A DNA stretch of 64,000 nucleotides from Synechococcus sp. BL107 (lineage in GTDB: Bacteria > Cyanobacteriota > Cyanobacteriia > PCC-6307 > Cyanobiaceae). The stretch's first letter is position 1. Each line of letters opens with the position of its first letter. Made by a program: the position numbers and the translations under genes. Below the pieces are notes generated by a model. The model had not been told where the DNA came from. It was given only the letters and a program-made list of their open reading frames with translations, and ran no database searches. The DNA is taken from contig NZ_DS022298.1 of the NCBI RefSeq assembly GCF_000153805.1, positions 1,037,434-1,101,433 of the forward strand, given 5' to 3'. Below are positions 1-64,000 of this stretch, piece by piece.

Positions 1-365
1 CACCCCCTGCTGATCTCAGCCCCTGCTTCAACGGCGTGTTCGGCAAGAAGTTGATCGAGCCGTTCGCGTCGAACGATCCAAAATGGCGCATCGCCCGGTA
101 GCTCTGCCACAACCGGATCCTTGAGGCACCAGCTGAAATCCACCTCGTGAATCACCTGTTCGACGGCTGGTTCAAGGGAAAACGGGAACCAGTTTTGAAC
201 AGACGCCGCCATGCCTCCACCACAGGGTTTTACCCTGATGCCCGCCTCTTTTTCAAGCAGAACGACGCGGTGGCCTGCGGCAGCGAGATGAATGGCTGCT
301 GCTCCTCCCGCTGCTCCAGCTCCAATGACGAGAACATCGCAGCTGGCTTTAACGATTTCGCTCAC
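1..365 (-). CDS. Geranylgeranyl reductase family FAD-dependent oxidoreductase (3' part outside window)
   Basis: Only the first 121 codons are present; the gene runs off the left edge. The product opens with an FAD-binding Rossmann motif ([14 protein letters not shown], residues about 11-24) followed by KPCGGGM near residue 46, the PCGGG signature of geranylgeranyl reductase-like flavoproteins, which reduce isoprenoid chains. The start is a GTG that overlaps the frr stop by four bases, implying translational coupling to frr. It may be a second paralogue rather than the chlorophyll-pathway enzyme ChlP, because the N-terminus lacks the usual ChlP opening. The family call is sure; the exact substrate is not. 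Confidence 0.82.
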
Positions 366-910
366 ACTTTGAGGATGGCCGCCTCTTTCTCAGCAAGCTG
401 TTTCTCTAGCGCAACGATGTTTTTATCAAGCACTTTTTGAATGGAATCTTGTTCATCACGGCTTTGATCTTCTGAGAAATCACCATCCTTTTCCTGTTTT
501 TTCACTTTGTCGATGGCATCGCGGCGCAAATTGCGTAGGGCCACTTTTCCTTCTTCTGCGTATCTCGAGGCCAACTTGCAAAATTCTTTGCGACGCTCTT
601 CCGTTAACGGTGGAACGTTGATTCGAATCACCTTGCCATCGTTGTTCGGCGTAAAGCCCAGCTCACTCATCGCGATCGCCTTTTCGATCGACGCCAATGC
701 GCTGATATCGAAGGGCTGAATCTGGATCGTTTGGGAATCAGGAGTGGAGAGGGTGGCGAGCGATTTGAGCGGTGTTTCTGCGCCGTAATACTCAACGCTG
801 ATGCGATCCAACAACGATGAGTTCGCCCGGCCTGTGCGGATGGTGTTGAAGTTGCGCTGGGTCGCTTCCAGCGACTTGTGCATGCTGGCTTCGAGGTCCT
901 TGGTCGACAT
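362..910 (-). CDS. frr: Ribosome recycling factor
   Basis: 182 residues, the usual family length. The protein begins [20 protein letters not shown] and contains NTIRTGRAN near residue 23 and the basic segment around LTEERRKEF, all typical of RRF. It splits post-termination ribosomes together with EF-G so that subunits can be reused. It lies 35 bases downstream of pyrH on the same strand, the common pyrH-frr pair, and its stop overlaps the next reductase gene. Confidence 0.97.
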
Positions 911-945
911 GATTGAGGTGGGGAACGACGTCGGTGGTGGTTGCT

Positions 946-1659
946 TCAGGCTGGGTTGCCGATTCGGGAGCCGATCGGTTCGCCAGCAACGGCTTTTCCG
1001 ATGTTGCCAGGTTCGAAAAGATCGAACACCACAATCGGGATGTTGTTCTCTTTGCAGAGGGAGATGGCCGTGGCGTCCATCACGCCAAGTTCCCCACTCA
1101 GCACATCCTGATAGCTGAGGTGATCGTGTTTCACGGCATCAGGATGTTGGGCGGGATCCTTGTCGTAGACGCCGTCCACCTTGGTGGCTTTGAACACCAC
1201 ATCGGCATTGATTTCAGCTGCGCGGAGGGCGGCGGTGGTATCGGTTGTGAAGAAGGGGTTGCCGCAGCCAGCTCCAAACACCACAACCCGACCTTTCTCG
1301 AGGTGTCGCATCGCTTTGCGCCGGATGTAAGGCTCCGCCACCTCTTGCATGGCTATGGCGGTTTGTACACGGGTGGGAACGCCTGCTCTTTCGAGACCGT
1401 CTTGCAGGGTGATCGCGTTCATCACCGTGGCCAACATTCCCACGTAATCGGCCGTGGCCCTTTCCATTCCGGCGGCAGATCCTTTGAGTCCTCGGAAGAT
1501 GTTGCCTCCGCCCACAACAATCGCGAGCTGCGTGCCGCTGGCCACCACTCTTGCAACATCTTCCGCAATCGAATGAACGATCGCAGGATCAATTCCATAC
1601 CCCTGAGATCCCATCAGGGCTTCGCCGCTGAGCTTCAGCAGGACACGTGTGTACTTCAT
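946..1659 (-). CDS. pyrH: UMP kinase
   Basis: 237 residues from [15 protein letters not shown], a typical bacterial UMP kinase opening. The reading frame is open ten codons further upstream, but those codons are not family-like, so the Met at 1659 is preferred. GGGNIFRG (about 50-57) and the GTGNP-like [11 protein letters not shown] segment are amino acid kinase nucleotide-binding motifs. The enzyme phosphorylates UMP to UDP in pyrimidine synthesis and is normally a GTP-activated, UTP-inhibited hexamer. First gene of the pyrH-frr-reductase run. Confidence 0.96.
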
Positions 1660-1775
1660 CAACGGTCCAGATCTTTTTGACAGTAGCAAGCACTGGCCAC
1701 CTGTCTTGATTGTCGCTTGGATAACCCAACTGCTTGTGGGCCATGCCAGATGCCGAAGGGAGTCAAAGCACGGTG

Positions 1776-1934
1776 ATGGCCCGCCTCACCCTGTCGGCCC
1801 TCGAGCGCGCCAGCCATGATCCCGCTTGTTGGAGCGATCCCCTGGTGTATCGCGCTCTGTTGGTGAGCGGATTGTCGGTGCTCACGGCCGCAACCCGGCT
1901 GTTGCAGAACGATCTCGACGATCTTGAGCTCTAA
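1776..1934 (+). CDS. Small hypothetical protein
   Basis: 52 residues from [16 protein letters not shown]. It contains [20 protein letters not shown] and an acidic tail (NDLDDLEL). The frame is open 14 codons further upstream (from 1734), but the internal ATG gives a cleaner N-terminus. The gene is alone on the plus strand between divergent pyrH and convergent cobO, with a 10-base gap to the cobO stop. I do not recognise a family. The middle could be an amphipathic or short membrane-associated helix. It is called coding because of its composition and because it fills an otherwise empty gap. Confidence 0.5.
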
Positions 1935-1944
1935 GTGCTGGGGA

Positions 1945-2625
1945 TTAGTACTCGACTCCGGCCTGCGCTTTGACGCCCTGTTCGCGGAACGGGTGGCGGA
2001 CCAGGGTCATTTCTGTGACCAGATCAGCGTTCTCGATCAGCTCCTTCGGTGCGCCTCGGCCCGTGAGGGCCACGTGGGTAAGGTCTGGGCGTTCTCGAAC
2101 CCCGGCCAGCACGGTTTCGCTGGAGATATAGCCGAGTTTCATCGCCACATTCACTTCATCGAGCACCACGAGCTGGATCTCTGCATCACGCAAATAGGTG
2201 AGTGCCATTTGCCACGCCGCCTCCACGAGTTGTTGGTCGCGGGCTCGGTCTTGGGTTTCCCAGGTGAACCCTTCTCCCAGGGCATGCCACACCACTTGAT
2301 CGCCAAAGGTGCGCAGGGCTCGAGCCTCACCGGGCTCCCAGCCTCCTTTGATGAACTGAATCACGGCGACGCGCTTGCCATGGCCCAGGGTGCGTAACAC
2401 GAGGCCGAGTGAGGCTGTTGTTTTGCCCTTGCCTTGGCCGGTGAACACCATCACCAGGCCTTTTTCATTGTTGCGCTCTTCTACCCGTTGGCGCTGCACT
2501 TCCTGGCGCCGTTCCATCCGTTTGCGGTAGCCCGCATCGTCCTGTTCAGGGGCCAGATGTCCGCCCATGCCGAGCTCGGCGGCGGATTGGTCGAGCTGGG
2601 TCGTTTCCGGAGCGTTGTTGGTCAT
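1945..2625 (-). CDS. cobO: Cob(I)yrinic acid a,c-diamide adenosyltransferase
   Basis: 226 residues with the CobO/BtuR P-loop GQGKGKTTASLGL near residue 63, then AVIQFIKGGW and LVVLDEVN, all conserved in the family. The enzyme transfers the adenosyl group from ATP to the corrinoid cobalt in B12 synthesis, in line with cobQ at 49.7 kb. The N-terminal 50 residues form a charged extension (ERRQEVQRQRVEERN) that I would expect to be helical. It overlaps the upstream methyltransferase stop by four bases (ATGA), so the two are probably co-translated. Confidence 0.95.
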   Translation of the reverse strand: MTNNAPETTQLDQSAAELGMGGHLAPEQDDAGYRKRMERRQEVQRQRVEERNNEKGLVMVFTGQGKGKTTASLGLVLRTLGHGKRVAVIQFIKGGWEPGEARALRTFGDQVVWHALGEGFTWETQDRARDQQLVEAAWQMALTYLRDAEIQLVVLDEVNVAMKLGYISSETVLAGVRERPDLTHVALTGRGAPKELIENADLVTEMTLVRHPFREQGVKAQAGVEY

Positions 2626-3251
2626 GGGCGTTGGGCAGTGATCCGTTGCAGAGCCCGACCTGCCAACAGCTCCTGCTCCACATGGAGGAAGCCGAGAGCC
2701 GACAGTTGAGCCGGTAGGTCGTCCTCCAGCATGGCGGTGGCGGTCTCGGTTTCAAACAAAGCGCAGAACACCTGCTGCGGGAGTCGCATCAGTGGATCCG
2801 CCGGGTGTAAATCCACTACCACCAACCAGCCCCCGGGTTTCAGAAGCTTCAAGGCGCTGCTGAGTACTTGCTCCCGCTCCGCTCGCGGGAACTCGTGGAG
2901 GGCAACACTGAGCTGGATGGCATGAAAGCTTTGATCCTTTAGCGGCGGCGCCTCAGCAAGCCCTTCAACCCGTTGCATTAAGGGGTGACGCTGCTCGGCT
3001 AAGTCGAGAGCGAGTGGAGACACATCCAGCCCTGTGACCGCATAGCCAGCGCTGATCCAAGGGGCCGCCGCTTCACCACTGCCGCAGCAGAGATCCAGAA
3101 TCTCGGCATCGGGCTCGAGCCGGTTCCTCAGGCTTTCAAGGCCTAGCCCGCGCAGTCGCGCAACGCCGCCCACACTCAACGACGACACGGCCGTGACGCT
3201 GTCGTAGATCCAACGGTGGCGGTAAGCAAGCGGTCTTAAAAACGACGTCAT
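2622..3251 (-). CDS. Class I SAM-dependent methyltransferase
   Basis: 209 residues. Motif I (ILDLCCGSGEAAAPW, about 51-65) and the acidic end of strand 2 (VTGLDVSPLAL) identify the Rossmann-type SAM-binding fold. LLKPGGWLVVVDLHP is the typical post-strand 5 segment. The substrate cannot be read from the sequence. Coupling to cobO through a four-base overlap is suggestive but is not evidence for a corrinoid substrate. Only three bases separate it from the integrase stop upstream. Confidence 0.88.
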   Translation of the reverse strand: MTSFLRPLAYRHRWIYDSVTAVSSLSVGGVARLRGLGLESLRNRLEPDAEILDLCCGSGEAAAPWISAGYAVTGLDVSPLALDLAEQRHPLMQRVEGLAEAPPLKDQSFHAIQLSVALHEFPRAEREQVLSSALKLLKPGGWLVVVDLHPADPLMRLPQQVFCALFETETATAMLEDDLPAQLSALGFLHVEQELLAGRALQRITAQRP

Positions 3252-3254
3252 TGA

Positions 3255-4409
3255 TTAGGCACGGTGACGGGCGAGGGCCGCATCCACTGCCTGCTGCTGA
3301 TCGCGGCGGGTGATCCAGTGGTGGTAAGTGCGGGTATGGATTGCCACGGAATGCCCCATCATCCTGGCGGCCACCGTGTCTGGGAGGCCGATGTGGATGG
3401 TGCGGATCGCCCATGCGTGCCGCAGGTCGTAGGGGGTGATCGGTAGCTCGTAGCGACGGAATTGCTCACTCACCCGCCGCCCCACCTGTTGCAGGGTGGT
3501 GTGTTTGAGATCCGTGGTCACCATCGGTAGGGCTTTCGGGTTTTGGGCCAGCTCCAATAAGCCAAAACGCTCCACCCACTCGGGATGAAAGGGCCAACTT
3601 TGATGCTCCCCGGTTTTGGTGGTGGGAAGAATCCGCAGCACTTGATCGCTGCCATCCGCAAGGGAATGACCGTCACAAAAGAACACTTCGTGATTGCGCA
3701 GTCCGTAGGTGGCCATCAACCCGTAGGCCAGCCTCCAGCGGGGGTTGGGAATGAGAAGGGCCGCCTCCAGGATCTGACGGTCGGTTGGTAGCTGTCGGAA
3801 CTGGGCGCGATGCAGTCCGTATCCCCCCGCTTCTTGACGCCATCCTTCTGGCAAGGCCATCTCTAAGTGGCGGGCCAATGCAGCCAACGCGGTGGCGCAC
3901 TGCTGGCGGCTGCGGCTGCCTTCGTCGTAGCTCTGGAGGGTTTCCAGTAGCAGATCGGCATCGATCGTCCGATGCTCTGCAAGAGCTTGCAATCGCCTCA
4001 AGTAAGGCTGATACGCCCCCGTCCAAGTTGTTTTGCTTCCGGCCGGGGATCGCCGCCGTCGTGGGTCGGCAAAAAAAGATTGTCGGAAGCGTTCGATGGC
4101 GGATTGGGGCGCCATCGTTTTGGGTGGCGCCTTTGGTTTGCTGGAACGCAACTGCCAGTCATCCCATTTGAAGGTGCTGCGCTCCAGCTGTCGTTGAACC
4201 ATGCGGGCGGTTTGGCCAGCTTCCTCTAATCCCCTGAGATCAGCATTTAATCCAAGGCTGATCCTTTGGACGGATTGACGCGTTGAATCGTCGCGGTTGG
4301 GAAGGGTGCCGCGTAAACAAAGTTTGTGTCCCCGCTGCTCAACACGAAGGCGGGAACCATGAGCCGCCAGCTGTTCATTGGCGGCAATTAGTTGGCTTTG
4401 CAGCTCCAT
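3255..4409 (-). CDS. Tyrosine recombinase (phage integrase family)
   Basis: 384 residues from MELQSQLIAANEQL. The open frame extends to 4607 but would run into the divergent hemH coding region, so the Met at 4409 is chosen. The C-terminal half carries the catalytic set: YGLRNHEV (first Arg region), YDLRH (Tyr327 to Arg330), MMGHS (His353) and RTYHHW (Tyr362 as nucleophile). The first His of the usual HxxR box is Tyr here. The N-terminus looks like a core-binding or SAM-like domain. No att repeats or cargo genes lie beside it, so it may be a resident recombinase rather than part of a recent element. Confidence 0.88.
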   Translation of the reverse strand: MELQSQLIAANEQLAAHGSRLRVEQRGHKLCLRGTLPNRDDSTRQSVQRISLGLNADLRGLEEAGQTARMVQRQLERSTFKWDDWQLRSSKPKAPPKTMAPQSAIERFRQSFFADPRRRRSPAGSKTTWTGAYQPYLRRLQALAEHRTIDADLLLETLQSYDEGSRSRQQCATALAALARHLEMALPEGWRQEAGGYGLHRAQFRQLPTDRQILEAALLIPNPRWRLAYGLMATYGLRNHEVFFCDGHSLADGSDQVLRILPTTKTGEHQSWPFHPEWVERFGLLELAQNPKALPMVTTDLKHTTLQQVGRRVSEQFRRYELPITPYDLRHAWAIRTIHIGLPDTVAARMMGHSVAIHTRTYHHWITRRDQQQAVDAALARHRA

Positions 4410-4481
4410 GTTTGTGTCATCCGTTTCAAAGATGACGTTTGAGGCAGCTAGCCTCAACCCCTCGACAACGCATTTGTCCGT

Positions 4482-5657
4482 ATGTCCCGCGTCGGCGTCA
4501 TCCTGCTGAACCTGGGAGGACCAGAAAGAATCCAGGACGTCGGCCCGTTCCTGTACAACCTTTTTGCCGATCCAGAAATTATTCGATTGCCCAGTCCGGC
4601 GCTGCAAAAGCCCCTGGCCTGGCTGATCAGCACTCTGCGCAGTGGCAAATCCCAGGAGGCTTATCGCTCGATCGGAGGCGGATCACCCCTGAGACGGATC
4701 ACAGAGCAACAGGCCCGTGAACTTCAGAGCTTGTTGCGGCAACGGGGTATTGACGCCACCAGCTACGTGGCCATGCGCTACTGGCACCCCTTCACAGAAT
4801 CGGCTGTGGCCGACATCAAGGCCGACGGCATGGACCAAGTGGTGGTGCTTCCGCTGTATCCCCATTTTTCGATCAGCACGAGCGGATCGAGTTTTCGCGA
4901 GTTGCAGCGATTAAGGCAGGGAGATAACGCGTTTGAACAGCTTCCGATTCGTTGCATTCGCAGCTGGTACGACCACCCCGGCTATCTGCAATCGATGGCT
5001 GAGTTGATCGCCACTGAGATTCACAACAGTGATGTGCCGGAAGCTGCCCATGTGTTTTTCAGTGCCCATGGCGTTCCCAAGAGCTACGTCGAAGAGGCTG
5101 GCGATCCCTATCAACAGGAGATCGAGAAATGCACCGCACTGATCATGGAGAAGCTGGCTGAACTCGTGGGCCATAGCAATCCCCATACGCTCGCCTATCA
5201 AAGCCGCGTCGGTCCGGTGGAGTGGCTCCAGCCCTACACCGAAGAAGCCTTAGAAGAGTTGGGTCATGCCAAAACTCAGGATCTCGTCGTTGTACCGATC
5301 AGTTTCGTCAGCGAGCACATCGAAACGTTGGAAGAGATTGATATCGAATATCGAGAGTTGGCCACGGAAGCAGGGGTTGTGAATTTTCGGCGGGTTCGCG
5401 CCCTCGATACCTACAAGCCTTTCATCGAGGGTCTGGCCGATCTGGTCACCACAAGTCTGGAAGGCCCCGAAGTGAGCCTTGATGCCGCTGCCGAGTTGCC
5501 AACGAAAGTGAAGCTGTATCCCCAAGAGAAATGGGAATGGGGTTGGAACAACAGCTCAGAAGTCTGGAATGGTCGTATCGCCATGGTGGGTTTTTCGGCG
5601 TTTTTGCTTGAACTCCTGAGTGGGCATGGCCCCTTGCATGCCCTAGGCCTGCTCTAG
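4482..5657 (+). CDS. hemH: Ferrochelatase with C-terminal chlorophyll-binding-like domain
   Basis: 391 residues, longer than non-photosynthetic ferrochelatases. The catalytic body starts [15 protein letters not shown] and contains [19 protein letters not shown] (about 190-207) and the substrate-binding [16 protein letters not shown], both family hallmarks. The last 40 residues contain [12 protein letters not shown] and a hydrophobic helix, the chlorophyll a/b-binding (HLIP-like) tail typical of cyanobacterial and plastid ferrochelatase. The enzyme inserts Fe2+ into protoporphyrin IX to make haem. Divergent from the integrase; the 72-bp gap holds both promoters. Confidence 0.97.
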
Positions 5658-5748
5658 CTCGGAGGGTCATCGTCGAACGACGCGTCCTTCAGGGGATGCG
5701 AACCACCAGCTGACGCCTAATCTTGGACTCTGTAATTCCGTTGCCGCT

Positions 5749-7512
5749 GTGACAGTCACCTCCGCTTCAACGGCAATTGGCGGACGTCAGGCTGCTGAGG
5801 TGACGGGTCAGATTTCAGGCGCAACCGCCCTGATGGATGCCCTGCGGCGTCATGGGGTCGACACGATATTTGGCTATCCGGGGGGAGCGATCCTCCCGAT
5901 TTATGACGCTCTTCATATCGCTGAGAGTGAGGGTTGGGTGAAGCACTTTTTGGTGCGACACGAGCAGGCAGGCACCCATGCAGCTGATGCCTACGCCAGA
6001 GCCACCGGCAGGGTGGGTGTTTGTTTTGGCACGTCAGGCCCTGGCGCCACCAATCTCGTCACTGGGATTGCCACAGCCCAGATGGATTCGGTTCCCATGG
6101 TGGTGATTACGGGGCAGGTGCCGCGTCCAGCCATTGGCACCGATGCGTTCCAAGAAACCGATATTTTCGGGATCACCCTGCCGATCGTGAAGCATTCCTG
6201 GGTGGTGCGTGATCCAGCCGATCTCGGTTCCATCGTTGCCCAGGCGTTCCTGATTGCGGCCAGTGGTCGCCCCGGACCTGTCTTGATTGATATTCCAAAG
6301 GATGTGGGTCAAGAACTGTTCGATTACGTGCCTGTGGAGCCAGGCTCCGTTGTGCCTCGCGGGTTTTATCAGCCCGCACCCCCGATTGATGCTGCGCTTC
6401 ATGCAGCACTCGACTTGATCGAAACATCCCACCGTCCGTTGTTGTATGTGGGTGGTGGAGCGATCTCCGCAGGAGTCCACGACCAGCTGCGCGTGATCGC
6501 TGAGCGCCATCAGATTCCCGTCACCACAACCCTGATGGGTAAGGGTGCTTTTGATGAAAATGCACCGCTGGCCGTGGGCATGCTCGGCATGCATGGCACC
6601 GCCTACGCCAATTTCGCCGTCACGGAGTGCGATCTGTTGATCGCAGTGGGAGCGCGATTTGATGATCGTGTCACCGGAAAGCTCGATACGTTTGCTCCAA
6701 GGGCCAAGGTGATTCACTTCGAGATCGATCCGGCCGAAGTGGGCAAAAACCGCACCGCTGAGGTGGCCGTGCTGGGCGATCTGAGCTTGAGCATGGAGCG
6801 GCTGGTGCAGCTGAGCATGGAGCGCCAGGCCAATCCATCCACCGCCGCTTGGTTGGAGCAAATTCAAGATTGGAAGCAGCGTTACCCGCTCTCGGTTCCC
6901 CCAGAGGAAGGGGCGATTTATCCGCAGGAGGTGCTGATGGCCGTGCGCGACCTTGCCCCGAACGCGATTGTGACTACCGATGTGGGCCAACATCAGATGT
7001 GGGCTGCCCAGTATTTACGCAATGGACCTCGTGGCTGGATCAGCAGCGCTGGCCTTGGAACGATGGGGTATGGCATGCCTGCTGCCATGGGGGCACAAGT
7101 GGCCTGCCCCAGCCGTCAGGTGGTCTGCATTGCCGGTGATGCCAGCATCCTGATGAACATTCAGGAGTTGGGAACGATCGCGTCGTACAACCTCCCTGTG
7201 AAGGTGGTGATTGTGAACAACCAGTGGCAAGGCATGGTGCGTCAATGGCAGGAAAGCTTCTACGACGAGCGCTATTCCTCCTCAGACATGCTGAGGGGAA
7301 TGCCTGATTTCATTGCTTTGGCAAAGGCTTTTGGGGTGAACGGCGTCAAAATCACAGAGCGCGGTTCCTTGCATCAAGACCTCGAGGCTGCGCTCAATTC
7401 GCCCGAGCCGATGCTGATCGATGTGCATGTGCGTCGGGGTGAGAATTGTTATCCGATGGTTCCACCTGGCAAGAGCAACGCCGAGATGGTGGGTTTGCCT
7501 GCTCAGCATTAG
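5749..7512 (+). CDS. ilvB: Acetolactate synthase, large (catalytic) subunit
   Basis: 587 residues from a GTG start. It has the three-domain ThDP-enzyme layout: an N-terminal pyrimidine-binding domain with [15 protein letters not shown] and the catalytic Glu in [16 protein letters not shown], a central FAD-binding domain ([14 protein letters not shown]), and a C-terminal ThDP domain with [12 protein letters not shown]...[12 protein letters not shown]. It makes 2-acetolactate or 2-aceto-2-hydroxybutyrate in branched-chain amino acid synthesis. The regulatory subunit IlvH is not in this window. No obvious attenuator was found in the 91-bp gap after hemH. Confidence 0.97.
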
Positions 7513-7586
7513 CCGGCGATTGACGCCACACGGAACCTCGCAGAGTGCGGTACCGTCACTGCCCATGAACACCGGTTCTGTCCCCA

Positions 7587-7955
7587 GTGCGGCGCATCCC
7601 TTTGATCCGGTTTTGTTGTCTCTGCTTTCTTTTGGTTTGCTGTGCAGTGGCACCGGCCTCCGCGGCTGAAGTGCTTCAGGTGAGAAGTGGATCGCTGCTT
7701 CAGGTTGGCGATCGCAATCGCACCTATACCGTTGAGCTGGCCTGTGTTTCCGTTGGTGAAGGCCAAGAATCGGATGCCATCGCTTGGTTGCGTCAACAGC
7801 TGCCCCGCCGCCGTCGGGTGAATCTCCGCCCCGTGGGCAGCAGCAATGGTCAATTGGTCGCCCGGGTGACGCCATTGGGAGAGGACAGTGACCTAAACGA
7901 TGGTTTGATTGCCGCTGGTTTGGCCACCGATCGCTGTTCCGCGGAGCTTGGTTGA
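7587..7955 (+). CDS. Secreted nuclease-like (SNase-type OB fold) protein
   Basis: 122 residues from a GTG start. Residues 1-27 form a clear signal peptide ending ASAA. The mature part, beginning EVLQVRSGSLLQVGDRNRTYTVELACVSV, has the pattern of the first strands of a thermonuclease-like domain, and DGLIAAGLATDRCSAELG resembles the LN-x-x-LV-x-x-GLA segment of those proteins. Catalytic Arg and Glu residues of staphylococcal nuclease are not convincingly present, so activity is uncertain. Its stop directly abuts the next start, so the two genes are probably co-transcribed. Confidence 0.6.
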   Translation: MRRIPLIRFCCLCFLLVCCAVAPASAAEVLQVRSGSLLQVGDRNRTYTVELACVSVGEGQESDAIAWLRQQLPRRRRVNLRPVGSSNGQLVARVTPLGEDSDLNDGLIAAGLATDRCSAELG

Positions 7956-8177
7956 ATGGCGGACAACAGGATTGCTCGAGGCATTGTTTTAGTGCCCTGT
8001 CTCCTTCTCGGCGCAGCTTTTTTAGCGACGGCTGTATGGGGACAAGGTGCTGCAGCTGAAAACCGGAATCTCGCGGTTGGAATCGGGTTGGGTTTGGTGG
8101 TGGCGGGGTTGTTGTCGCAGGTGCGAACGGATGACGCCACAGCAAACGAATCGGAGGAGCTGGACGATGCCCCTTGA
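7956..8177 (+). CDS. Small two-helix membrane protein, unknown function
   Basis: 73 residues. Two hydrophobic segments (about 9-30 and 39-55) are separated by a short GQGAAAENRN loop, and the tail is acidic (ATANESEELDDAP). It begins immediately after the stop of the secreted nuclease-like gene. I recognise no family. A small integral membrane protein is the safest description. Confidence 0.65.
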   Translation: MADNRIARGIVLVPCLLLGAAFLATAVWGQGAAAENRNLAVGIGLGLVVAGLLSQVRTDDATANESEELDDAP

Positions 8178-8242
8178 GCGGGATCTCTCAGGCTCGACAG
8201 ACTTGATGAACGCATCCAAGACGTTCGAGGCAAGAGATTTCC

Positions 8243-9898
8243 ATGCTGCGCCTGAGTGAGTTGAAGCTGCCGCTGGATCACCCCGAGGATGCCCTTCAAA
8301 AGGCAGTCCTTAAGCGGCTGCGCGTTCCTCCTGACGATGTTTTTGAGCAACGGCTGGTGAAACGCAGCATCGATGCGCGTCGCCGCGATCAAATCCAGCT
8401 GATTTACGCCGTTGATGTGCGGGTGCGTGGGGAGGCCGCTTTATTGCGGCGTCTTGGCAAGACATCGCGCGTTCGCCAGGCGCCAGACACCACCTACAAA
8501 CCCGTAACCCATCTTCCCCAGGCTGGTTTCGCTCGGGGTGAGCACAGACCCGTGGTGGTGGGGGCTGGTCCCTGTGGCTATTTCGCTGCGTTGCTGTTGG
8601 CGCAAATGGGGTTTCGACCGCTGTTATTGGAGCGCGGGGAGCCTGTGAAACAGCGCACGCTGCAGACCTTCGCGTTCTGGCGTGGGGAAACAGGCATTGA
8701 TCCAGAGTCCAACGCCCAATTTGGAGAGGGTGGCGCCGGAACGTTCTCGGATGGAAAGCTCTACAGCCAGGTGAGTGATCCTGAGCACTACGGACGCAAG
8801 GTGCTCGAGGAATTGGTGGCCTCTGGGGCCAATGAGGACATTCTCACCTTGCAACGCCCCCACATCGGCACCTTCAAGTTGGCCACGGTGGTGAGGGGGT
8901 TGCGCGCTCGTATTGAGGCCTTGGGTGGAGAAGTTCGCTTTGGCAGCCGCGTCGAGTGGCTGCGCTTGGAACCCAATGGGGGGGAGAAGTGCCATCAACT
9001 GGTTGGCCTCGAGTTGGCCAATGGCGATGCCATCCCCTGCCGCCACCTCGTTTTGGCACCGGGCCACTCGGCTCGAGATTGCTTTGCCATGCTCGAACAA
9101 ATCGGCGTTCAAATTGAAGCCAAGTCGTTTTCGGTTGGAGTGCGGATTGAGCATCCCCAGCCTTTGATCGATGCCGCCCGTTGGGGCCCGTCTGCCGGCC
9201 ATCCCCGTCTGGGGCCTGCGGAATACAAGCTGGTGCATCACGCCACCAATGGTCGCTGCGTCTACAGCTTTTGCATGTGCCCAGGTGGGTTTGTGGTCGG
9301 CGCAACCTCAGAAGTGGGTCGGGTCGTGACCAACGGGATGAGTCAGCACTCTCGCAATGAGCGCAATGCCAACAGCGGGTTAGTGGTGCAGCTGGAACCC
9401 GAGGATCTCGCTCCCTATGAACGGCATCCCGGAGACCCTTTGGCAGGCGTTGCCCTGCAGCGGGATCTAGAACATCGGGCCTATCTCCTCGGTGGTAGCA
9501 CCTATGCCGCTCCCGCCCAACGTTTGGAAGATTTCCTCGCCAATCAACCCTCCGAAAGCCTTGGATCGATTGCAGCGTCTTATCAGCCGGGAGTTCAGCC
9601 GTCTGATTTACATGCGCTTCTTCCACCAGCGATGATTGCGGCGTTACGGGAGGCTCTCCCTGCCTTTGCCCGTCGTGTGCGCGGTTACGACCACCCTGAT
9701 GCGGTGCTCACTGGCGTGGAAACACGAACATCGTCTCCGGTGCGAATCCCCAGGGATTTGGGGCTGGAGTCGGTGAATGTGCGGGGCTTGTTCCCTGCTG
9801 GAGAGGGCGCTGGTTATGCCGGTGGCATCCTTTCGGCTGGTATCGATGGGATCCGAGCTGCGGAGGCGGTAGCGCTTCAGATTGTGGAAGGTGCTTGA
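8243..9898 (+). CDS. FAD-dependent dehydrogenase (COG2509-like)
   Basis: 551 residues. It begins MLRLSELKLPLDHPED with a roughly 100-residue N-terminal domain, then the FAD-binding PVVVGAGPCGYFAALLLAQ motif near residue 106. Other conserved parts are FGEGGAGTFSDGKLYS, VGVRIEHPQ and LFPAGEGAGYAGGILSAG near the C-terminus. This is the layout of the widespread uncharacterised FAD-dependent dehydrogenase family. The true substrate is not known to me. Its last 22 bases overlap the convergent laccase-domain gene. Confidence 0.85.
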   Translation: MLRLSELKLPLDHPEDALQKAVLKRLRVPPDDVFEQRLVKRSIDARRRDQIQLIYAVDVRVRGEAALLRRLGKTSRVRQAPDTTYKPVTHLPQAGFARGEHRPVVVGAGPCGYFAALLLAQMGFRPLLLERGEPVKQRTLQTFAFWRGETGIDPESNAQFGEGGAGTFSDGKLYSQVSDPEHYGRKVLEELVASGANEDILTLQRPHIGTFKLATVVRGLRARIEALGGEVRFGSRVEWLRLEPNGGEKCHQLVGLELANGDAIPCRHLVLAPGHSARDCFAMLEQIGVQIEAKSFSVGVRIEHPQPLIDAARWGPSAGHPRLGPAEYKLVHHATNGRCVYSFCMCPGGFVVGATSEVGRVVTNGMSQHSRNERNANSGLVVQLEPEDLAPYERHPGDPLAGVALQRDLEHRAYLLGGSTYAAPAQRLEDFLANQPSESLGSIAASYQPGVQPSDLHALLPPAMIAALREALPAFARRVRGYDHPDAVLTGVETRTSSPVRIPRDLGLESVNVRGLFPAGEGAGYAGGILSAGIDGIRAAEAVALQIVEGA

Positions 9899-10704
9899 GC
9901 AACAATCCCGCTCCATTGCACGGCTTTCACGTGATCACGTCGCCAGGAATGAAACAAGTTTGGTTCACTCAGCGTGCATAACGGGCATTCACTGATCTGG
10001 TTTGAATCGAGTCCGTACTGTTGAAGTTGGAGTGCCGCTGCGCCACGGATGTCGAGTCGGTGCCGTCCGGGTTCATCGTCGGGGAGCAGCGCCTGCGCGT
10101 CGTGGAGAAGCCGAGAGTTGGACATGCCGTCGGATGGGTCTGCCTTCAAGCTGTTGCTGATCGCCTCCACTACCTCGTCTCCGACTTGGTAATGCATCCC
10201 GCTGATGGCGGGGCCGAACGCCACCAACAGGTCAGACCGATCAGCTCCCAAGGCTTCCAGCTGCCGGATCGCTTCGGGAAGAATCCTGGCGGCCACGCCA
10301 CGCCAACCGGTATGGCATGCAGCCGCATGCCCAGTGCCGGGATCAGCCATCAGTACGGGGGTGCAGTCGGCACCGCACACCCAGAGGCTTTGCCCGCCTT
10401 GGTCGCTCACTAAACCATCGGCCTCAGGCCAGGGAGATCCATTGGCCTCGTTGGCCGACAGAACCCGTCCACTGTGAATTTGCTGGGGGCGGTGAACTGA
10501 AACGCCTGCACTGATGTAGCCGGCCAGAGCATCGGGTTCGCGGCCTTGCCACAAACGGGTGAAAAAACCATGTTCGAATCCCGCTTTTTGGAGCAGGTCT
10601 GATTGCAGGTAATAGCCGCCATAGCAACCAATCCAGGTCCAGTCTCGGAGCGTATTGAACTGGTTATCAGGGCGATCGAACGGATCGATGCTGGTTCCGT
10701 TCAT
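9877..10704 (-). CDS. pgeF: Laccase-domain (YfiH/PgeF, DUF152) family protein
   Basis: 275 residues. VHRPQQIHSGRVL (first metal or active-site His), the CGADCTPVLMAD cysteine motif and ACHTGWRGVAARIL (third His) are the signature of the multicopper polyphenol oxidase-like family, whose members include purine nucleoside phosphorylases and a peptidoglycan-editing factor. The true N-terminus could lie a little downstream of the first Met, since the first 30 residues are poorly conserved in style. It overlaps the upstream Tab2-like gene by four bases (ATGA). Confidence 0.85.
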   Translation of the reverse strand: MNGTSIDPFDRPDNQFNTLRDWTWIGCYGGYYLQSDLLQKAGFEHGFFTRLWQGREPDALAGYISAGVSVHRPQQIHSGRVLSANEANGSPWPEADGLVSDQGGQSLWVCGADCTPVLMADPGTGHAAACHTGWRGVAARILPEAIRQLEALGADRSDLLVAFGPAISGMHYQVGDEVVEAISNSLKADPSDGMSNSRLLHDAQALLPDDEPGRHRLDIRGAAALQLQQYGLDSNQISECPLCTLSEPNLFHSWRRDHVKAVQWSGIVAQAPSTI

Positions 10705-11582
10705 GCCATGGGAATGTCGCGCATCATCCAGAAACCTGCGAAGGCTTGCTCGTCTGGGCTGGCTTGAATGGCGATGAATTGAAGGCCACGAACGGAGGTT
10801 TGGGAGGTTTCGAGGGCCGATGCAATGCTTTTTGAGGCCTCTCCATCGAGATCACTCACCAACCAACGGTCGTCCTGACCGGCTTCAAGGATCAGTTGGC
10901 GACCCTCAACGAGCAAACGAACTGGTTCTAAGCCCCCTAGCCATCCCGCCATGGCGAGGGAACGGGTTTGGCTGAATAGGCGCAGGCCGGGTACTTGGGC
11001 CTCATCCTCAAGATTGGTGGGAACGGGAAGCAACCCGCTGAAGCTCATGGGCCAGTCGTCCGCATCGCGCAGAAGTCCGGCGGGAAGGGTGGCCCAAGAC
11101 CAGGCATCCCCCTGCACTTCCTCTGGAAGGGGGATCGGCGGTGTTTGCACCGGGGCGGGAGGAGGGGCAAGAGGCCCCGCCATAAAGCCCTCTTCTTTGG
11201 GATATACCTCGCGTTCCCGTTGTTCCAGCCAATCGAGGAGTGCAAATGTGCGGCGACTGGAAATCACTTCGATGTCTTGTTCGGTGGCGGCTCGTTGCAC
11301 CATGGTTCGCATCGAACTGCGCCAGCAGCGCAGGCGAACGGGGGCGCCATAACCCGCCTGAAGTGCTTGCTCGCGTGCCTCAGACAGCGCACTGCTCAGC
11401 CAAAGCGAGTTCACCTCAGTGGATGGGCAGACCTTGGCAAAACGAAACGGGCTGTCTCCATCCTCCGAGGACGGCGTTGTGGTGATTAAAAGTTCCCATC
11501 GCTTGCGTCCATCCGCACCAAGAATGGGTCTGGAGTAAAAATCCAATTCCCAGTCAGAGCCTTTGCTTACGGCCGCTTTCAT
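10701..11582 (-). CDS. Tab2/Atab2-like RNA-binding family protein
   Basis: 293 residues starting MKAAVSKGSDWELDFYSRPI, with DGRKRWELLIT and a Trp-rich N-terminal third. That pattern matches the Tab2/Atab2 family (DUF1092), linked in algae and plants to translation or assembly of photosystem proteins. VYPKEEGFMAGPL and the C-terminal GFWMMRDIP are consistent. It sits between the S1-domain gene and the laccase-domain gene with four-base overlaps on both sides, a three-gene unit transcribed from near 12817. Role in this organism is inferred from the family only. Confidence 0.82.
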   Translation of the reverse strand: MKAAVSKGSDWELDFYSRPILGADGRKRWELLITTTPSSEDGDSPFRFAKVCPSTEVNSLWLSSALSEAREQALQAGYGAPVRLRCWRSSMRTMVQRAATEQDIEVISSRRTFALLDWLEQREREVYPKEEGFMAGPLAPPPAPVQTPPIPLPEEVQGDAWSWATLPAGLLRDADDWPMSFSGLLPVPTNLEDEAQVPGLRLFSQTRSLAMAGWLGGLEPVRLLVEGRQLILEAGQDDRWLVSDLDGEASKSIASALETSQTSVRGLQFIAIQASPDEQAFAGFWMMRDIPMA

Positions 11583-12817
11583 CCGGCTGATTGTTCGTTT
11601 TGCTTGAGCGTGTTTTGAGCCCTTGTTGCTCGGTCGCTGGCTTCTGCCATCACTTTGTCCTTATCGATCAGGAGCTCACCGGGGGGGCCCTCCAGCAGTG
11701 CTGTATTGAGGCCAATCCGCCCCCGACCTGGATCTAAATCGGTAATCAGAGCCGAAACGCGATCGCCCTCGTCGAAGACCTCACGAATGGAGCGGAGACT
11801 TCCATTCGTAATGGCTGATTGGTGCAGCAATCCACTGATACCGCCGAGGTCGATGAACAGTCCGTAGGGCTTTACGGAGGCCACAAGACCGTCAACCAGC
11901 TGGCCCACCTCGAGCTCTTGGAAGCGAGCTGCAACGGATGCTCGTTTTTCGGACAGCACAAGCTTCCGGGTGCCTGAATTCACTTCTAGAAAAGCCACGC
12001 CAAGGGTTTTGCCTACAAGCTCTTGGTGGTTTTCGCCGTCTTGGAGTTGGGATCGGGGAATGAAACCGCGTAAGCCTTCCAAATCGCAAGTGACGCCACC
12101 TCGGTTGAAGCCGCTCACGATCACTTGCACCACCTTTCCTTCTTTTTCAAGAACTTTCACCTTGTCCCAGCTCTTGCGCAACTCCAGTGCACGACAGCTG
12201 ATTGTGACCATGCCATCGGCGTTTTGTTCCCGAGTGACGAGAACTTCCACTTCGAGGCCCTTGGGGAAGCGCTCTTGGTAGTTGGTGATCACACCAAGTC
12301 CAGCCTCGCTTTTGGGCATGAAACCAGGGGCTTTGCCCCCGATATCCACGTACACACCGTCGCTCTCGAGGGCAATCACAGTGCCCTTAATTACCTCACC
12401 CGTCGTACCGACGGGGGCGTTCTCATCCAAAGCGGCGAGGAAAGCTTCTTCGTCGAAATCGAAATCGTCCACGCTGCGAGGTTCGCTGCGCTGCTCTCGT
12501 TTGGGTTTGTCGTCGGGTGAGCCCATGAGATCTGCCATGGACATCCCTTCCATGGCACCCATGTCAAATCGCTCCTCATCGCTCTGGCTGGAAGCTTCGG
12601 CTTGACGGGCCCGTGGCGGAGCGGCGAGTCCGGCGCGCTCCTCCAGCATTCTTGCTTTTTCGGCGGCTGCTTCAGCGGCCGCGCGGGCTTCTGCCGCCTC
12701 CCGTTGCAGTTGTTCTTGCTCGTCTTTGCGGTTGATTTTCATCACCTGCAGAGGCTTGTTCGCAGCCTGTTGCGGCGCCTTGGGGCGGTTGGGCTGAGGA
12801 CTGCCGGCTGCGGCCAT
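11579..12817 (-). CDS. S1 RNA-binding domain protein (ribosomal protein S1-like)
   Basis: 412 residues. The N-terminal 130 residues are charged and low complexity (a coiled-coil-like EQEQLQREAAEARAAAEAAA stretch). Three S1 domains follow, recognisable by GEVIKGTVIALESDGVYVDIG near 139, the KVVQVIVSGFNRGGVTCD repeat, and GQLVDGLVASVKPYGLFIDLGG. Cyanobacteria often carry an S1 paralogue besides rpsA. The long charged N-terminus suggests this paralogue rather than canonical S1. It may bind mRNA leaders or rRNA, and its partner downstream is a Tab2-like translation factor. Confidence 0.82.
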   Translation of the reverse strand: MAAAGSPQPNRPKAPQQAANKPLQVMKINRKDEQEQLQREAAEARAAAEAAAEKARMLEERAGLAAPPRARQAEASSQSDEERFDMGAMEGMSMADLMGSPDDKPKREQRSEPRSVDDFDFDEEAFLAALDENAPVGTTGEVIKGTVIALESDGVYVDIGGKAPGFMPKSEAGLGVITNYQERFPKGLEVEVLVTREQNADGMVTISCRALELRKSWDKVKVLEKEGKVVQVIVSGFNRGGVTCDLEGLRGFIPRSQLQDGENHQELVGKTLGVAFLEVNSGTRKLVLSEKRASVAARFQELEVGQLVDGLVASVKPYGLFIDLGGISGLLHQSAITNGSLRSIREVFDEGDRVSALITDLDPGRGRIGLNTALLEGPPGELLIDKDKVMAEASDRATRAQNTLKQNEQSAG

Positions 12818-12865
12818 GAACCAACGGGATCATCGATAGTCCAGTCTGACAGGGAAGGTTTGCGA

Positions 12866-13711
12866 ATGCCTCTCTGCAAGGGAACCGGGATGGATGATTT
12901 AAGACGACACTTCGATCAACTGGCATGGCCGGAGGCCGAAAAAGCGGCAAAACAGGCTGGCGCCACGGTTATTTGGCCATTTGGAGCTTGCGAACAGCAT
13001 GGCCCCCAGTTGCCCTTGGCTACCGATGCGTTATTCGCTGATCGGATTTTGAATTCCGTGTTGCAACACCTCGATGGTGAGTGGCCGATCTGGCGACTGC
13101 CGCTGCAGTCGATTGGTTTTTCGCCGGAACACCAGCCATTCCCAGGCACGTTGAGCCTCTCCGCTGAACTGATGCTGCAGCTTGTGGATCAGGTCGGCGG
13201 TCAGTTGGCGGCCATGGGGGTGGAACGGTTGGTGTTGTTGAACGCCCATGGCGGCCAGATCGGCTTGCTTCAGGTTGCTGCACGACAGCTGCGCTTGCGC
13301 TGTCCATCGATGGGCGTCCTTCCCTGCTTTCTCTGGAGCGGTGTAGATGGTTTGTCGTCCCTTCTGCCCCCGGAAGAACTTGCCCAAGGACTCCATGCCG
13401 GTCAGGCGGAAACAAGTTTGATGCTGCATATGGCCCCGGAGTTGGTTGGTCCGTCGCGTCCGGTGGATGGGGACCATGGACCAAGCTCCCCCCTTGCCCC
13501 CCCGGACGGTTGGAGCTTGGAAGGGGCTGCTCCATGTGCCTGGTTGACGAGCGATTTGAGCCAATCAGGGGTGATTGGCGATGCTCGTTTGGCGTCCGCT
13601 GAGCTGGGTTTGGAGTTGGAACAAGCTTTGATTTCGCATTGGACGCAGCTCTTCAAAAGCCTGCTCAGCAGTGACTGGCCGCCGACTGAGAGCGTTATGG
13701 ATCGGCCTTGA
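12866..13711 (+). CDS. Creatininase family protein
   Basis: 281 residues from the ATG at 12866, which has an AGGGAAGG stretch upstream; a second Met at 12890 is possible. [20 protein letters not shown] (about 42-61) is the metal-binding ExH...D motif of the creatininase family, [10 protein letters not shown] replaces the usual GNGG, and [11 protein letters not shown] gives the HAGxxETS motif. Members are metal-dependent amidohydrolases acting on diverse cyclic amides. Some act in cofactor or riboflavin degradation. Substrate unknown here. Divergent from the S1-domain gene with a 48-bp gap. Confidence 0.88.
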
Positions 13712-13796
13712 AAATCCTGAAGTTTGGACCCAAGTGTCCAGAAATCCTGAGGGTCTGGTTATTGTCTATCGGATTCAATGTGTCGAATTACTTCTT

Positions 13797-14516
13797 ATGC
13801 CTACCCTTAATGCACCAGAAGTTTCAGTGCTGGAGGGCCAGGACGCGTTGCCGGACTTCACGACAGCTGAATACAAAGACGCTTACAGCCGTATCAACGC
13901 CATCGTGATCGAGGGTGAGCAAGAGGCTCACGACAACTACATCTCTCTAGGCACTTTGATCCCAGAGCAAGCAGAGGAATTAAGCCGTCTTGCCCGGATG
14001 GAAATGAAGCACATGAAGGGCTTCACGGCGTGCGCGCGCAACCTTGGTGTTGAGGCTGACATGCCCTTTGCCAAGGAATTTTTTGGCCCTCTACACGGCA
14101 ACTTCCAAGTTGCTTTAAAGGAAGGCAAGGTTGTGACCTGTCTTTTGATCCAGGCTCTCTTAATTGAGGCGTTTGCGATTTCGGCTTATCACATCTACAT
14201 CCCGGTGGCAGATCCTTTCGCCCGCAAAATCACCGAAGGGGTTGTGAAGGATGAGTACACCCACCTCAATTACGGGCAGGAATGGTTGAAAGCCAACTTT
14301 GAGGCCAGCAAGGACGAAATGTTTGCAGCCAACAAGGCCAATCTTCCCTTGATTCGCTCGATGCTTGAAGGCGTGGCTGCAGACGCTGCAGTGCTCCATA
14401 TGGAGAAAGAGGACTTGATCGAAGACTTCTTGATCGCGTATCAGGAAGCTCTGAACGAGATCGGTTTTAGTTCCAGAGATATCGCCAAAATGGCTGCTGC
14501 CGCTTTGGCGATTTGA
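13797..14516 (+). CDS. ado: Aldehyde-deformylating oxygenase
   Basis: 239 residues starting [18 protein letters not shown]. It is a ferritin-like di-iron protein: [11 protein letters not shown] and MEMKHMKGF carry the first Glu/ExxH ligands, and [16 protein letters not shown] the second set. Length and sequence match cyanobacterial ADO, which converts fatty aldehydes to alkanes or alkenes and formate. The next gene encodes the acyl-ACP reductase that supplies the aldehyde, forming the usual two-gene alkane pathway. Confidence 0.96.
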
Positions 14517-14627
14517 CCTTCCCCGTCTTTTGTGACCGGTGATCAGTCACGTTCGTTGTGATTGATACCGGTTGCCGTGGGACCATGGGATCTAGCAAGC
14601 GTCCCTTCGGGAACTCAGAGACAGGAC

Positions 14628-15668
14628 ATGTTTGGTCTGATCGGACATTCAACGAGTTTTGAGGCGGCTCGCCGCAAGGCGTTGGAGCTCGGGTTCGATC
14701 ACATCGCCGATGGTGATCTTGATGTTTGGTGTAGTGCTCCCCCACAGCTTGTGGAGCATGTGGAGGTCACAAGTCCTGCAGGCATCACGATCGAAGGCGC
14801 GTACATCGATTCCTGCTTCGTTCCCGAAATGCTGAGTCGTTTTAAAACGGCCCGTCGCAAGGTTCTTAATGCCATGGAGTTGGCCCAGAAAAAGGGCATC
14901 AACATCACGGCTCTAGGGGGATTTACCTCAATTATTTTCGAAAATTTCAACCTGCTGCAGCATCAAACCATTCGCAGCACCACCTTGGATTGGCAGCGTT
15001 TCACTACCGGTAATACCCATACCGCTTGGGTGATTTGCCGTCAGGTTGAGAACAATGCACCCAGCCTGGGGATCGATCTCAAGACGGCCAAGGTTGCTGT
15101 TGTCGGGGCGACGGGAGATATCGGCAGTGCAGTTTGTCGTTGGTTATCAGCTCGCACCAATGTGGGCGAACTTCTCCTCGTGGCCCGACAGCCTCAACCC
15201 CTGGCCGATCTTCAATCGGAACTTGGTGGTGGTCGCATCCTTGCCTTGAGCGATGCCCTTTCGGAGGCTGATGTGGTGGTTTGGGTGGCGAGTATGCCGC
15301 GCACCTTGGAAATCGATAACAACAGCCTGAAGAAGCCGTGCTTGATGATTGATGGCGGGTATCCCAAAAACCTCGATTCAAAAGTGGCTGGGGGAGGGAT
15401 CCATGTTCTCAAGGGTGGGATCGTGGAGTTCTGCAGGGATATCGGTTGGTCGATGATGGAAATCGCTGAAATGGAAAACCCTCAGCGACAAATGTTTGCT
15501 TGTTTTGCGGAGGCGATGTTGCTCGAGTTCGAGCGTTGCCACACCAATTTCAGCTGGGGTCGTAACAACATCACCCTGGAAAAGATGGACTTCATTGGCG
15601 CGGCCTCCGTCCGCCACGGCTTCTCAACCCTCAACCTCAAAACGAACCTTCAGGCCGCTGCCGCCTGA
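14628..15668 (+). CDS. aar: Long-chain acyl-ACP reductase
   Basis: 346 residues from [18 protein letters not shown]; the open frame starts earlier, but this Met matches the family. The NADPH-binding motif is [13 protein letters not shown] (about 155-167). A Cys at residue 292 (FACFAEAM) probably corresponds to the acyl-accepting cysteine reported near residue 294 in Synechococcus elongatus AAR; that equivalence is my inference. It reduces acyl-ACP to fatty aldehyde for ADO. accA follows 16 bases later, tying alkane synthesis to fatty acid supply. Confidence 0.95.
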
Positions 15669-15684
15669 ACTCCTCCCCAATCCC

Positions 15685-16674
15685 ATGCCCCGTCGTCCCT
15701 TACTCGAGTTCGAGAAGCCTCTGGTGGAGCTAGAGCAGCAGATCGAACAAATCCGCCAGCTTGCACGCGATTCCGAAGTCGACGTCACCCAACAGCTGCA
15801 ACAGCTCGAATCCCTCGCATCGAGACGACGGCAGGAGATTTTTCAGGGATTAACCCCAGCCCAGAAGATTCAAGTTGCTCGTCACCCTCATCGGCCGAGC
15901 ACGCTGGACTTCATTCAGATGTTTTGCGACGACTTCGTTGAACTCCATGGAGACCGTCGGGGTAACGATGATCAGGCCCTGATTGGTGGCGTGGGTCGAT
16001 TAGGGGATCGTGCTGTCCTTCTGCTTGGGCATCAGAAGGGGCGCGATACCAAAGAAAATGTGGCACGCAACTTCGGCATGGCCACCCCCGGTGGATACCG
16101 CAAGGCCATGCGCCTGATGGAACATGCCGATCGGTTTCGGTTGCCGATTCTTACCTTCATCGACACTCCAGGAGCCTATGCAGGCCTCCAGGCCGAAGAG
16201 CAAGGGCAGGGGGAAGCCATCGCAGTGAATCTGCGGGATATGTTTGGTTTGCGCGTTCCTGTGATCGCCACGGTGATTGGTGAGGGCGGCTCTGGTGGTG
16301 CCTTGGGAATTGGCGTTGCCGATCGTTTGCTGATGTTTGAGCACAGCGTTTACACCGTTGCCAGTCCAGAAGCCTGCGCATCCATCCTTTGGAGAGATGC
16401 GGCGAAGGCCCCTGATGCTGCTGCTGCCCTAAAGATTACGGGCCGAGATTTGTTGGAACTGGGTGTGGTGGATGAAGTGCTTGACGAGCCATCCGGAGGA
16501 AATAATTGGGCGCCGTTGGAGGCTGGTCAAACCCTTCGCGCGGCCCTCGAACGCCACCTCAGCGAACTGCTCATGCTTTCAGAACAAGAGCTTCGAGACG
16601 CGCGTTACACGAAATTCCGCGCAATGGGGCGTTTTGCTGAGGAAATGTCACAGGAATTTGATGATATCGCTTAG
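15685..16674 (+). CDS. accA: Acetyl-CoA carboxylase carboxyltransferase, alpha subunit
   Basis: 329 residues from [20 protein letters not shown]. The N-terminal coiled-coil-like part is followed by the crotonase-fold carboxyltransferase domain with [21 protein letters not shown] and [17 protein letters not shown], both strongly conserved. It transfers the carboxyl group from biotin to acetyl-CoA with AccD, producing malonyl-CoA. The ado-aar-accA order is typical for marine Synechococcus. Confidence 0.97.
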
Positions 16675-16698
16675 GATATCTTCGTTCGCTAACAGCGT

Positions 16699-17406
16699 TT
16701 GCCAACGGCATTAATCACTGGGGCCAGTCGAGGCATTGGGCGCCGCACCGCGGAGCTCCTGTCTGAGCGAGGCTGGAACCTGTTGTTAACGGCACGCAGC
16801 GGTCATGACCTTGAAGACCTCGCAACTCGCTTGCGAACTTCGAGTCAGGTTGTTGCAACTGCTGCAGTTGACCTCACCAGCCCTTCCGAGATCCAGCCTG
16901 CATTTGCAAGGTTGATTTCGGAGGGCGAGCCGCCCTCTGTGTTGATTAACAATGCAGGTGCTGCCTACACCGGTGATCTCTTGGCAATGCCCTTAGAGCG
17001 TTGGCAATGGTTGCTTCAGCTGAATCTCACCAGCGTGATGCAGGTTTGTTCGGCTGTGGTTCCTTCCATGCGTTCGCGGGGAGGCTTGGTGATCAACGTG
17101 AGTAGCCATGCTGCTCGTAATGCATTCCCTCAATGGGGTGCTTACTGCATTACCAAGGCCGCTCTGGCCAGTTTCACGCGCTGCTTAGCTGAAGAAGAGC
17201 GTGATCAAGGCATTCGTGCCTGCACGCTCACCCTCGGTGCGGTGAATACCCCTCTGTGGGATGCAGAAACCGTACAAAGCGATTTCGATCGTCGTGCCAT
17301 GCTCACCGTCGATCAAGCGGCTGATGCTTTGGTGAACTTGGCAGAGCAACCCTCGAACCAAGTGATCGAAGACCTAACACTTATGCCGGCTGCCGGCGCC
17401 TTTTAA
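16699..17406 (+). CDS. Short-chain dehydrogenase/reductase
   Basis: 235 residues from a TTG start. The N-terminal cofactor motif TGASRGIG, the NNAG motif in VLINNAGAAYTG, the catalytic Ser in VINVSSHAAR and the YxxxK in YCITKAAL are all present, so it should be an active classical SDR. No substrate-specific feature is visible. The end of accA lies 24 bases upstream and folE starts 9 bases downstream, so it likely shares their transcript. Confidence 0.9.
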   Translation: MPTALITGASRGIGRRTAELLSERGWNLLLTARSGHDLEDLATRLRTSSQVVATAAVDLTSPSEIQPAFARLISEGEPPSVLINNAGAAYTGDLLAMPLERWQWLLQLNLTSVMQVCSAVVPSMRSRGGLVINVSSHAARNAFPQWGAYCITKAALASFTRCLAEEERDQGIRACTLTLGAVNTPLWDAETVQSDFDRRAMLTVDQAADALVNLAEQPSNQVIEDLTLMPAAGAF

Positions 17407-17415
17407 ACGATCGTT

Positions 17416-18171
17416 ATGACCACAACCGTCCCCTTCGTTTCCCGCGGCGCTGCTCTCAGCAACGGCAATGGCAACGCATCACTCCATCCCGATCTTGCTT
17501 CGAAGATCCGCGAACGTCTCCAGAACGCTGGCGTTCCATTCCTCGCGAATGACAACATCTCCGATCACTTAGAGCCGGGTGAATTGTCTCTTCTTGAGAT
17601 TGAGGTGGCCGACAAGGTGCGTGATTTGCTGCGCACTCTTGTGATTGATATCGATAACGATCACAACACCAGTGAGACTGCTGAGCGTGTCGCTCGGATG
17701 TATCTCCACGAAGTTTTTAAAGGTCGTTATCACCCTCAGCCAAAAGTTGCCAGCTTCCCCAATGTGAAGCAGCTTGATGAGATTTATACCGTGGGACCAA
17801 TCACGGTTCGATCCGCCTGCTCACACCACCTTGTTCCCATCATGGGTAATTGCTGGATTGGAATTAAGCCTGGAGTTCGCGTTATCGGATTGTCCAAATT
17901 CACCCGGGTGGCTGATTGGGTTTTCTCACGTCCTCACATCCAAGAAGAGGCCGTGATGATCCTCGCCGATGAGATCGAAAAGCTCTGTGAGCCCCAGGGT
18001 CTCGGCATCATCATCAAAGCTCAGCACTACTGCATGAAGTGGCGTGGTGTGAAAGAGCCTCAAACCAGCATGGTGAATTCTGTGGTTCGCGGCGATTTCC
18101 GTCACGATTCCAGCCTTAAGCAAGAATTCTTCGAATTGGTTCGTCAGCAAGAAGCCTTGTTGAGTTCTTAA
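17416..18171 (+). CDS. folE: GTP cyclohydrolase I
   Basis: 251 residues. The catalytic core has RVARMYLHEVFKGRY, the zinc-binding SACSHHLVPIMG (Cys and two His) and GLSKFTRVADWVFSRPHIQE, with the second zinc Cys in the conserved C-terminal region. It converts GTP to dihydroneopterin triphosphate, the entry to folate and other pterins. The first 40 residues are a variable extension. A strong bidirectional hairpin follows at 18205-18244. Confidence 0.95.
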   Translation: MTTTVPFVSRGAALSNGNGNASLHPDLASKIRERLQNAGVPFLANDNISDHLEPGELSLLEIEVADKVRDLLRTLVIDIDNDHNTSETAERVARMYLHEVFKGRYHPQPKVASFPNVKQLDEIYTVGPITVRSACSHHLVPIMGNCWIGIKPGVRVIGLSKFTRVADWVFSRPHIQEEAVMILADEIEKLCEPQGLGIIIKAQHYCMKWRGVKEPQTSMVNSVVRGDFRHDSSLKQEFFELVRQQEALLSS

Positions 18172-18202
18172 TTCAAGTTCTCGTCGCCTCTAAGGCCCCT
18201 TT

Positions 18203-18874
18203 TTAAAGACCTTGTGAATGCTGTATAGCTTCCACAAGGTCTTTTACTTTTTGGAGATCCTTCCAGCCGGGTTTGATTTCAAGCCTGCTGGAGGCATCGA
18301 GCCCATCGGGTGAAACATCCTTCAAAAGCTCTGGAATCCATTCGGCACTGATGCCACCAGCCAGCCACCAGGCAACGTCGTGGTTTTGGTTTGAAATCCA
18401 GTCCAACGGAATGCGATGGCCCGTACCACCGAGTTGCTTGGGGTTCCAAGCATCAAGAAGTAGGGCATCAACCGAGCCCACGTAATGCTTTGCAGTCGTT
18501 ACATCGTTAGCTTCACGCAGCCTTAAGGCTTTCCACCAGGCAATGTCTGGTCGCCATTCTCGAAGCGCTGCACACCGTGCGGGCGTTTCGTTGCCATGCA
18601 GCTGAACAACCGTGGGATGACCCTCTCTAGCCAAAGCGTCCTCTAGATCCGTGGGGTTGGGATCGGCCACAACCCACACCCGTTTGATCGATGGGTGGTG
18701 CAAGGCGAGGGCCGAAAAAATCTCTCGCCGTCTTGCGGATTCGACGAACCGCGCGGTGTTTGCAACACCAATCACTCCGATGGCCTGAACATCCATGGCG
18801 GCGATCGCCAAGGCCTGTTCAACGTCCGTGAGCCCACAAATCTTGAGGGCTGGCGTGGTGAGAGTGTCGCTCAC
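18203..18874 (-). CDS. trpF: Phosphoribosylanthranilate isomerase
   Basis: 223 residues. LKICGLTDVEQA (about 10-21) carries the catalytic Cys, and VQLHGNETP plus LLDAWNPKQLGGTGHRIPLDW and GLDASSRLEIKPGWKD are the conserved phosphate-binding parts of the TIM barrel. It catalyses the third step of tryptophan synthesis. It converges on folE with a 31-bp gap. Its last codons form one arm of a terminator hairpin. Confidence 0.96.
   Translation of the reverse strand: MSDTLTTPALKICGLTDVEQALAIAAMDVQAIGVIGVANTARFVESARRREIFSALALHHPSIKRVWVVADPNPTDLEDALAREGHPTVVQLHGNETPARCAALREWRPDIAWWKALRLREANDVTTAKHYVGSVDALLLDAWNPKQLGGTGHRIPLDWISNQNHDVAWWLAGGISAEWIPELLKDVSPDGLDASSRLEIKPGWKDLQKVKDLVEAIQHSQGL
18205..18244. 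terminator. Bidirectional terminator hairpin inside the trpF 3' end
   Basis: A perfect 12-bp inverted repeat (AAAGACCTTGTG at 18205-18216 and CACAAGGTCTTT at 18233-18244) with a 16-base loop. Plus-strand transcription from folE meets it followed by TTTTACTTTTT-like bases; minus-strand transcription from trpF meets it followed by AAA/TTT-rich bases. It can therefore end both convergent transcripts while also coding for the trpF C-terminus. Confidence 0.75.
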
Positions 18875-18943
18875 AGAGGCTGCCGTGTTCTCTCCCTAGG
18901 ATCATGGATAACAGTCGTTGCTGCGACACACACGTCGGAATGA

Positions 18944-20215
18944 GTGGTGGGAGAAGGTTGGCAGCTGTTCAAGATCATTGGGATCCCTCTGAGGATTCAG
19001 CCCACCTGGTTGTTTGCGGTTGCGATCTTCACAACCCTGTTTCAGCCTCGATATGCCGCCAGCGTTGAGCCGGCTGCCCTGAGTTGGGGCTTGGCGTTGT
19101 TGACAACGCTGCTGCTGTTTACATCGGTGCTTCTCCATGAGCTGGGTCATGCCCTGATGGCGCTGCGGGAGGGGGTGAAAGTGGTGAGCATCACCCTGTT
19201 CCACCTGGGTGGCATCGCCCGGGTCGAGAAGGAGTGCCCTACGGCGATGGGGAACCTGCGGATTGCCGCTGCTGGCCCTTTGGTGAGCCTCACACTTGCG
19301 TTGGGAATGTTGCTTGCCGCAGCAAGCCTTGCAACACAGCAACCCCAGCTCACGGTGTTGCTCACTCAGGTGGGGTTGCTCAATCTGATGCTTGGCCTGT
19401 TCAACCTCTTGCCCGGCCTACCACTGGATGGCGGCTTGATCCTCAAATCTTTGGTCTGGCAGGCTTCGGGCAGCAAGAAACGGGGAGTTGAGGTGGCTTC
19501 CGCCTCAGGCCGTGTGCTCGCCACCCTGATGATCGTGATGGGTGGTGTCTTGCTCTGGCAAGGCGCCGGAATGAATGGCCTGTTGCTCATGCTGATCGGT
19601 TGGTTTGGCTTGGGAGCCAACCGCAGTGAGTCTCAGATGTTGTTTCTGCAGAAGGTTCTTCAGGATTTGAAGGTTGAGCAAGCAGCGGGCCGTGCCTTCC
19701 GCGTGCTCGAAGCCGACCAGCCCCTGCGCCGGATGAGCCAAATGCGCTTGCAGACCAGCGAAACCGCTGGAGCGGCGGACTGGGTCTTGGTGTGCCGTCA
19801 GGGCCGCTGGGTGGGTTGGATTGATGATCGCCCCCTAAGGGATTTGCCCGTTCAGCAGTGGGACCAACAGTCGGTCGAAGACCATATGAAGCCATTGAAT
19901 GAGCTCCCGTCCATCGCTTCCACCGCCCCTCTTTGGCAGGCGGTGGAAGCCCTTGAGGCATCGACTGAGGGGAGATTGCTCGTGTTGAGTGCAGCGGGCT
20001 TGCCGAATGGAACGGTGGACCGCAGTGATGTGGGTGATGCCGTGCTCAAACAGCTTGGAGTCACCTTGCCCCCTTCAGTGATATCCGCGGCGCGTCAACA
20101 AAACACCTATCCCATGGGATTGGTGATGCTTCCCCAGGTGGTGGCTTCGATGAAAGCTCAACAGACTGTTGAGGATGAGGAGCTCACCAATGAGGCCAGC
20201 GCCTCACCTTCCTGA
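18944..20215 (+). CDS. Site-2 protease-like M50 metallopeptidase with CBS region
   Basis: 423 residues from a GTG start. Several membrane helices surround the zinc motif HELGHALMAL (about 67-76), and the LPGLPLDGG motif near residue 160 supplies the third ligand. The part after residue 230 is soluble and resembles a pair of CBS domains (EDHMKPLNELPSIASTAPLWQAVEAL is the clearest). Such rhomboid/S2P-type proteases cut membrane-bound substrates such as anti-sigma factors. The substrate is not evident. Its end overlaps the convergent lipoate-ligase-like gene by 58 bases. Confidence 0.88.
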   Translation: MVGEGWQLFKIIGIPLRIQPTWLFAVAIFTTLFQPRYAASVEPAALSWGLALLTTLLLFTSVLLHELGHALMALREGVKVVSITLFHLGGIARVEKECPTAMGNLRIAAAGPLVSLTLALGMLLAAASLATQQPQLTVLLTQVGLLNLMLGLFNLLPGLPLDGGLILKSLVWQASGSKKRGVEVASASGRVLATLMIVMGGVLLWQGAGMNGLLLMLIGWFGLGANRSESQMLFLQKVLQDLKVEQAAGRAFRVLEADQPLRRMSQMRLQTSETAGAADWVLVCRQGRWVGWIDDRPLRDLPVQQWDQQSVEDHMKPLNELPSIASTAPLWQAVEALEASTEGRLLVLSAAGLPNGTVDRSDVGDAVLKQLGVTLPPSVISAARQQNTYPMGLVMLPQVVASMKAQQTVEDEELTNEASASPS

Positions 20216-20895
20216 TTCGTTAAGGCGTCTGTTGACCAGTTCACATGGTTCCAAACGGTTTGTAGGGCGTTGCTGAGATGTTGATCTAAGCCTTCTCTCG
20301 GAATGGATCCAGGAGCAGGTGGAGGGGCGGATTCAGTAAAGATGCTCTGCCATAGCTCCTGGGGAGGGTCCAGCAGGATCTCTCCGTGTTGCAGTAAGCA
20401 ACCGTGTTGCCAGCGCTGAGCACTGCCAATGCGTTTGATGCCCTCCTGGTCCACCAGGTCGGCTGCCGTGGATCGTGCAAAGCAGTTGGGGTGTGCCACA
20501 GAGGCGGTTTCGTCCCCAAACCGCAGGGCTAGTCCCAGGCTGCTGAAGCCATCGATGAGCCATTGGCATGCATCTCGGTAGGCCTGTTTGCGCCGACGGG
20601 GTGCATCAGGCCAGACCAGTGCGTAGGTCAAACCACCGGCGTGCAACACCGCCCGGCCGCCGCTCGGCCGACGGACCATGGCGATCGTCTTGCTTCGGAC
20701 AAGCTCATCCCAGGAGTTGGGCCAGTGCTGTTGATGCCGTCCTAAGGAGAGCCATGGACCCTCCCAGCGATAGAAACGCAGCATGGGACCGCTTGTTTGG
20801 CTTGTTTGACACTGCTCCAGCAACATCTGATCCAACGCCATCTGGGTGTAACCATCCGCCTGCAGGGTGGGGATCAACCGTCCTGTAGGGACCAT
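20158..20895 (-). CDS. Lipoate-protein ligase A/B family protein
   Basis: 245 residues from MVPTGRLIPTLQADG; an in-frame Met at 20925 is possible, but further extension would cross the divergent transporter start. WLSLGRHQ and RRPSGGRAVLHAGGLTYALVW are the lipoyl/biotin ligase core motifs, and the later QRWQHGCLLQHGEILLD matches the second half of the domain. It probably attaches or transfers lipoyl (or octanoyl) groups to lipoate-dependent enzymes. The exact reaction cannot be assigned. Confidence 0.82.
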   Translation of the reverse strand: MVPTGRLIPTLQADGYTQMALDQMLLEQCQTSQTSGPMLRFYRWEGPWLSLGRHQQHWPNSWDELVRSKTIAMVRRPSGGRAVLHAGGLTYALVWPDAPRRRKQAYRDACQWLIDGFSSLGLALRFGDETASVAHPNCFARSTAADLVDQEGIKRIGSAQRWQHGCLLQHGEILLDPPQELWQSIFTESAPPPAPGSIPREGLDQHLSNALQTVWNHVNWSTDALTNQEGEALASLVSSSSSTVC

Positions 20896-20939
20896 GCTGG
20901 AGTCTCCTGTCGCGTTGTTAGGCATTGGAGTCGGTTGCC

Positions 20940-21707
20940 ATGCTGCCCTGGTGGGATCTACCGATCTTGATCGGCCTTGGTCTGTTGGCCGGAGGGCTGG
21001 CGGGATTGTTGGGAATTGGCGGTGGCTTGATCTTCGCTCCGCTCTTGCTTTGGCTGGATTTACCGGCTCACCAGGCGTTGGCGACGAGTAGTTTTGCCAT
21101 CGTGCCAACGGCGTTAGCTGGCACCATCATTCATCTGCGCGGTGGCCGCATCCCCCTGCGACCAGCGGCGGGGATCGGGGTGGCGGCCTTTGCTTCGGCA
21201 TTGTTGTTCGGTGGATTGGCCGATCGAGCCGCCGGTTGGATGTTGCTGGCGATGCAGACGGTGCTCTATGTCGTGTTGGCGTTCTGCGTGCGTGAACGAC
21301 CCGCGACGGACGACTCCACCGATGAGGTGTCGACCCCTGTGTCTTGGTTGGCCGGGGTGGGCTGTATCGCTGGTTGGACGGCCGGCATGCTGGGGCTTGG
21401 TGGCGGATTGGTGATGGTGCCCCTGATGAGTGGCCCCCTGTCTGTTCCCATCCATCAGGCCGTCCGACTCAGCACCGTGGCGGTGTTGTGTTCAGCCAGT
21501 GCTGCTTCGCTGCAATTCGTGCATGAAGGCCGCGGCATCCCCTTAATGGGACTCCTGCTGGGTGGAGTGGCTGCGTTGGCTGCCCAGTGGACCGCAAGCC
21601 GTCTCGATCGCTTTGATCCGTTGGTTTTAGTGCGCTGCTTGCGCGGATTGGCCATCGTTTTGGCCATCGATAGCTGCCGAAGGGCCGCCCAATTGTTATT
21701 CGGCTGA
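20940..21707 (+). CDS. TauE/SafE family sulfite/anion exporter-like membrane protein
   Basis: 255 residues from MLPWWDLPILIGLGLLAGGLAG. There are about eight hydrophobic segments with the duplicated GLLGIGGGLIFAPLLLWLDLP and GMLGLGGGLVMVPLMSGPL motifs typical of the TauE/SafE permeases. The gene starts 44 bases from the divergent lipoate-ligase-like start. Substrate unknown; sulfite or organosulfur compounds are family precedents. Confidence 0.88.
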   Translation: MLPWWDLPILIGLGLLAGGLAGLLGIGGGLIFAPLLLWLDLPAHQALATSSFAIVPTALAGTIIHLRGGRIPLRPAAGIGVAAFASALLFGGLADRAAGWMLLAMQTVLYVVLAFCVRERPATDDSTDEVSTPVSWLAGVGCIAGWTAGMLGLGGGLVMVPLMSGPLSVPIHQAVRLSTVAVLCSASAASLQFVHEGRGIPLMGLLLGGVAALAAQWTASRLDRFDPLVLVRCLRGLAIVLAIDSCRRAAQLLFG

Positions 21708-21714
21708 TTGCGCT

Positions 21715-22185
21715 TCAGCTCAAGAGAGACCAAAAGCTGTCGTTGAGCTCGTAACCGAGCGCTGCTGACATTTGCGAGAGATTGCCGCGCATCGATCGGT
21801 GGAGTTGTTCTTGGCAAAGGTCATCAAGCTGCATCAAACGATGCGTGATCCAAAGCTCAAGGGCTTGGGGGTCAAAGCGAAGTCCTTCCGTGCGGTTAAA
21901 GCTGTGGGGCACCACCATGGCAACGTGGCGAATCAGGCTGCCTCGATCCCGCTCCAGCATCAGTGGAAGCCAGGGATAACGGGCATCAGCCCTTAAGGCC
22001 CACAGCCGAGGCTCTGGACATTCCGCGAGTTCCCGCGGGTCGTCTTGGTCCCGTGGCCAGTGAAAGTTGAGCTCAAGGATCGGCCCCTGTTCCAGCAGTT
22101 CATTGAGCGGTTGATCAGTGCAGATCCGCAGCGGACTGAGATCAAGACGGCGGATGGATTCAGCATCAATCAGAACTGGATCCAT
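21715..22185 (-). CDS. CRR6-like NDH-1 assembly protein
   Basis: 156 residues from MDPVLIDAESIRRLDLSP. The open frame reaches 22266, but that would leave only two bases to psaM, so this Met is preferred. PRLWALRADARYPWLPLMLER and VAMVVPHSFNRTEGLRFDPQALELWI match the chlororespiratory reduction 6 family (DUF1817), whose members help assemble the NDH-1 complex, probably via NdhI. The gene faces psaM head to head and converges on the TauE gene with a 7-base gap. Confidence 0.78.
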   Translation of the reverse strand: MDPVLIDAESIRRLDLSPLRICTDQPLNELLEQGPILELNFHWPRDQDDPRELAECPEPRLWALRADARYPWLPLMLERDRGSLIRHVAMVVPHSFNRTEGLRFDPQALELWITHRLMQLDDLCQEQLHRSMRGNLSQMSAALGYELNDSFWSLLS

Positions 22186-22268
22186 GAGCAGGTGTGACAG
22201 GCCTTTGCGAATGATGGCTTCTAGAGCCCTTAAGGGAGAAGAATGAATGCGTTTGATGCATGTCATCC

Positions 22269-22373
22269 ATGGACTCCGCCATTTCCTCCCCTGAGATCTT
22301 CATTGCTCTTGTGGTGGCCGCCCACGCAGCGATCTTGGCCTTACGCCTGTCGGTGAGTCTCTATCGCGCCTGA
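22269..22373 (+). CDS. psaM: Photosystem I reaction centre subunit XII (PsaM)
   Basis: A 34-residue protein starting MDSAISSPEIFIALVVAAH and ending RLSVSLYRA. That is the full PsaM pattern: one transmembrane helix with a short N-terminal head, the usual length. PsaM is a single-helix subunit that helps stabilise the photosystem I trimer. It is too short for most ORF finders. It is the first plus-strand gene after the CRR6-like gene, with its promoter in the 83 bases between. Confidence 0.95.
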   Translation: MDSAISSPEIFIALVVAAHAAILALRLSVSLYRA

Positions 22374-22450
22374 ACATCAGTCGTTGATGAAGGGGATGAC
22401 CTTGGCATTGGTATTGAGGTGCGTTACAAGCGGATAACGCGCCTTGTCCC

Positions 22451-22807
22451 TTGTCTTCGTCTCAAGTTCGAGCACAGTCATCCTCTCGGCTTGATGCAGC
22501 ATCTCTGGCAGCCGCTATTCAGCTGCAGAACGATCGACGCGAGATGCAGTGCAGCGTCATGGCTTTGGCCGTGAAAGTTGGTTTGGTGATTTTGGGGGGT
22601 GTGAGTTTGATCCGCCTGTCTGGTGCGTATCAACAGCGCCTCGACCGTCATGGTGAGCTGGCTGCTGTTGTGGCCGTGGAGACGGTGAAGTTAGAAGCGC
22701 TTCAAAAACGATTCGACCATGTGTTCAGCATTGGTGGGGAGCAGCGTCTAATGGGTGAACAGGATCAGTGGATTGCCCCCAATCGGATTCGGATTATTTG
22801 GCGCTGA
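22451..22807 (+). CDS. Single-helix membrane protein, unknown function
   Basis: 118 residues from a TTG start. One clear hydrophobic segment (about 36-56, VMALAVKVGLVILGGVSLIRL) follows a Ser/Ala-rich head. The remainder is predicted helical (AYQQRLDRHGELAAVVAVETVKLEALQKRFDH is split by charged residues) and ends in NRIRIIWR. It lies between psaM and por on the same strand. I recognise no family; it resembles small conserved proteins of marine Synechococcus. Confidence 0.65.
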   Translation: MSSSQVRAQSSSRLDAASLAAAIQLQNDRREMQCSVMALAVKVGLVILGGVSLIRLSGAYQQRLDRHGELAAVVAVETVKLEALQKRFDHVFSIGGEQRLMGEQDQWIAPNRIRIIWR

Positions 22808-22866
22808 GTTTCGTAACGGTTGGCGTGAGTGATTTTTCGACGGCATTCAGACTGTTTTTCTATTGA

Positions 22867-23832
<966 letters not shown>

Positions 23833-24212
23833 TGAGAATCGATTGATGGGTAAGTCAATGTTGTGGGATTTGGATTCCGTTGTGGCCTGATCCTTCAATC
23901 CATGTTTGTATTATTGATTTATAAGTTTGACGGGATTTATTCAGTGTTTCGCTGTTAGAGGTGGCGTTTATTTTTTGCCTTAAATCTACTGTCTTGAAGT
24001 CGTTATTCAAACGTTGGTTTAGGCGTCCTTGGGTTGGCAATAAAAGGATATATAGAAATCTGCCAAATAATGTATTTTTTCTGGAGCAAGTTTTCGGGAT
24101 GTCGAGATATAAATGAGTCAGCCTAAGTCGTTCAGGTTTTTCGCCCCAATGCTTAGAAAAAGTCTTTGCATTGGGGTCGTGGCGATGAATCCATGCCTTG
24201 CCGGAATTTTGC
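23833..24212. other. Intergenic region between convergent por and chlL
   Basis: 380 bases with no credible gene. It is AT-rich. One perfect 9-bp inverted repeat (CCCCAATGC at 24144-24152 and GCATTGGGG at 24168-24176, 15-base loop) lies 37 bases after the chlL stop. Neither flank is T-rich, so it could be an mRNA 3' stabiliser or a weak terminator for chlL. An open minus-strand frame here overlaps chlL and has no family-like content. Confidence 0.55.
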
Positions 24213-25112
<900 letters not shown>

Positions 25113-25261
25113 CTATTTACTTGTATTCAAGGTCAGCGTTGACCCGTCTGCATTGTTCGGAGTTGTTTTGACATAAGTGGTTGAACAGTGTGTGTTCGCT
25201 CACAGTTTTTTCCGCAATGTTGGTGATAAATACTTATGCAATAAACGGTTTCTTTTGATAG

Positions 25262-26884
25262 CTAAGCGCTGAAATGCGCCTTGGCGTCATAGAGCGTTTC
25301 GCTGTTGATCCGATTGAGCCCTTTCTCTTTGGCAAAGGCTTCTGTGTTGCGGCGCACTTTGCCCCGCACAAAGAAGGGAATCTTTTTCAATTCCGCTTCG
25401 CCATCAACCGTCCATTCCAGGCTGGCTGTCGCCACAGCCACGGATGATCCATTGGACTCAGTGGCACTGCTCTCAGGAGCGTTCTCCTCAATCGAGGGAA
25501 CGTCGTCCACCTGGGCGCTTTGCAGTCCGCCCAAGTGTCCAAGATGACTTTGATGCCCATCGACGAATTCAAAGTCGTGGCGGAACATGCCAATCAGGTG
25601 TTCCTCTAAACCCATCATTAATGGGTGCACCCAGCTGTCGAAAATCACATTGGCGCCTTCCCAGCCCATTTGAGGGCTGAAACGTGCGGGCACATCTTGA
25701 ACGTGCATGGGGGTACTGATCACGGCACAGGGGATGCCCAGCCGTTTGGCGCTGTGGCGTTCCATCTGTGTTCCAAGCACCAGCTCTGGTACGGCTTCTG
25801 CCATGGCAGCTTCCACCGCCAGGTAGTCGTCACTGATCAGGGCTTCTAAGCCAAGAGCTTTGGCTGCCGCCCGGACTGGCCGTGCCATTTCTCGGCTGTA
25901 GGTGCCGAGCCCCACCACCTGAAAGCCCAGCTCTTCGCTGGCAATTCGGGCCGCGGCTAACACATGGCTTCCATCTCCAAAGATGAACACCCGTTTGCCG
26001 GTGAGATAAGTCGAGTCAACCGATGCTGAATACCAAGGCAACTTGGAACTGTGCTCGCCTTCGCGGGCATCGGGTGCTTCCATGCCAAGAAGGTTGTGCG
26101 CTTCTGCGAGGAAATCAGCTGTCGCGCCCACGCCGATCGGCATGGTTTTGGTGAATGGAATCCCAAACTGCCGCTCCATCCAGCTGCAACAGGATTCGGC
26201 AATTTCTGCATAGAGGCAGACATTGAGATCGGCTTCTGGAAGCCGCATGATGTCGGCCACCGTGGCCTCGAGAGGCACAACAGTGTTGACATCAATGCCA
26301 TGACTGGCGAGAAGTCGACTGATTTCGATCACATCATCGCGACATCGGAATCCGAGGAGCGATGGACCGATCAAGTTGACGCGGGGGCGACGCCCCTGGT
26401 CCTTCCATGCCTTTGGGTTATGGCCTTCGCTGTTGACCTCTTGATTTTTGAGGAGTCCTCGTACCAATTGGTACAGCGTTTCCGATGCGCCCCAATTTTC
26501 TTTTTTGCTGTAGGCCGGAAGCTCGAGGCTCACGATTGGAAGCTCGAAGCCCATCCCGCCCGCAAGGGCTCCTGGTTGATCTTGGATCAATTCTGCTGTG
26601 CAGCTTTCACCCACAAGCAGGGCGTCGGGCTTGAAGCGTTCAACGGCTTCACGGATGTGGCGCTTCACCAGCTCTGCCGTGTCGCCGCCTAAGTCCCGAG
26701 CCTGAAATGTGGTGTAGGTGACCGGCGGTCTTTTTCCGCGCCGTTCAATCATCGTGAAGAGCAGGTCCGCGTAGGTATCTCCCTGGGGTGCATGGAGGAC
26801 GTAATGCACGCCTTTCATCGATGCAGCGATGCGCATCGCCCCGACATGGGGGGGGCCTTCATAGGTCCAGAGCGTTAATTCCAT
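25262..26884 (-). CDS. chlB: Light-independent protochlorophyllide reductase, subunit B
   Basis: 540 residues. The N-terminus [20 protein letters not shown] includes Asp36 (PQGD), the unusual aspartate ligand to the NB-cluster known in the DPOR family. The NifK-like body continues with [13 protein letters not shown] and [17 protein letters not shown], and the C-terminal 60 residues ([20 protein letters not shown]) form the PCP-reductase tail. It pairs with ChlN as the catalytic heterotetramer. Confidence 0.97.
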
Positions 26885-26941
26885 GGGAGATCACAAACGA
26901 GGGGGCTAAAAAAAGGCGTAACGATGCGGTGTTCGTCGTCG

Positions 26942-28754
<1,813 letters not shown>

Positions 28755-28793
28755 TAAAAAATCTCACCCAAATCAATTTGTTTGGGTGAGATT
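28755..28793 (-). terminator. Rho-independent terminator of the 28841-29230 gene
   Basis: A perfect 13-bp inverted repeat (AATCTCACCCAAA at 28760-28772 and TTTGGGTGAGATT at 28781-28793, 8-base loop). Read on the minus strand it is followed directly by a run of T. It lies 48 bases past the stop of the minus-strand gene, so it ends that transcript before chlN. Confidence 0.88.
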
Positions 28794-28840
28794 GATGTTG
28801 CCCATCATCGTGAAATCTAGGCGCGACGTCAGTGTGTTGA

Positions 28841-29230
28841 TCAGAGCCGGCGCCGAAAGCCGTCATAACGCTCATTCTCCGAACGCCCTGTGTTGTTAAG
28901 CCGACTCAAATTCCAAACATTGCGACTCACGCGGCGAGCGACCAGCCCGCCGCGTTCCACCCGTTCTGTGCCGGGTCGTGCTCCCAGCAACATCGTCACT
29001 TCCGCTGTCGTTAATGGGGCACCAGTATCGATGGCCAGGGCTGTCAGCTCGAGCCGTTGACGCAGTTGACGGGCTCGTTCTGTGGTGCTGTTGACGCCCG
29101 TTTCGAGCCAAGGCAAGTCAACTTGCCCATCTTGCGCCAAGCGTTGCATCAAGCCGAAGCTCACCATGCCTAGGGCTTGATCGGCATTGATCTCAAGGGC
29201 ATTGGTAGGGGTTTGATCCGCGGTCGCCAT
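28841..29230 (-). CDS. Conserved hypothetical protein next to csoS1D
   Basis: 129 residues, soluble, no signal peptide. The N-terminal part (NADQALGMVSFGLMQRLAQDG) and TTERARQLRQRLELTALAIDTGAPLTTA look helical; the C-terminal part is Arg-rich (GLVARRVSRNVWNLSRL... FRRRL). The TTAEVTMLLGARPG segment could be a helix-turn-helix or other nucleic-acid-binding element, but this is only a guess. It is divergent from csoS1D and has its own strong terminator. Confidence 0.7.
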   Translation of the reverse strand: MATADQTPTNALEINADQALGMVSFGLMQRLAQDGQVDLPWLETGVNSTTERARQLRQRLELTALAIDTGAPLTTAEVTMLLGARPGTERVERGGLVARRVSRNVWNLSRLNNTGRSENERYDGFRRRL

Positions 29231-29343
29231 TGGTCAAAGGATCGATTAATTGGACGGTATCGCTTGGGTTCCAACACGCAAGACCGCAGGGTCGAACCAT
29301 TGACGGCCGGTTTGGGTAATAAATCGTCCGTTACACTCTCGCG

Positions 29344-30132
29344 ATGACCCGATTCGCCAGCTTCGAGGAACGGGAGCGGCGGCTTGGTGGTAGCTCGCTC
29401 GTCACTGGAACAGAGGTGCAGAAGATTTCTGCTGCCGGTGCAAGTTGCGTGGTCACAACCGACTCAGAATCGCCGCGGTTGTTGCGTCAAAACAGCCATG
29501 TTCAGTCCATCGAGCTGCGTACATACGTTTTTATCGACTCGCTTCAGCCGCAACTGGCGGCCTACATGGGAACGGTGAGTCAGGGATTTCTTCCAATTCC
29601 CGGCGATGCCTGCCTCTGGATGGAAGTGTCGCCAGGGATGGCTGTTCACCGCGTCACGGATATTGCCCTTAAGGCCAGCAACGTTCGTCTGGGCCAAATG
29701 ATTGTGGAACGGGCTTTCGGCTCGATGGCCCTCTACCACCGTGACCAGAGCACGGTGTTGCATTCCGGCGATGTCGTTCTCGAAGCCATCGGCAGCACCA
29801 TTGCCCAGCGCAATCCAGCTGAGGTGAGCTGGACTGAGGTGATTCGTGCGATCACGCCTGATCACGCCGTACTGATCAATCGCCAAAACCGCCGCGGATC
29901 GATGATCGAGGCGGGCATGAGCATGTTCATTCTCGAAACAGAGCCGGCTGGTTACGTGCTGATCGCGGCGAATGAAGCTGAAAAATCATCGAACATCACT
30001 CTTGTGGATGTGAAGGCTGTCGGCGCTTTTGGGCGACTGACTCTGGCTGGACGTGAGGGCGATGTTGAGGAGGCTGCCGCTGCCGCCATGCGTGCGATTG
30101 AGACGGTCAATCGCAGCGCGTCCTATCGCTGA
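29344..30132 (+). CDS. csoS1D: Carboxysome tandem-BMC shell protein
   Basis: 262 residues. It contains two degenerate BMC domains in tandem: the first around [19 protein letters not shown] and [13 protein letters not shown], the second around [16 protein letters not shown] and [16 protein letters not shown]. This matches CsoS1D, the pseudohexameric shell protein that stacks into a double layer with a gated pore. The N-terminal 50 residues are a flexible extension. It lies upstream of the main cso operon, separated from it by the opposite-strand rdgB gene. Confidence 0.9.
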
Positions 30133-30137
30133 GTTTC

Positions 30138-30719
30138 TCAGTGAAGGTTCAAATATTGTTTTAGGTGTGATGCCAAGGCGCGAGCTGCTTTGCCTCGACT
30201 TCCCAGTCGACTGAGTTGTGATCCATTCAGTTGGCCATAGGTGCAGCCGGCTTCGCGCACCCAGAGCAACGACTCGTACCCGCCATTGAGATAGGCAGGC
30301 GATTTAAGAATCTCTCCCCAGCACACCCCTTCAGCGGATGCAACGCAGTTGCCCGCCGGATCGCTGAGCACCATCGTGCTTCTGAAGCAGGCGCTTCGAT
30401 AGGGACTGTTGCCTAATTCATCGAGGATTCGTTGAACTTTGGCCTGATCGCCGCTTGCATACCGGGCTGAATAGAGGCCCGGTGCTCCCTGAAGAGCATC
30501 CACTTCCAGGCCGGAATCATCGGCTAGGGCCCAACCTTTGGTTCGTAGGGCTGCGGCCGTTGCTTTCAGATCCGCGTTGTCTCTGTAGGTGTCACCTGTT
30601 TCCTCAACGTCCAAATCGTCGGGTTGGCGTTGAACAACGAGGGGAAGCGGACCGAGCATGGCTTCGATCTCTGCGACCTTGCTCGGGTTGCCGCTAGCGA
30701 TGGTCAAAAGCTGGCTCAA
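30138..30719 (-). CDS. rdgB: XTP/dITP diphosphatase (Ham1/RdgB)
   Basis: 193 residues. TIASGNPSKVAEIEAML is the N-terminal SGNxxK motif, and LADDSGLEVDALQGAPGLYSARY is the catalytic and metal-binding block of the Ham1 family. The enzyme hydrolyses non-canonical purine nucleotides (ITP, XTP and deoxy forms). It ends 5 bases from csoS1D and is divergent from csoS1A. Confidence 0.95.
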   Translation of the reverse strand: MSQLLTIASGNPSKVAEIEAMLGPLPLVVQRQPDDLDVEETGDTYRDNADLKATAAALRTKGWALADDSGLEVDALQGAPGLYSARYASGDQAKVQRILDELGNSPYRSACFRSTMVLSDPAGNCVASAEGVCWGEILKSPAYLNGGYESLLWVREAGCTYGQLNGSQLSRLGSRGKAARALASHLKQYLNLH

Positions 30720-31065
30720 AGGTGACCCAGGGATGAGATACCCATTCTGTGCTTAGGAGAGCTGAGAACGATTATTCCGTTGGCAGCAACAGTGAAAAAG
30801 ACGTGAAATTTCAGGCCGCTCGAAGCACCAAGAAATACTGCGATTTGTAAAGCTATGCCGTTACAAAGGCGTCGGCAACGAACTATGCGGAAGTCCATAC
30901 AGGACTTCCCACAGCAGTTCGGAACAGTCAGGGACAGGCTGATAAGCAAAGCTTATTAAGTTCAGTATGGACAGTGATCGAGATCGACTCTGGAAACGCT
31001 TGACGGCGAGGGTCTTGGCAGAGCAATGTCCCGAGCGAACATTCCAAACCTCTTTCCGGTAGGCA
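30720..31065 (+). promoter_or_regulatory. Promoter region of the carboxysome operon with two palindromes
   Basis: 346 bases between divergent rdgB and csoS1A, with no gene. Two dyads stand out: GGAAGTCC-ataca-GGACTTCC at 30889-30909 (8-bp arms) and ATAAGC-aaa-GCTTAT at 30942-30956 (6-bp arms). The second resembles the T-N11-A style of LysR-type sites such as CbbR. A TTGACG-like -35 follows near 31001. Regulator identity is inference. No cbbR gene is in the window. Confidence 0.5.
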
Positions 31066-31377
31066 ATGGCTAACGAAACCATGGGTATCGCTCTCGGCAT
31101 GATCGAGACTCGCGGCCTGGTTCCCGCAATTGAAGCCGCTGATGCGATGACCAAAGCCGCCGAAGTGCGTCTTATTGGTCGTGAGTTCGTCGGCGGTGGT
31201 TATGTGACCGTTTTGGTCCGCGGTGAAACCGGCGCTGTTAACGCTGCAGTGCGTGCAGGTGCAGATGCTTGCGAGCGTGTGGGCGACGGCCTGGTTGCTG
31301 CTCACATCATTGCTCGCCCCCACCGCGAAGTGGAGCCTGCATTGGGCAATGGCAATTTCCTTGGTCAAAAGGACTGA
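31066..31377 (+). CDS. csoS1A: Carboxysome shell hexamer protein
   Basis: 103 residues, one BMC (Pfam00936-type) domain beginning MANETMGIALGMIETRGLVP. The KAAEVRLIGREFVGGGYVTVLVRGE core is typical, and the pore loop lies in it. It is the main hexamer tile of the alpha-carboxysome shell and the first gene of the operon. Its BMC segment is close to that of CsoS1E further downstream, including a 26-base identical DNA stretch. Confidence 0.96.
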   Translation: MANETMGIALGMIETRGLVPAIEAADAMTKAAEVRLIGREFVGGGYVTVLVRGETGAVNAAVRAGADACERVGDGLVAAHIIARPHREVEPALGNGNFLGQKD

Positions 31378-31446
31378 GACCTAGCTGAGCCTCAATTGAG
31401 GCCATCACGTCTCACCCCCCTCTTCACCGATTAACGGAGATTTCCC

Positions 31447-32859
31447 ATGAGCAAGAAGTACGACGCTGGGGTCAAGGAGTACAGGGACACTTACTGGACT
31501 CCTGATTACGTTCCCCTAGACACCGACCTCCTGGCCTGCTTCAAGTGCACCGGCCAAGAAGGTGTTCCCAAGGAAGAAGTTGCCGCTGCTGTGGCTGCTG
31601 AATCCTCAACCGGCACCTGGTCCACTGTGTGGTCCGAGCTCCTCACCGACCTCGACTTCTACAAGGGCCGTTGCTACCGCATCGAAGACGTTCCTGGTGA
31701 CAAGGAGGCGTTCTATGCCTTCATCGCTTACCCCCTCGACCTGTTCGAAGAGGGTTCCATCACCAACGTTCTGACCTCATTGGTCGGCAACGTGTTCGGC
31801 TTCAAAGCTTTGCGCCACCTGCGTCTGGAAGATATTCGCTTCCCGATTGCATTCATCAAGTGCTGCGCAGGCCCACCAAACGGCATTGCCGTTGAGCGTG
31901 ACCGTATGAACAAGTACGGCCGTCCTCTGTTGGGTTGCACCATCAAGCCAAAGCTTGGCTTGAGTGGCAAGAACTATGGCCGTGTTGTCTATGAGTGCCT
32001 GCGTGGCGGTCTGGACTTCACCAAGGACGACGAGAACATCAACTCCCAGCCGTTCCAGCGTTGGCAGAACCGCTTCGAATTCGTTGCGGAAGCCATCAAG
32101 CTGGCCGAACAGGAGACCGGTGAGCGCAAGGGTCACTACCTCAACGTGACCGCCAACACTCCCGAAGAGATGTATGAGCGCGCTGAGTTCGCTAAGGAAC
32201 TCAATCAGCCGATCATCATGCACGACTTCATCACCGGTGGCTTTACCGCCAACACCGGTCTGTCGAAGTGGTGTCGTGCGAACGGCATGCTGCTGCACAT
32301 TCACCGTGCCATGCACGCTGTGATTGACCGTCACCCCAAGCACGGCATCCACTTCCGCGTTCTCGCGAAGTGCCTGCGTCTTTCCGGTGGTGACCAGCTT
32401 CACACCGGCACCGTGGTCGGCAAGTTGGAAGGTGATCGTCAGACCACCCTCGGCTATATCGACCAACTGCGTGAATCCTTCGTTCCTGAAGACCGCAGCC
32501 GCGGCAACTTCTTCGATCAGGACTGGGGTTCCATGCCTGGTGTGTTCGCCGTTGCTTCCGGTGGTATCCACGTGTGGCACATGCCCGCACTGGTGGCGAT
32601 CTTCGGAGACGATTCCGTCCTGCAGTTCGGTGGTGGTACCCACGGTCACCCCTGGGGCTCCGCAGCTGGTGCTGCTGCCAACCGCGTCGCCCTTGAGGCC
32701 TGCGTCAAGGCACGTAACGCCGGTCGCGAGATCGAGAAAGAAAGCCGCGACATCCTTATGGAAGCCGGCAAGCACAGCCCCGAGCTGGCTATCGCTCTCG
32801 AGACCTGGAAGGAGATCAAGTTCGAGTTCGACACCGTCGACAAGCTCGACGTCCAGTGA
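31447..32859 (+). CDS. cbbL: Ribulose bisphosphate carboxylase large subunit, form IA
   Basis: 470 residues. [16 protein letters not shown] contains the CO2-activated Lys, and [17 protein letters not shown] carries the catalytic KPK motif. [10 protein letters not shown] and [18 protein letters not shown] are the remaining active-site parts. The sequence is of the proteobacterial-like form IA found in alpha-cyanobacteria. It forms L8S8 with CbbS inside the carboxysome. 69 bases after csoS1A, with a good AACGGAGA Shine-Dalgarno. Confidence 0.98.
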
Positions 32860-32978
32860 TCGGCAGGTTGGACGGCATCAACGTCGTCCAACCACCGCCT
32901 TTTGTCATAACTCCGACCGGATTCAATCCAATTCTTTGGGATATCCGGTCACTCACTTTTCCTTAAACCAGGATCCCC

Positions 32979-33320
32979 ATGCCTTTTCAGAGCACCGTGG
33001 GTGACTATCAAACAGTCGCCACCCTGGAGACCTTCGGCTTTCTTCCGCCGATGACCCAGGACGAGATCTATGACCAGATCGCGTACATCATTGCCCAGGG
33101 TTGGAGCCCGCTCGTTGAGCACGTCCACCCCTCCAATTCCATGGCCACTTATTGGTCGTATTGGAAGCTTCCCTTCTTTGGCGAGAAGGATTTAAACGTT
33201 GTTGTTAGTGAGCTCGAGGCTTGCCACCGCGCATACCCCGATCATCACGTTCGCATCGTTGGTTACGACGCCTACACCCAGGGCCAAGGCTCCTGCTTCG
33301 TGGTGTTCGAAGGACGCTGA
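32979..33320 (+). CDS. cbbS: Ribulose bisphosphate carboxylase small subunit
   Basis: 113 residues starting MPFQSTVGDYQTVATLETF. The conserved YWSYWKLPFFGE and VRIVGYDAYTQGQGSCFVVFEGR match form IA small subunits. It caps the L8 core in the holoenzyme. 119 bases separate it from cbbL and 104 from csoS2; a strong hairpin in the second gap may set the stoichiometry between Rubisco and shell genes. Confidence 0.97.
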   Translation: MPFQSTVGDYQTVATLETFGFLPPMTQDEIYDQIAYIIAQGWSPLVEHVHPSNSMATYWSYWKLPFFGEKDLNVVVSELEACHRAYPDHHVRIVGYDAYTQGQGSCFVVFEGR

Positions 33321-33341
33321 TCTTTCGTTCCCACAACGAAA

Positions 33342-33368
33342 GAGCCCTGATCTTTTTGATCAGGGCTC
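33342..33368 (+). terminator. Hairpin between cbbS and csoS2 (attenuator or processing site)
   Basis: A perfect 11-bp stem, GAGCCCTGATC (33342-33352) and GATCAGGGCTC (33358-33368), with a TTTTT loop. The sequence after it (AAGACTTTTCG) is only moderately T-rich, so full termination is unlikely. It more likely reduces read-through into csoS2 or protects the upstream 3' end, which fits the need for much more Rubisco than scaffold. Confidence 0.75.
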
Positions 33369-33424
33369 AAGACTTTTCGAAGGGAAAGATTCCCTTCACT
33401 TATTGACGACACTCTCGGGCGGAC

Positions 33425-35770
33425 ATGGCCAGACTTTCTAGTCGCGAATTAGCACTTGAGCGCCGTAAGGCCCTCACCACCTCCGGGAAGAAGGCTTCGG
33501 TTGCCTCCGGTTCGGGTCGTGTTCGCATAGCGGCTGACGCTCGTTCAACACGTACCAATGCCAATGCATCGGATGCCGTTGTTGAAGCGTCAACACCTGC
33601 CGTCGCTGTAGCTCCGCGACGTCAGCAGACATTGACGCCATCGTCAGCTCCGCGATCCCGCGTTAAGGCTGTCAGTCATCCCAGTCGTGAATTGGTGCTT
33701 GCCCGTCGAGAAGCACTTTCACGCCGAGGGAAAACGGCCGACAAGACCAGTGATCGGAATCGTGCTGACGTTGCTCGCCAGACCCCAGTTGTTACTTCAG
33801 CAGTTGTTGCGCCAGCAGCCACGACTGAGTCATCTGCTCCGCCATCCCGTGCTGCCGCCACCGTTCAGTTGAGTGGACGCTCCAGCGAGAGGCGTCAATC
33901 CACACCAAAGCGTCGTGCGATTGAAAATCCGAGTCGCGCTTTGGTTCTGGCTCGTCGTGATGCCATGTCGAAGCATGGAAAAACTGCTGGTAAGCAGCCC
34001 ACGAGCGCTGCAGCAGTGGCCCGCCAGGCCAATCCAGACCTCACCAGCCGCGAACTCGCCCAGCAGGTTCGTGAACTTCGTGCCAAGTCCGGCTCTCGCA
34101 CCAAACAAAGTGCGGGGATCACGCGTCCATCTGGACCCAATCGTCATGGCGCTAAGCAGGCAGCCGCTGCTGATGCCCATTGGAAAGTTGGTGAAAGTGA
34201 GACCTCCGCTGGACAAGTTGTTACCGGCACGCAAGCCAATCGCTCGGTGAAGACCACCGGCAACGAAGCCAGCACCTGCCGTTCGATTACGGGAACTGAA
34301 TATTTAGGGGCCGAGGTCTTCCAGACCTTCTGTAAGACCACTCCGGAATCCACCACTCCTGCCAAGGTTCGTGTCTCTGCCACAACCCATGGCAATCGGG
34401 TCACCGGTAATGAAGTTGGTCGTTCTGAAAAAGTGACGGGTGATGAGCCCGGTACGTGCAAGAGCGTGACCGGTACCGAGTACATCTCCGCCAACCAATC
34501 CGCTGCCTATTGCGGCGGTTCGAACCCTTCCCCTCGCAAGGTGGGTCATAGCCAAAGCCAACAGGGCAGACCCATCAGTGGCGTCATGGTCGGCCAGTCG
34601 TCCAACGTCACCGGAAATGAGGCCGGCGCCAATCGCAGCCTGACCGGTGATCAATACCTGGGGTCTGAACCCCTGCCTGAGGGACGCCCAGCGACCAAAG
34701 TTGGTTTGTCTGAAACCCTCTCTGGAACAGGCGTGACCGGCACGATGGTCGGCCGTTCGTCCGCCGTCACCGGTGATGAGTTCGGATCTTGTCATCGCGT
34801 CACTGGTGACCAGTACATCAGTGCCGAACAGGTCAATGGTTTCTGTGGTGCGAAGCCACAAGCCGAAGCTCCCAAAGTGGGTTTCAGCGTCACCAACCGC
34901 AACCTGGTGGTGAGTGGAACCCAAACAGGACGGTCGGAGCGCGTCACAGGAGATGAACCCGGTACTTGTAAAGCCGTGACCGGGACGCCCTACGCAGGTC
35001 TTGAGCAAGCCGGTCAGTACTGCGGTACCCCTGCGGTTCAAGCCATTCGCCAACGCACGCCATCGCGTCCTGGTACGCCAGCAGCTCCCATGACTGGGAT
35101 TCAGCCCGGTATTGGTGGTGTGATGACTGGCGCTGAGCGCGGTGCTTGTGAAGTGATTTCTGGTACGCCTTACATCGGTGGTGATCAGCTGGCCGCGGCA
35201 TGCGGAGCCGATGCTCCCGCTGGTGCCGAGAGCCATGGGCAGTCCGATAGCGGATCTCCATGGACAAGCTTCAGCGTTGTATCGCCAGCTCGGGCAGCTC
35301 AGCTCCAGAGGGATGCAACGTCTTCTGTCACCGGTACGTCTTATGAGGACGGCCAACGGATTACTGGCCCTTTTGACCTGGCTGGCGGGAAAGTGACCGG
35401 TACAGAGCAATTTCGCTTTGACAACCGTGAGTTCCAGACCCGTCAGCAAAAAACCCGCGAGTTTCAACCCACCGTCATGCCTCCCCAGGTCGACAAAGAA
35501 CCTGCCAAGCCTGTGTCCCGGGTGACTGGTGAAGGTTCATCCACCAAGGTGACAGGTGATGACTGGGATCGTGGAGAGCACGTCACCGGTACAGAAGGCG
35601 TTTCGGCCCGTCGTCGTAACCCCACCCGTCCCGGTCCGATGAGTGCCATGGCTCCGAAGGACAACAAGCGCAATGATGAAATCGAGTGGCCGATGAGCCG
35701 TGTCACTGGATCCAGTGGCAGCACTGACAAGGGCTCTTTGATCACGCTTTCCGGCGGAGCCAGGGGCTGA
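33425..35770 (+). CDS. csoS2: Carboxysome scaffold protein CsoS2
   Basis: 781 residues, intrinsically disordered and repetitive. The N-terminus has four basic repeats of the RELxLxRRxALTxxGK type (around residues 6, 80, 170 and 205), known in this family to bind Rubisco. The middle has about six repeats with VTG-type motifs and paired Cys (EPGTCKSVTGTEYI, GSCHRVTGDQYI). The C-terminus ends in further VTG motifs and the tail SGGARG and is known to anchor to the shell. No internal slippery-site truncation was evident. Confidence 0.96.
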   Translation: MARLSSRELALERRKALTTSGKKASVASGSGRVRIAADARSTRTNANASDAVVEASTPAVAVAPRRQQTLTPSSAPRSRVKAVSHPSRELVLARREALSRRGKTADKTSDRNRADVARQTPVVTSAVVAPAATTESSAPPSRAAATVQLSGRSSERRQSTPKRRAIENPSRALVLARRDAMSKHGKTAGKQPTSAAAVARQANPDLTSRELAQQVRELRAKSGSRTKQSAGITRPSGPNRHGAKQAAAADAHWKVGESETSAGQVVTGTQANRSVKTTGNEASTCRSITGTEYLGAEVFQTFCKTTPESTTPAKVRVSATTHGNRVTGNEVGRSEKVTGDEPGTCKSVTGTEYISANQSAAYCGGSNPSPRKVGHSQSQQGRPISGVMVGQSSNVTGNEAGANRSLTGDQYLGSEPLPEGRPATKVGLSETLSGTGVTGTMVGRSSAVTGDEFGSCHRVTGDQYISAEQVNGFCGAKPQAEAPKVGFSVTNRNLVVSGTQTGRSERVTGDEPGTCKAVTGTPYAGLEQAGQYCGTPAVQAIRQRTPSRPGTPAAPMTGIQPGIGGVMTGAERGACEVISGTPYIGGDQLAAACGADAPAGAESHGQSDSGSPWTSFSVVSPARAAQLQRDATSSVTGTSYEDGQRITGPFDLAGGKVTGTEQFRFDNREFQTRQQKTREFQPTVMPPQVDKEPAKPVSRVTGEGSSTKVTGDDWDRGEHVTGTEGVSARRRNPTRPGPMSAMAPKDNKRNDEIEWPMSRVTGSSGSTDKGSLITLSGGARG

Positions 35771-35777
35771 TCTGCTG

Positions 35778-37526
35778 ATGGTTCGCTCTATGCCTTCCCG
35801 CAGCGGGCGAGCTCAGGCCCCTACGGCTCCGAGTCGACGTCAGTTGCAGCAAGAGCGTTCCGATCAAACGGATCGCTCCCCCACTTCCAATACGCCAACC
35901 GGTTCAGCTCGCAGTGCCGCCCTCGAACGTCGACGCGCTTTAACAACGGCTGGTAAAGCTGCGGTTGTGGTGCAGGGTTCCCTTGGAGCTGGCCGTATTC
36001 GCACTGGACGCGACAAGCGTCGTCCGACTCCCCAGCAACCGGGATGGGTGAGACGGGATCAGGCACCATCTCGCTCAGTGCCGTTCAACCTCAGTCGTTC
36101 TTCCCTGCCTCTCAATTCTCGTCAACACCCCCTAACCAATCAGGTTGCCAACGAACGTCTTCGTACTTACGAACAGGATGTAAAGGGTCGCTTTGATCGC
36201 ATTGTTCCCCTGCTCCAGCAAGTCTCCGCTCTCCAGCATGAGCCCGATTTCCTGGTTCAAGCACAGCGCTTGAGTCGGGCTGAGCTGGGCTTTGATTTGC
36301 CCAGCCACATCCTCGAACGGGCTTGGGTGCGTCCCCTCGACATGCGCGGCTTGTTCGCCTGGTGTGTGTTCGAAAGCCACCGCCTGTTTAGTGATCGCTT
36401 TTTTCAGGACGACCCGTTGCAGGGCGCTGAAGGAAGTGCTGCTGCCCAAGAATTTGAGCAGTTCTTGCTCGATTGCGGCATTCATCTTTTGGATGTGACG
36501 CCCTGTGCTGATGGTCGCTTAGCTCACACGGTCGCCTATGCGTTGCGGATTCCGTTTAGCGCTGTTCGTCGCCGTTCCCACGCAGGAGCGATGTTCGACG
36601 TGGAAAACACGGTGAATCGCTGGGTGAAAACAGAGCATCGCCGCCATCGGGAGGGAAAGCCCAATCCATCCACGGAACCAACTCGTTACCTCAAGGTGGT
36701 CACGTACCACTTCAGTTCCCTTGATCCCCATCATCAAGGTTGCGCTGCCCATGGCAGTAACGACGCGTTGGCGGCATCAGCAGGTCTTCAGCGTCTCTTG
36801 GATTTTCGAGAAGCCGTTGAAAACAGCTTCTGTTGTGGTGCATCCGTTGATCTTCTTCTAATCGGTCTTGATACCGATACCGATGCGATTCGGGTTCATC
36901 CACCGAATCGTGACAGTGAAATGGTGCTGGATCGTTGGGTTTGTGCTCGCGAGCTCCATGCCGCAACTGCAGGGATGTCTCCGGATCAGGCCATGGCCCA
37001 ATTGGCCGAGGCTTTGGAATCTGCTGCTCCAGGTCCGATGGAGCCTGGCATGGTCACTTTTGTGACCCGTTTATTAGCCAACAACTGCTCACAGATTGAT
37101 TACGTGCAGGATTTGCATGGAGCGCCTTATCCAGATGCCGGTCATGCCGAGCGGTTTATTGGTGTGGGCATTGGCTTTAAAGAAGTGCACCTTCGAAATC
37201 TCACCTATTTCGCCCACCTCGACACCGTCGAGGAAGGTGCCCCTGATCTCGATGTGGGCGTCAAAATTTTTCGGGGACTCAATGTGTCCCGAGATTTACC
37301 GATTCCGGTGCTGGTTCGCTTCGATTATTCGGGGCGTGTTCCCGGTGCTCGTGATCGTGCCATTGCCGATTGTTGGCGTGTGAATCAAGCCATCGCAGAT
37401 CGTTATTCCGATTTGGTCAAAGACGGTTTGCTGCACACGTGCTTGACCGTTCGCGACCGACATCAAGCGACAACCGCCGAGGTCATCGGCTCTACGCTCG
37501 ACCCCCAGATTCAGGAGGCTCACTGA
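35778..37526 (+). CDS. csoSCA: Carboxysomal beta-like carbonic anhydrase
   Basis: 582 residues. The zinc-site motif VTPCADGRLAH starts near residue 240 with the Cys-Asp-Arg arrangement, and HHQGCAAHGSND gives the other His and Cys ligands, matching CsoSCA. It interconverts bicarbonate and CO2 inside the shell. The disordered N-terminus has SAALERRRALTTAGKAAVVV, closely like the CsoS2 Rubisco-binding repeats. Only 7 bases follow csoS2, so translation is probably coupled. Confidence 0.95.
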   Translation: MVRSMPSRSGRAQAPTAPSRRQLQQERSDQTDRSPTSNTPTGSARSAALERRRALTTAGKAAVVVQGSLGAGRIRTGRDKRRPTPQQPGWVRRDQAPSRSVPFNLSRSSLPLNSRQHPLTNQVANERLRTYEQDVKGRFDRIVPLLQQVSALQHEPDFLVQAQRLSRAELGFDLPSHILERAWVRPLDMRGLFAWCVFESHRLFSDRFFQDDPLQGAEGSAAAQEFEQFLLDCGIHLLDVTPCADGRLAHTVAYALRIPFSAVRRRSHAGAMFDVENTVNRWVKTEHRRHREGKPNPSTEPTRYLKVVTYHFSSLDPHHQGCAAHGSNDALAASAGLQRLLDFREAVENSFCCGASVDLLLIGLDTDTDAIRVHPPNRDSEMVLDRWVCARELHAATAGMSPDQAMAQLAEALESAAPGPMEPGMVTFVTRLLANNCSQIDYVQDLHGAPYPDAGHAERFIGVGIGFKEVHLRNLTYFAHLDTVEEGAPDLDVGVKIFRGLNVSRDLPIPVLVRFDYSGRVPGARDRAIADCWRVNQAIADRYSDLVKDGLLHTCLTVRDRHQATTAEVIGSTLDPQIQEAH

Positions 37527-37528
37527 TC

Positions 37529-37843
37529 ATGCTCATCGTCAAGGTCATTAAGCCACTGGTTTCTACCAATCGCATTCCAGATTTCGAGCACAAGCACTTG
37601 CAGGTTGTGCTTGATGGCAGCACCAAAAAAGTCGCGGTCGATGCCGTCGGTGCCAAGCCAGGCGACTGGGTGATTTGTGTGAGTAGTTCAGCCGCTCGAG
37701 AAGCGGCTGGAAGTAAGTCGTATCCCAGCGATCTCACCATTGTCGGGATCATCGATCATTGGGAACCCGATCCGCCGAAGACAGCGTCTCCTTCCCCCAG
37801 TTCTTCCCCCTCCACTAAATCCTCAGGAGGCCCAGCAGCCTGA
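37529..37843 (+). CDS. csoS4A: Carboxysome shell pentamer (vertex) protein A
   Basis: 104 residues starting MLIVKVIKPLVSTNRIPDFE. VDAVGAKPGDWVICVSSSAAREA and TIVGIIDHWE match the CcmL/CsoS4 BMV pentamer fold. The last 20 residues are a Pro/Ser-rich tail. It starts two bases after the csoSCA stop, and its own stop overlaps the next start (TGATG). Confidence 0.95.
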   Translation: MLIVKVIKPLVSTNRIPDFEHKHLQVVLDGSTKKVAVDAVGAKPGDWVICVSSSAAREAAGSKSYPSDLTIVGIIDHWEPDPPKTASPSPSSSPSTKSSGGPAA

Positions 37844-38094
37844 TGGAGATCATGCAGGTATCTGACACGTTGATCTGCACCTTCCGCGTTGCCGGTTTGG
37901 ATCACATGCATTTGCGCATTCTTGTGAACAACAAGGGCAAGAAACTGGTTGCCGTTGATCCCGTGGGCGCCAGGAAGGGCAACTGGGTTTTCACCGCCAG
38001 CGGTTCGGCTGCGCGCCATGCCTGCCCAGACAACACCGTGCTCACCGATCTCACCATCGGCGGGATCATCGACCACTGGACGCCGGACGGATAG
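37843..38094 (+). CDS. csoS4B: Carboxysome shell pentamer (vertex) protein B
   Basis: 83 residues. HLRILVNNKGKKLVAVDPVGA, GNWVFTASGSAARHA and LTIGGIIDHWTPDG are the pentamer signature, parallel to csoS4A. The start codon shares one base with the csoS4A stop. The two vertex proteins cap the icosahedral corners in low copy. Confidence 0.95.
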   Translation: MEIMQVSDTLICTFRVAGLDHMHLRILVNNKGKKLVAVDPVGARKGNWVFTASGSAARHACPDNTVLTDLTIGGIIDHWTPDG

Positions 38095-38146
38095 GGACTG
38101 TCCCTCCTCTCCTCCGCCTCCGTTCTGCATCCAATTTTTACCAGCT

Positions 38147-38671
38147 ATGGCTACTCCTTCCTCCACACCTCGCCGTCGCAGCACTGCTGCTAACAAGACC
38201 GTTGATGTGAAGCCGGTTGCTGCGACCACGGCTGCAGCAACCACCGGCGCGACTACAAAGGCGAAGGCCGCTCAGTCCGCTCAGAAGTCGTCGAGCCCTG
38301 CCTCGAAATCCATAGCCACAACACCACCGAGGGGTGGTGGCTTGGCCCAATCCGGTGCAGGCTCGAACGGCCGGGTGGGTGGAGTGGCCCTTGGGATGAT
38401 TGAAACCCGCGGCATGGTTCCCGCGATTGAAGCCGCTGATGCGATGACCAAGGCAGCGGAAGTGAGCTTGGTTTGCCGAGAGTATGTCGGTGGCGGATAT
38501 GTGACCGTGATGGTGCGTGGTGAGACCGGTGCTGTGAATGCTGCAGTGCGCGCCGGTGCTGATGCTTGCGAGCGCGTTGGCGACGGCCTCGTGGCTGCCC
38601 ACATCATTGCCCGCCCCAACGATGGTGTTGAGCCAGCTCTTGTTGGCTCAGGAGCGATCCGTCGCAGTTGA
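38147..38671 (+). CDS. csoS1E: Extended single-BMC carboxysome shell protein
   Basis: 174 residues. The first 75 are Ala/Thr/Ser/Lys-rich and disordered (AATTGATTKAKAAQSAQKSS), then one complete BMC domain (VGGVALGMIETRGMVPAIEA) nearly identical to CsoS1A. This is the CsoS1E layout seen in part of the marine Synechococcus lineage. The basic extension may tether cargo or other shell parts; its function is not established. Last carboxysome shell gene before the NDH-1 genes. Confidence 0.9.
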   Translation: MATPSSTPRRRSTAANKTVDVKPVAATTAAATTGATTKAKAAQSAQKSSSPASKSIATTPPRGGGLAQSGAGSNGRVGGVALGMIETRGMVPAIEAADAMTKAAEVSLVCREYVGGGYVTVMVRGETGAVNAAVRAGADACERVGDGLVAAHIIARPNDGVEPALVGSGAIRRS

Positions 38672-38783
38672 ACTCACAAATCACCGATGAAACTGGTTTA
38701 ACAAGAGGCCTCCAATTGGCCTTTCCACACTTAGATTCTCGGCCCGATCAACGACCTGCCCGATTGCGATCCCGCTTGCCGTT

Positions 38784-40628
38784 TTGAATCAGGAGCTTTC
38801 GTTCTCTCTGCTAACCGCCTGGATGATTCCGTTGTACGGATTCGTCGGGATGCTTGTGTCCCTGCCCTGGGCGGCAGGCTTGTTCCGTCGTGTGGCTCAT
38901 CGGCCAGCGGCCTATCTCAATATCCTGCTCACGCTGCTGGCTTTTGTGCACGGCAGCCTGATTCTCCAAGAGGTGTTTCAGTCCGGACCTGTTGACCTCT
39001 CCTATCCCTGGCTCACAGTTGCGGATTTGGAGCTGGACATTAGCTTCAGCTTGTCGCTGACGAACCTTGTCGCCCTCGAGCTGATCACAGGCTTGAGCCT
39101 GTTTTCCCAGGTGTATTCGCTTGGATATATGGATAAGGAATGGGCTTTGGCTCGTTTCTTTGCACTGCTCGGTTTCTTTGAGGGAGCGATGAGTGGAGTG
39201 GTGCTGAGCGACTCACTTTTCCAGAGCTATTTCCTCTTGGAAATGCTCACCCTCTCGACTTACCTATTAGTGGGTTTTTGGTACGCCCAGCCCCTGGTGA
39301 TTACTGCCGCGCGGGACGCCTTTCTCACCAAACGTGTGGGTGATGTGCTTCTGCTCATGGGCGTAGTGGCCCTATGCAGTTTTGCCGGAGGGATGGGATT
39401 CAACGATCTCTATGCATGGGCTGCCACTGATTCCCTTTCACCTCTTGCAGCAACACTTTTGGGTCTCGGTTTAATCGCAGGGCCCATGGGGAAGTGCGCC
39501 CAGTTCCCGATGCATCTTTGGTTGGATGAAGCGATGGAGGGGCCAAATCCCGCTTCCATTTTGAGGAATTCCGTGGTGGTGACCTGTGGCGCCATCGTTT
39601 TGCTCAAGGTGATGCCCATCCTTCAGCACTCTCCGGTGGCATTGACGGTGCTTTTGGTGATCGGAAGCATCAGTGCGATTGGCGGCTCTTTGGTGGCCTT
39701 GGCTCAGGTGGATATCAAGCGAACCCTGTCGTATTCCACAACGGCTCACTTGGGCTTGGTTTTTATCGCGATTGCCTTACAAATTCCTGTTTTGGCGTTG
39801 CTGTTGTTGTTCTCCCATGCCGTCTCGAAAGCGTTGCTGTCGATGAGCATCGGAGGCGTGATTGCAGCTACGAACTGCCAAGACATCACCGAACTGGGTG
39901 GTTTGGGCAGCAGGATGCCTGCCACAACCACGTCGTTCATCATCGGTGGCGCTGGCTTGGTCGCCTTCCTGCCTCTGGGTGGATTTCTCGCTTTTGCCCA
40001 GTCGATCGAATTGTTGAGTGTCCGCTCCATACCGTTTATGGCGGTGTTTTTAATCACCAATGCGCTAACGGCCTTGGGCTTGGTTCGCGTCTTCCGGCAC
40101 GTGTTCTTGGGTGATGCTTTGATCAAATCCCGTCGAGCCGCCGAGGTGAACTGGCAGATGGCGCTGCCGATGGTCGCCTTGTCTGTCGTGGTTCTTCTCA
40201 CGCCTGTTCTTCTGGTGCGGCTTGAATCCCTCGATGGTTTGCTGGCCTTTCCCTTATGGGCGGCAGGACTCGTTGTTGGTAGTGGCTTGATTGGCCTGCT
40301 GGCCGGCGCATTAATCCCTTTAAGCAAAGCTTGGTCGCGGTCGTTGAATCCAGCACTGCGCTGGTTTCAGGATCTACTGGCCTACGACTTTTATACCGAG
40401 CGCTTTTATCGACTCACGATTGTCAACGTCGTCGGTGCTTTCTCCAGGCTTGCGGCTTGGTTTGACCGCAACGTTGTCGATGGCGTCCTTCATGGTGTGG
40501 CTCGCTTGTCCTTGCAGAGTGCTGAAGGCCTCAAGCTCAGTGTGAGCGGTCAAAGTCAGTCCTATGTGCTCACGGTTCTGGTGGCCATTGTTCTTTTTCT
40601 CACAGCAGTGAGTTGGTTCCTCACTTAG
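38784..40628 (+). CDS. ndhF4: NDH-1 proton-pumping subunit F of the CO2-uptake complex
   Basis: 614 residues from a TTG start, with about 16 hydrophobic segments. It contains the antiporter-like core (AGPMGKCAQFPMHLWLDEAMEGPNP and RTLSYSTTAHLGLVFIAIAL), shared with complex I NuoL/NdhF. Its position next to ndhD4 and chpX identifies it as the F4-type subunit of the CO2-hydrating NDH-1MS' complex rather than respiratory NdhF1. Located in the thylakoid membrane. A weak AGGCC/GGCCT hairpin sits in the 112-bp gap after csoS1E. Confidence 0.92.
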   Translation: MNQELSFSLLTAWMIPLYGFVGMLVSLPWAAGLFRRVAHRPAAYLNILLTLLAFVHGSLILQEVFQSGPVDLSYPWLTVADLELDISFSLSLTNLVALELITGLSLFSQVYSLGYMDKEWALARFFALLGFFEGAMSGVVLSDSLFQSYFLLEMLTLSTYLLVGFWYAQPLVITAARDAFLTKRVGDVLLLMGVVALCSFAGGMGFNDLYAWAATDSLSPLAATLLGLGLIAGPMGKCAQFPMHLWLDEAMEGPNPASILRNSVVVTCGAIVLLKVMPILQHSPVALTVLLVIGSISAIGGSLVALAQVDIKRTLSYSTTAHLGLVFIAIALQIPVLALLLLFSHAVSKALLSMSIGGVIAATNCQDITELGGLGSRMPATTTSFIIGGAGLVAFLPLGGFLAFAQSIELLSVRSIPFMAVFLITNALTALGLVRVFRHVFLGDALIKSRRAAEVNWQMALPMVALSVVVLLTPVLLVRLESLDGLLAFPLWAAGLVVGSGLIGLLAGALIPLSKAWSRSLNPALRWFQDLLAYDFYTERFYRLTIVNVVGAFSRLAAWFDRNVVDGVLHGVARLSLQSAEGLKLSVSGQSQSYVLTVLVAIVLFLTAVSWFLT

Positions 40629-40636
40629 TTGATCTG

Positions 40637-42127
40637 ATGCTCCTCTCGCTCCTACTTCTTATCCCTTTCACAGGGGCTCTCGGATTACTGCTTTGGCCAA
40701 CGGCCCAGAGCAGCGAACGGATTCGGATCGGCGCGATTGTGATCTTGGCGCTGCAATGCGTTGCCAGTTTTGCTCTGTTGCTTCCCTTCGACCCCACGGA
40801 TGCAGCCCTTCAACTAGTCGAGCAGGCTCGCTGGGTGCACTCCATCGGTCTGGACTACGCCCTGGCTGTGGATGGCTTGTCGCTGCCACTGGTGCTGATG
40901 AATGCCGTGCTGTGTTTGGTGGCAGCCGTGGCCTCGCGATCGATTGACAACCGACCGAGGATTTATTTCGCCCTCCTACTGGTGATTAGTGGTGCGGTGA
41001 ATGGAGCGTTTCTCTCTCAAAACCTGCTTCTGTTCTTCCTCTTCTATGAATTGGAGCTGATTCCTCTATGGCTGTTAATTGCTGTTTGGGGAGGGGCGAA
41101 TCGCTCCTATGCCGCAACCAAGTTCTTGATCGTTACGGCTGTGTCGGGAATGTTGATTCTTGGCGCGTTCCTGGGGCTTGCTTTTGTCACCGGAACGATG
41201 GATTTCAGCCTGAGGCCGATCCTGAGCGGTGAATTGGGATTGAAAGCCCAGTTCCTGCTCATGGGAGCTCTACTGATTGGTTTCGGCATCAAGATCCCGC
41301 TGTTCCCCTTCCACACCTGGCTACCCGATGCCCACACGGAAGCATCCACACCAGTTTCCGTGCTCTTGGCCGGTGTTCTGTTGAAGTTGGGAACCTACGG
41401 TCTGCTGCGTTTTTGCTTGGGTTTATTCCCAGAGGCTTGGCAGATCGCAGCCCCTTGGCTGGCTGCTTGGGCAGCCATTTCAGTGCTGTATGGGTCGCTG
41501 GCAGCCATTGCCCAAACGGATATGAAACGGATGGTGGCTTACAGCTCCGTTGGCCATATGGGATATGTCCTGTTGGCAGCAGCAGCGGCGACTCCGCTGG
41601 GATTGATGGGAGCGCTGTTCCAGATGATCAGTCACGGATTGATTTCAGGCGTGTTGTTTCTTTTGGTGGGCGTGGTGTACGCCCGGACCGGAACGCGAGA
41701 TCTCAATGTTTTACGGGGCCTTCTCAACCCCGAACGGGGCCTTCCGTTGACGGGGTCCCTGATGATCATCGGCGTGATGGCGAGTGCGGGTATTCCTGGT
41801 ATGGCTGGTTTTATCTCAGAATTCCTTATCTTCCGAGGCAGTTTGCAACCGTTCCCCGTGGCAACCCTTCTCTCGATGGTTGGATCGGGCCTAACCGCTG
41901 TTTATTTTCTGTTGTTGGTGAACCGCGCCTTCTTTGGCCGTCTGGCCATTGCTCCAGGCGAGGTCGCCAATCCACGCATCTTGGATCCCGTTGCCCTGCG
42001 CGAGCAGGTGCCAGCGATTGCCTTGAGCCTTGGTGTTCTTGCTCTTGGTTTGGCTCCGGAGTTGCTGTCTAACCTCAGCGAGGCGGCCACGACGGGACTG
42101 AGTCAACTCAGCGGAGGACTGTCATGA
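40637..42127 (+). CDS. ndhD4: NDH-1 proton-pumping subunit D of the CO2-uptake complex
   Basis: 496 residues from MLLSLLLLIPFTGALG, 8 bases after the ndhF4 stop; a TTG at 40613 would overlap it. NLLLFFLFYELELIPLWLLI, PLFPFHTWLPDAHTEA and DMKRMVAYSSVGHMG are the NdhD/NuoM motifs. It partners NdhF4 and ChpX in the constitutive CO2-uptake NDH-1 form. Its stop overlaps the chpX start by four bases. Confidence 0.93.
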   Translation: MLLSLLLLIPFTGALGLLLWPTAQSSERIRIGAIVILALQCVASFALLLPFDPTDAALQLVEQARWVHSIGLDYALAVDGLSLPLVLMNAVLCLVAAVASRSIDNRPRIYFALLLVISGAVNGAFLSQNLLLFFLFYELELIPLWLLIAVWGGANRSYAATKFLIVTAVSGMLILGAFLGLAFVTGTMDFSLRPILSGELGLKAQFLLMGALLIGFGIKIPLFPFHTWLPDAHTEASTPVSVLLAGVLLKLGTYGLLRFCLGLFPEAWQIAAPWLAAWAAISVLYGSLAAIAQTDMKRMVAYSSVGHMGYVLLAAAAATPLGLMGALFQMISHGLISGVLFLLVGVVYARTGTRDLNVLRGLLNPERGLPLTGSLMIIGVMASAGIPGMAGFISEFLIFRGSLQPFPVATLLSMVGSGLTAVYFLLLVNRAFFGRLAIAPGEVANPRILDPVALREQVPAIALSLGVLALGLAPELLSNLSEAATTGLSQLSGGLS

Positions 42128-43260
42128 CCACAACAGTGAAACCACTTACCGCCCCTGTCCTCCCCAATCAAGAGGAGTTAATCAAGCGCCTGTTGTCCGA
42201 CACCCCGTTGTTGGCGGATACGCAAGACCATCTCGTTCAGGTGGTGAATGTCTTGGAGACCTATGGAATCGTTCTTGACGCTTACAGCAAGAACTTGGTG
42301 GATCAAGGAGAGAAGCAGTTGCTCAACCCTTTCCCGATCTTCCGTTTTTTCCACGAGGGGTTAACGCCACAGCGGCTCTGGGATCACCTTCTCGGTGATC
42401 GAATTAATTTTGAATACGCCGAATATTGCCAAAAAGCGATGTTCTGGCATGGCACCGGGGGGCTGGATGCCTATCTCGATAGTGAGCCTTTTCAGGATGT
42501 TTGCCAGCGGATTATCCAGCGAAAGTCCCAGCGCGATCCTTTGTTGGCCCTCACCAACAAGCTGTATCCAGGGTTTGCTCCGGAGTCGATCCGCTCTCTC
42601 ACCACGATCTACTGCTTGGGCTTGTTCTGGCGGGTGATGAGTGATCTCTTCGTTGATTTGGCTCGTCGCTATGCGATTAAGGAAGTCACCTGCGTCAATG
42701 ATGTGGTGCATCACATCCGTGATGGGCTTGTCGCCGCTGCGGCGAACCCAATCACCTATGAAGTGGAGATTGCGGGAGAAAAAATCTGGGTGTTGCCTCC
42801 GGAAGCCGGACTTACGTTTTTGGTTGACGTCGCCGTTCCGTATGTGGAAGCGGTTTTTTTCAGAGGAATGCCGTTCCTCGGCACCGTGTCGTACAACGCC
42901 CAGGCTCGTCAGATTTCACCAGACATCAGCGATTTCAAGTACGGCGCTCTCTATGCCGATCCGATTCCAAGTATGGGAGCTGGAATTCCCCCCAGTCTTT
43001 GCATGAAAGACATGTTCCGGCATCTGCCTGAGGAACTCAGCCGTTGGTACGACGATCACGGCCGTGGTCAAGTCGATGTGCACGTTCAAATTTGCGTCAG
43101 TTTCCAGAAGTCGATGTTCTGTGTCACTAACGGAGCGATTGCGGGAACAATGCCCCACCCCCTCGATACCTCCGACGCTGATGAACAAGCTGCCAACCGC
43201 GCCTATGCCGATGCTTGGTCGGGTCGGTTGATGGGCTGTCAACGGGGAGCGCTCCTCTAG
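42124..43260 (+). CDS. chpX: CO2 hydration protein (ChpX/CupB)
   Basis: 378 residues, soluble, no membrane segment. NPFPIFRFFHEGLTPQRLWDH, LTNKLYPGFAPESIR and MKDMFRHLPEELSRWYDDH are typical of the ChpXY/Cup family, which binds NDH-1 D4/F4 and carries out the CO2-to-bicarbonate conversion driven by electron flow. In this genome it is placed directly behind the carboxysome operon, uniting inorganic carbon uptake and fixation. The paralogue CupA is not in the window. Confidence 0.94.
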   Translation: MTTTVKPLTAPVLPNQEELIKRLLSDTPLLADTQDHLVQVVNVLETYGIVLDAYSKNLVDQGEKQLLNPFPIFRFFHEGLTPQRLWDHLLGDRINFEYAEYCQKAMFWHGTGGLDAYLDSEPFQDVCQRIIQRKSQRDPLLALTNKLYPGFAPESIRSLTTIYCLGLFWRVMSDLFVDLARRYAIKEVTCVNDVVHHIRDGLVAAAANPITYEVEIAGEKIWVLPPEAGLTFLVDVAVPYVEAVFFRGMPFLGTVSYNAQARQISPDISDFKYGALYADPIPSMGAGIPPSLCMKDMFRHLPEELSRWYDDHGRGQVDVHVQICVSFQKSMFCVTNGAIAGTMPHPLDTSDADEQAANRAYADAWSGRLMGCQRGALL

Positions 43261-43292
43261 GTTTTAGGGAGAGCTCGGTCTCGGTACGTTGC

Positions 43293-43544
43293 ATGGATCA
43301 GTGGCAGGAACGCAAGCGTCCGGTCTGTCTTGAGCGCCGCTATGAATTCGAGAGTTACGACGCCACCAGGGATTTCTTGGATCGCCTCGGGGAGTTCAGT
43401 GAGGCAACCCAACGCTTCCCCGACATCAGCTTTGGAAAAACGTATGTGAACATCACGCTCCGCCCCGAATCGGACGCGACTGATGCTGCTTTGACGGATG
43501 CTGATCGCAGTTTTGCGGTAGAGATTGATGCCCTCTTCCGTTGA
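43293..43544 (+). CDS. Rubisco assembly factor acRAF (PCD-like)
   Basis: 83 residues. [45 protein letters not shown] is laid out as in pterin carbinolamine dehydratase-like proteins, but the catalytic histidines of true dehydratases are largely missing. In alpha-carboxysome loci this degenerate PCD protein is known as a Rubisco assembly factor. The operon context with cbbX supports that. It overlaps the cbbX start by 17 bases. Confidence 0.85.
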
Positions 43545-44433
43545 TTTAGCGGCGGCCTATGCCGAATCTGGGGTCGCCGATGTTCAAGAGCAGCTGGACC
43601 GTGAGCTGATTGGTCTGACCTCGGTGAAGACGCGGATTCGTGAGATTGCAGCTCTGTTGCTTGTTGATCAGGCTCGGCAACAGATGGATCTCCCCAGCAC
43701 AGCTCCGAGTTTGCATATGTCCTTCACGGGGCGTCCTGGCACAGGAAAAACCACCGTGGCGCAGCGCATGTCGCAGATCCTGCACCGTCTGGGATATTTG
43801 CGAAAAGGGCATGTGGTGACGGCGACCCGGGATGATCTTGTTGGTCAATATGTGGGGCACACAGCACCAAAAACAAAAGAGATGATCAAGCGGGCCCAGG
43901 GTGGTGTGCTGTTTATCGATGAGGCCTATTACCTCTACAAGCCAGGTAATGAGCGGGACTATGGCGCCGAAGCGATTGAGATCCTGTTGCAGGAAATGGA
44001 GCGACAACGAACGGACTTTGTCGTGATTTTTGCTGGCTACAAAGACAAGATGGAGACTTTTTACAGCTCCAATCCAGGCCTTTCATCACGGGTGGCTCAC
44101 CATCTTGATTTCCCTGATTACAGCGATCCAGAGTTGATGGCTATTGCAGATTTGTTGCTTGAAGCTCAGCACTACTGCTTTAGTCCTGAAGCGAACGAGG
44201 CCTTTGAGGAGTACATCGGTCGACGCCGCCAGCTGCCCTTTTTTGCCAATGCCCGATCGATTCGTAATGCCATCGATCGTGCACGGCTGCGTCAGGCCAA
44301 TCGATTGTTTGCGCGAATGGGAGAGGCCTTCACAAAGGACGACTTGATGACCATTGAGGCTTCGGACATTCGTGCGAGTCGGGTGTTCGCTGGGGAGGTG
44401 GAGGGACATCACCCAGGGTTGTCCCCTGCCTGA
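43528..44433 (+). CDS. cbbX: Red-type Rubisco activase CbbX
   Basis: 301 residues from the ATG at 43528; an adjacent TTG at 43525 adds only one codon. It is an AAA+ protein with Walker [10 protein letters not shown], Walker [14 protein letters not shown], and sensor and arginine-finger region [19 protein letters not shown]. CbbX uses ATP to remove inhibitory sugar phosphates from form I Rubisco. Encoded with the cbbLS/cso genes. The last 104 bases overlap the opposite-strand ClC gene. Confidence 0.93.
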
Positions 44434-45625
44434 TCAGGTGAGCCATGGCGACTCCCACCAGTAGACCACTGGCCCCATGCCCCTGAAGTAAAGCCAGGCC
44501 CAGCACAACAACCACCAGTGGCGACGGCAAGAGCATTCCATAGAAGGCGCCAGTGAGCCCACCGCACCAACTCCCGAGACTGCCTAGGTCTGGAAACATT
44601 TGATGGAACCCCGTGCCGGTGGCACAGGCAATCAGAAAAACAGGGAAAAAGATCCCACCACGCCAGCCTGTCTCGAGGCAAAGGCCCAGTATCAATAGCT
44701 TGCTGAAGGCGGATAGGAACAGCAGCGCGGTGGGATGGCTTTGTTGGTGTTCCAGCAGAGGCCGCATCTGCTCTTCGCCACCAAAGGGCACGAGGGGAAG
44801 CCAATGCATCAAGGCACCCAGTAGCACTCCGGTGATCAGAGGCCACCAGCACCAGTGCGCCATGAGCCGCTGTTGTTTCAGCCAGTGACGCCATCTCAGG
44901 AAGATGAGTCCTAATCCGCAACCAACGGCCCCAGCTAAAACAGCTGCAACAAGGGTGTCGAAACTTTCACCAATGTTGGAGGGCCAGACGTAAGGCAAGT
45001 TTTTGAGAGACCCACCGCTGGCTTCATTAATGCCGTGGAACGCAGCGAAACCACTAAGACCCCCCAGAATTCCAGGGATCCAACGGCGAAGAACGTCTTG
45101 TTTCCGCTCACCGACAACCATGCCTCCTAAGAGAGGAGCGCCGAAAAATCCCAAGCTGCCTGCCACAGAGGCCGACTGCAAAGCATGATCCTTGCCTTTC
45201 CAGATCCACCGACTGATCAATGTGGCGAGGCGCGTCATCAAGGCTTCTGGACCAATGCTCCCGCCACCGATCTGGGCAAGGGCTGCCCCAAGAAGGGCCC
45301 TGCGCTCGTTCCGTTTTGGTGCTTGGTCTGGATGCCGCAAGTCCTCCATGGTTTCTGGGAGTTCGGGCAGCAAGGTGGAAGGACCACCGCGATGGATCAA
45401 AGAGAGAAGCAAGCCAACGCCTCCGCAGACCAGTACCGACCAGGCCAAGGGTGGCGCTTGGCCGAGGGCCTGTTCAACCGGACCGCCCCAAAGCTGTTGT
45501 GTGACGAGATCAATCAGCCTGATGATCAATGCCACGCCAGCCCCACTTGCCGCGCCGGCGAGCAACGCCATCAGGCTGAAGCGCAGTTGGTTGACCAGAC
45601 GTTTGTTGACTAGGAGACGGTTCAC
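44330..45625 (-). CDS. ClC-type chloride channel/transporter
   Basis: 431 residues with about ten to twelve hydrophobic helices. [13 protein letters not shown] (about 120-132) is the first anion-selectivity motif, with Ile where many antiporters have the gating Glu, and [14 protein letters not shown] is the GxFxP motif. This suggests a ClC anion channel or atypical transporter. The C-terminal tail ([18 protein letters not shown]) is coded antisense to cbbX. Alternative shorter stops are not available in frame. Confidence 0.85.
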
Positions 45626-45754
45626 CAGAGGAGGGTGAGAGAGGTGTTGGTCTGAGTGTCGCTGATGCCTGCGCAGACGGGTAGTTGTCTTTTCAGTCGG
45701 TGTTGTCTTTGAAGGCGTCTTGTTATCTGATTGGTCTGTTGGCAGTGATAAGGA

Positions 45755-46897
45755 TTAGATGATGCGACGGATGGCAGGAATGTTTCGTAATTGATGACTT
45801 CCCCAAAACGACAGAACGATGGCCAAAATCGTGGCCGATGGGCCCAGGATCCAGATGTTGGTTACACCTGACAGGTAGAGGGGCATAAAACATCCATAGA
45901 GGACGGGCATGTGAATCAAATAGGCGCCAAAGCCATCTCGTCCTGCTTCGGCCAACCACGCTCCGCCAATGTGCTCATGGTGCTGAGTCCAAGTCAGAAA
46001 AATAGCCATATACCCCCAGCCTACGAATGGAATGAAGGCCGATAAGATTGGCCATGCCTGCTGAAGAAAGTAGGAATTGTTGCCCATCAGAATTGTGGCA
46101 ACCATGACGGCAAGAAAGGTCAAGCTAATTAACAGTGAGGCTTGAAACCATGAATATGCCAAACGTTGATTGATCCGTTCAAGCCAACGATGGGATGCTG
46201 ATTTGCAGCCAACGGCAAAGAGAAATCCATAGGTGAAGAGGTGCATACCTTGATATCCCAGCCCATCCAGGTTCGTCTCCTTCAGGTTGATCCAAAGGTT
46301 TGAGAAATGGCTCATTCCCATCTCTATTATTCCAAGAATGACGGCACTGATGAGCCAAGATCTCCATCCTGGAACGGGTGTATTCTGATTGATTGAAAAT
46401 TTAGTGTTGCGTAGCCATGCCCATAGGCAATACATCGCATTGAAAATAATCAAGACCAGTAGAAACCATTGTGGTCCGATTCTGTTGAGAGGGAGGCTTG
46501 TAAAGACCTGGTCGAATGCAGGGCTATCGGGTACAAGTAATCCGCCAATTGGTAAAATATTGTTGATCAAGATTATGCTTAAGCTTAAAGGAATTCCAAG
46601 GCGAATTAGACGGTTTTTGACAAATTTCTTAAGGCCTTGTTTTTGAATCGATTGCGGCAAAAGATATCCAGATATTAAAAATAAGATGTTCATGAAAAAT
46701 GTATTGCATACCCAGACAAACCAAAGATTGAATCCCTCGAATAGTGGTGCGTCTTTGATGAGTTGGCCGACTCCTTTGGACGACAGGCTTGCGAGTAGAA
46801 CAGTATGGGAAGCGATCACCAAAGTGATCATGATTGCTTTGATCTGATCGAAAAAAAGTCTCCTATGTCGTTGTTTATTTTGAATCAGTGATTCCAT
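45755..46897 (-). CDS. Membrane acyltransferase family 3 protein
   Basis: 380 residues with about ten membrane helices. The N-terminal RLFFDQIKAIMITLVIASHTV contains the catalytic-type His of acyltransferase-3 proteins, and the RNTFFMNILFLISGY-like region matches. Members add acetyl or succinyl groups to surface sugars and lipids. The gene is AT-rich compared with its neighbours, which suggests acquisition. The start codon overlaps the stop of an upstream small frame (TAATG). Confidence 0.82.
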   Translation of the reverse strand: MESLIQNKQRHRRLFFDQIKAIMITLVIASHTVLLASLSSKGVGQLIKDAPLFEGFNLWFVWVCNTFFMNILFLISGYLLPQSIQKQGLKKFVKNRLIRLGIPLSLSIILINNILPIGGLLVPDSPAFDQVFTSLPLNRIGPQWFLLVLIIFNAMYCLWAWLRNTKFSINQNTPVPGWRSWLISAVILGIIEMGMSHFSNLWINLKETNLDGLGYQGMHLFTYGFLFAVGCKSASHRWLERINQRLAYSWFQASLLISLTFLAVMVATILMGNNSYFLQQAWPILSAFIPFVGWGYMAIFLTWTQHHEHIGGAWLAEAGRDGFGAYLIHMPVLYGCFMPLYLSGVTNIWILGPSATILAIVLSFWGSHQLRNIPAIRRII

Positions 46898-47040
46898 TAA
46901 TCGATTGTTTTTGAGTTAGATGTTTTTAACGTTCTTGCCTGCTTTGATCTGGCTGCTTTTTTGTGGTCAGAAGGAGAAGGCTCTGGAGGCTTTTTGATGG
47001 TTTGTCTTTTGCCAGTGTATTCATTATTTTGATTGGTCAT
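46897..47040 (-). CDS. Possible small Lys-rich protein upstream of acyltransferase
   Basis: 47 residues from MTNQNNEYTGKRQTIKKPPE, very basic and hydrophilic with no recognised family. Its TAA shares the A with the acyltransferase ATG, the arrangement typical of translationally coupled genes. No Shine-Dalgarno was found, and a longer frame to 47154 is also open. It may be a chance frame. Confidence 0.3.
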   Translation of the reverse strand: MTNQNNEYTGKRQTIKKPPEPSPSDHKKAARSKQARTLKTSNSKTID

Positions 47041-47209
47041 TTTGATGCAGTGTTGAAATGTATTGTTGAGATCACAAATCGTGCTGCAGCTCCACTGACG
47101 ATTTAGCTCCAATGGTTGGTGGACATTGGCTCCATGTTCACGTTGCCGTGACATTGGTCCAGTTCAGCTCCAAAATGGATCATGACCAGCAAGGACTGCT
47201 TACCCAAAC

Positions 47210-47893
47210 GTGGAATACTTGGTTCAGTCAGATCGCGTGCGCGAAGCGTTGGAGGAAGTGAAAGGCCTGTTAGTAGGTAAGACTTCGATGGCTTGTATGG
47301 GAGATATGCTCACGCTGGCAGCCTTTAGTCATGCTGTTCCTATCAATCATTCACTCCTGGGTGCGTATACAACAGAACGAGAAGCGTTGACGGCTTGTCA
47401 GGATAGGCAGCCAGATTTGCTTTATATCACAGAACAATTAGAGCAGGGTTATGGTATAAATCTTGCCTTAAAAGTTAAAAATATTTCCCCAGTAACGAGG
47501 GTTTTATTGTTTTTGCACCGTGAAAGTCAAGACGTTGTGCGAGAAGCGATTGAGGCGAATGTTGATGGAATTATTTTCGTTCATTCGATTGGTCAAAGTG
47601 CTGATGGTGATTTTCTAAAGTCCATTCGAGCGATTGCGAATGGATCAAGTTACTATCCGAAAGAGGTGAGAACCATGGCTGGGTATGTGAAAAGTATCGA
47701 GCTTGCAGGATTATCAGACCGTGAATCAGAAGTTTTAGAAGCCTTGTGCCAAGGCATGAGTAACAAGGAAATGGCCGAAGTCTTGTTCGTCAGCCCCGAA
47801 ACAATTAAAAGCCACGTGAGTACTGTAATTGGTAAGCTGGGCGTCAAAGATCGAACCCAAGCAGTGATTTCTGCCATACGCGCAGGGATGTAA
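47210..47893 (+). CDS. LuxR-family response regulator with atypical receiver
   Basis: 227 residues from GTG. Residues about 25-150 resemble a receiver domain, but the phosphoacceptor position is Thr74 (DLLYITEQ) rather than Asp, so it should not be phosphorylated conventionally. Residues 168-224 are a clear LuxR/GerE DNA-binding domain (LSDRESEVLEALCQGMSNKE and SPETIKSHVSTVIGKLGVKD). No histidine kinase lies nearby. It may regulate the divergent acyltransferase. Confidence 0.85.
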   Translation: MEYLVQSDRVREALEEVKGLLVGKTSMACMGDMLTLAAFSHAVPINHSLLGAYTTEREALTACQDRQPDLLYITEQLEQGYGINLALKVKNISPVTRVLLFLHRESQDVVREAIEANVDGIIFVHSIGQSADGDFLKSIRAIANGSSYYPKEVRTMAGYVKSIELAGLSDRESEVLEALCQGMSNKEMAEVLFVSPETIKSHVSTVIGKLGVKDRTQAVISAIRAGM

Positions 47894-47906
47894 TAAATTC
47901 ATTGCT

Positions 47907-48731
47907 TTAAGATTCTTTGGCTATCTGATGCGTGGCTGTTTGATGCATCGTCTGTTGGCTCACTTTAATAAGTTGGTGGAGCTGGTTGTAATCTGATCGA
48001 ATGATTTGTAGTTGATTGTTTTTCGTCTGCCAGTAAATAGTGATGTTAAATAACTTGTCCTTTAATAGCTTTTTGGGGCAGCGAAGAATGATGTTGTCAG
48101 GGAAGAAGTGATTGGATTGATTGTCTTCAAGTTCGTCTTTATCCCATTGCCATTGAATGGCTTGAATGAGGTTTCGGGAAAGATTCGAATTGATTTGGAG
48201 TTTGTCTCCTTGCCACATTCCCTCAATGCTCCAGGGATTGACTTGGTCAATATTGGTTGACCAGCTGTTATTTAAAAGGTCGCCACGGTATTCGCGAATG
48301 CTTGCTGTATGCAGTATTTGCCCGCTATCTCCATATAGAACTCCTACGCTATGGCGAATATCCTTTTGCATTAGAAAGAGTTCAAAGGGTTGATATTGGG
48401 TATCTTCAAGCTGCGGTATTAACCATGCTGCTGCTCCATTCTCAAAAGCAAAGCCCCGCATCAAGGTGCTAGCTGGGTGGGCAAATCCATCGTTATGACT
48501 ATGTTCATGGATGGAGTAATTCCATTGCATAGTATTTGTATCGCCGTTGACACCCGTTTGTTGATTGATTTGAGCGATCTCAGAGTGATCTGAATTGGCT
48601 GAAAATGAACGTGTGCTTTTAAATGTTTCCTGAATTTTACCCGATTTGGAATAACGCGTCCACTGGCCTAACCAGCTGCCTAAATGGTGCTGCCAAAATA
48701 AATTCCAATTAGTTGTGGATCGATTCGTCAT
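47907..48731 (-). CDS. DUF3598-like (lipocalin-fold) protein
   Basis: 274 residues, soluble. The start TTNWNLFWQHHLGSWLGQWTRYSKSGKI and later GMWQGDKLQINSNLSR and IREYRGDLLNNSWS show the WxxxWxGxWxRY-type pattern of the cyanobacterial DUF3598/CpeS-like beta-barrel family. The family function is not well defined; relatives bind bilins or fatty acids. AT-rich like its neighbours. It converges on the LuxR regulator with a 13-base gap. Confidence 0.68.
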   Translation of the reverse strand: MTNRSTTNWNLFWQHHLGSWLGQWTRYSKSGKIQETFKSTRSFSANSDHSEIAQINQQTGVNGDTNTMQWNYSIHEHSHNDGFAHPASTLMRGFAFENGAAAWLIPQLEDTQYQPFELFLMQKDIRHSVGVLYGDSGQILHTASIREYRGDLLNNSWSTNIDQVNPWSIEGMWQGDKLQINSNLSRNLIQAIQWQWDKDELEDNQSNHFFPDNIILRCPKKLLKDKLFNITIYWQTKNNQLQIIRSDYNQLHQLIKVSQQTMHQTATHQIAKES

Positions 48732-48835
48732 ATTATTTTTATGGTCTAGTGTGCACCAATGTCATCTCTTGATTCGGACAAATAGGATCTATTTGTTTTT
48801 GATGTCGACTGATACCAATCGTTGCATCAGACTTT

Positions 48836-49045
48836 TTAATTTGTCGATGAATGGAGTTGTCGTTTGCTATGCCACCGGCCAATTCTTGGCATCACCACAA
48901 TCAAGGCTGCAAGGAAGCACATCGTGAGAAGCAAGCCGTGCATGAAAAAGAATGTGAGAACGATGTGGATGGTGATCGCCACTGCTGCGAGCATCGCTAA
49001 TCCTGTTAAAGCAGCGCTCCTTAATGTTTTTGTGTAACTCCGCAT
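48836..49045 (-). CDS. Small two-helix membrane protein
   Basis: 69 residues: MRSYTKTLRSAALTGLAM starts a first hydrophobic helix (about 12-34), then FMHGLLLTMCFLAALIVVM forms a second, followed by a basic tail (GRWHSKRQ). No family recognised. It stands alone with about 100 and 180 bases of non-coding DNA on either side. Confidence 0.6.
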   Translation of the reverse strand: MRSYTKTLRSAALTGLAMLAAVAITIHIVLTFFFMHGLLLTMCFLAALIVVMPRIGRWHSKRQLHSSTN

Positions 49046-49230
49046 TTCAAGATGGCTGATAGGCGAACGGTATCGCTCAACCTCTTGATGGTCCAGCCCG
49101 TTTGCTGACTTCTTTTGTTTGGTGGGTCTGACTAAAAGAAATAAAGCAGAGTTTTTTACTCTTTGCCCAGAGTATTCGAACCTTAAAGGTGATGGGATGT
49201 CTTGCGCCGATGCAAGCTGGCTGAATTGAT

Positions 49231-49470
49231 TTACCAGTAGGGGTCGGTGGCAAATGTCACCACCAACTCTCCTGATTTTGAGGGTGGAACGGTGCTGATG
49301 CAGGCCCGAACCATTTTGCCGTTCACTTCGATTTCACAGGCGCCACAGCTGCCCCCCAAGCAGCCAGTTGGAATCGAAACGTCTGCGTTGCTAGCGGCTT
49401 TCAACCAGTCCTCACCAACGGTTTCCACGGTGGTTTGGCCATGGGGCCAACGCACAGGAATGCTGCTCAT
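49231..49470 (-). CDS. [2Fe-2S] ferredoxin-like protein
   Basis: 79 residues. Cluster cysteines C37, C42, C45 (CLGGSCGAC) and C57 (RACIS) form the plant-type CxxxxCxxC...C motif. The total length is shorter than photosynthetic ferredoxin and the C-terminus ends DPYW. It probably serves as a dedicated electron carrier. The partner is unknown and there is no reductase next to it. Confidence 0.88.
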   Translation of the reverse strand: MSSIPVRWPHGQTTVETVGEDWLKAASNADVSIPTGCLGGSCGACEIEVNGKMVRACISTVPPSKSGELVVTFATDPYW

Positions 49471-49689
49471 CGAGCTGTCATCGGGATGAACACTATGGAC
49501 GAACGATCAGGTTCATTCGATGGGTCTTGTCTGTCGGCATTGTCAATCTCAATTTATTCGGGTCAATTTGATGTTTTGTGGAGTGGATCGTGTTGAGACT
49601 TCTGTTCGCTTGATTTTGGTATGAACAGTTCATGGAGGGATGGCCGCAATGCCCAACCTCAGTTTCTAAGCAGACGTGGTGAAGATTAT

Positions 49690-51189
49690 TTAGCGTAAAA
49701 GTGGTTCGAGATTGATGTGTTCTTCGAAGGCATCCGCGAGCCGATCGAGCAGTGCTTCCCGCTGCCGGCTGTGATGCGGCTGCTGCTCGGTGAGCGGCGG
49801 CAATCCTTTGGCCGCTCTGAGTTGGTTCAGCCAGCGTCGCCGCCAGGGACCGTTCTCAAACACTCCATGCAAATAGGTGCCTGCCACCAGGCCACCATCC
49901 TCTCCGAAGTGTTTGGCCCAGCCCAGTCCTTCCCCATCGCACAACGGTTCGCAGGGGGCAGATGCTGTGGTGCGGCCGTAGTGCAGCTCAAAGCCCTCCA
50001 GCTGAAGGGGTGAGTTTCCTTCGGGCCAGAGAGCTGCACTGCTGCGCTGCCGCAGTGCTTTGTTGTCCGTGAAGATGGTGTGAAGCGGAAGGAGGCCGAG
50101 TCCGGTTTCGCTAGAGGGGCCGCCACCTTCAAGGCCCTGAGGATCCTCGAGCTCTTGGCCAAGCATCTGCATGCCACCGCAAATGCCGAACACATGGCCT
50201 CCCCCTGAGCTGTAGGACTGCAGCGCTTCTGCAAGTCCACTGCTGCGCATGGCGGACAAGTCGCGCAGGGTTTGCTTGCTGCCCGGAATCACGACGGCAT
50301 CGGGCACGCCAAGATCCTCCCCTGGAGCAACCCATCGCAGCTGCACTGTGGCTTCCGTTTCCAGAGGATCGAGATCGGAGAAGTTGCTCAACGACGGCAA
50401 TCGCAACACGGCGATGTCCAGGTCGGTGGCACCACGGCTGGGCTTTCGCTCGAGTAAGTCGAGGGAGTCTTCGGGGGGGAACAACTCATTCAGCCAGGGC
50501 ATCACTCCCAGCACTGGCACTCCGGTGTTGTCTTCCAGCCAGACTCTCCCCTGATCAAATAATTCACGGCGGCCGCGGAAACGGTTGATCAAGATTCCTT
50601 TGATCAGCGGTCGTTCCACGGGGCGAAGCAAGGCGAGGGTGCCAACAATTTGGGCAAAGACGCCGCCCCGCTCGATGTCGGCGACGAGCAGACAGTTGGC
50701 CCGAAGGTATTGCGCCAACCTGAGGTTGGTGAGGTCACGCCGTTGCAGGTTCACCTCCACAGGGCTGCCGGCCCCTTCTAGAACCAAACGTCCTTCAGGC
50801 CATTGCTGTTGCAGCTCGGTTAATCCGCTGCGAATGGCTTGCCAGCCTGGACGAAACCAATCGCGGTAGTAATGCTCGGCACGGGCGGTGCCGACGCTTT
50901 GGCCTGAATGGATGACCTCGCTCGTGCTGTCGCCCTTCGGCTTGAGCAGCACAGGGTTCATGGCGCAGCAGGGTTCAAGACCAGCGGCCCAGGCCTGCAT
51001 CGCTTGGGAGTAGGCCATCTCGCCTCCCGCGCCATCCACCCAGGCGTTGTTACTCATGTTCTGACCCTTGAAAGGCAGGGGTTGCTCTCCCTGACGTTTC
51101 AGCACCCGGCAGAGGGCTGCCGTCATCAGTGTTTTGCCGGCACCACTGGAGGTGCCGAGCACCATCAGTGGGCGCTGCATCGCAAGCAT
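49690..51189 (-). CDS. cobQ: Cobyric acid synthase
   Basis: 499 residues. The N-terminal synthase domain has [17 protein letters not shown] and [12 protein letters not shown]; the C-terminal class I glutamine amidotransferase has the nucleophile in [11 protein letters not shown] and the His near [10 protein letters not shown]. It amidates four side chains of adenosylcobyrinic acid diamide. Together with cobO at 1.9 kb it indicates pseudocobalamin or B12-type synthesis. The next gene begins 4 bases beyond its ATG. Confidence 0.96.
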
Positions 51190-51193
51190 CGTT

Positions 51194-51514
51194 TCAAGAC
51201 ATCCTGCGCCGAAGCCAGTGTTGAAGTGCCTCGGTCCAAGACACCGGCAGGTGCAGCAGGTCTGGGGTGTCGTCGAGCAGTTGGCGGCCGAGTGGGGTTA
51301 GGCGGAACCTGCTGGTGAGGCCTTGGCCATCCACTTCCCGGCGCAGGACTCCCACGCAAATCAGCCAAAGCAGATCGTTCTCGAGTGCATCACTGTTGTG
51401 ATACCAACTCCCCTTGCGTTGATACGTGCTGGGATTATTCAGGAGTTGGCCCGCATCGAGGCCTTGTTCCTGAAGGCCTCGATAAACAGCTTCAGAAAAC
51501 GGCAGGCAGCGCAT
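51194..51514 (-). CDS. Npun_F0494-like conserved cyanobacterial protein
   Basis: 106 residues. [35 protein letters not shown] is the clear signature of the family typified by Npun_F0494 and looks like a winged helix-turn-helix. Four bases upstream of cobQ on the same strand, so the two are probably co-transcribed. No function is established. A DNA- or RNA-binding role is only inferred from the fold impression. Confidence 0.75.
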
Positions 51515-51626
51515 CGCCCTACTGGCCCTGTTGCGGCTGCGTTGGTCAAGCAGGTCGGTGGGGTGGGCGATGGCATTGAGGCCTAACCCTGGCAGCCTAC
51601 GAACCGTTGTTCAGCGTTGTGTTTCT

Positions 51627-52223
51627 GTGCTCCTCCTCGCCTCAGCATCTCCAGCCCGTCGCCGTCTGCTGGAGCAGGCGGCGATCCCCCATCGTGTTCG
51701 GGTTAGCGGTGTTGATGAGAGCACGATTGATGCTCGAGACCCAAGCGCACTCGTGCAACAGCTCGCGTTTGCCAAGGCTTCAGCTGTTCAGAGTTGTCTG
51801 GAACCCTCTGTCGATGCCGAGATCACAGCTGTGCTCGGATGCGATTCGGTGTTTGTTTTCGAGGGTGAGGTATTTGGAAAGCCAGTCGATGCCAAGGAGG
51901 CGATCAATCGCTGGCAACGTATGGCTGGCCATAGCGGCGAGTTGCTGACGGGTCACTGCCTGATCGCAGAGGAGCAGGAGACGGTGATGGCTTGCATCAG
52001 CACCGCGGTGCATTTTGCGGAGCTTGGTTTGAGCGAAATTGAAGCCTATGTGGCGAGTGGGGAACCGCTTCATTGTGCGGGAGGGTTTGCCCTGGAGGGT
52101 CGCGGTGGGTTGTTCATTCGTGGATTAAATGGTTGTTATTCGAATGTGATTGGCTTAAGCCTTCCTTGGTTGCGAGATGTGTTGCCTTTGACGACTGAAG
52201 GGTTGGTTCTTTCGAGCCAGTGA
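51627..52223 (+). CDS. maf: Maf-family nucleoside triphosphate pyrophosphatase
   Basis: 198 residues from a GTG start ([18 protein letters not shown]). The frame is open further upstream, but only this start matches the family's N-terminus. [20 protein letters not shown] and [10 protein letters not shown] with YSNVIGLS are the conserved blocks. Maf proteins hydrolyse modified nucleotides such as m5UTP and pseudouridine triphosphate. Overexpression is linked to septum inhibition in Bacillus. Confidence 0.92.
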
Positions 52224-52287
52224 TTGCTATCTTCAGAGGCTTATTAAAAGTATGATCAAACGCATCTATTTTGCGGAATTGAGTCGA

Positions 52288-52893
52288 CTAGCGCAGCAAT
52301 AAATTCCTGGCTCCAGACACAGCTTGCATGAAAAGAAGAAGTGCAACGATCACATTGGCGCTGATATGCAGGCGCCTGATTTGCATGTTGCGGCCAATGC
52401 TGGGTTGCATTGCTGTCGTTGCAAGCAGCAGCGCGATGAGAGCCATGCCCATCCAAAAGTGGGATTGCCAGAACAACACGGTCCATGGCTGATCGCTCAG
52501 TCGCTCCACTGCTGGTTGGAGTCCGAGTAGTAAGAGTCCGATCCAGCTGGTGGCGGCCCAGGCCAGGCGTTGCCCAATCAGCTTTGTCTTTAAAACTTTG
52601 CTGTAGCTGAACAGCACCACCCCAGCGACCAACACCAGCGTGAATGGAGATGTGGTTTTGAGCAGGCTGACGCTCAGGGCGATCGGGATGGCAACAAGAA
52701 TCCCTCCCACGGCCCAGGCCGCATGTTGGGCATGTTCAATCGGCACCGTGTCGGCGATGGGGTTGAGATCTAGGCGTTTTTCGCGGGCAAGGATTCCGAG
52801 ACGCACCGTGGCCCCGAATACGGGGTAGACGAACAGAATCATCAACACCGGATGAACCAAGCTCAGCCAGTCGTGGGGGCTTATGGATTCCAT
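52288..52893 (-). CDS. DUF4079 family membrane protein
   Basis: 201 residues from MESISPHDWLSLVHPVLMI; a Met four codons upstream is possible. Five or six hydrophobic helices; conserved EHAQHAAWAVG, the TSWIGLLLLGLQP region and WQSHFWMGMALIALLLATTA have histidines suited to haem ligation, as expected for this cytochrome b561-like family. Located in a photosynthetic membrane by inference. Upstream lies the start of the accessory region. Confidence 0.75.
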   Translation of the reverse strand: MESISPHDWLSLVHPVLMILFVYPVFGATVRLGILAREKRLDLNPIADTVPIEHAQHAAWAVGGILVAIPIALSVSLLKTTSPFTLVLVAGVVLFSYSKVLKTKLIGQRLAWAATSWIGLLLLGLQPAVERLSDQPWTVLFWQSHFWMGMALIALLLATTAMQPSIGRNMQIRRLHISANVIVALLLFMQAVSGARNLLLR

Positions 52894-52992
52894 GCCTAAC
52901 AACAATCTCGAGGCCTCAAAGACTATGTCCCATCAATGAGCCTGCAATTGGTCGAGTCCTGCTGAAATCACTCCAAAGGGTGGACCGCAAAA

Positions 52993-53027
52993 AAGCCTTG
53001 CTCTCCAAAAGAAAGGAGGCAAGGCTT
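52993..53027 (-). terminator. Strong terminator hairpin on the minus strand
   Basis: AAGCCTTGC (52993-53001) pairs with GCAAGGCTT (53019-53027), with an inner CTCC/GGAG extension. On the minus strand the stem runs straight into TTTTTT. The nearest upstream minus-strand gene ends at 53541, more than 500 bases away, so this may end an unannotated transcript from 53028-53540. Confidence 0.7.
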
Positions 53028-53540
53028 GCAAAGGTTGAGCAAAAGGTATCTCTTGCTCTTGATATGAACTTTGAACTTAGACCTTGCGGGAGTAGTACCT
53101 GCTTTCAGCCTATGACTGCGGTTTAGGCTAGTTTTAAAGGTTCGAGTAAAGTTTGAGTAGGCCGTTGGCTCGTTGTTGACCAGAGCTAAACAAAGACAGA
53201 TTGCGAGACGTCTCTGTAAGCCTCGAAGCAGCTAGAGCAGCTGGAAAGTCACTTTGAAGGTGCGGTACTTGTTTATGTAGTCCTGATTATTTAGTCATGC
53301 CAATCATTTTTGGGAATAGTTTGAGTAGGTTCTGTTGAAAGTTTGAGCTAGCCACGCCGAGTGACGCTTCAGAACAGCTCTGGAAACAGGTGGAGCCCTA
53401 TTTGGGAGCGTCTGAGGAGCTGTAGAGCGAAGAAGCAAGGGGGCAGGGGGAGTTTTATGTCCTTGCTTATACGAATACGGCTTCAGATATTTAAATTATT
53501 TTTTTTGGGATTTTTTCTAGTCTTTTAAGGTTTTAAATAG
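53028..53540. repeat. Non-coding region with three GTTTGAG repeats
   Basis: About 510 bases without a supported gene. Three related direct repeats occur: AAAGTTTGAGTAGG at 53148-53161, ATAGTTTGAGTAGG at 53316-53329 and AAAGTTTGAGCTAG at 53338-53351. A further GGTTCGAG at 53139 resembles a tRNA T-loop, but no cloverleaf is seen. This marks the start of the AT-rich accessory segment and may hold attachment-site remnants or a small RNA. Confidence 0.45.
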
Positions 53541-54026
53541 TTATTCAGATTCCTTAATGGCACGAAGCTTGCAAGCTAACTCTGCACTTGCCAATGAATA
53601 CTTTATACCAGTGTTGTATGTATTTGATGGGCAAATTCCTTGAGCAAACCACTCAAGTTTCACTTCGCCATTCCAAGGATCACCTATTCTTGTTGTCTTA
53701 CTTGCTCCATTGACATAAGGTTTACATCCTTTATCGCGCCAACCACCACCTTCTAACCAGTTGTCTTGATTTTCACCTAAGTCAATTAAATATCCATCAT
53801 TCTTTTTGACAGTCGAAATGATTTCTTTGTCCTTTCCAAGAAGTGTATTAATACAGCCAGCGAGAGACTTTTGTTTGCACTCAGAAAGCGCCGTATCAGG
53901 AGTAATGCCTAAAGCAGTATATTTTTTGATGCAGACGAATAGCGTCGCCTCATCAGCTCGTGCGATTGGGAACAGAGTGGCAGTGAGTGAAAAGACAGAG
54001 GCAGCAAGAAGAAATGTCTTTTTCAT
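53541..54026 (-). CDS. Secreted cysteine-containing protein, unknown
   Basis: 161 residues from MKKTFLLAASVFSLTATLFP, a clear signal peptide cleaved near ARA-DEA. The frame is open 21 codons upstream, but the shorter start gives the good signal. The mature part has six cysteines (FVCIKKY, SECKQKSLAGC, KGCKPY, GICPSN, LACKLR), so disulfides are likely. No family recognised. It is divergent from another secreted Cys-rich protein at 54244. Confidence 0.65.
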   Translation of the reverse strand: MKKTFLLAASVFSLTATLFPIARADEATLFVCIKKYTALGITPDTALSECKQKSLAGCINTLLGKDKEIISTVKKNDGYLIDLGENQDNWLEGGGWRDKGCKPYVNGASKTTRIGDPWNGEVKLEWFAQGICPSNTYNTGIKYSLASAELACKLRAIKESE

Positions 54027-54243
54027 AAAAGAAACCAAACTTATCCACACCACTATAACTAGCCTAGGATAATAAACAATGACAATCAAATATTGAAAAA
54101 ATACTATTGATAAGGATTATGGAAATTTATCCAAGACTTTTTTAATCATTTAGCAACAGCTGCATCCACTTTTTCTTGCAAAGACGTAGTCATTTGCTGA
54201 TTACCTAAACCCGTAATAGACTAGAAAGGCAAGTCATTAGTAT

Positions 54244-54975
54244 ATGAGAATTCTTCTTGCACCACTTCTTCTTGCCGTTTCACTGCCAGCGTTTGCTGAA
54301 GTAGATAGTAAGATTCACAAGCTATGCATCGAAGCAAAGGATTACTCAGGTTGTATAAGAGAAAACAACGAGAAAAGTACTGAGTCAAGTCAGGAAAACA
54401 GCAAAGATCCCTGCAGTAAGAAAGGAAACGGAAAGAAATTACGTAAAAATATATTTGGGACTTTCTGCATGGATGACAATGAATATACAGAATTCATATG
54501 CACTAATATGCCAAGCCGCGAGGAATGCAAAAAAAATGATGATGTTGAAGTTGCGGAAGGGTATACCTACAGAAAGAGCACAATCAAACAGCTCAAGATT
54601 AGAGAAAATTACGGAAGGTACTTAACTTTTTGGGGCAGAAGTATTAATGATTACTCAGGCACTCCTGGCTATTACAATTCTGGCTCTCCTGGGAGTATTA
54701 ATTGTAGTACAAACTCATTCGGTTCTACTGCCACAACCTCTTGCAATCGCACTGGATATATTGCTCCAAGCTACTCACCAGGAACACAAGGTGGCACTCA
54801 GAAGCGTTGGTTTGAGTACCAATTAGATTGTCGTGATCGCACCTATAACCGGAAAGGTGACATTAGTGCTGGTGCCTTTAAAAAAGGCTGGCAGGATGTC
54901 TACTACGACAAGACTGCTCGTGCTGTAGCAAATAAATATTGCCCTAGAATTGAAAAATTACCATATCAAAACTAG
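54244..54975 (+). CDS. Secreted cysteine-rich protein, unknown
   Basis: 243 residues. MRILLAPLLLAVSLPAFA is a signal peptide. The mature part has about ten Cys, a central Gly/Ser/Tyr-rich low-complexity patch (GTPGYYNSGSPGSIN...) and ends CPRIEKLPYQN. The N-terminal KLCIEAKDYSGCIREN resembles the CIKKY...C opening of its divergent neighbour, so they may be distant paralogues. AT-rich codons suggest recent acquisition. Confidence 0.62.
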   Translation: MRILLAPLLLAVSLPAFAEVDSKIHKLCIEAKDYSGCIRENNEKSTESSQENSKDPCSKKGNGKKLRKNIFGTFCMDDNEYTEFICTNMPSREECKKNDDVEVAEGYTYRKSTIKQLKIRENYGRYLTFWGRSINDYSGTPGYYNSGSPGSINCSTNSFGSTATTSCNRTGYIAPSYSPGTQGGTQKRWFEYQLDCRDRTYNRKGDISAGAFKKGWQDVYYDKTARAVANKYCPRIEKLPYQN

Positions 54976-54978
54976 TTT

Positions 54979-55338
54979 CTAATAAAGATTTGGAAAATTA
55001 ATTCGATGTTGATCTAACCCATAAGCAACAACAGCATCCATTTCCTCTTGTGTTGGGTTATCTCCTAATGCAGCACGTCGAATCTTGTATTCACGATTTC
55101 TATCTACTTCATTAGATGATTGTGAATGTGTAATTGGAATGGCTCGTGCTTGCTGTGTAATCACCTCTGAAGCCATTGGAGGAAGTATGGGAGCATCTGG
55201 TGCTTCGTCTTCTCTAAGAGGTTCTCTAGCGTCTTCTAGACGTTGCTGACGCATTGCTGCGTTGCGTGCATCATTAGCTGGTACCTCTTCATTGTTTTGA
55301 ATCTGTAGTGCTTTAAGACGACGAGATGACTCAAGCAA
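54979..55338 (-). CDS. Hypothetical hydrophilic protein, last of the small-gene chain
   Basis: 119 residues from a TTG start. It is charged and disordered-looking (LEDAREPLREDEAPDAPILPP) with a possible ordered end (EYKIRRAALGDNPTQEEMDAVVAYGLD). The start overlaps the previous gene's stop by eight bases. No family recognised. The start could instead lie at the internal Met near residue 29. Confidence 0.5.
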   Translation of the reverse strand: MLESSRRLKALQIQNNEEVPANDARNAAMRQQRLEDAREPLREDEAPDAPILPPMASEVITQQARAIPITHSQSSNEVDRNREYKIRRAALGDNPTQEEMDAVVAYGLDQHRINFPNLY

Positions 55339-55591
55339 TCCCCATCATTGGAGCCAACCACTCAGCATGAAGTGCTGCAAGCACTGCCATGTCAAAGGTG
55401 TGCACAGCAGGGTTGGTCTTATCTGCCAACCAAAGCAGTCCAAAGGGAGCATTGATTGCCAGCTGCAACCTCCACCGCCATGTGATTACCTTCCAAGCGT
55501 TCTGAAGAAAGGGGTTCTTGATCACGGTTGAGCTGGACCAAAGTTCTGCGGACCCTATCCAGTTATGCGTCCATATCGTTGAGCACTCCAT
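55331..55591 (-). CDS. Small Trp-rich protein, possible membrane protein
   Basis: 86 residues beginning MECSTIWTHNWIGSAELW, with a good GAGGAG ribosome-binding site just upstream. The middle VITWRWRLQLAINAPFGLLWLADK and later VHTFDMAVLAALHAEWLAPM look amphipathic to hydrophobic with regular Trp. It overlaps the downstream hypothetical by 8 bases. I do not recognise the family, but the composition and SD support coding. Confidence 0.55.
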   Translation of the reverse strand: MECSTIWTHNWIGSAELWSSSTVIKNPFLQNAWKVITWRWRLQLAINAPFGLLWLADKTNPAVHTFDMAVLAALHAEWLAPMMGIA

Positions 55592-55718
55592 CTCTCTCCT
55601 CTGTCACGTCTGTGTTGATAGATCAGGCAGCAGGTCGATCCCTCGCCTCCGCACCGCCAAGGATGCAGGTGCCTCTAAGGACACTCGAATAAAGAGCCGC
55701 CATCGCTCAGCGGACTCA

Positions 55719-55880
55719 TCATCCGGCGAACTCAGCGCTCAACCGGAGAGCAGCACCCAGAACCCATGCACTGAGGAGCACGACGAGCAAAACGTAGACA
55801 GACCGTATAGACAGCGGATGCTCTGCAGGGTCTACCCCTGATAAGGGATCCAAAGGTCCTTGTCGAGCTGACCCAGGCAT
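55719..55880 (-). CDS. Small single-helix membrane protein (53 residues)
   Basis: 53 residues starting MPGSARQGPLDPLSG. A polar N-terminus is followed by one strong transmembrane helix (about 28-44, VYVLLVVLLSAWVLGAA) and a short tail. A GGGAG sequence lies about ten bases upstream of the ATG. It falls in a gap that standard length cut-offs skip and is in line with the other small minus-strand genes. Confidence 0.5.
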   Translation of the reverse strand: MPGSARQGPLDPLSGVDPAEHPLSIRSVYVLLVVLLSAWVLGAALRLSAEFAG

Positions 55881-55934
55881 AGTGTCACACTCCCACTGAG
55901 TTTTCGGAACCCCTGCCTCAATTGAAAGAGGTAG

Positions 55935-56090
55935 TTAAGAAAAGTCTTTTGGAAACAAATTCCTGGACTCATCTATTTTCACTTTAAGCAGAGATTCAAG
56001 ACTTACCCCCTCTTTAAAACGTAGGTGAGCACTGCCTGCTTTGAAGTAGATCTCAATGGCTTCGTTGAAATTAGTTATAGGTTTGATCAT
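55935..56090 (-). CDS. Small hypothetical protein (51 residues)
   Basis: 51 residues starting MIKPITNFNEAIEIYFKAG and ending LFPKDFS. It is soluble and probably mixed helix and strand. No clear Shine-Dalgarno. 52 bases after the previous small gene in transcription order and 54 before the next. No family recognised; supported mainly by its position in a run of similar genes. Confidence 0.42.
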   Translation of the reverse strand: MIKPITNFNEAIEIYFKAGSAHLRFKEGVSLESLLKVKIDESRNLFPKDFS

Positions 56091-56142
56091 TGTTGTTTTA
56101 TTGAATAAAAGATTTCAAATTCGAAATTTAAACACCCGCTAA

Positions 56143-56298
56143 TTATTCGATTACCCATTCGCTGATCATCGCCTGAGCGTCTCTGGGGTGTGACTTGAGG
56201 ATGCTGTCGATACGTAGTCGTGCACTAACTGCAATCTGACCACGACACCAGAACCTGATGTGTGGTCGTACATAATTACTGCGTGGTTCTTGATTCAT
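56143..56298 (-). CDS. Small basic protein (51 residues), possible DNA-binding
   Basis: 51 residues starting MNQEPRSNYVRPHIRFWCRG and ending SEWVIE. The sequence (strand-like RPHIRFWCRG followed by two helices, VSARLRIDSILKSHPRDAQAMISEW) is compatible with a small ribbon-helix-helix-type fold. It begins three bases after the stop of the upstream 288-residue gene, so it is probably co-translated. Function not known. Confidence 0.5.
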   Translation of the reverse strand: MNQEPRSNYVRPHIRFWCRGQIAVSARLRIDSILKSHPRDAQAMISEWVIE

Positions 56299-56301
56299 AA
56301 A

Positions 56302-57168
56302 TCAATGGAAAGGAATGACTTCAATGGTTTTATTTTTGGCAACGAACTCTTCAAGCAAAGGGATACCCGCCTTGATTTCGTCGATGAGGTCAGCTTGTGC
56401 AGCAGGTGTGAATCCGTCGAGGCGGTGTTCTATTTCACCTGACACAAACAGTTGGAAGAATTGCTTGATCAGTCTTTGGCCGGACTCTTGCTTTTCAATG
56501 ACGGATTCGTCTACGGCATCGTCCATGACAGCCAATGACTCATGCGCGGCTAGTGCATACGTTGGACGTATCTCGTGAAAGTTGGTAGCACTTCGTTTAC
56601 GTCCCCTCCTTTCATGTTCATCCTTCGGACTTGACTGACACAACGTCTCTAACTCAGCTTGTGAATAAACCTTGTTGTCGTCGAGAAATTCTCTTCGTAC
56701 TAGATCTATAGCTCCATCACTCATGCGAGACAGCTCGTAGAGCTTGGAGACATTCTTGAAGTATTCGTCAAGGAAACTGTTTTGTCTTTTGATTAACTCC
56801 GTTTCTGTAAAATACTCAAATTCGTCATAACGCCTACCATGCAATCTTGCATAAAACTCTCCAGCCTTCATCAACTTACTAACCTTTGATGGCTTGAATC
56901 CAATCTCTTGAAGCTGTTCACGAATATGTTTTTTCAGCTTAGACCTTTCGTAGCGTTCATCCATTGGGACGCTGAACAAGGCGATCACAAGTTGTAGTCC
57001 TGCAGAGGCAGATTCTTTTTCAAGGTTGTTTGTTGTGACGTATAGCTTTCGAAGTTGAGTTTCAACTCTTTCACCTGCTAGTTCAGCAATTTCTTTGGCA
57101 ATTAGAACGTATCGGTGATCGATGCTTCCATCGTCATTCTTGGGCGTAATTAGCTGTCTAAGGCTCAT
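56302..57168 (-). CDS. Hypothetical protein, largest of the minus-strand small-gene chain
   Basis: 288 residues, soluble and mostly helical. Features: RGRKRSATNFHEIRP basic patch near residue 200, LIKQFFQLFVSGEIEHRL and the C-terminal DEIKAGIPLLEEFVAKNK. GGAGG lies seven bases before the ATG, and the ATG overlaps the stop of the 50-residue gene (ATGA). No family recognised. A nucleic-acid-associated role is conceivable from the basic patch but unsupported. Confidence 0.65.
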   Translation of the reverse strand: MSLRQLITPKNDDGSIDHRYVLIAKEIAELAGERVETQLRKLYVTTNNLEKESASAGLQLVIALFSVPMDERYERSKLKKHIREQLQEIGFKPSKVSKLMKAGEFYARLHGRRYDEFEYFTETELIKRQNSFLDEYFKNVSKLYELSRMSDGAIDLVRREFLDDNKVYSQAELETLCQSSPKDEHERRGRKRSATNFHEIRPTYALAAHESLAVMDDAVDESVIEKQESGQRLIKQFFQLFVSGEIEHRLDGFTPAAQADLIDEIKAGIPLLEEFVAKNKTIEVIPFH

Positions 57169-57317
57169 GTCTGATCCTCCAGGGCTCGTTCGACAGCATC
57201 AGCCATATCAAATGCAAACTCCTTCCAGTCTGTTTGGGCAACCTCAAGAATTAGTGAGGCAGGATTATCTCTAGTGATGTCGTAATACTGCTTTGGGATT
57301 TCGATTGTTAATTTCAT
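57165..57317 (-). CDS. Small acidic protein (50 residues), first of the chain
   Basis: 50 residues starting MKLTIEIPKQYYDITRDNP and ending ERALEDQT. It looks like a short strand followed by two helices. Overlaps the next gene by four bases (ATGA), giving good support for translation. An 18-bp palindrome lies 21 bases upstream and may be its operator. It could be a small antitoxin or phage-type regulator, but this is speculation. Confidence 0.6.
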   Translation of the reverse strand: MKLTIEIPKQYYDITRDNPASLILEVAQTDWKEFAFDMADAVERALEDQT

Positions 57318-57337
57318 GTAGATGGTATTTATTGGTT

Positions 57338-57375
57338 TTTTTCCGCACGGAAAAAGCTTCCACCACTAGCTGGTG
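57338..57375. promoter_or_regulatory. Two palindromes upstream of the small-gene chain
   Basis: TTTTTCCG-CA-CGGAAAAA at 57338-57355 (8-bp arms) and CACCA-CTAGC-TGGTG at 57361-57375 (5-bp arms) lie directly upstream of the gene starting at 57317. The first looks like a repressor operator. The second shares CCACTAG with the 18-bp elements at 58879 and 59087, though the match is weak. Confidence 0.45.
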
Positions 57376-57428
57376 ACTTGTCCTGGCTAATGGTGATACA
57401 GAGATGTTTGGGATGTAGAAAGGCTTGT

Positions 57429-57599
57429 ATGCCGAAGGCTCCGCCACTATTGACAGAACCTTTTGAGATGTTTGGGAGAGGTTTCAGTGCCGCTGTCGAG
57501 ACGTCACGTCAGGCATACGTATTGGGACCAACCACAACAGCCACTACCGTTTGTGTTCCTAGGCGCGTATTAACGCAATCTTGTAACTACTGCTTTTAG
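57429..57599 (+). CDS. Possible small protein (56 residues)
   Basis: A frame starting MPKAPPLLTEPFEMFGRGFS, with AAAGG about six bases upstream, ends in CNYCF. It contains many Thr and Ala residues and two closing Cys. It is divergent from the minus-strand small-gene chain and no family is recognised. It may be a chance frame. Confidence 0.28.
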   Translation: MPKAPPLLTEPFEMFGRGFSAAVETSRQAYVLGPTTTATTVCVPRRVLTQSCNYCF

Positions 57600-57727
57600 C
57601 CATTCATCCAAGACTGTTTTTTTATCCTGGCATCCAGCCAGCATTAGGGAGTCTTTCTCCCTTCACAATAGTAGGTGTAAAAAGGGTAAATGTGTTGCAA
57701 GGCAGTTGTTCTGAGCGAAACCAATTG

Positions 57728-58840
57728 CTAACTTAGTCCACCATCTCTTGATTTCATCTGCTCTAAACGCTTCAGAATCTCGGTGTCTTGCTCAATGAAA
57801 CTTGGATTTGACTGATACCTGCTTAAGGCAACGCCGATGGCCTCGTGCCAAAGCCCCTCGAATAGCTTTTCGAAGAGATTGCTCGATGCCATCTCTTTCC
57901 ATTCTGATCGTGCGCGTTTCAAATAAGTTTGAAAAAGTTTGGCATCAGCCACAGTGAGAAACTTTATGTATTCTGGCGTATATAGAGCGATATGCTTGGT
58001 TGGATCATTCCCTAGAGACTCAATGGCAGATCTGACCTCTTGGAATTCATCAAGTTGAATCCAATCAGCCAATTCATTGATTTGTCGCTCATTGAGCATT
58101 TCGTAGTAAATTTTTTCGATTGCAGTTTCCAGAATGAATCGTCCAAGAGACGTAGCATTTGAAGTCGCGCTTGTATCGCACTGGGTTTCTAAAAAGGATA
58201 AATTTTGATTGTGATAAAAAGATAGTAATTCGGATATTTTTTTTGAGTGGTCAAGGCTCAGCTTGATATTGACTTGAAGTCTGTCGCGTGCTCGTTTGAA
58301 TCCCTTGCAATTAGGGCAGATCTCAAGCTCAGCCGGGTCTGTTTTTTGCAATATTTTTAAGGCTGACGTCGAGCTAATAGCAAAAGTGCCGTGCTCAGGG
58401 CAATGGAATGTTATTGATTTGGCGTGATGGTGATGGACATTCTGCCTGTCTATATCTTTGTATCTATAAACAGTAAGTGATTCAATATGATTAATAGCTT
58501 CTTCGACTTGCCTTAGATAATCTTCGCTAGTTCTATATAAATCTGAGAGTCCTGATTTCTCAACTAGTTTGACGACTTCAATGTGTCCTTTCTCTTTCGC
58601 CTTTTGAAGTATTGAATAGGCATCTTCTTTATTGTTGTCCTTTATTGCACGGTGAGTGGCATCGAGCAGCTGCTCTTTCTCTTTCCATCGGCTCGACTCA
58701 ACAAAGTCATATTCATCTATTAATCCTACGACCTCGAAATTATTTTGCTGTCTTGCTAATAGCCATAGATCTTTAATTGCAGGGCGATCGCCTTTCTCAA
58801 TTGCCCTCTTGGCCGATTCCATCAATTTATCTGATGGCAT
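57728..58840 (-). CDS. Unknown protein with CPxHG/CPxC zinc-ribbon motif
   Basis: 370 residues. The N-terminal 125 are helical and slightly ankyrin-like. Residues 147-178 contain HCPEHGTFAI...EICPNCKG (C147, H150, C175, C178), the CPxHGxF/CPxC ribbon known in phage- and mobile-element-associated endonuclease-like proteins. The remaining 190 residues are helical, with no clear nuclease core. The ATG is 38 bases from an 18-bp operator that is repeated in front of the divergent cluster. Confidence 0.7.
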   Translation of the reverse strand: MPSDKLMESAKRAIEKGDRPAIKDLWLLARQQNNFEVVGLIDEYDFVESSRWKEKEQLLDATHRAIKDNNKEDAYSILQKAKEKGHIEVVKLVEKSGLSDLYRTSEDYLRQVEEAINHIESLTVYRYKDIDRQNVHHHHAKSITFHCPEHGTFAISSTSALKILQKTDPAELEICPNCKGFKRARDRLQVNIKLSLDHSKKISELLSFYHNQNLSFLETQCDTSATSNATSLGRFILETAIEKIYYEMLNERQINELADWIQLDEFQEVRSAIESLGNDPTKHIALYTPEYIKFLTVADAKLFQTYLKRARSEWKEMASSNLFEKLFEGLWHEAIGVALSRYQSNPSFIEQDTEILKRLEQMKSRDGGLS

Positions 58841-58878
58841 GCGGGGTACCTAAGTCAGAACAACTGAAGCTTACCATC

Positions 58879-58896
58879 GGGCCACTAGTGGGTCAA
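58879..58896. promoter_or_regulatory. 18-bp operator-like element, copy 1
   Basis: GGGCCACTAGTGGGTCAA, with CCACTAGTGG as a perfect palindrome in the middle. Read on the minus strand it begins TTGACC, positioned as a -35 box 17 bases before a weak TAAGCT -10, upstream of the zinc-ribbon gene. It is identical to the copy at 59087-59104. Confidence 0.7.
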
Positions 58897-59086
58897 CAAT
58901 GCTCTGGCCGGCAAACCTTTGATGCTCAAATATCACTGTGACCTCCCTGAGCATGCATTCACGAGTCCCTATACCTATTGTCTTTCTGGATAGCCGTAAT
59001 AACAAGCCAGGACTGGATTCTTGGACAACGTCGAGCCTTTCTTGCGTCGCGTGCGCGGATCCGAGCGCAGGGAATTGCTTGACATT

Positions 59087-59104
59087 GGGCCACTAGTGGG
59101 TCAA
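59087..59104. promoter_or_regulatory. 18-bp operator-like element, copy 2
   Basis: Identical to copy 1 over all 18 bases. It lies in the spacer of a plausible plus-strand promoter: TTGACA at 59079-59084, then AATACT at 59103-59108 (18-base spacing), before the ATG at 59130. A repressor bound here would block that promoter. The ribbon-helix-helix-like protein at 59691 is a natural candidate for the repressor. Confidence 0.72.
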
Positions 59105-59129
59105 TACTTATTGAGTCTAATTCATTCCC

Positions 59130-59393
59130 ATGGCAAAAACGCATCACTACGGATCACGCATCAGCAAGAGAGGAATACGGGAAGCCACCGTTGAACTGGC
59201 TATTCGTCATGGCATTCGCCACGGCGAGAAATTCGTCCTTGGTAAGAAGCAGATCAAAAACCTCATGGGAGAGTTCGACCAGATCCGCAAAAACCTATGT
59301 ACTGCCTTGGATAAAGGCGGTGTTGTAGTCGTCGCCAGTGATGGCGTACTGATTACTGCATATGACTTCGACAGCCGTAAAGGAAATTACTGA
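59130..59393 (+). CDS. DUF4258-like small protein
   Basis: 87 residues. HHYGSRISKRGIREATVELAIRHG followed by FVLGKKQIKNLM and GGVVVVASDGVLITAYDF matches the DUF4258 pattern (sxRGIsxxxvexai...G..V.V....ITaY), a RelE/ParE-like fold often in toxin-antitoxin or mobile contexts. First gene of the plus-strand cluster, 26 bases after operator copy 2. Whether it is a toxin here is inference. Its stop overlaps the next start (TGATG). Confidence 0.72.
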   Translation: MAKTHHYGSRISKRGIREATVELAIRHGIRHGEKFVLGKKQIKNLMGEFDQIRKNLCTALDKGGVVVVASDGVLITAYDFDSRKGNY

Positions 59394-59689
59394 TGTCGAA
59401 TCAAATGAATTTTTCAAAATCAGAGCAACCAGAAATTCCCTTGATTTCCAGGGAAGGTCTTCGGGAAACAACCGTCGAACTGACGGTCAGGTTCTGGCAC
59501 GTGAATCCTCATGAGCAACAACCTGTCTCGAGTTTGGCGAACGAACTCAGGTTCGACGATGTGCTTCAGCAAATCGAGAATTCAGGGATTTATCAGATTG
59601 CTGCGATGGAAAATCGGGTCTTAGCTACTTGGAACGGCGCCAAGATCTCAGATCGACATCCTGGATCTAAGCATCTAGAGGAAAACTGA
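59393..59689 (+). CDS. Hypothetical protein sharing a motif with its neighbour
   Basis: 98 residues. The segment LISREGLRETTVELTVRFW closely parallels RISKRGIREATVELAIRHG of the DUF4258-like gene just upstream, so part of it probably arose by local duplication and divergence. The rest (SLANELRFDDVLQQIENSG... ATWNGAKISDRHPG) is not recognised. Translationally coupled to its neighbour on the left and one base before the next gene's start. Confidence 0.6.
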   Translation: MSNQMNFSKSEQPEIPLISREGLRETTVELTVRFWHVNPHEQQPVSSLANELRFDDVLQQIENSGIYQIAAMENRVLATWNGAKISDRHPGSKHLEEN

Positions 59690-59690
59690 A

Positions 59691-59972
59691 ATGGCACTTC
59701 AACACGGCAACAAGATTTATCTTCAACTCCTTTTAGATCCAGCAAGAGGAGTAATCCTTCAGCAAATAGCTAAGGACAAAGGTATAAAGACAACGGCTCT
59801 TGCACGTCAGGCAATTTATGACTGGCTTGAGTTAATGACCGAAGAACATGTCATGAAAGCAGCTGAAGCCTTGGATGAGGCCAGGTGGCAGCAGTCTGTA
59901 CAGAATCGGATTGAAGGACGAAAACGTAAGCGTCAACAAAGGTTGTTAGCTCAGATCGCCTCGCAGCTATGA
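59691..59972 (+). CDS. Ribbon-helix-helix-like regulator
   Basis: 93 residues. GNKIYLQLLLDPARGVILQQIA is strand-then-helix and GIKTTALARQAIYDWLE the second helix of an RHH (CopG/MetJ-like) fold. The tail (RIEGRKRKRQQRLLAQIA) is basic. Likely a dimeric repressor acting on the 18-bp palindromes that flank the divergent promoter. Starts one base after the previous stop and shares ATGA with the next gene. The regulatory role is inference. Confidence 0.72.
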   Translation: MALQHGNKIYLQLLLDPARGVILQQIAKDKGIKTTALARQAIYDWLELMTEEHVMKAAEALDEARWQQSVQNRIEGRKRKRQQRLLAQIASQL

Positions 59973-60121
59973 AATATACACAGCTTATTGATGAGTTGAT
60001 TAGTCGATTAAGTGATCTTCTCCATACTCAGGCTCATGAAATTGATGCCATCAAAGAGAAGGTCAATGAACTGGAGTCACGAAGAGGTGACGACTATCTA
60101 GAACGCTGCCTTAAGCGTTAA
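59969..60121 (+). CDS. Small coiled-coil protein (50 residues)
   Basis: 50 residues starting MKYTQLIDELISRLSDLLHT and ending LERCLKR. Leu/Ile are regularly spaced, so it is probably one long amphipathic helix or coiled coil. It overlaps the RHH-like gene by four bases (ATGA), so it is very likely translated. Possibly a partner subunit or antitoxin. Confidence 0.65.
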   Translation: MKYTQLIDELISRLSDLLHTQAHEIDAIKEKVNELESRRGDDYLERCLKR

Positions 60122-60155
60122 CACTCCAAATTTTAAACAGTATCAGTCTCAAACA

Positions 60156-60836
60156 ATGCTCCAAACAAAAAGCACAGCCAAGCCAAGAACCTCCCCCTAC
60201 ATCTGGGTCACTTGGGTTACTAAGTTGATTTCAGGTGAAGAGTCCTGCAAATACAAGCTTTGGTTCAGGGCTAATAATCTTGGCTATTCCAAGGTTCCTA
60301 AAACTTTTAACTTAGCGAAATGGTGCGAAGACCATACAGCCTTGATCGAAAAAAGAAAGCAAGAGCTTATATCTCAGGGTTATAAGGTCTTTCTAGAGGA
60401 TCAAAACTCATTTGCTCTGACCGGCAAGAGTGGCGCGACCCTTTCTGGTAAAGCCGATATTGTTGCAATCAAAGGGAGTGATGCTCTCGTTATTGACTGC
60501 AAAACAGGTCAGCAACGCAATTCAGATGTGACACAAGTCAAGCTCTATATGCTTGCACTACCATTAGCAAATGAAAGGCATAGGGGGTTATTCTTTAGGG
60601 GTGAAGTTCAGTACAAGGATAAGCTTATTCCTGTACCAAGTGAAGCTATTAATGATATTGACTTAATCAATACATTAAATAGTGTGATGGGTATAACCTC
60701 TTTGCCTCCCGGTGATGAAGTTGAAACCCTTACATGCGCAAGCTATGGGGAGTGCCGCTTCTGCGATCTTACTTCTGCCGACTGTAAGTCAAGGGTTGAG
60801 TCTGATTCGAACAAAGGGACTACGGACTTATTTTAA
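60156..60836 (+). CDS. Cas4-like PD-(D/E)XK nuclease with Fe-S cysteines
   Basis: 226 residues. SGKADIVAIK then ALVIDCKTGQ give the catalytic D101, D114 and K116 of the PD-(D/E)XK fold. A lone Cys at 31 (SCKYKLWFRA) pairs with C200, C203 and C210 in GECRFCDLTSADC, the one-plus-three cysteine arrangement of Cas4 and AddB 4Fe-4S nucleases. Single-stranded DNA exonuclease activity would be expected. No cas1/cas2 or array is in the window. Confidence 0.78.
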   Translation: MLQTKSTAKPRTSPYIWVTWVTKLISGEESCKYKLWFRANNLGYSKVPKTFNLAKWCEDHTALIEKRKQELISQGYKVFLEDQNSFALTGKSGATLSGKADIVAIKGSDALVIDCKTGQQRNSDVTQVKLYMLALPLANERHRGLFFRGEVQYKDKLIPVPSEAINDIDLINTLNSVMGITSLPPGDEVETLTCASYGECRFCDLTSADCKSRVESDSNKGTTDLF

Positions 60837-60845
60837 ATCTGAGAC

Positions 60846-61295
60846 ATGAATAAACCCTTTGCCGCATCTATCCAAATGGCCAGAGTTATTGAGGCTATAC
60901 CAGAGTTAATAGATGACCCTAATGGAACCGGTATGGTCATGAGGGTAAAGCTACGGAGAAATGGCACTATCTATGATTGTCATTGCCACGAATTAGAGTT
61001 TCCACTTGGGTTACTGGGAAGCATTTTTCGCCATAAGATGCTTGCCACAATGTTTGTTTTGGTAGATGGCAAGCGTCATGCAAAGATTGTGCCATGGCAT
61101 TATCAACCAGCAGCAATTCAGTCAACAATAGCTCGGCATCTTATGCGTGAGAGTGCATCTGTTGATCGTCTGAATGCAGAAGCAGTCCGACTTATTTCTG
61201 AGAAGTCAGATCCTAGGATTGATTTCTTGGAAAAGATGTACATGCTTGATAGTGCCAATCAAATCGAAGAGAAGGGCGAGAATGATACTGTTTGA
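60846..61295 (+). CDS. Hypothetical protein between two nucleases
   Basis: 149 residues, soluble. VKLRRNGTIYDCHCHELEFPLG and FVLVDGKRHAKIVPWHYQPAAIQ contain several His and Cys. The rest is helical (STIARHLMRESASVDRLNAEAVRL). No family recognised. It starts 9 bases after the Cas4-like stop, so likely in the same operon. Confidence 0.6.
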   Translation: MNKPFAASIQMARVIEAIPELIDDPNGTGMVMRVKLRRNGTIYDCHCHELEFPLGLLGSIFRHKMLATMFVLVDGKRHAKIVPWHYQPAAIQSTIARHLMRESASVDRLNAEAVRLISEKSDPRIDFLEKMYMLDSANQIEEKGENDTV

Positions 61296-61342
61296 ATATT
61301 CTGTCTCTAGGAAGTTCTGTCCTCCGTTTGATCTAGCGTGAA

Positions 61343-61561
61343 ATGACAGACAATCAAAAATTTATTTGGACTATTGCCTTTAGCTGCCTTTACTTGGTCT
61401 TTGGTATGCGATTTTCTCCATGGCTATCAGTTCGCACATACATCTTGCTTAGTGATGTCATGTCATACGATTTATATAGAGCGACACTCTCACCAATACT
61501 TGCATTGCTTGTGGCTTTGCCAGGCACCTATCTTATTTTTAAGGTATGGATGGAGAAGTAA
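61343..61561 (+). CDS. Small two-helix membrane protein
   Basis: 72 residues. Hydrophobic segments at about 6-24 (FIWTIAFSCLYLVFGM) and 49-69 (LSPILALLVALPGTYLIFKV). Another frame is also open over the same bases, but this one has the membrane-protein look. In defence cassettes small membrane proteins can be effectors, but nothing specific is visible here. Confidence 0.5.
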   Translation: MTDNQKFIWTIAFSCLYLVFGMRFSPWLSVRTYILLSDVMSYDLYRATLSPILALLVALPGTYLIFKVWMEK

Positions 61562-61652
61562 AAACTCAAAATATTACGTCAATACCTACAACTAAATAAG
61601 GTCTGATACGAACCAATTGATTGCGAACAGCAAAGCCTCAGGACCCAATCTC

Positions 61653-62459
61653 ATGACATCAATCCAAAGTCCAGCCAAAATACAGGCGTCTCGTTTCTTA
61701 CTCACCTCTAGCGAGATGCAGCCGCCCGTCTTTGAACCAATCACACCTAAACGTGTTAGTGAGCGTTGGTTCCCAAAGGGACGGTCATTTGGTCTCTATG
61801 AATCCGGTGGAAGGGTTGCACCCAATGTGACTTCGATCTTGGGATGGAGATTCCCATTTGATAAGTCGAGGTGGAAGAAGTCTGAGCCTGATATTGATCA
61901 CGATGCTGTTACCAGAGAATCAGCCCAACGAGGCACTGCAGTTCACTTAGCTATGGAGAAGTGGTTACAAAGCCACGACCACACACCTATTGAAAAGCAT
62001 TTGAAGTGGATTTACCCACTTCAAAGCCTTGTCTCAAGAGCCACCAAAACCTTGGCTGTGGAGATTCCTCTCCACTATTCGATTGCTGGTGTTGGCTCAT
62101 ATGCAGGGAGTTGTGATGGAGTCATGCTTGTCAAAGGCGATGTAGTGCTTATTGACTACAAGACCAAGCGTCCTGGAAAGTATGTCAGCCCCAAATATTG
62201 TGAGCAGCAGAGACTTCAACTAGCTGCATATTCCCTTGCAATAAGTGATCTTTATCAAGACCAGCTTCCATCACCAATCACACGGACAAGTCTTTTATTT
62301 GCTCATCCTGAAGAGGGTAAACCTGTGACTGTTGTATCGACACAAGGAAATCTTCTTCTTGAGTATCAACAGAAATGGCTCGATCTACTTGGTGAATGGT
62401 ATGAAGTTCATGGTGAAGAAGTTGCAGATGAGCAAAGTGCTTTCGATTTGGCTAGCTAG
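61653..62459 (+). CDS. RecB-like PD-(D/E)XK nuclease
   Basis: 268 residues from the ATG at 61653; a TTG at 61617 is possible. The motif set H98 (RGTAVH), E137 (AVEIPL), D155 (SCDGVML), D168-x-K170 (IDYKTK) and a following QRLQLAAYSLA helix is the RecB-type nuclease arrangement, typical of phage exonucleases and RecB family proteins. It should degrade or process DNA ends. No Fe-S cysteines are seen, unlike the Cas4-like nuclease upstream. Confidence 0.8.
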   Translation: MTSIQSPAKIQASRFLLTSSEMQPPVFEPITPKRVSERWFPKGRSFGLYESGGRVAPNVTSILGWRFPFDKSRWKKSEPDIDHDAVTRESAQRGTAVHLAMEKWLQSHDHTPIEKHLKWIYPLQSLVSRATKTLAVEIPLHYSIAGVGSYAGSCDGVMLVKGDVVLIDYKTKRPGKYVSPKYCEQQRLQLAAYSLAISDLYQDQLPSPITRTSLLFAHPEEGKPVTVVSTQGNLLLEYQQKWLDLLGEWYEVHGEEVADEQSAFDLAS

Positions 62460-62471
62460 GAGGAACTAAAG

Positions 62472-64000
62472 ATGGTAACTTTTGACGATTTTTATAGATC
62501 TCTACCAGAGGACAGTAATAAGAGAGGGGAGTATTTCGAGAAGATATTCATTCCTTGGTTCCTAAAGACAGACCCTGTGTGGTCATCCAAGGTCAATCAG
62601 GTCTGGCTATGGGACGACTATCCACAACGATGGGGCAAGGATTGTGGAATTGATCTCGTTTATGAGGATACTGAGGGAAAGCACTGGGCAATTCAAAGCA
62701 AGTGTGTTGCGCCTGAGCGTGAGATCTCCAAGGCAGAAATCGATAGTTTCCTCAGTGAGTCAAGTGATTCCAGGATTCATGGACGACTGCTGATCGCCTC
62801 AACGGATGGCATCGGCAAGAACGCACAACAAGTCCTTGATAGACAGGAAAAGCAAGTTGTCTGTTTCTTGCTTGAGCAGTTCAGGCAATCAGAGGTCGAG
62901 TACCCAACGTCCTCAGAAGATCTTTCAGGGGGTCAGAGAAGGAAGAAGCGCACACCACTCCCCCATCAACTGGAAGCAATCAACAACGTCGTAGAGGGTT
63001 TCCAGCAGGAAGACAGGGGTCAACTCCTAATGGCGTGTGGCACAGGAAAGACACTGACTTCGCTTTGGATTAAAGAAGCACTGAAGGTCAAGCGGACACT
63101 TGTTCTTCTCCCGTCCCTCAGTCTTCTGTCTCAGACCCTTAGGGAGTGGTCAGCAACGAGTCAGGAGAAATTCAACTGGATCTGTGTCTGCTCTGACAAG
63201 TCAGTCGCAAAGCAGGACAACACCACTGACAGCATGATTGAGCGTGTCAGTGCACTTGGTGTTCCCGTCACAAGCGACCCAGATGAAATCAAAAGATTCC
63301 TTCTGGGCAATGACGGTGGAATTGTGTTCTCGACATATCAATCCTCTCCATTAGTCGAAGAGTCGCAGAGATCACCAGAAGTCCCATCATTTGATATTGC
63401 ATTTGCAGACGAGGCACATCGTTGTGCAGGAAAAGTTTCAAGTGCTTTTGGCAGCATCCTTGATGACCAGAAGATTAGGTCAAAAAAACGCTTGTTCATG
63501 ACTGCAACACCAAGAGTGCTGTCAAAGCAAATTAAGAACAAAGCAGATGAAGAGAATATCAATCTTGCCTGTATGGATGACAGTTCACAATTCGGTGAAG
63601 TATTCCATCAACTCAATTTCTCAGAGGCAATTGAGAATGATCTGTTAAGCGATTATCAGGTTGTCATCGTAGGCGTTGATGACCCATCTGTTCAGGCCAA
63701 AATACTGGACAGAGTGATTGTAGATACAGGTAATGAATGCAATATCGATACAGAAACACTTGCGAATCATATTGCTCTTGCAAAGGCAATTAAAGATTAT
63801 GACCTGAGTCGAATGATCACCTTTCATAGTCGGGTCAAGTCAGCAAAGAAATTCTCTGAGGACCACCCTTTAATCCTTGATTGGATCCCTGAAGCATCCA
63901 AATCATCGAAGTCGGCAATGACTTCATACGTTTCAGGAGAGATGAACGCAAAAAATAGAAATACTGAAATCAATAAGTTGAAAAATGTCAGTGAGCAAGA
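62472..64000 (+). CDS. Mrr-like nuclease fused to SF2 helicase (3' part outside window)
   Basis: 509 complete codons and still open at the edge. An AGGAGG ribosome-binding site overlaps the preceding stop. Residues about 54-78 (KDCGIDLVYEDTEG...AIQSKC) are a D...QxK Mrr-type restriction nuclease core. Then Walker A CGTGKT near 190, DEAH near 312 (ADEAHRC) and TATPR follow. This matches the N-terminal half of Type ISP restriction enzymes or related helicases. A downstream methyltransferase domain would decide between them. Confidence 0.85.
   Translation, partial: MVTFDDFYRSLPEDSNKRGEYFEKIFIPWFLKTDPVWSSKVNQVWLWDDYPQRWGKDCGIDLVYEDTEGKHWAIQSKCVAPEREISKAEIDSFLSESSDSRIHGRLLIASTDGIGKNAQQVLDRQEKQVVCFLLEQFRQSEVEYPTSSEDLSGGQRRKKRTPLPHQLEAINNVVEGFQQEDRGQLLMACGTGKTLTSLWIKEALKVKRTLVLLPSLSLLSQTLREWSATSQEKFNWICVCSDKSVAKQDNTTDSMIERVSALGVPVTSDPDEIKRFLLGNDGGIVFSTYQSSPLVEESQRSPEVPSFDIAFADEAHRCAGKVSSAFGSILDDQKIRSKKRLFMTATPRVLSKQIKNKADEENINLACMDDSSQFGEVFHQLNFSEAIENDLLSDYQVVIVGVDDPSVQAKILDRVIVDTGNECNIDTETLANHIALAKAIKDYDLSRMITFHSRVKSAKKFSEDHPLILDWIPEASKSSKSAMTSYVSGEMNAKNRNTEINKLKNVSEQ

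Follow-up and report, generated by a model that had tools for sequence, protein, structure and literature searches.

Twin copies of an 18-bp sequence with a palindromic core in the gap between two divergent gene sets of a mobile element in Synechococcus sp. BL107

Two identical 18-bp sequences lie in the gap between two divergent gene sets of an integrated element, raising the question of whether they act as a shared control site and, if so, which protein binds them. The stretch analyzed comprised 64 kb (G000:C1:1037434-1101433, referred to here as the window, G000 being the element's own genome). Searching the window for exact matches placed GGGCCACTAGTGGGTCAA at 58879-58896 (copy 1) and 59087-59104 (copy 2), both on the + strand and 208 bp apart from start to start, exactly as claimed in the initial annotation. 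Similarity between the copies stretched 10 bp further to the left, giving an extended 28-bp unit (repeat family D4; 58869-58896 and 59077-59104, both on the + strand) with 89% identity between copies. That an identity of 18 bases exceeds chance was borne out in two ways. When the 289-bp gap was block-shuffled 2000 times, longest repeats of 5-12 bp were obtained as compared to the 18 bp observed, with 0/2000 shuffles exceeding 12 bp, and allowing up to 3 mismatches the window contained 2 matches to the 18-mer, both of them exact, when 0.03 were expected from shuffles of the window. These results confirmed that the repeat is real. The genome-wide search for copies proposed in the initial annotation returned exactly these two rather than many unrelated ones; within 2 mismatches the genome (a single contig of 2,285,034 bases) contained no further copy. 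The 14-mer CCACTAGTGGGTCA gave 13 genomic matches with up to 2 mismatches, both copies included, as compared to 41 for the reversed control, and the best other match (1 mismatch) looked coding by eye. Matches to the 18-mer with up to 2 mismatches were detected in 8/151 family genomes and outside the own genome always carried exactly 2 mismatches. The 16-mer GGGCCACTAGTGGGTC was absent from viral contigs, and the intergenic DNA was unmatched in phage and plasmid records.

The 18-mer had been described as palindromic. This held for a 10-bp, loop-free core, CCACTAGTGG (58882-58891 in copy 1 and 59090-59099 in copy 2), while the rest of the sequence is not perfectly palindromic. Pairing about the center of this core covered 9/11 half-positions in copy 2 and 7/11 in copy 1, and 9 paired half-positions were reached by 30 of the 3352 overlapping 50-bp windows of the region. 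A loop-free dyad close to the starts of two gene sets looks like the site of a dimeric repressor. The two copies are direct repeats and are not mirrored, whereas divergent promoters would suggest a mirrored arrangement. The start codons lie 38 bp (ATG 58840) and 25 bp (ATG 59130) from the 18-mers. Toward the rightward cluster, copy 2 falls within the promoter-like match TTGACA-18-AATACT (59079-59108, + strand, 10/12), where it occupies spacer positions 3-18 plus the first two bases of AATACT. The spacer is 18 nt long. The match itself occurred at the chance rate, being the one promoter-like match reported for 58600-59400 when 1.1 are expected by chance in 800 bp, and it was not significant alone. 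Toward the leftward genes, copy 1 supplies the -35 box and 12/17 spacer bases of TTGACC-17-TAAGCT (58868-58896, - strand, 8/12); a better leftward match was present at 59136 (9/12) and two others tied at 8. Statistical support was strong for the repeat, moderate for the dyad and hardly present for the promoters.

The gap belongs to a 22.5-kb element bounded by 23-bp attachment repeats, the left one at 53076-53098 and the right one at L025:12004-12026. The latter falls within the 3' end of rpsD, which is protein-coding and was named by its translation. The right end of the element encodes the RNA polymerase described below and a probable tyrosine integrase; the latter matched PF00589 with 25.0 bits (E 1.8e-5), slightly short of the 27.1-bit cut-off, and has relatives in 6/14 other element loci. 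A sister element in the same genus (G029) was found through the structured RNA described below; its polymerase-integrase-rpsD stretch aligned unbroken and its integrase was 86% identical. A 562-bp segment of the window (55331-55892) was 87% identical to the sister element and stands in a different order there, suggesting that cargo has been shuffled between the two. Like this element, the tycheposons of marine picocyanobacteria are integrated and carry cargo, and the probable integrase would give both a tyrosine recombinase. Tycheposons are reported to have border tRNA genes (PMC10872708), whereas the present element sits at the 3' end of rpsD with no border tRNA and brings its own RNA polymerase; no tRNA gene was detected in the window or L025. 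Two trypsin-like proteins of the element (L025:3812-5059, - strand, and L025:6675-8012, + strand) resemble the PADLOC LmuA and RT-protease models and may be defence genes.

The leftward set opens with a gene for a 370-aa protein (57728-58840, - strand). Its designation as a zinc-ribbon gene was only partly sustained, as a Cys/His motif was visible by eye but Pfam gave only E = 0.13, and we refer to it as the zinc-motif gene. Matches to the protein occurred in 2/201 family genomes, own included, the single match among the other 200 being weak (E 0.002). Further left lies gene X (288 aa, 56302-57168, - strand), which is kept beside the structured RNA in related elements. The rightward cluster behind copy 2 begins with an 87-aa protein (59130-59393, + strand) with weak similarity to DUF4258 (E 0.086, and E 0.0066 for its relative in L023, both below the cut-off), a family that may be part of the RelE-like toxins. 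It is followed by a 98-aa protein (59393-59689, + strand), which may be a diverged paralogue of the 87-aa protein, as it matches that protein's relatives (tblastn 0.02-0.03), and by a 93-aa protein with an RHH-like sequence pattern (59691-59972, + strand). Family libraries identified a Cas4/RecB-like PD-(D/E)XK nuclease (60156-60836, + strand). Beyond it are a second, phage exonuclease-like PD-(D/E)XK nuclease (61617-62459, + strand), which has an 81% identical relative in the sister element, and a 912-aa protein combining an Mrr-like nuclease with a DEAD helicase (62472-64000, on to L025:1643, + strand). The cluster also contains a 50-aa protein, among others. Gene X and the 149-aa and 98-aa proteins matched no family above the cut-off in the family libraries. 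Other members of the 87-aa family were located at L021:5001-5261, L024:6001-6261 (with an in-frame stop) and L026:5974-6213 (genome G057, truncated).

We favor, with a probability of roughly 0.45, the reading that a dimeric DNA-binding regulator encoded by the element cargo uses the two 18-mers as twin operators. By occupying the core CCACTAGTGG, this regulator would cover the start regions in both directions and could jointly repress the leftward genes (the zinc-motif gene, the structured RNA and gene X) and the rightward cluster (the 87-aa, 98-aa and RHH-like proteins, the nucleases and the Mrr-helicase protein), if the promoter-like matches are used and the cluster forms an operon. The initial annotation had likewise proposed shared repression. 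The dyad core, the promoter-like sequences facing both ways and the restriction to two copies are consistent with it, while the chance rate of the promoters, the direct orientation of the copies and the better leftward matches elsewhere in the gap argue against it. The genes on either side are rare, and a conserved footprint did not emerge. In a neighbor-based search for a footprint, family genomes, phage records and viral contigs were screened for relatives of the RHH-like, zinc-motif, 149-aa and first nuclease proteins, and the loci found (L026, L074 and L080-L082) were decayed, had another context or lacked a comparable start region. The 18-mer sites are missing from the sister element, the cargo of which is largely different. 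The two elements have a nuclease (81%) but hardly any other cargo in common, which suggests that the sites go with the present cargo and that a protein encoded there is the probable binder.

The likeliest binder would be the RHH-like product of the gene at 59691, which could then repress its own operon in the manner of RHH antitoxins. We regard this protein as a tentative candidate. It is the only candidate DNA-binding regulator recognised on either side of the gap, and no HTH family was found above the cut-off in the proteins scanned. The protein itself matched no RHH family, the only similarities being to CENP-X (0.015) and the HTH family DicC (E 0.076), both far below the cut-off, and its structure model was of low confidence (pLDDT 66) and lacked the expected N-terminal strand. 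A 43% identical relative on a viral contig (L074) showed sub-threshold similarity to the RelB antitoxin of NCBIfam (7.7e-4) and to DUF6290 of Pfam (1.6e-4). The model of the 87-aa protein was poor (pLDDT 55), and for both proteins no match fell below E 0.6 in PDB sequence searches or below E 2 in fold searches. Relatives of the RHH-like protein were found in 3/251 family genomes, own included and one of them marginal. In genome G057 such a relative (60% over 80 residues) directly follows an 87-aa relative in a decayed locus; in the own locus the 98-aa gene sits between the two, whereas in G057 the pair adjoin. Sites resembling CCACTAGTGG occurred in the decayed G057 locus at the chance level (4 matches with up to 2 mismatches as compared to 6.0 expected). 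A toxin-antitoxin system is a possible reading.

Two well-known arrangements are comparable with the twin operator reading. Palindromic sites, the C-boxes, control restriction-modification operons through C proteins. The present sites are similar in being palindromic and in the start region of nuclease genes, and two 87-aa relatives, in L021 and L024, precede genes read by eye as type I restriction-modification; directly behind the L023 relative no type I restriction-modification gene was seen. In contrast to C-box systems, a C protein was not recognised and the proteins scanned contained no methyltransferase, the scan covering the helicase protein up to its last 403 residues. Both L021 and L024 carry a different inverted repeat, TGTCAG-NNN-CTGACA, upstream of the 87-aa relative and of a TTGACA (by eye). 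We count this arrangement in favor of the operator reading; against it, the repeat is unlike the 18-mer in sequence and no RHH gene was noticed there. The relO operator of E. coli relBE is the second comparison. Here too a palindromic core coincides with a promoter-like match, ahead of genes for an RHH-like protein and a small possible toxin. The relO operator consists of four hexads in two adjoining 12-bp half-sites (PMC2812701), whereas here two separate sites serve two divergent gene sets and the RHH fold and the toxin are only candidates.

A doubtful alternative to cargo-encoded repression, though the best surviving one, is that the repeats form a promoter-operator module to which a regulator of the host binds, or that they are a duplicated promoter region that has no repressor of its own. 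The leftward extension of the similarity to 28 bp is what a duplication would leave, and copy 1 also yields a weaker rightward promoter-like match of its own, TTACCA-18-AACAAT (8/12). A host regulon, however, predicts sites elsewhere, and the genome held none within 2 mismatches of the 18-mer.

The element encodes a polymerase that raises a further alternative. An intact single-subunit (T7-like) RNA polymerase of 809 aa (L025:8076-10505, - strand; Pfam RNA_pol 1.9e-51) matched the mitochondrial and T7 enzymes in the PDB, and its catalytic motifs appeared to be in place when judged against the T7 motifs. Among the phage relatives listed the best was that of cyanophage Syn5 (28%). Matches occurred in 18/201 family genomes, own included; eight relatives were nearly full length with 38-48% identity (one with an internal stop and two from near-identical contigs) and the remaining matches were fragments or 22-29% identical. 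The 18-mers could be promoters of this polymerase, a reading encouraged by its presence in the same element, by Syn5 being its best-listed phage relative and by the sequence around the sites: read from 3 bases further upstream, copy 2 opens with ATTGGGC, as does the Syn5 promoter ATTGGGCACCCGTAA, and copy 1 with ATCGGGC. The number of sites also agrees, two promoter copies being reported for Syn5 (PMC3950665). Beyond these seven bases, however, the 18-mer differs from the Syn5 promoter, which had no match with up to 3 mismatches in the element or L025. The 18-mer also has a palindromic core, and promoters of single-subunit polymerases are not known to be palindromic. Its direct orientation is unsuited to divergent genes.

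The sister element was the most direct comparison. Its polymerase shows 86% identity across 736 residues and 73% across the first 73. The presumed promoter-reading loop, placed by T7 numbering, is alike at 27/30 residues (counted by eye), yet the 18-mer was absent within 3 mismatches anywhere in G029. In G029, however, the polymerase gene is broken by an in-frame stop and a frameshift, and the cognate promoters may have been lost with it. Eight further elements, one of which encodes a partial polymerase, contained no match to the 18-mer closer than 5/18 mismatches. A 10-base half-form of the 18-mer gave one 1-mismatch match each in G144 and G053, and the Syn5 promoter gave one 3-mismatch match in G481, when single shuffles gave 0-5 for such short or loose forms. 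The promoter reading was thus not upheld by the Syn5 promoter match, by repeats in 14 other polymerase-bearing loci or by G029, and we consider it unlikely, with only a small probability.

Repeats of other kinds were present in the other elements. None of those in G144 (55 bp), G481 (49 bp), G182 and G057 resembled the 18-mer, and in G196, G148, G126 and G053 (a short contig) the longest non-coding direct repeats were presumed attachment repeats, short tandem repeats or at most 14 bp. In G057 the T7-promoter-like AGTGCCACACTATAGGAGAAAG (- strand) occurs twice, at L063:15377-15408 and L064:6681-6712, once directly behind the polymerase gene. Behind the polymerase gene of G182 (L059, about 16840-16981) are two hairpins like tRNA T-arms (GGTTCGATTCC) with differing stems (by eye), and behind that of G481 (L057:17180-17326) are two 49-bp imperfect palindromes, the differences between which seem to preserve pairing (by eye). 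A glutamine-II riboswitch match lies at L049:13451-13510 (- strand) within the presumed G144 element.

Direct repeats may also serve recombination or replication, either as iteron-like sites or as the ends of an inserted 190-bp segment. The direct orientation, the spacing of about 200 bp and the location on a mobile element are compatible with such a role, but there are two copies only, the attachment repeats of the element lie elsewhere (at 53076 and rpsD) and no replication gene was recognised beside the sites, leaving this reading improbable. Chance resemblance of the sites has a negligible probability, as only the promoter scores are weak and chance is ruled out for the repeat by the gap shuffles and the 0.03 matches expected in 64 kb.

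The leftward set, which the twin operators would hold down together with the rightward cluster, includes a structured RNA between the zinc-motif gene and gene X, with its core at 57475-57638 (- strand). Several related elements carry this non-coding region too, there flanked by the polymerase gene and gene X. A four-helix structure built on seven sequences paired in 85.3% of cells, and 15/22 pairs were changed on both sides at least once. The covariation score was 0.615 as compared to 0.07-0.14 when slid by 1-3 columns, with pairing then at 26-45%; the structure was drawn from the same seven sequences, which favors it over the slid versions. A covariance model detected the RNA in 19/251 family genomes (E <= 0.05). 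The matches fell at 23 places, including 14 beyond the loci analyzed up to then. Of these 14 new places 12 were inspected, and in 7/12 a gene X relative lay just behind the RNA. The loci with the RNA are, besides the window, L052, L055, L053, L051, L049, L061 and L106-L117. Rfam at the gathering level gave no match to the RNA in the window or in eight element loci, six of which contain it, and a permissive Rfam scan of 56900-59400 gave only a chance-level match (E 0.78).

The RNA region was 88% identical between G000 and G029 over 333 bp. It contains the short motif TCCCAAACATCTC twice, 64 bp apart in G000, and G029 has both copies with the same A/G difference, the second copy there differing at one further base. 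At the place of this motif, 5/19 loci had a longest repeat of a length reached in at most 5/200 shuffles (G000, G126 and L106, 0; L107, 1; G053, 5), and L115 (7/200 shuffles) and G196 (17/200) were borderline at the same place. For 11/19 loci the longest repeat lay elsewhere or did not exceed chance; that of L109 was long but elsewhere.

A shared operator is a known and ordinary device, and the interest of the twin sites lies in their setting, namely the gap between the gene sets of a mobile element that encodes a single-subunit RNA polymerase of its own together with a covarying RNA without an Rfam match. We found no description of such elements in the literature searched, the coverage of which excludes most subscription journals. 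The element with its polymerase and RNA is a more interesting find than the twin sites. A bolder reading, which we consider rather unlikely, is that an undescribed class of integrative elements, with a phage-type polymerase and a structured RNA that has two co-varying motif copies, uses the twin palindromes as its lifestyle switch. Both the RNA-gene X module and the nuclease operon would then be repressed by one cargo-borne protein, and its loss would release them together. If the sites are the switch of the element, they would offer a simple experimental handle on such elements.
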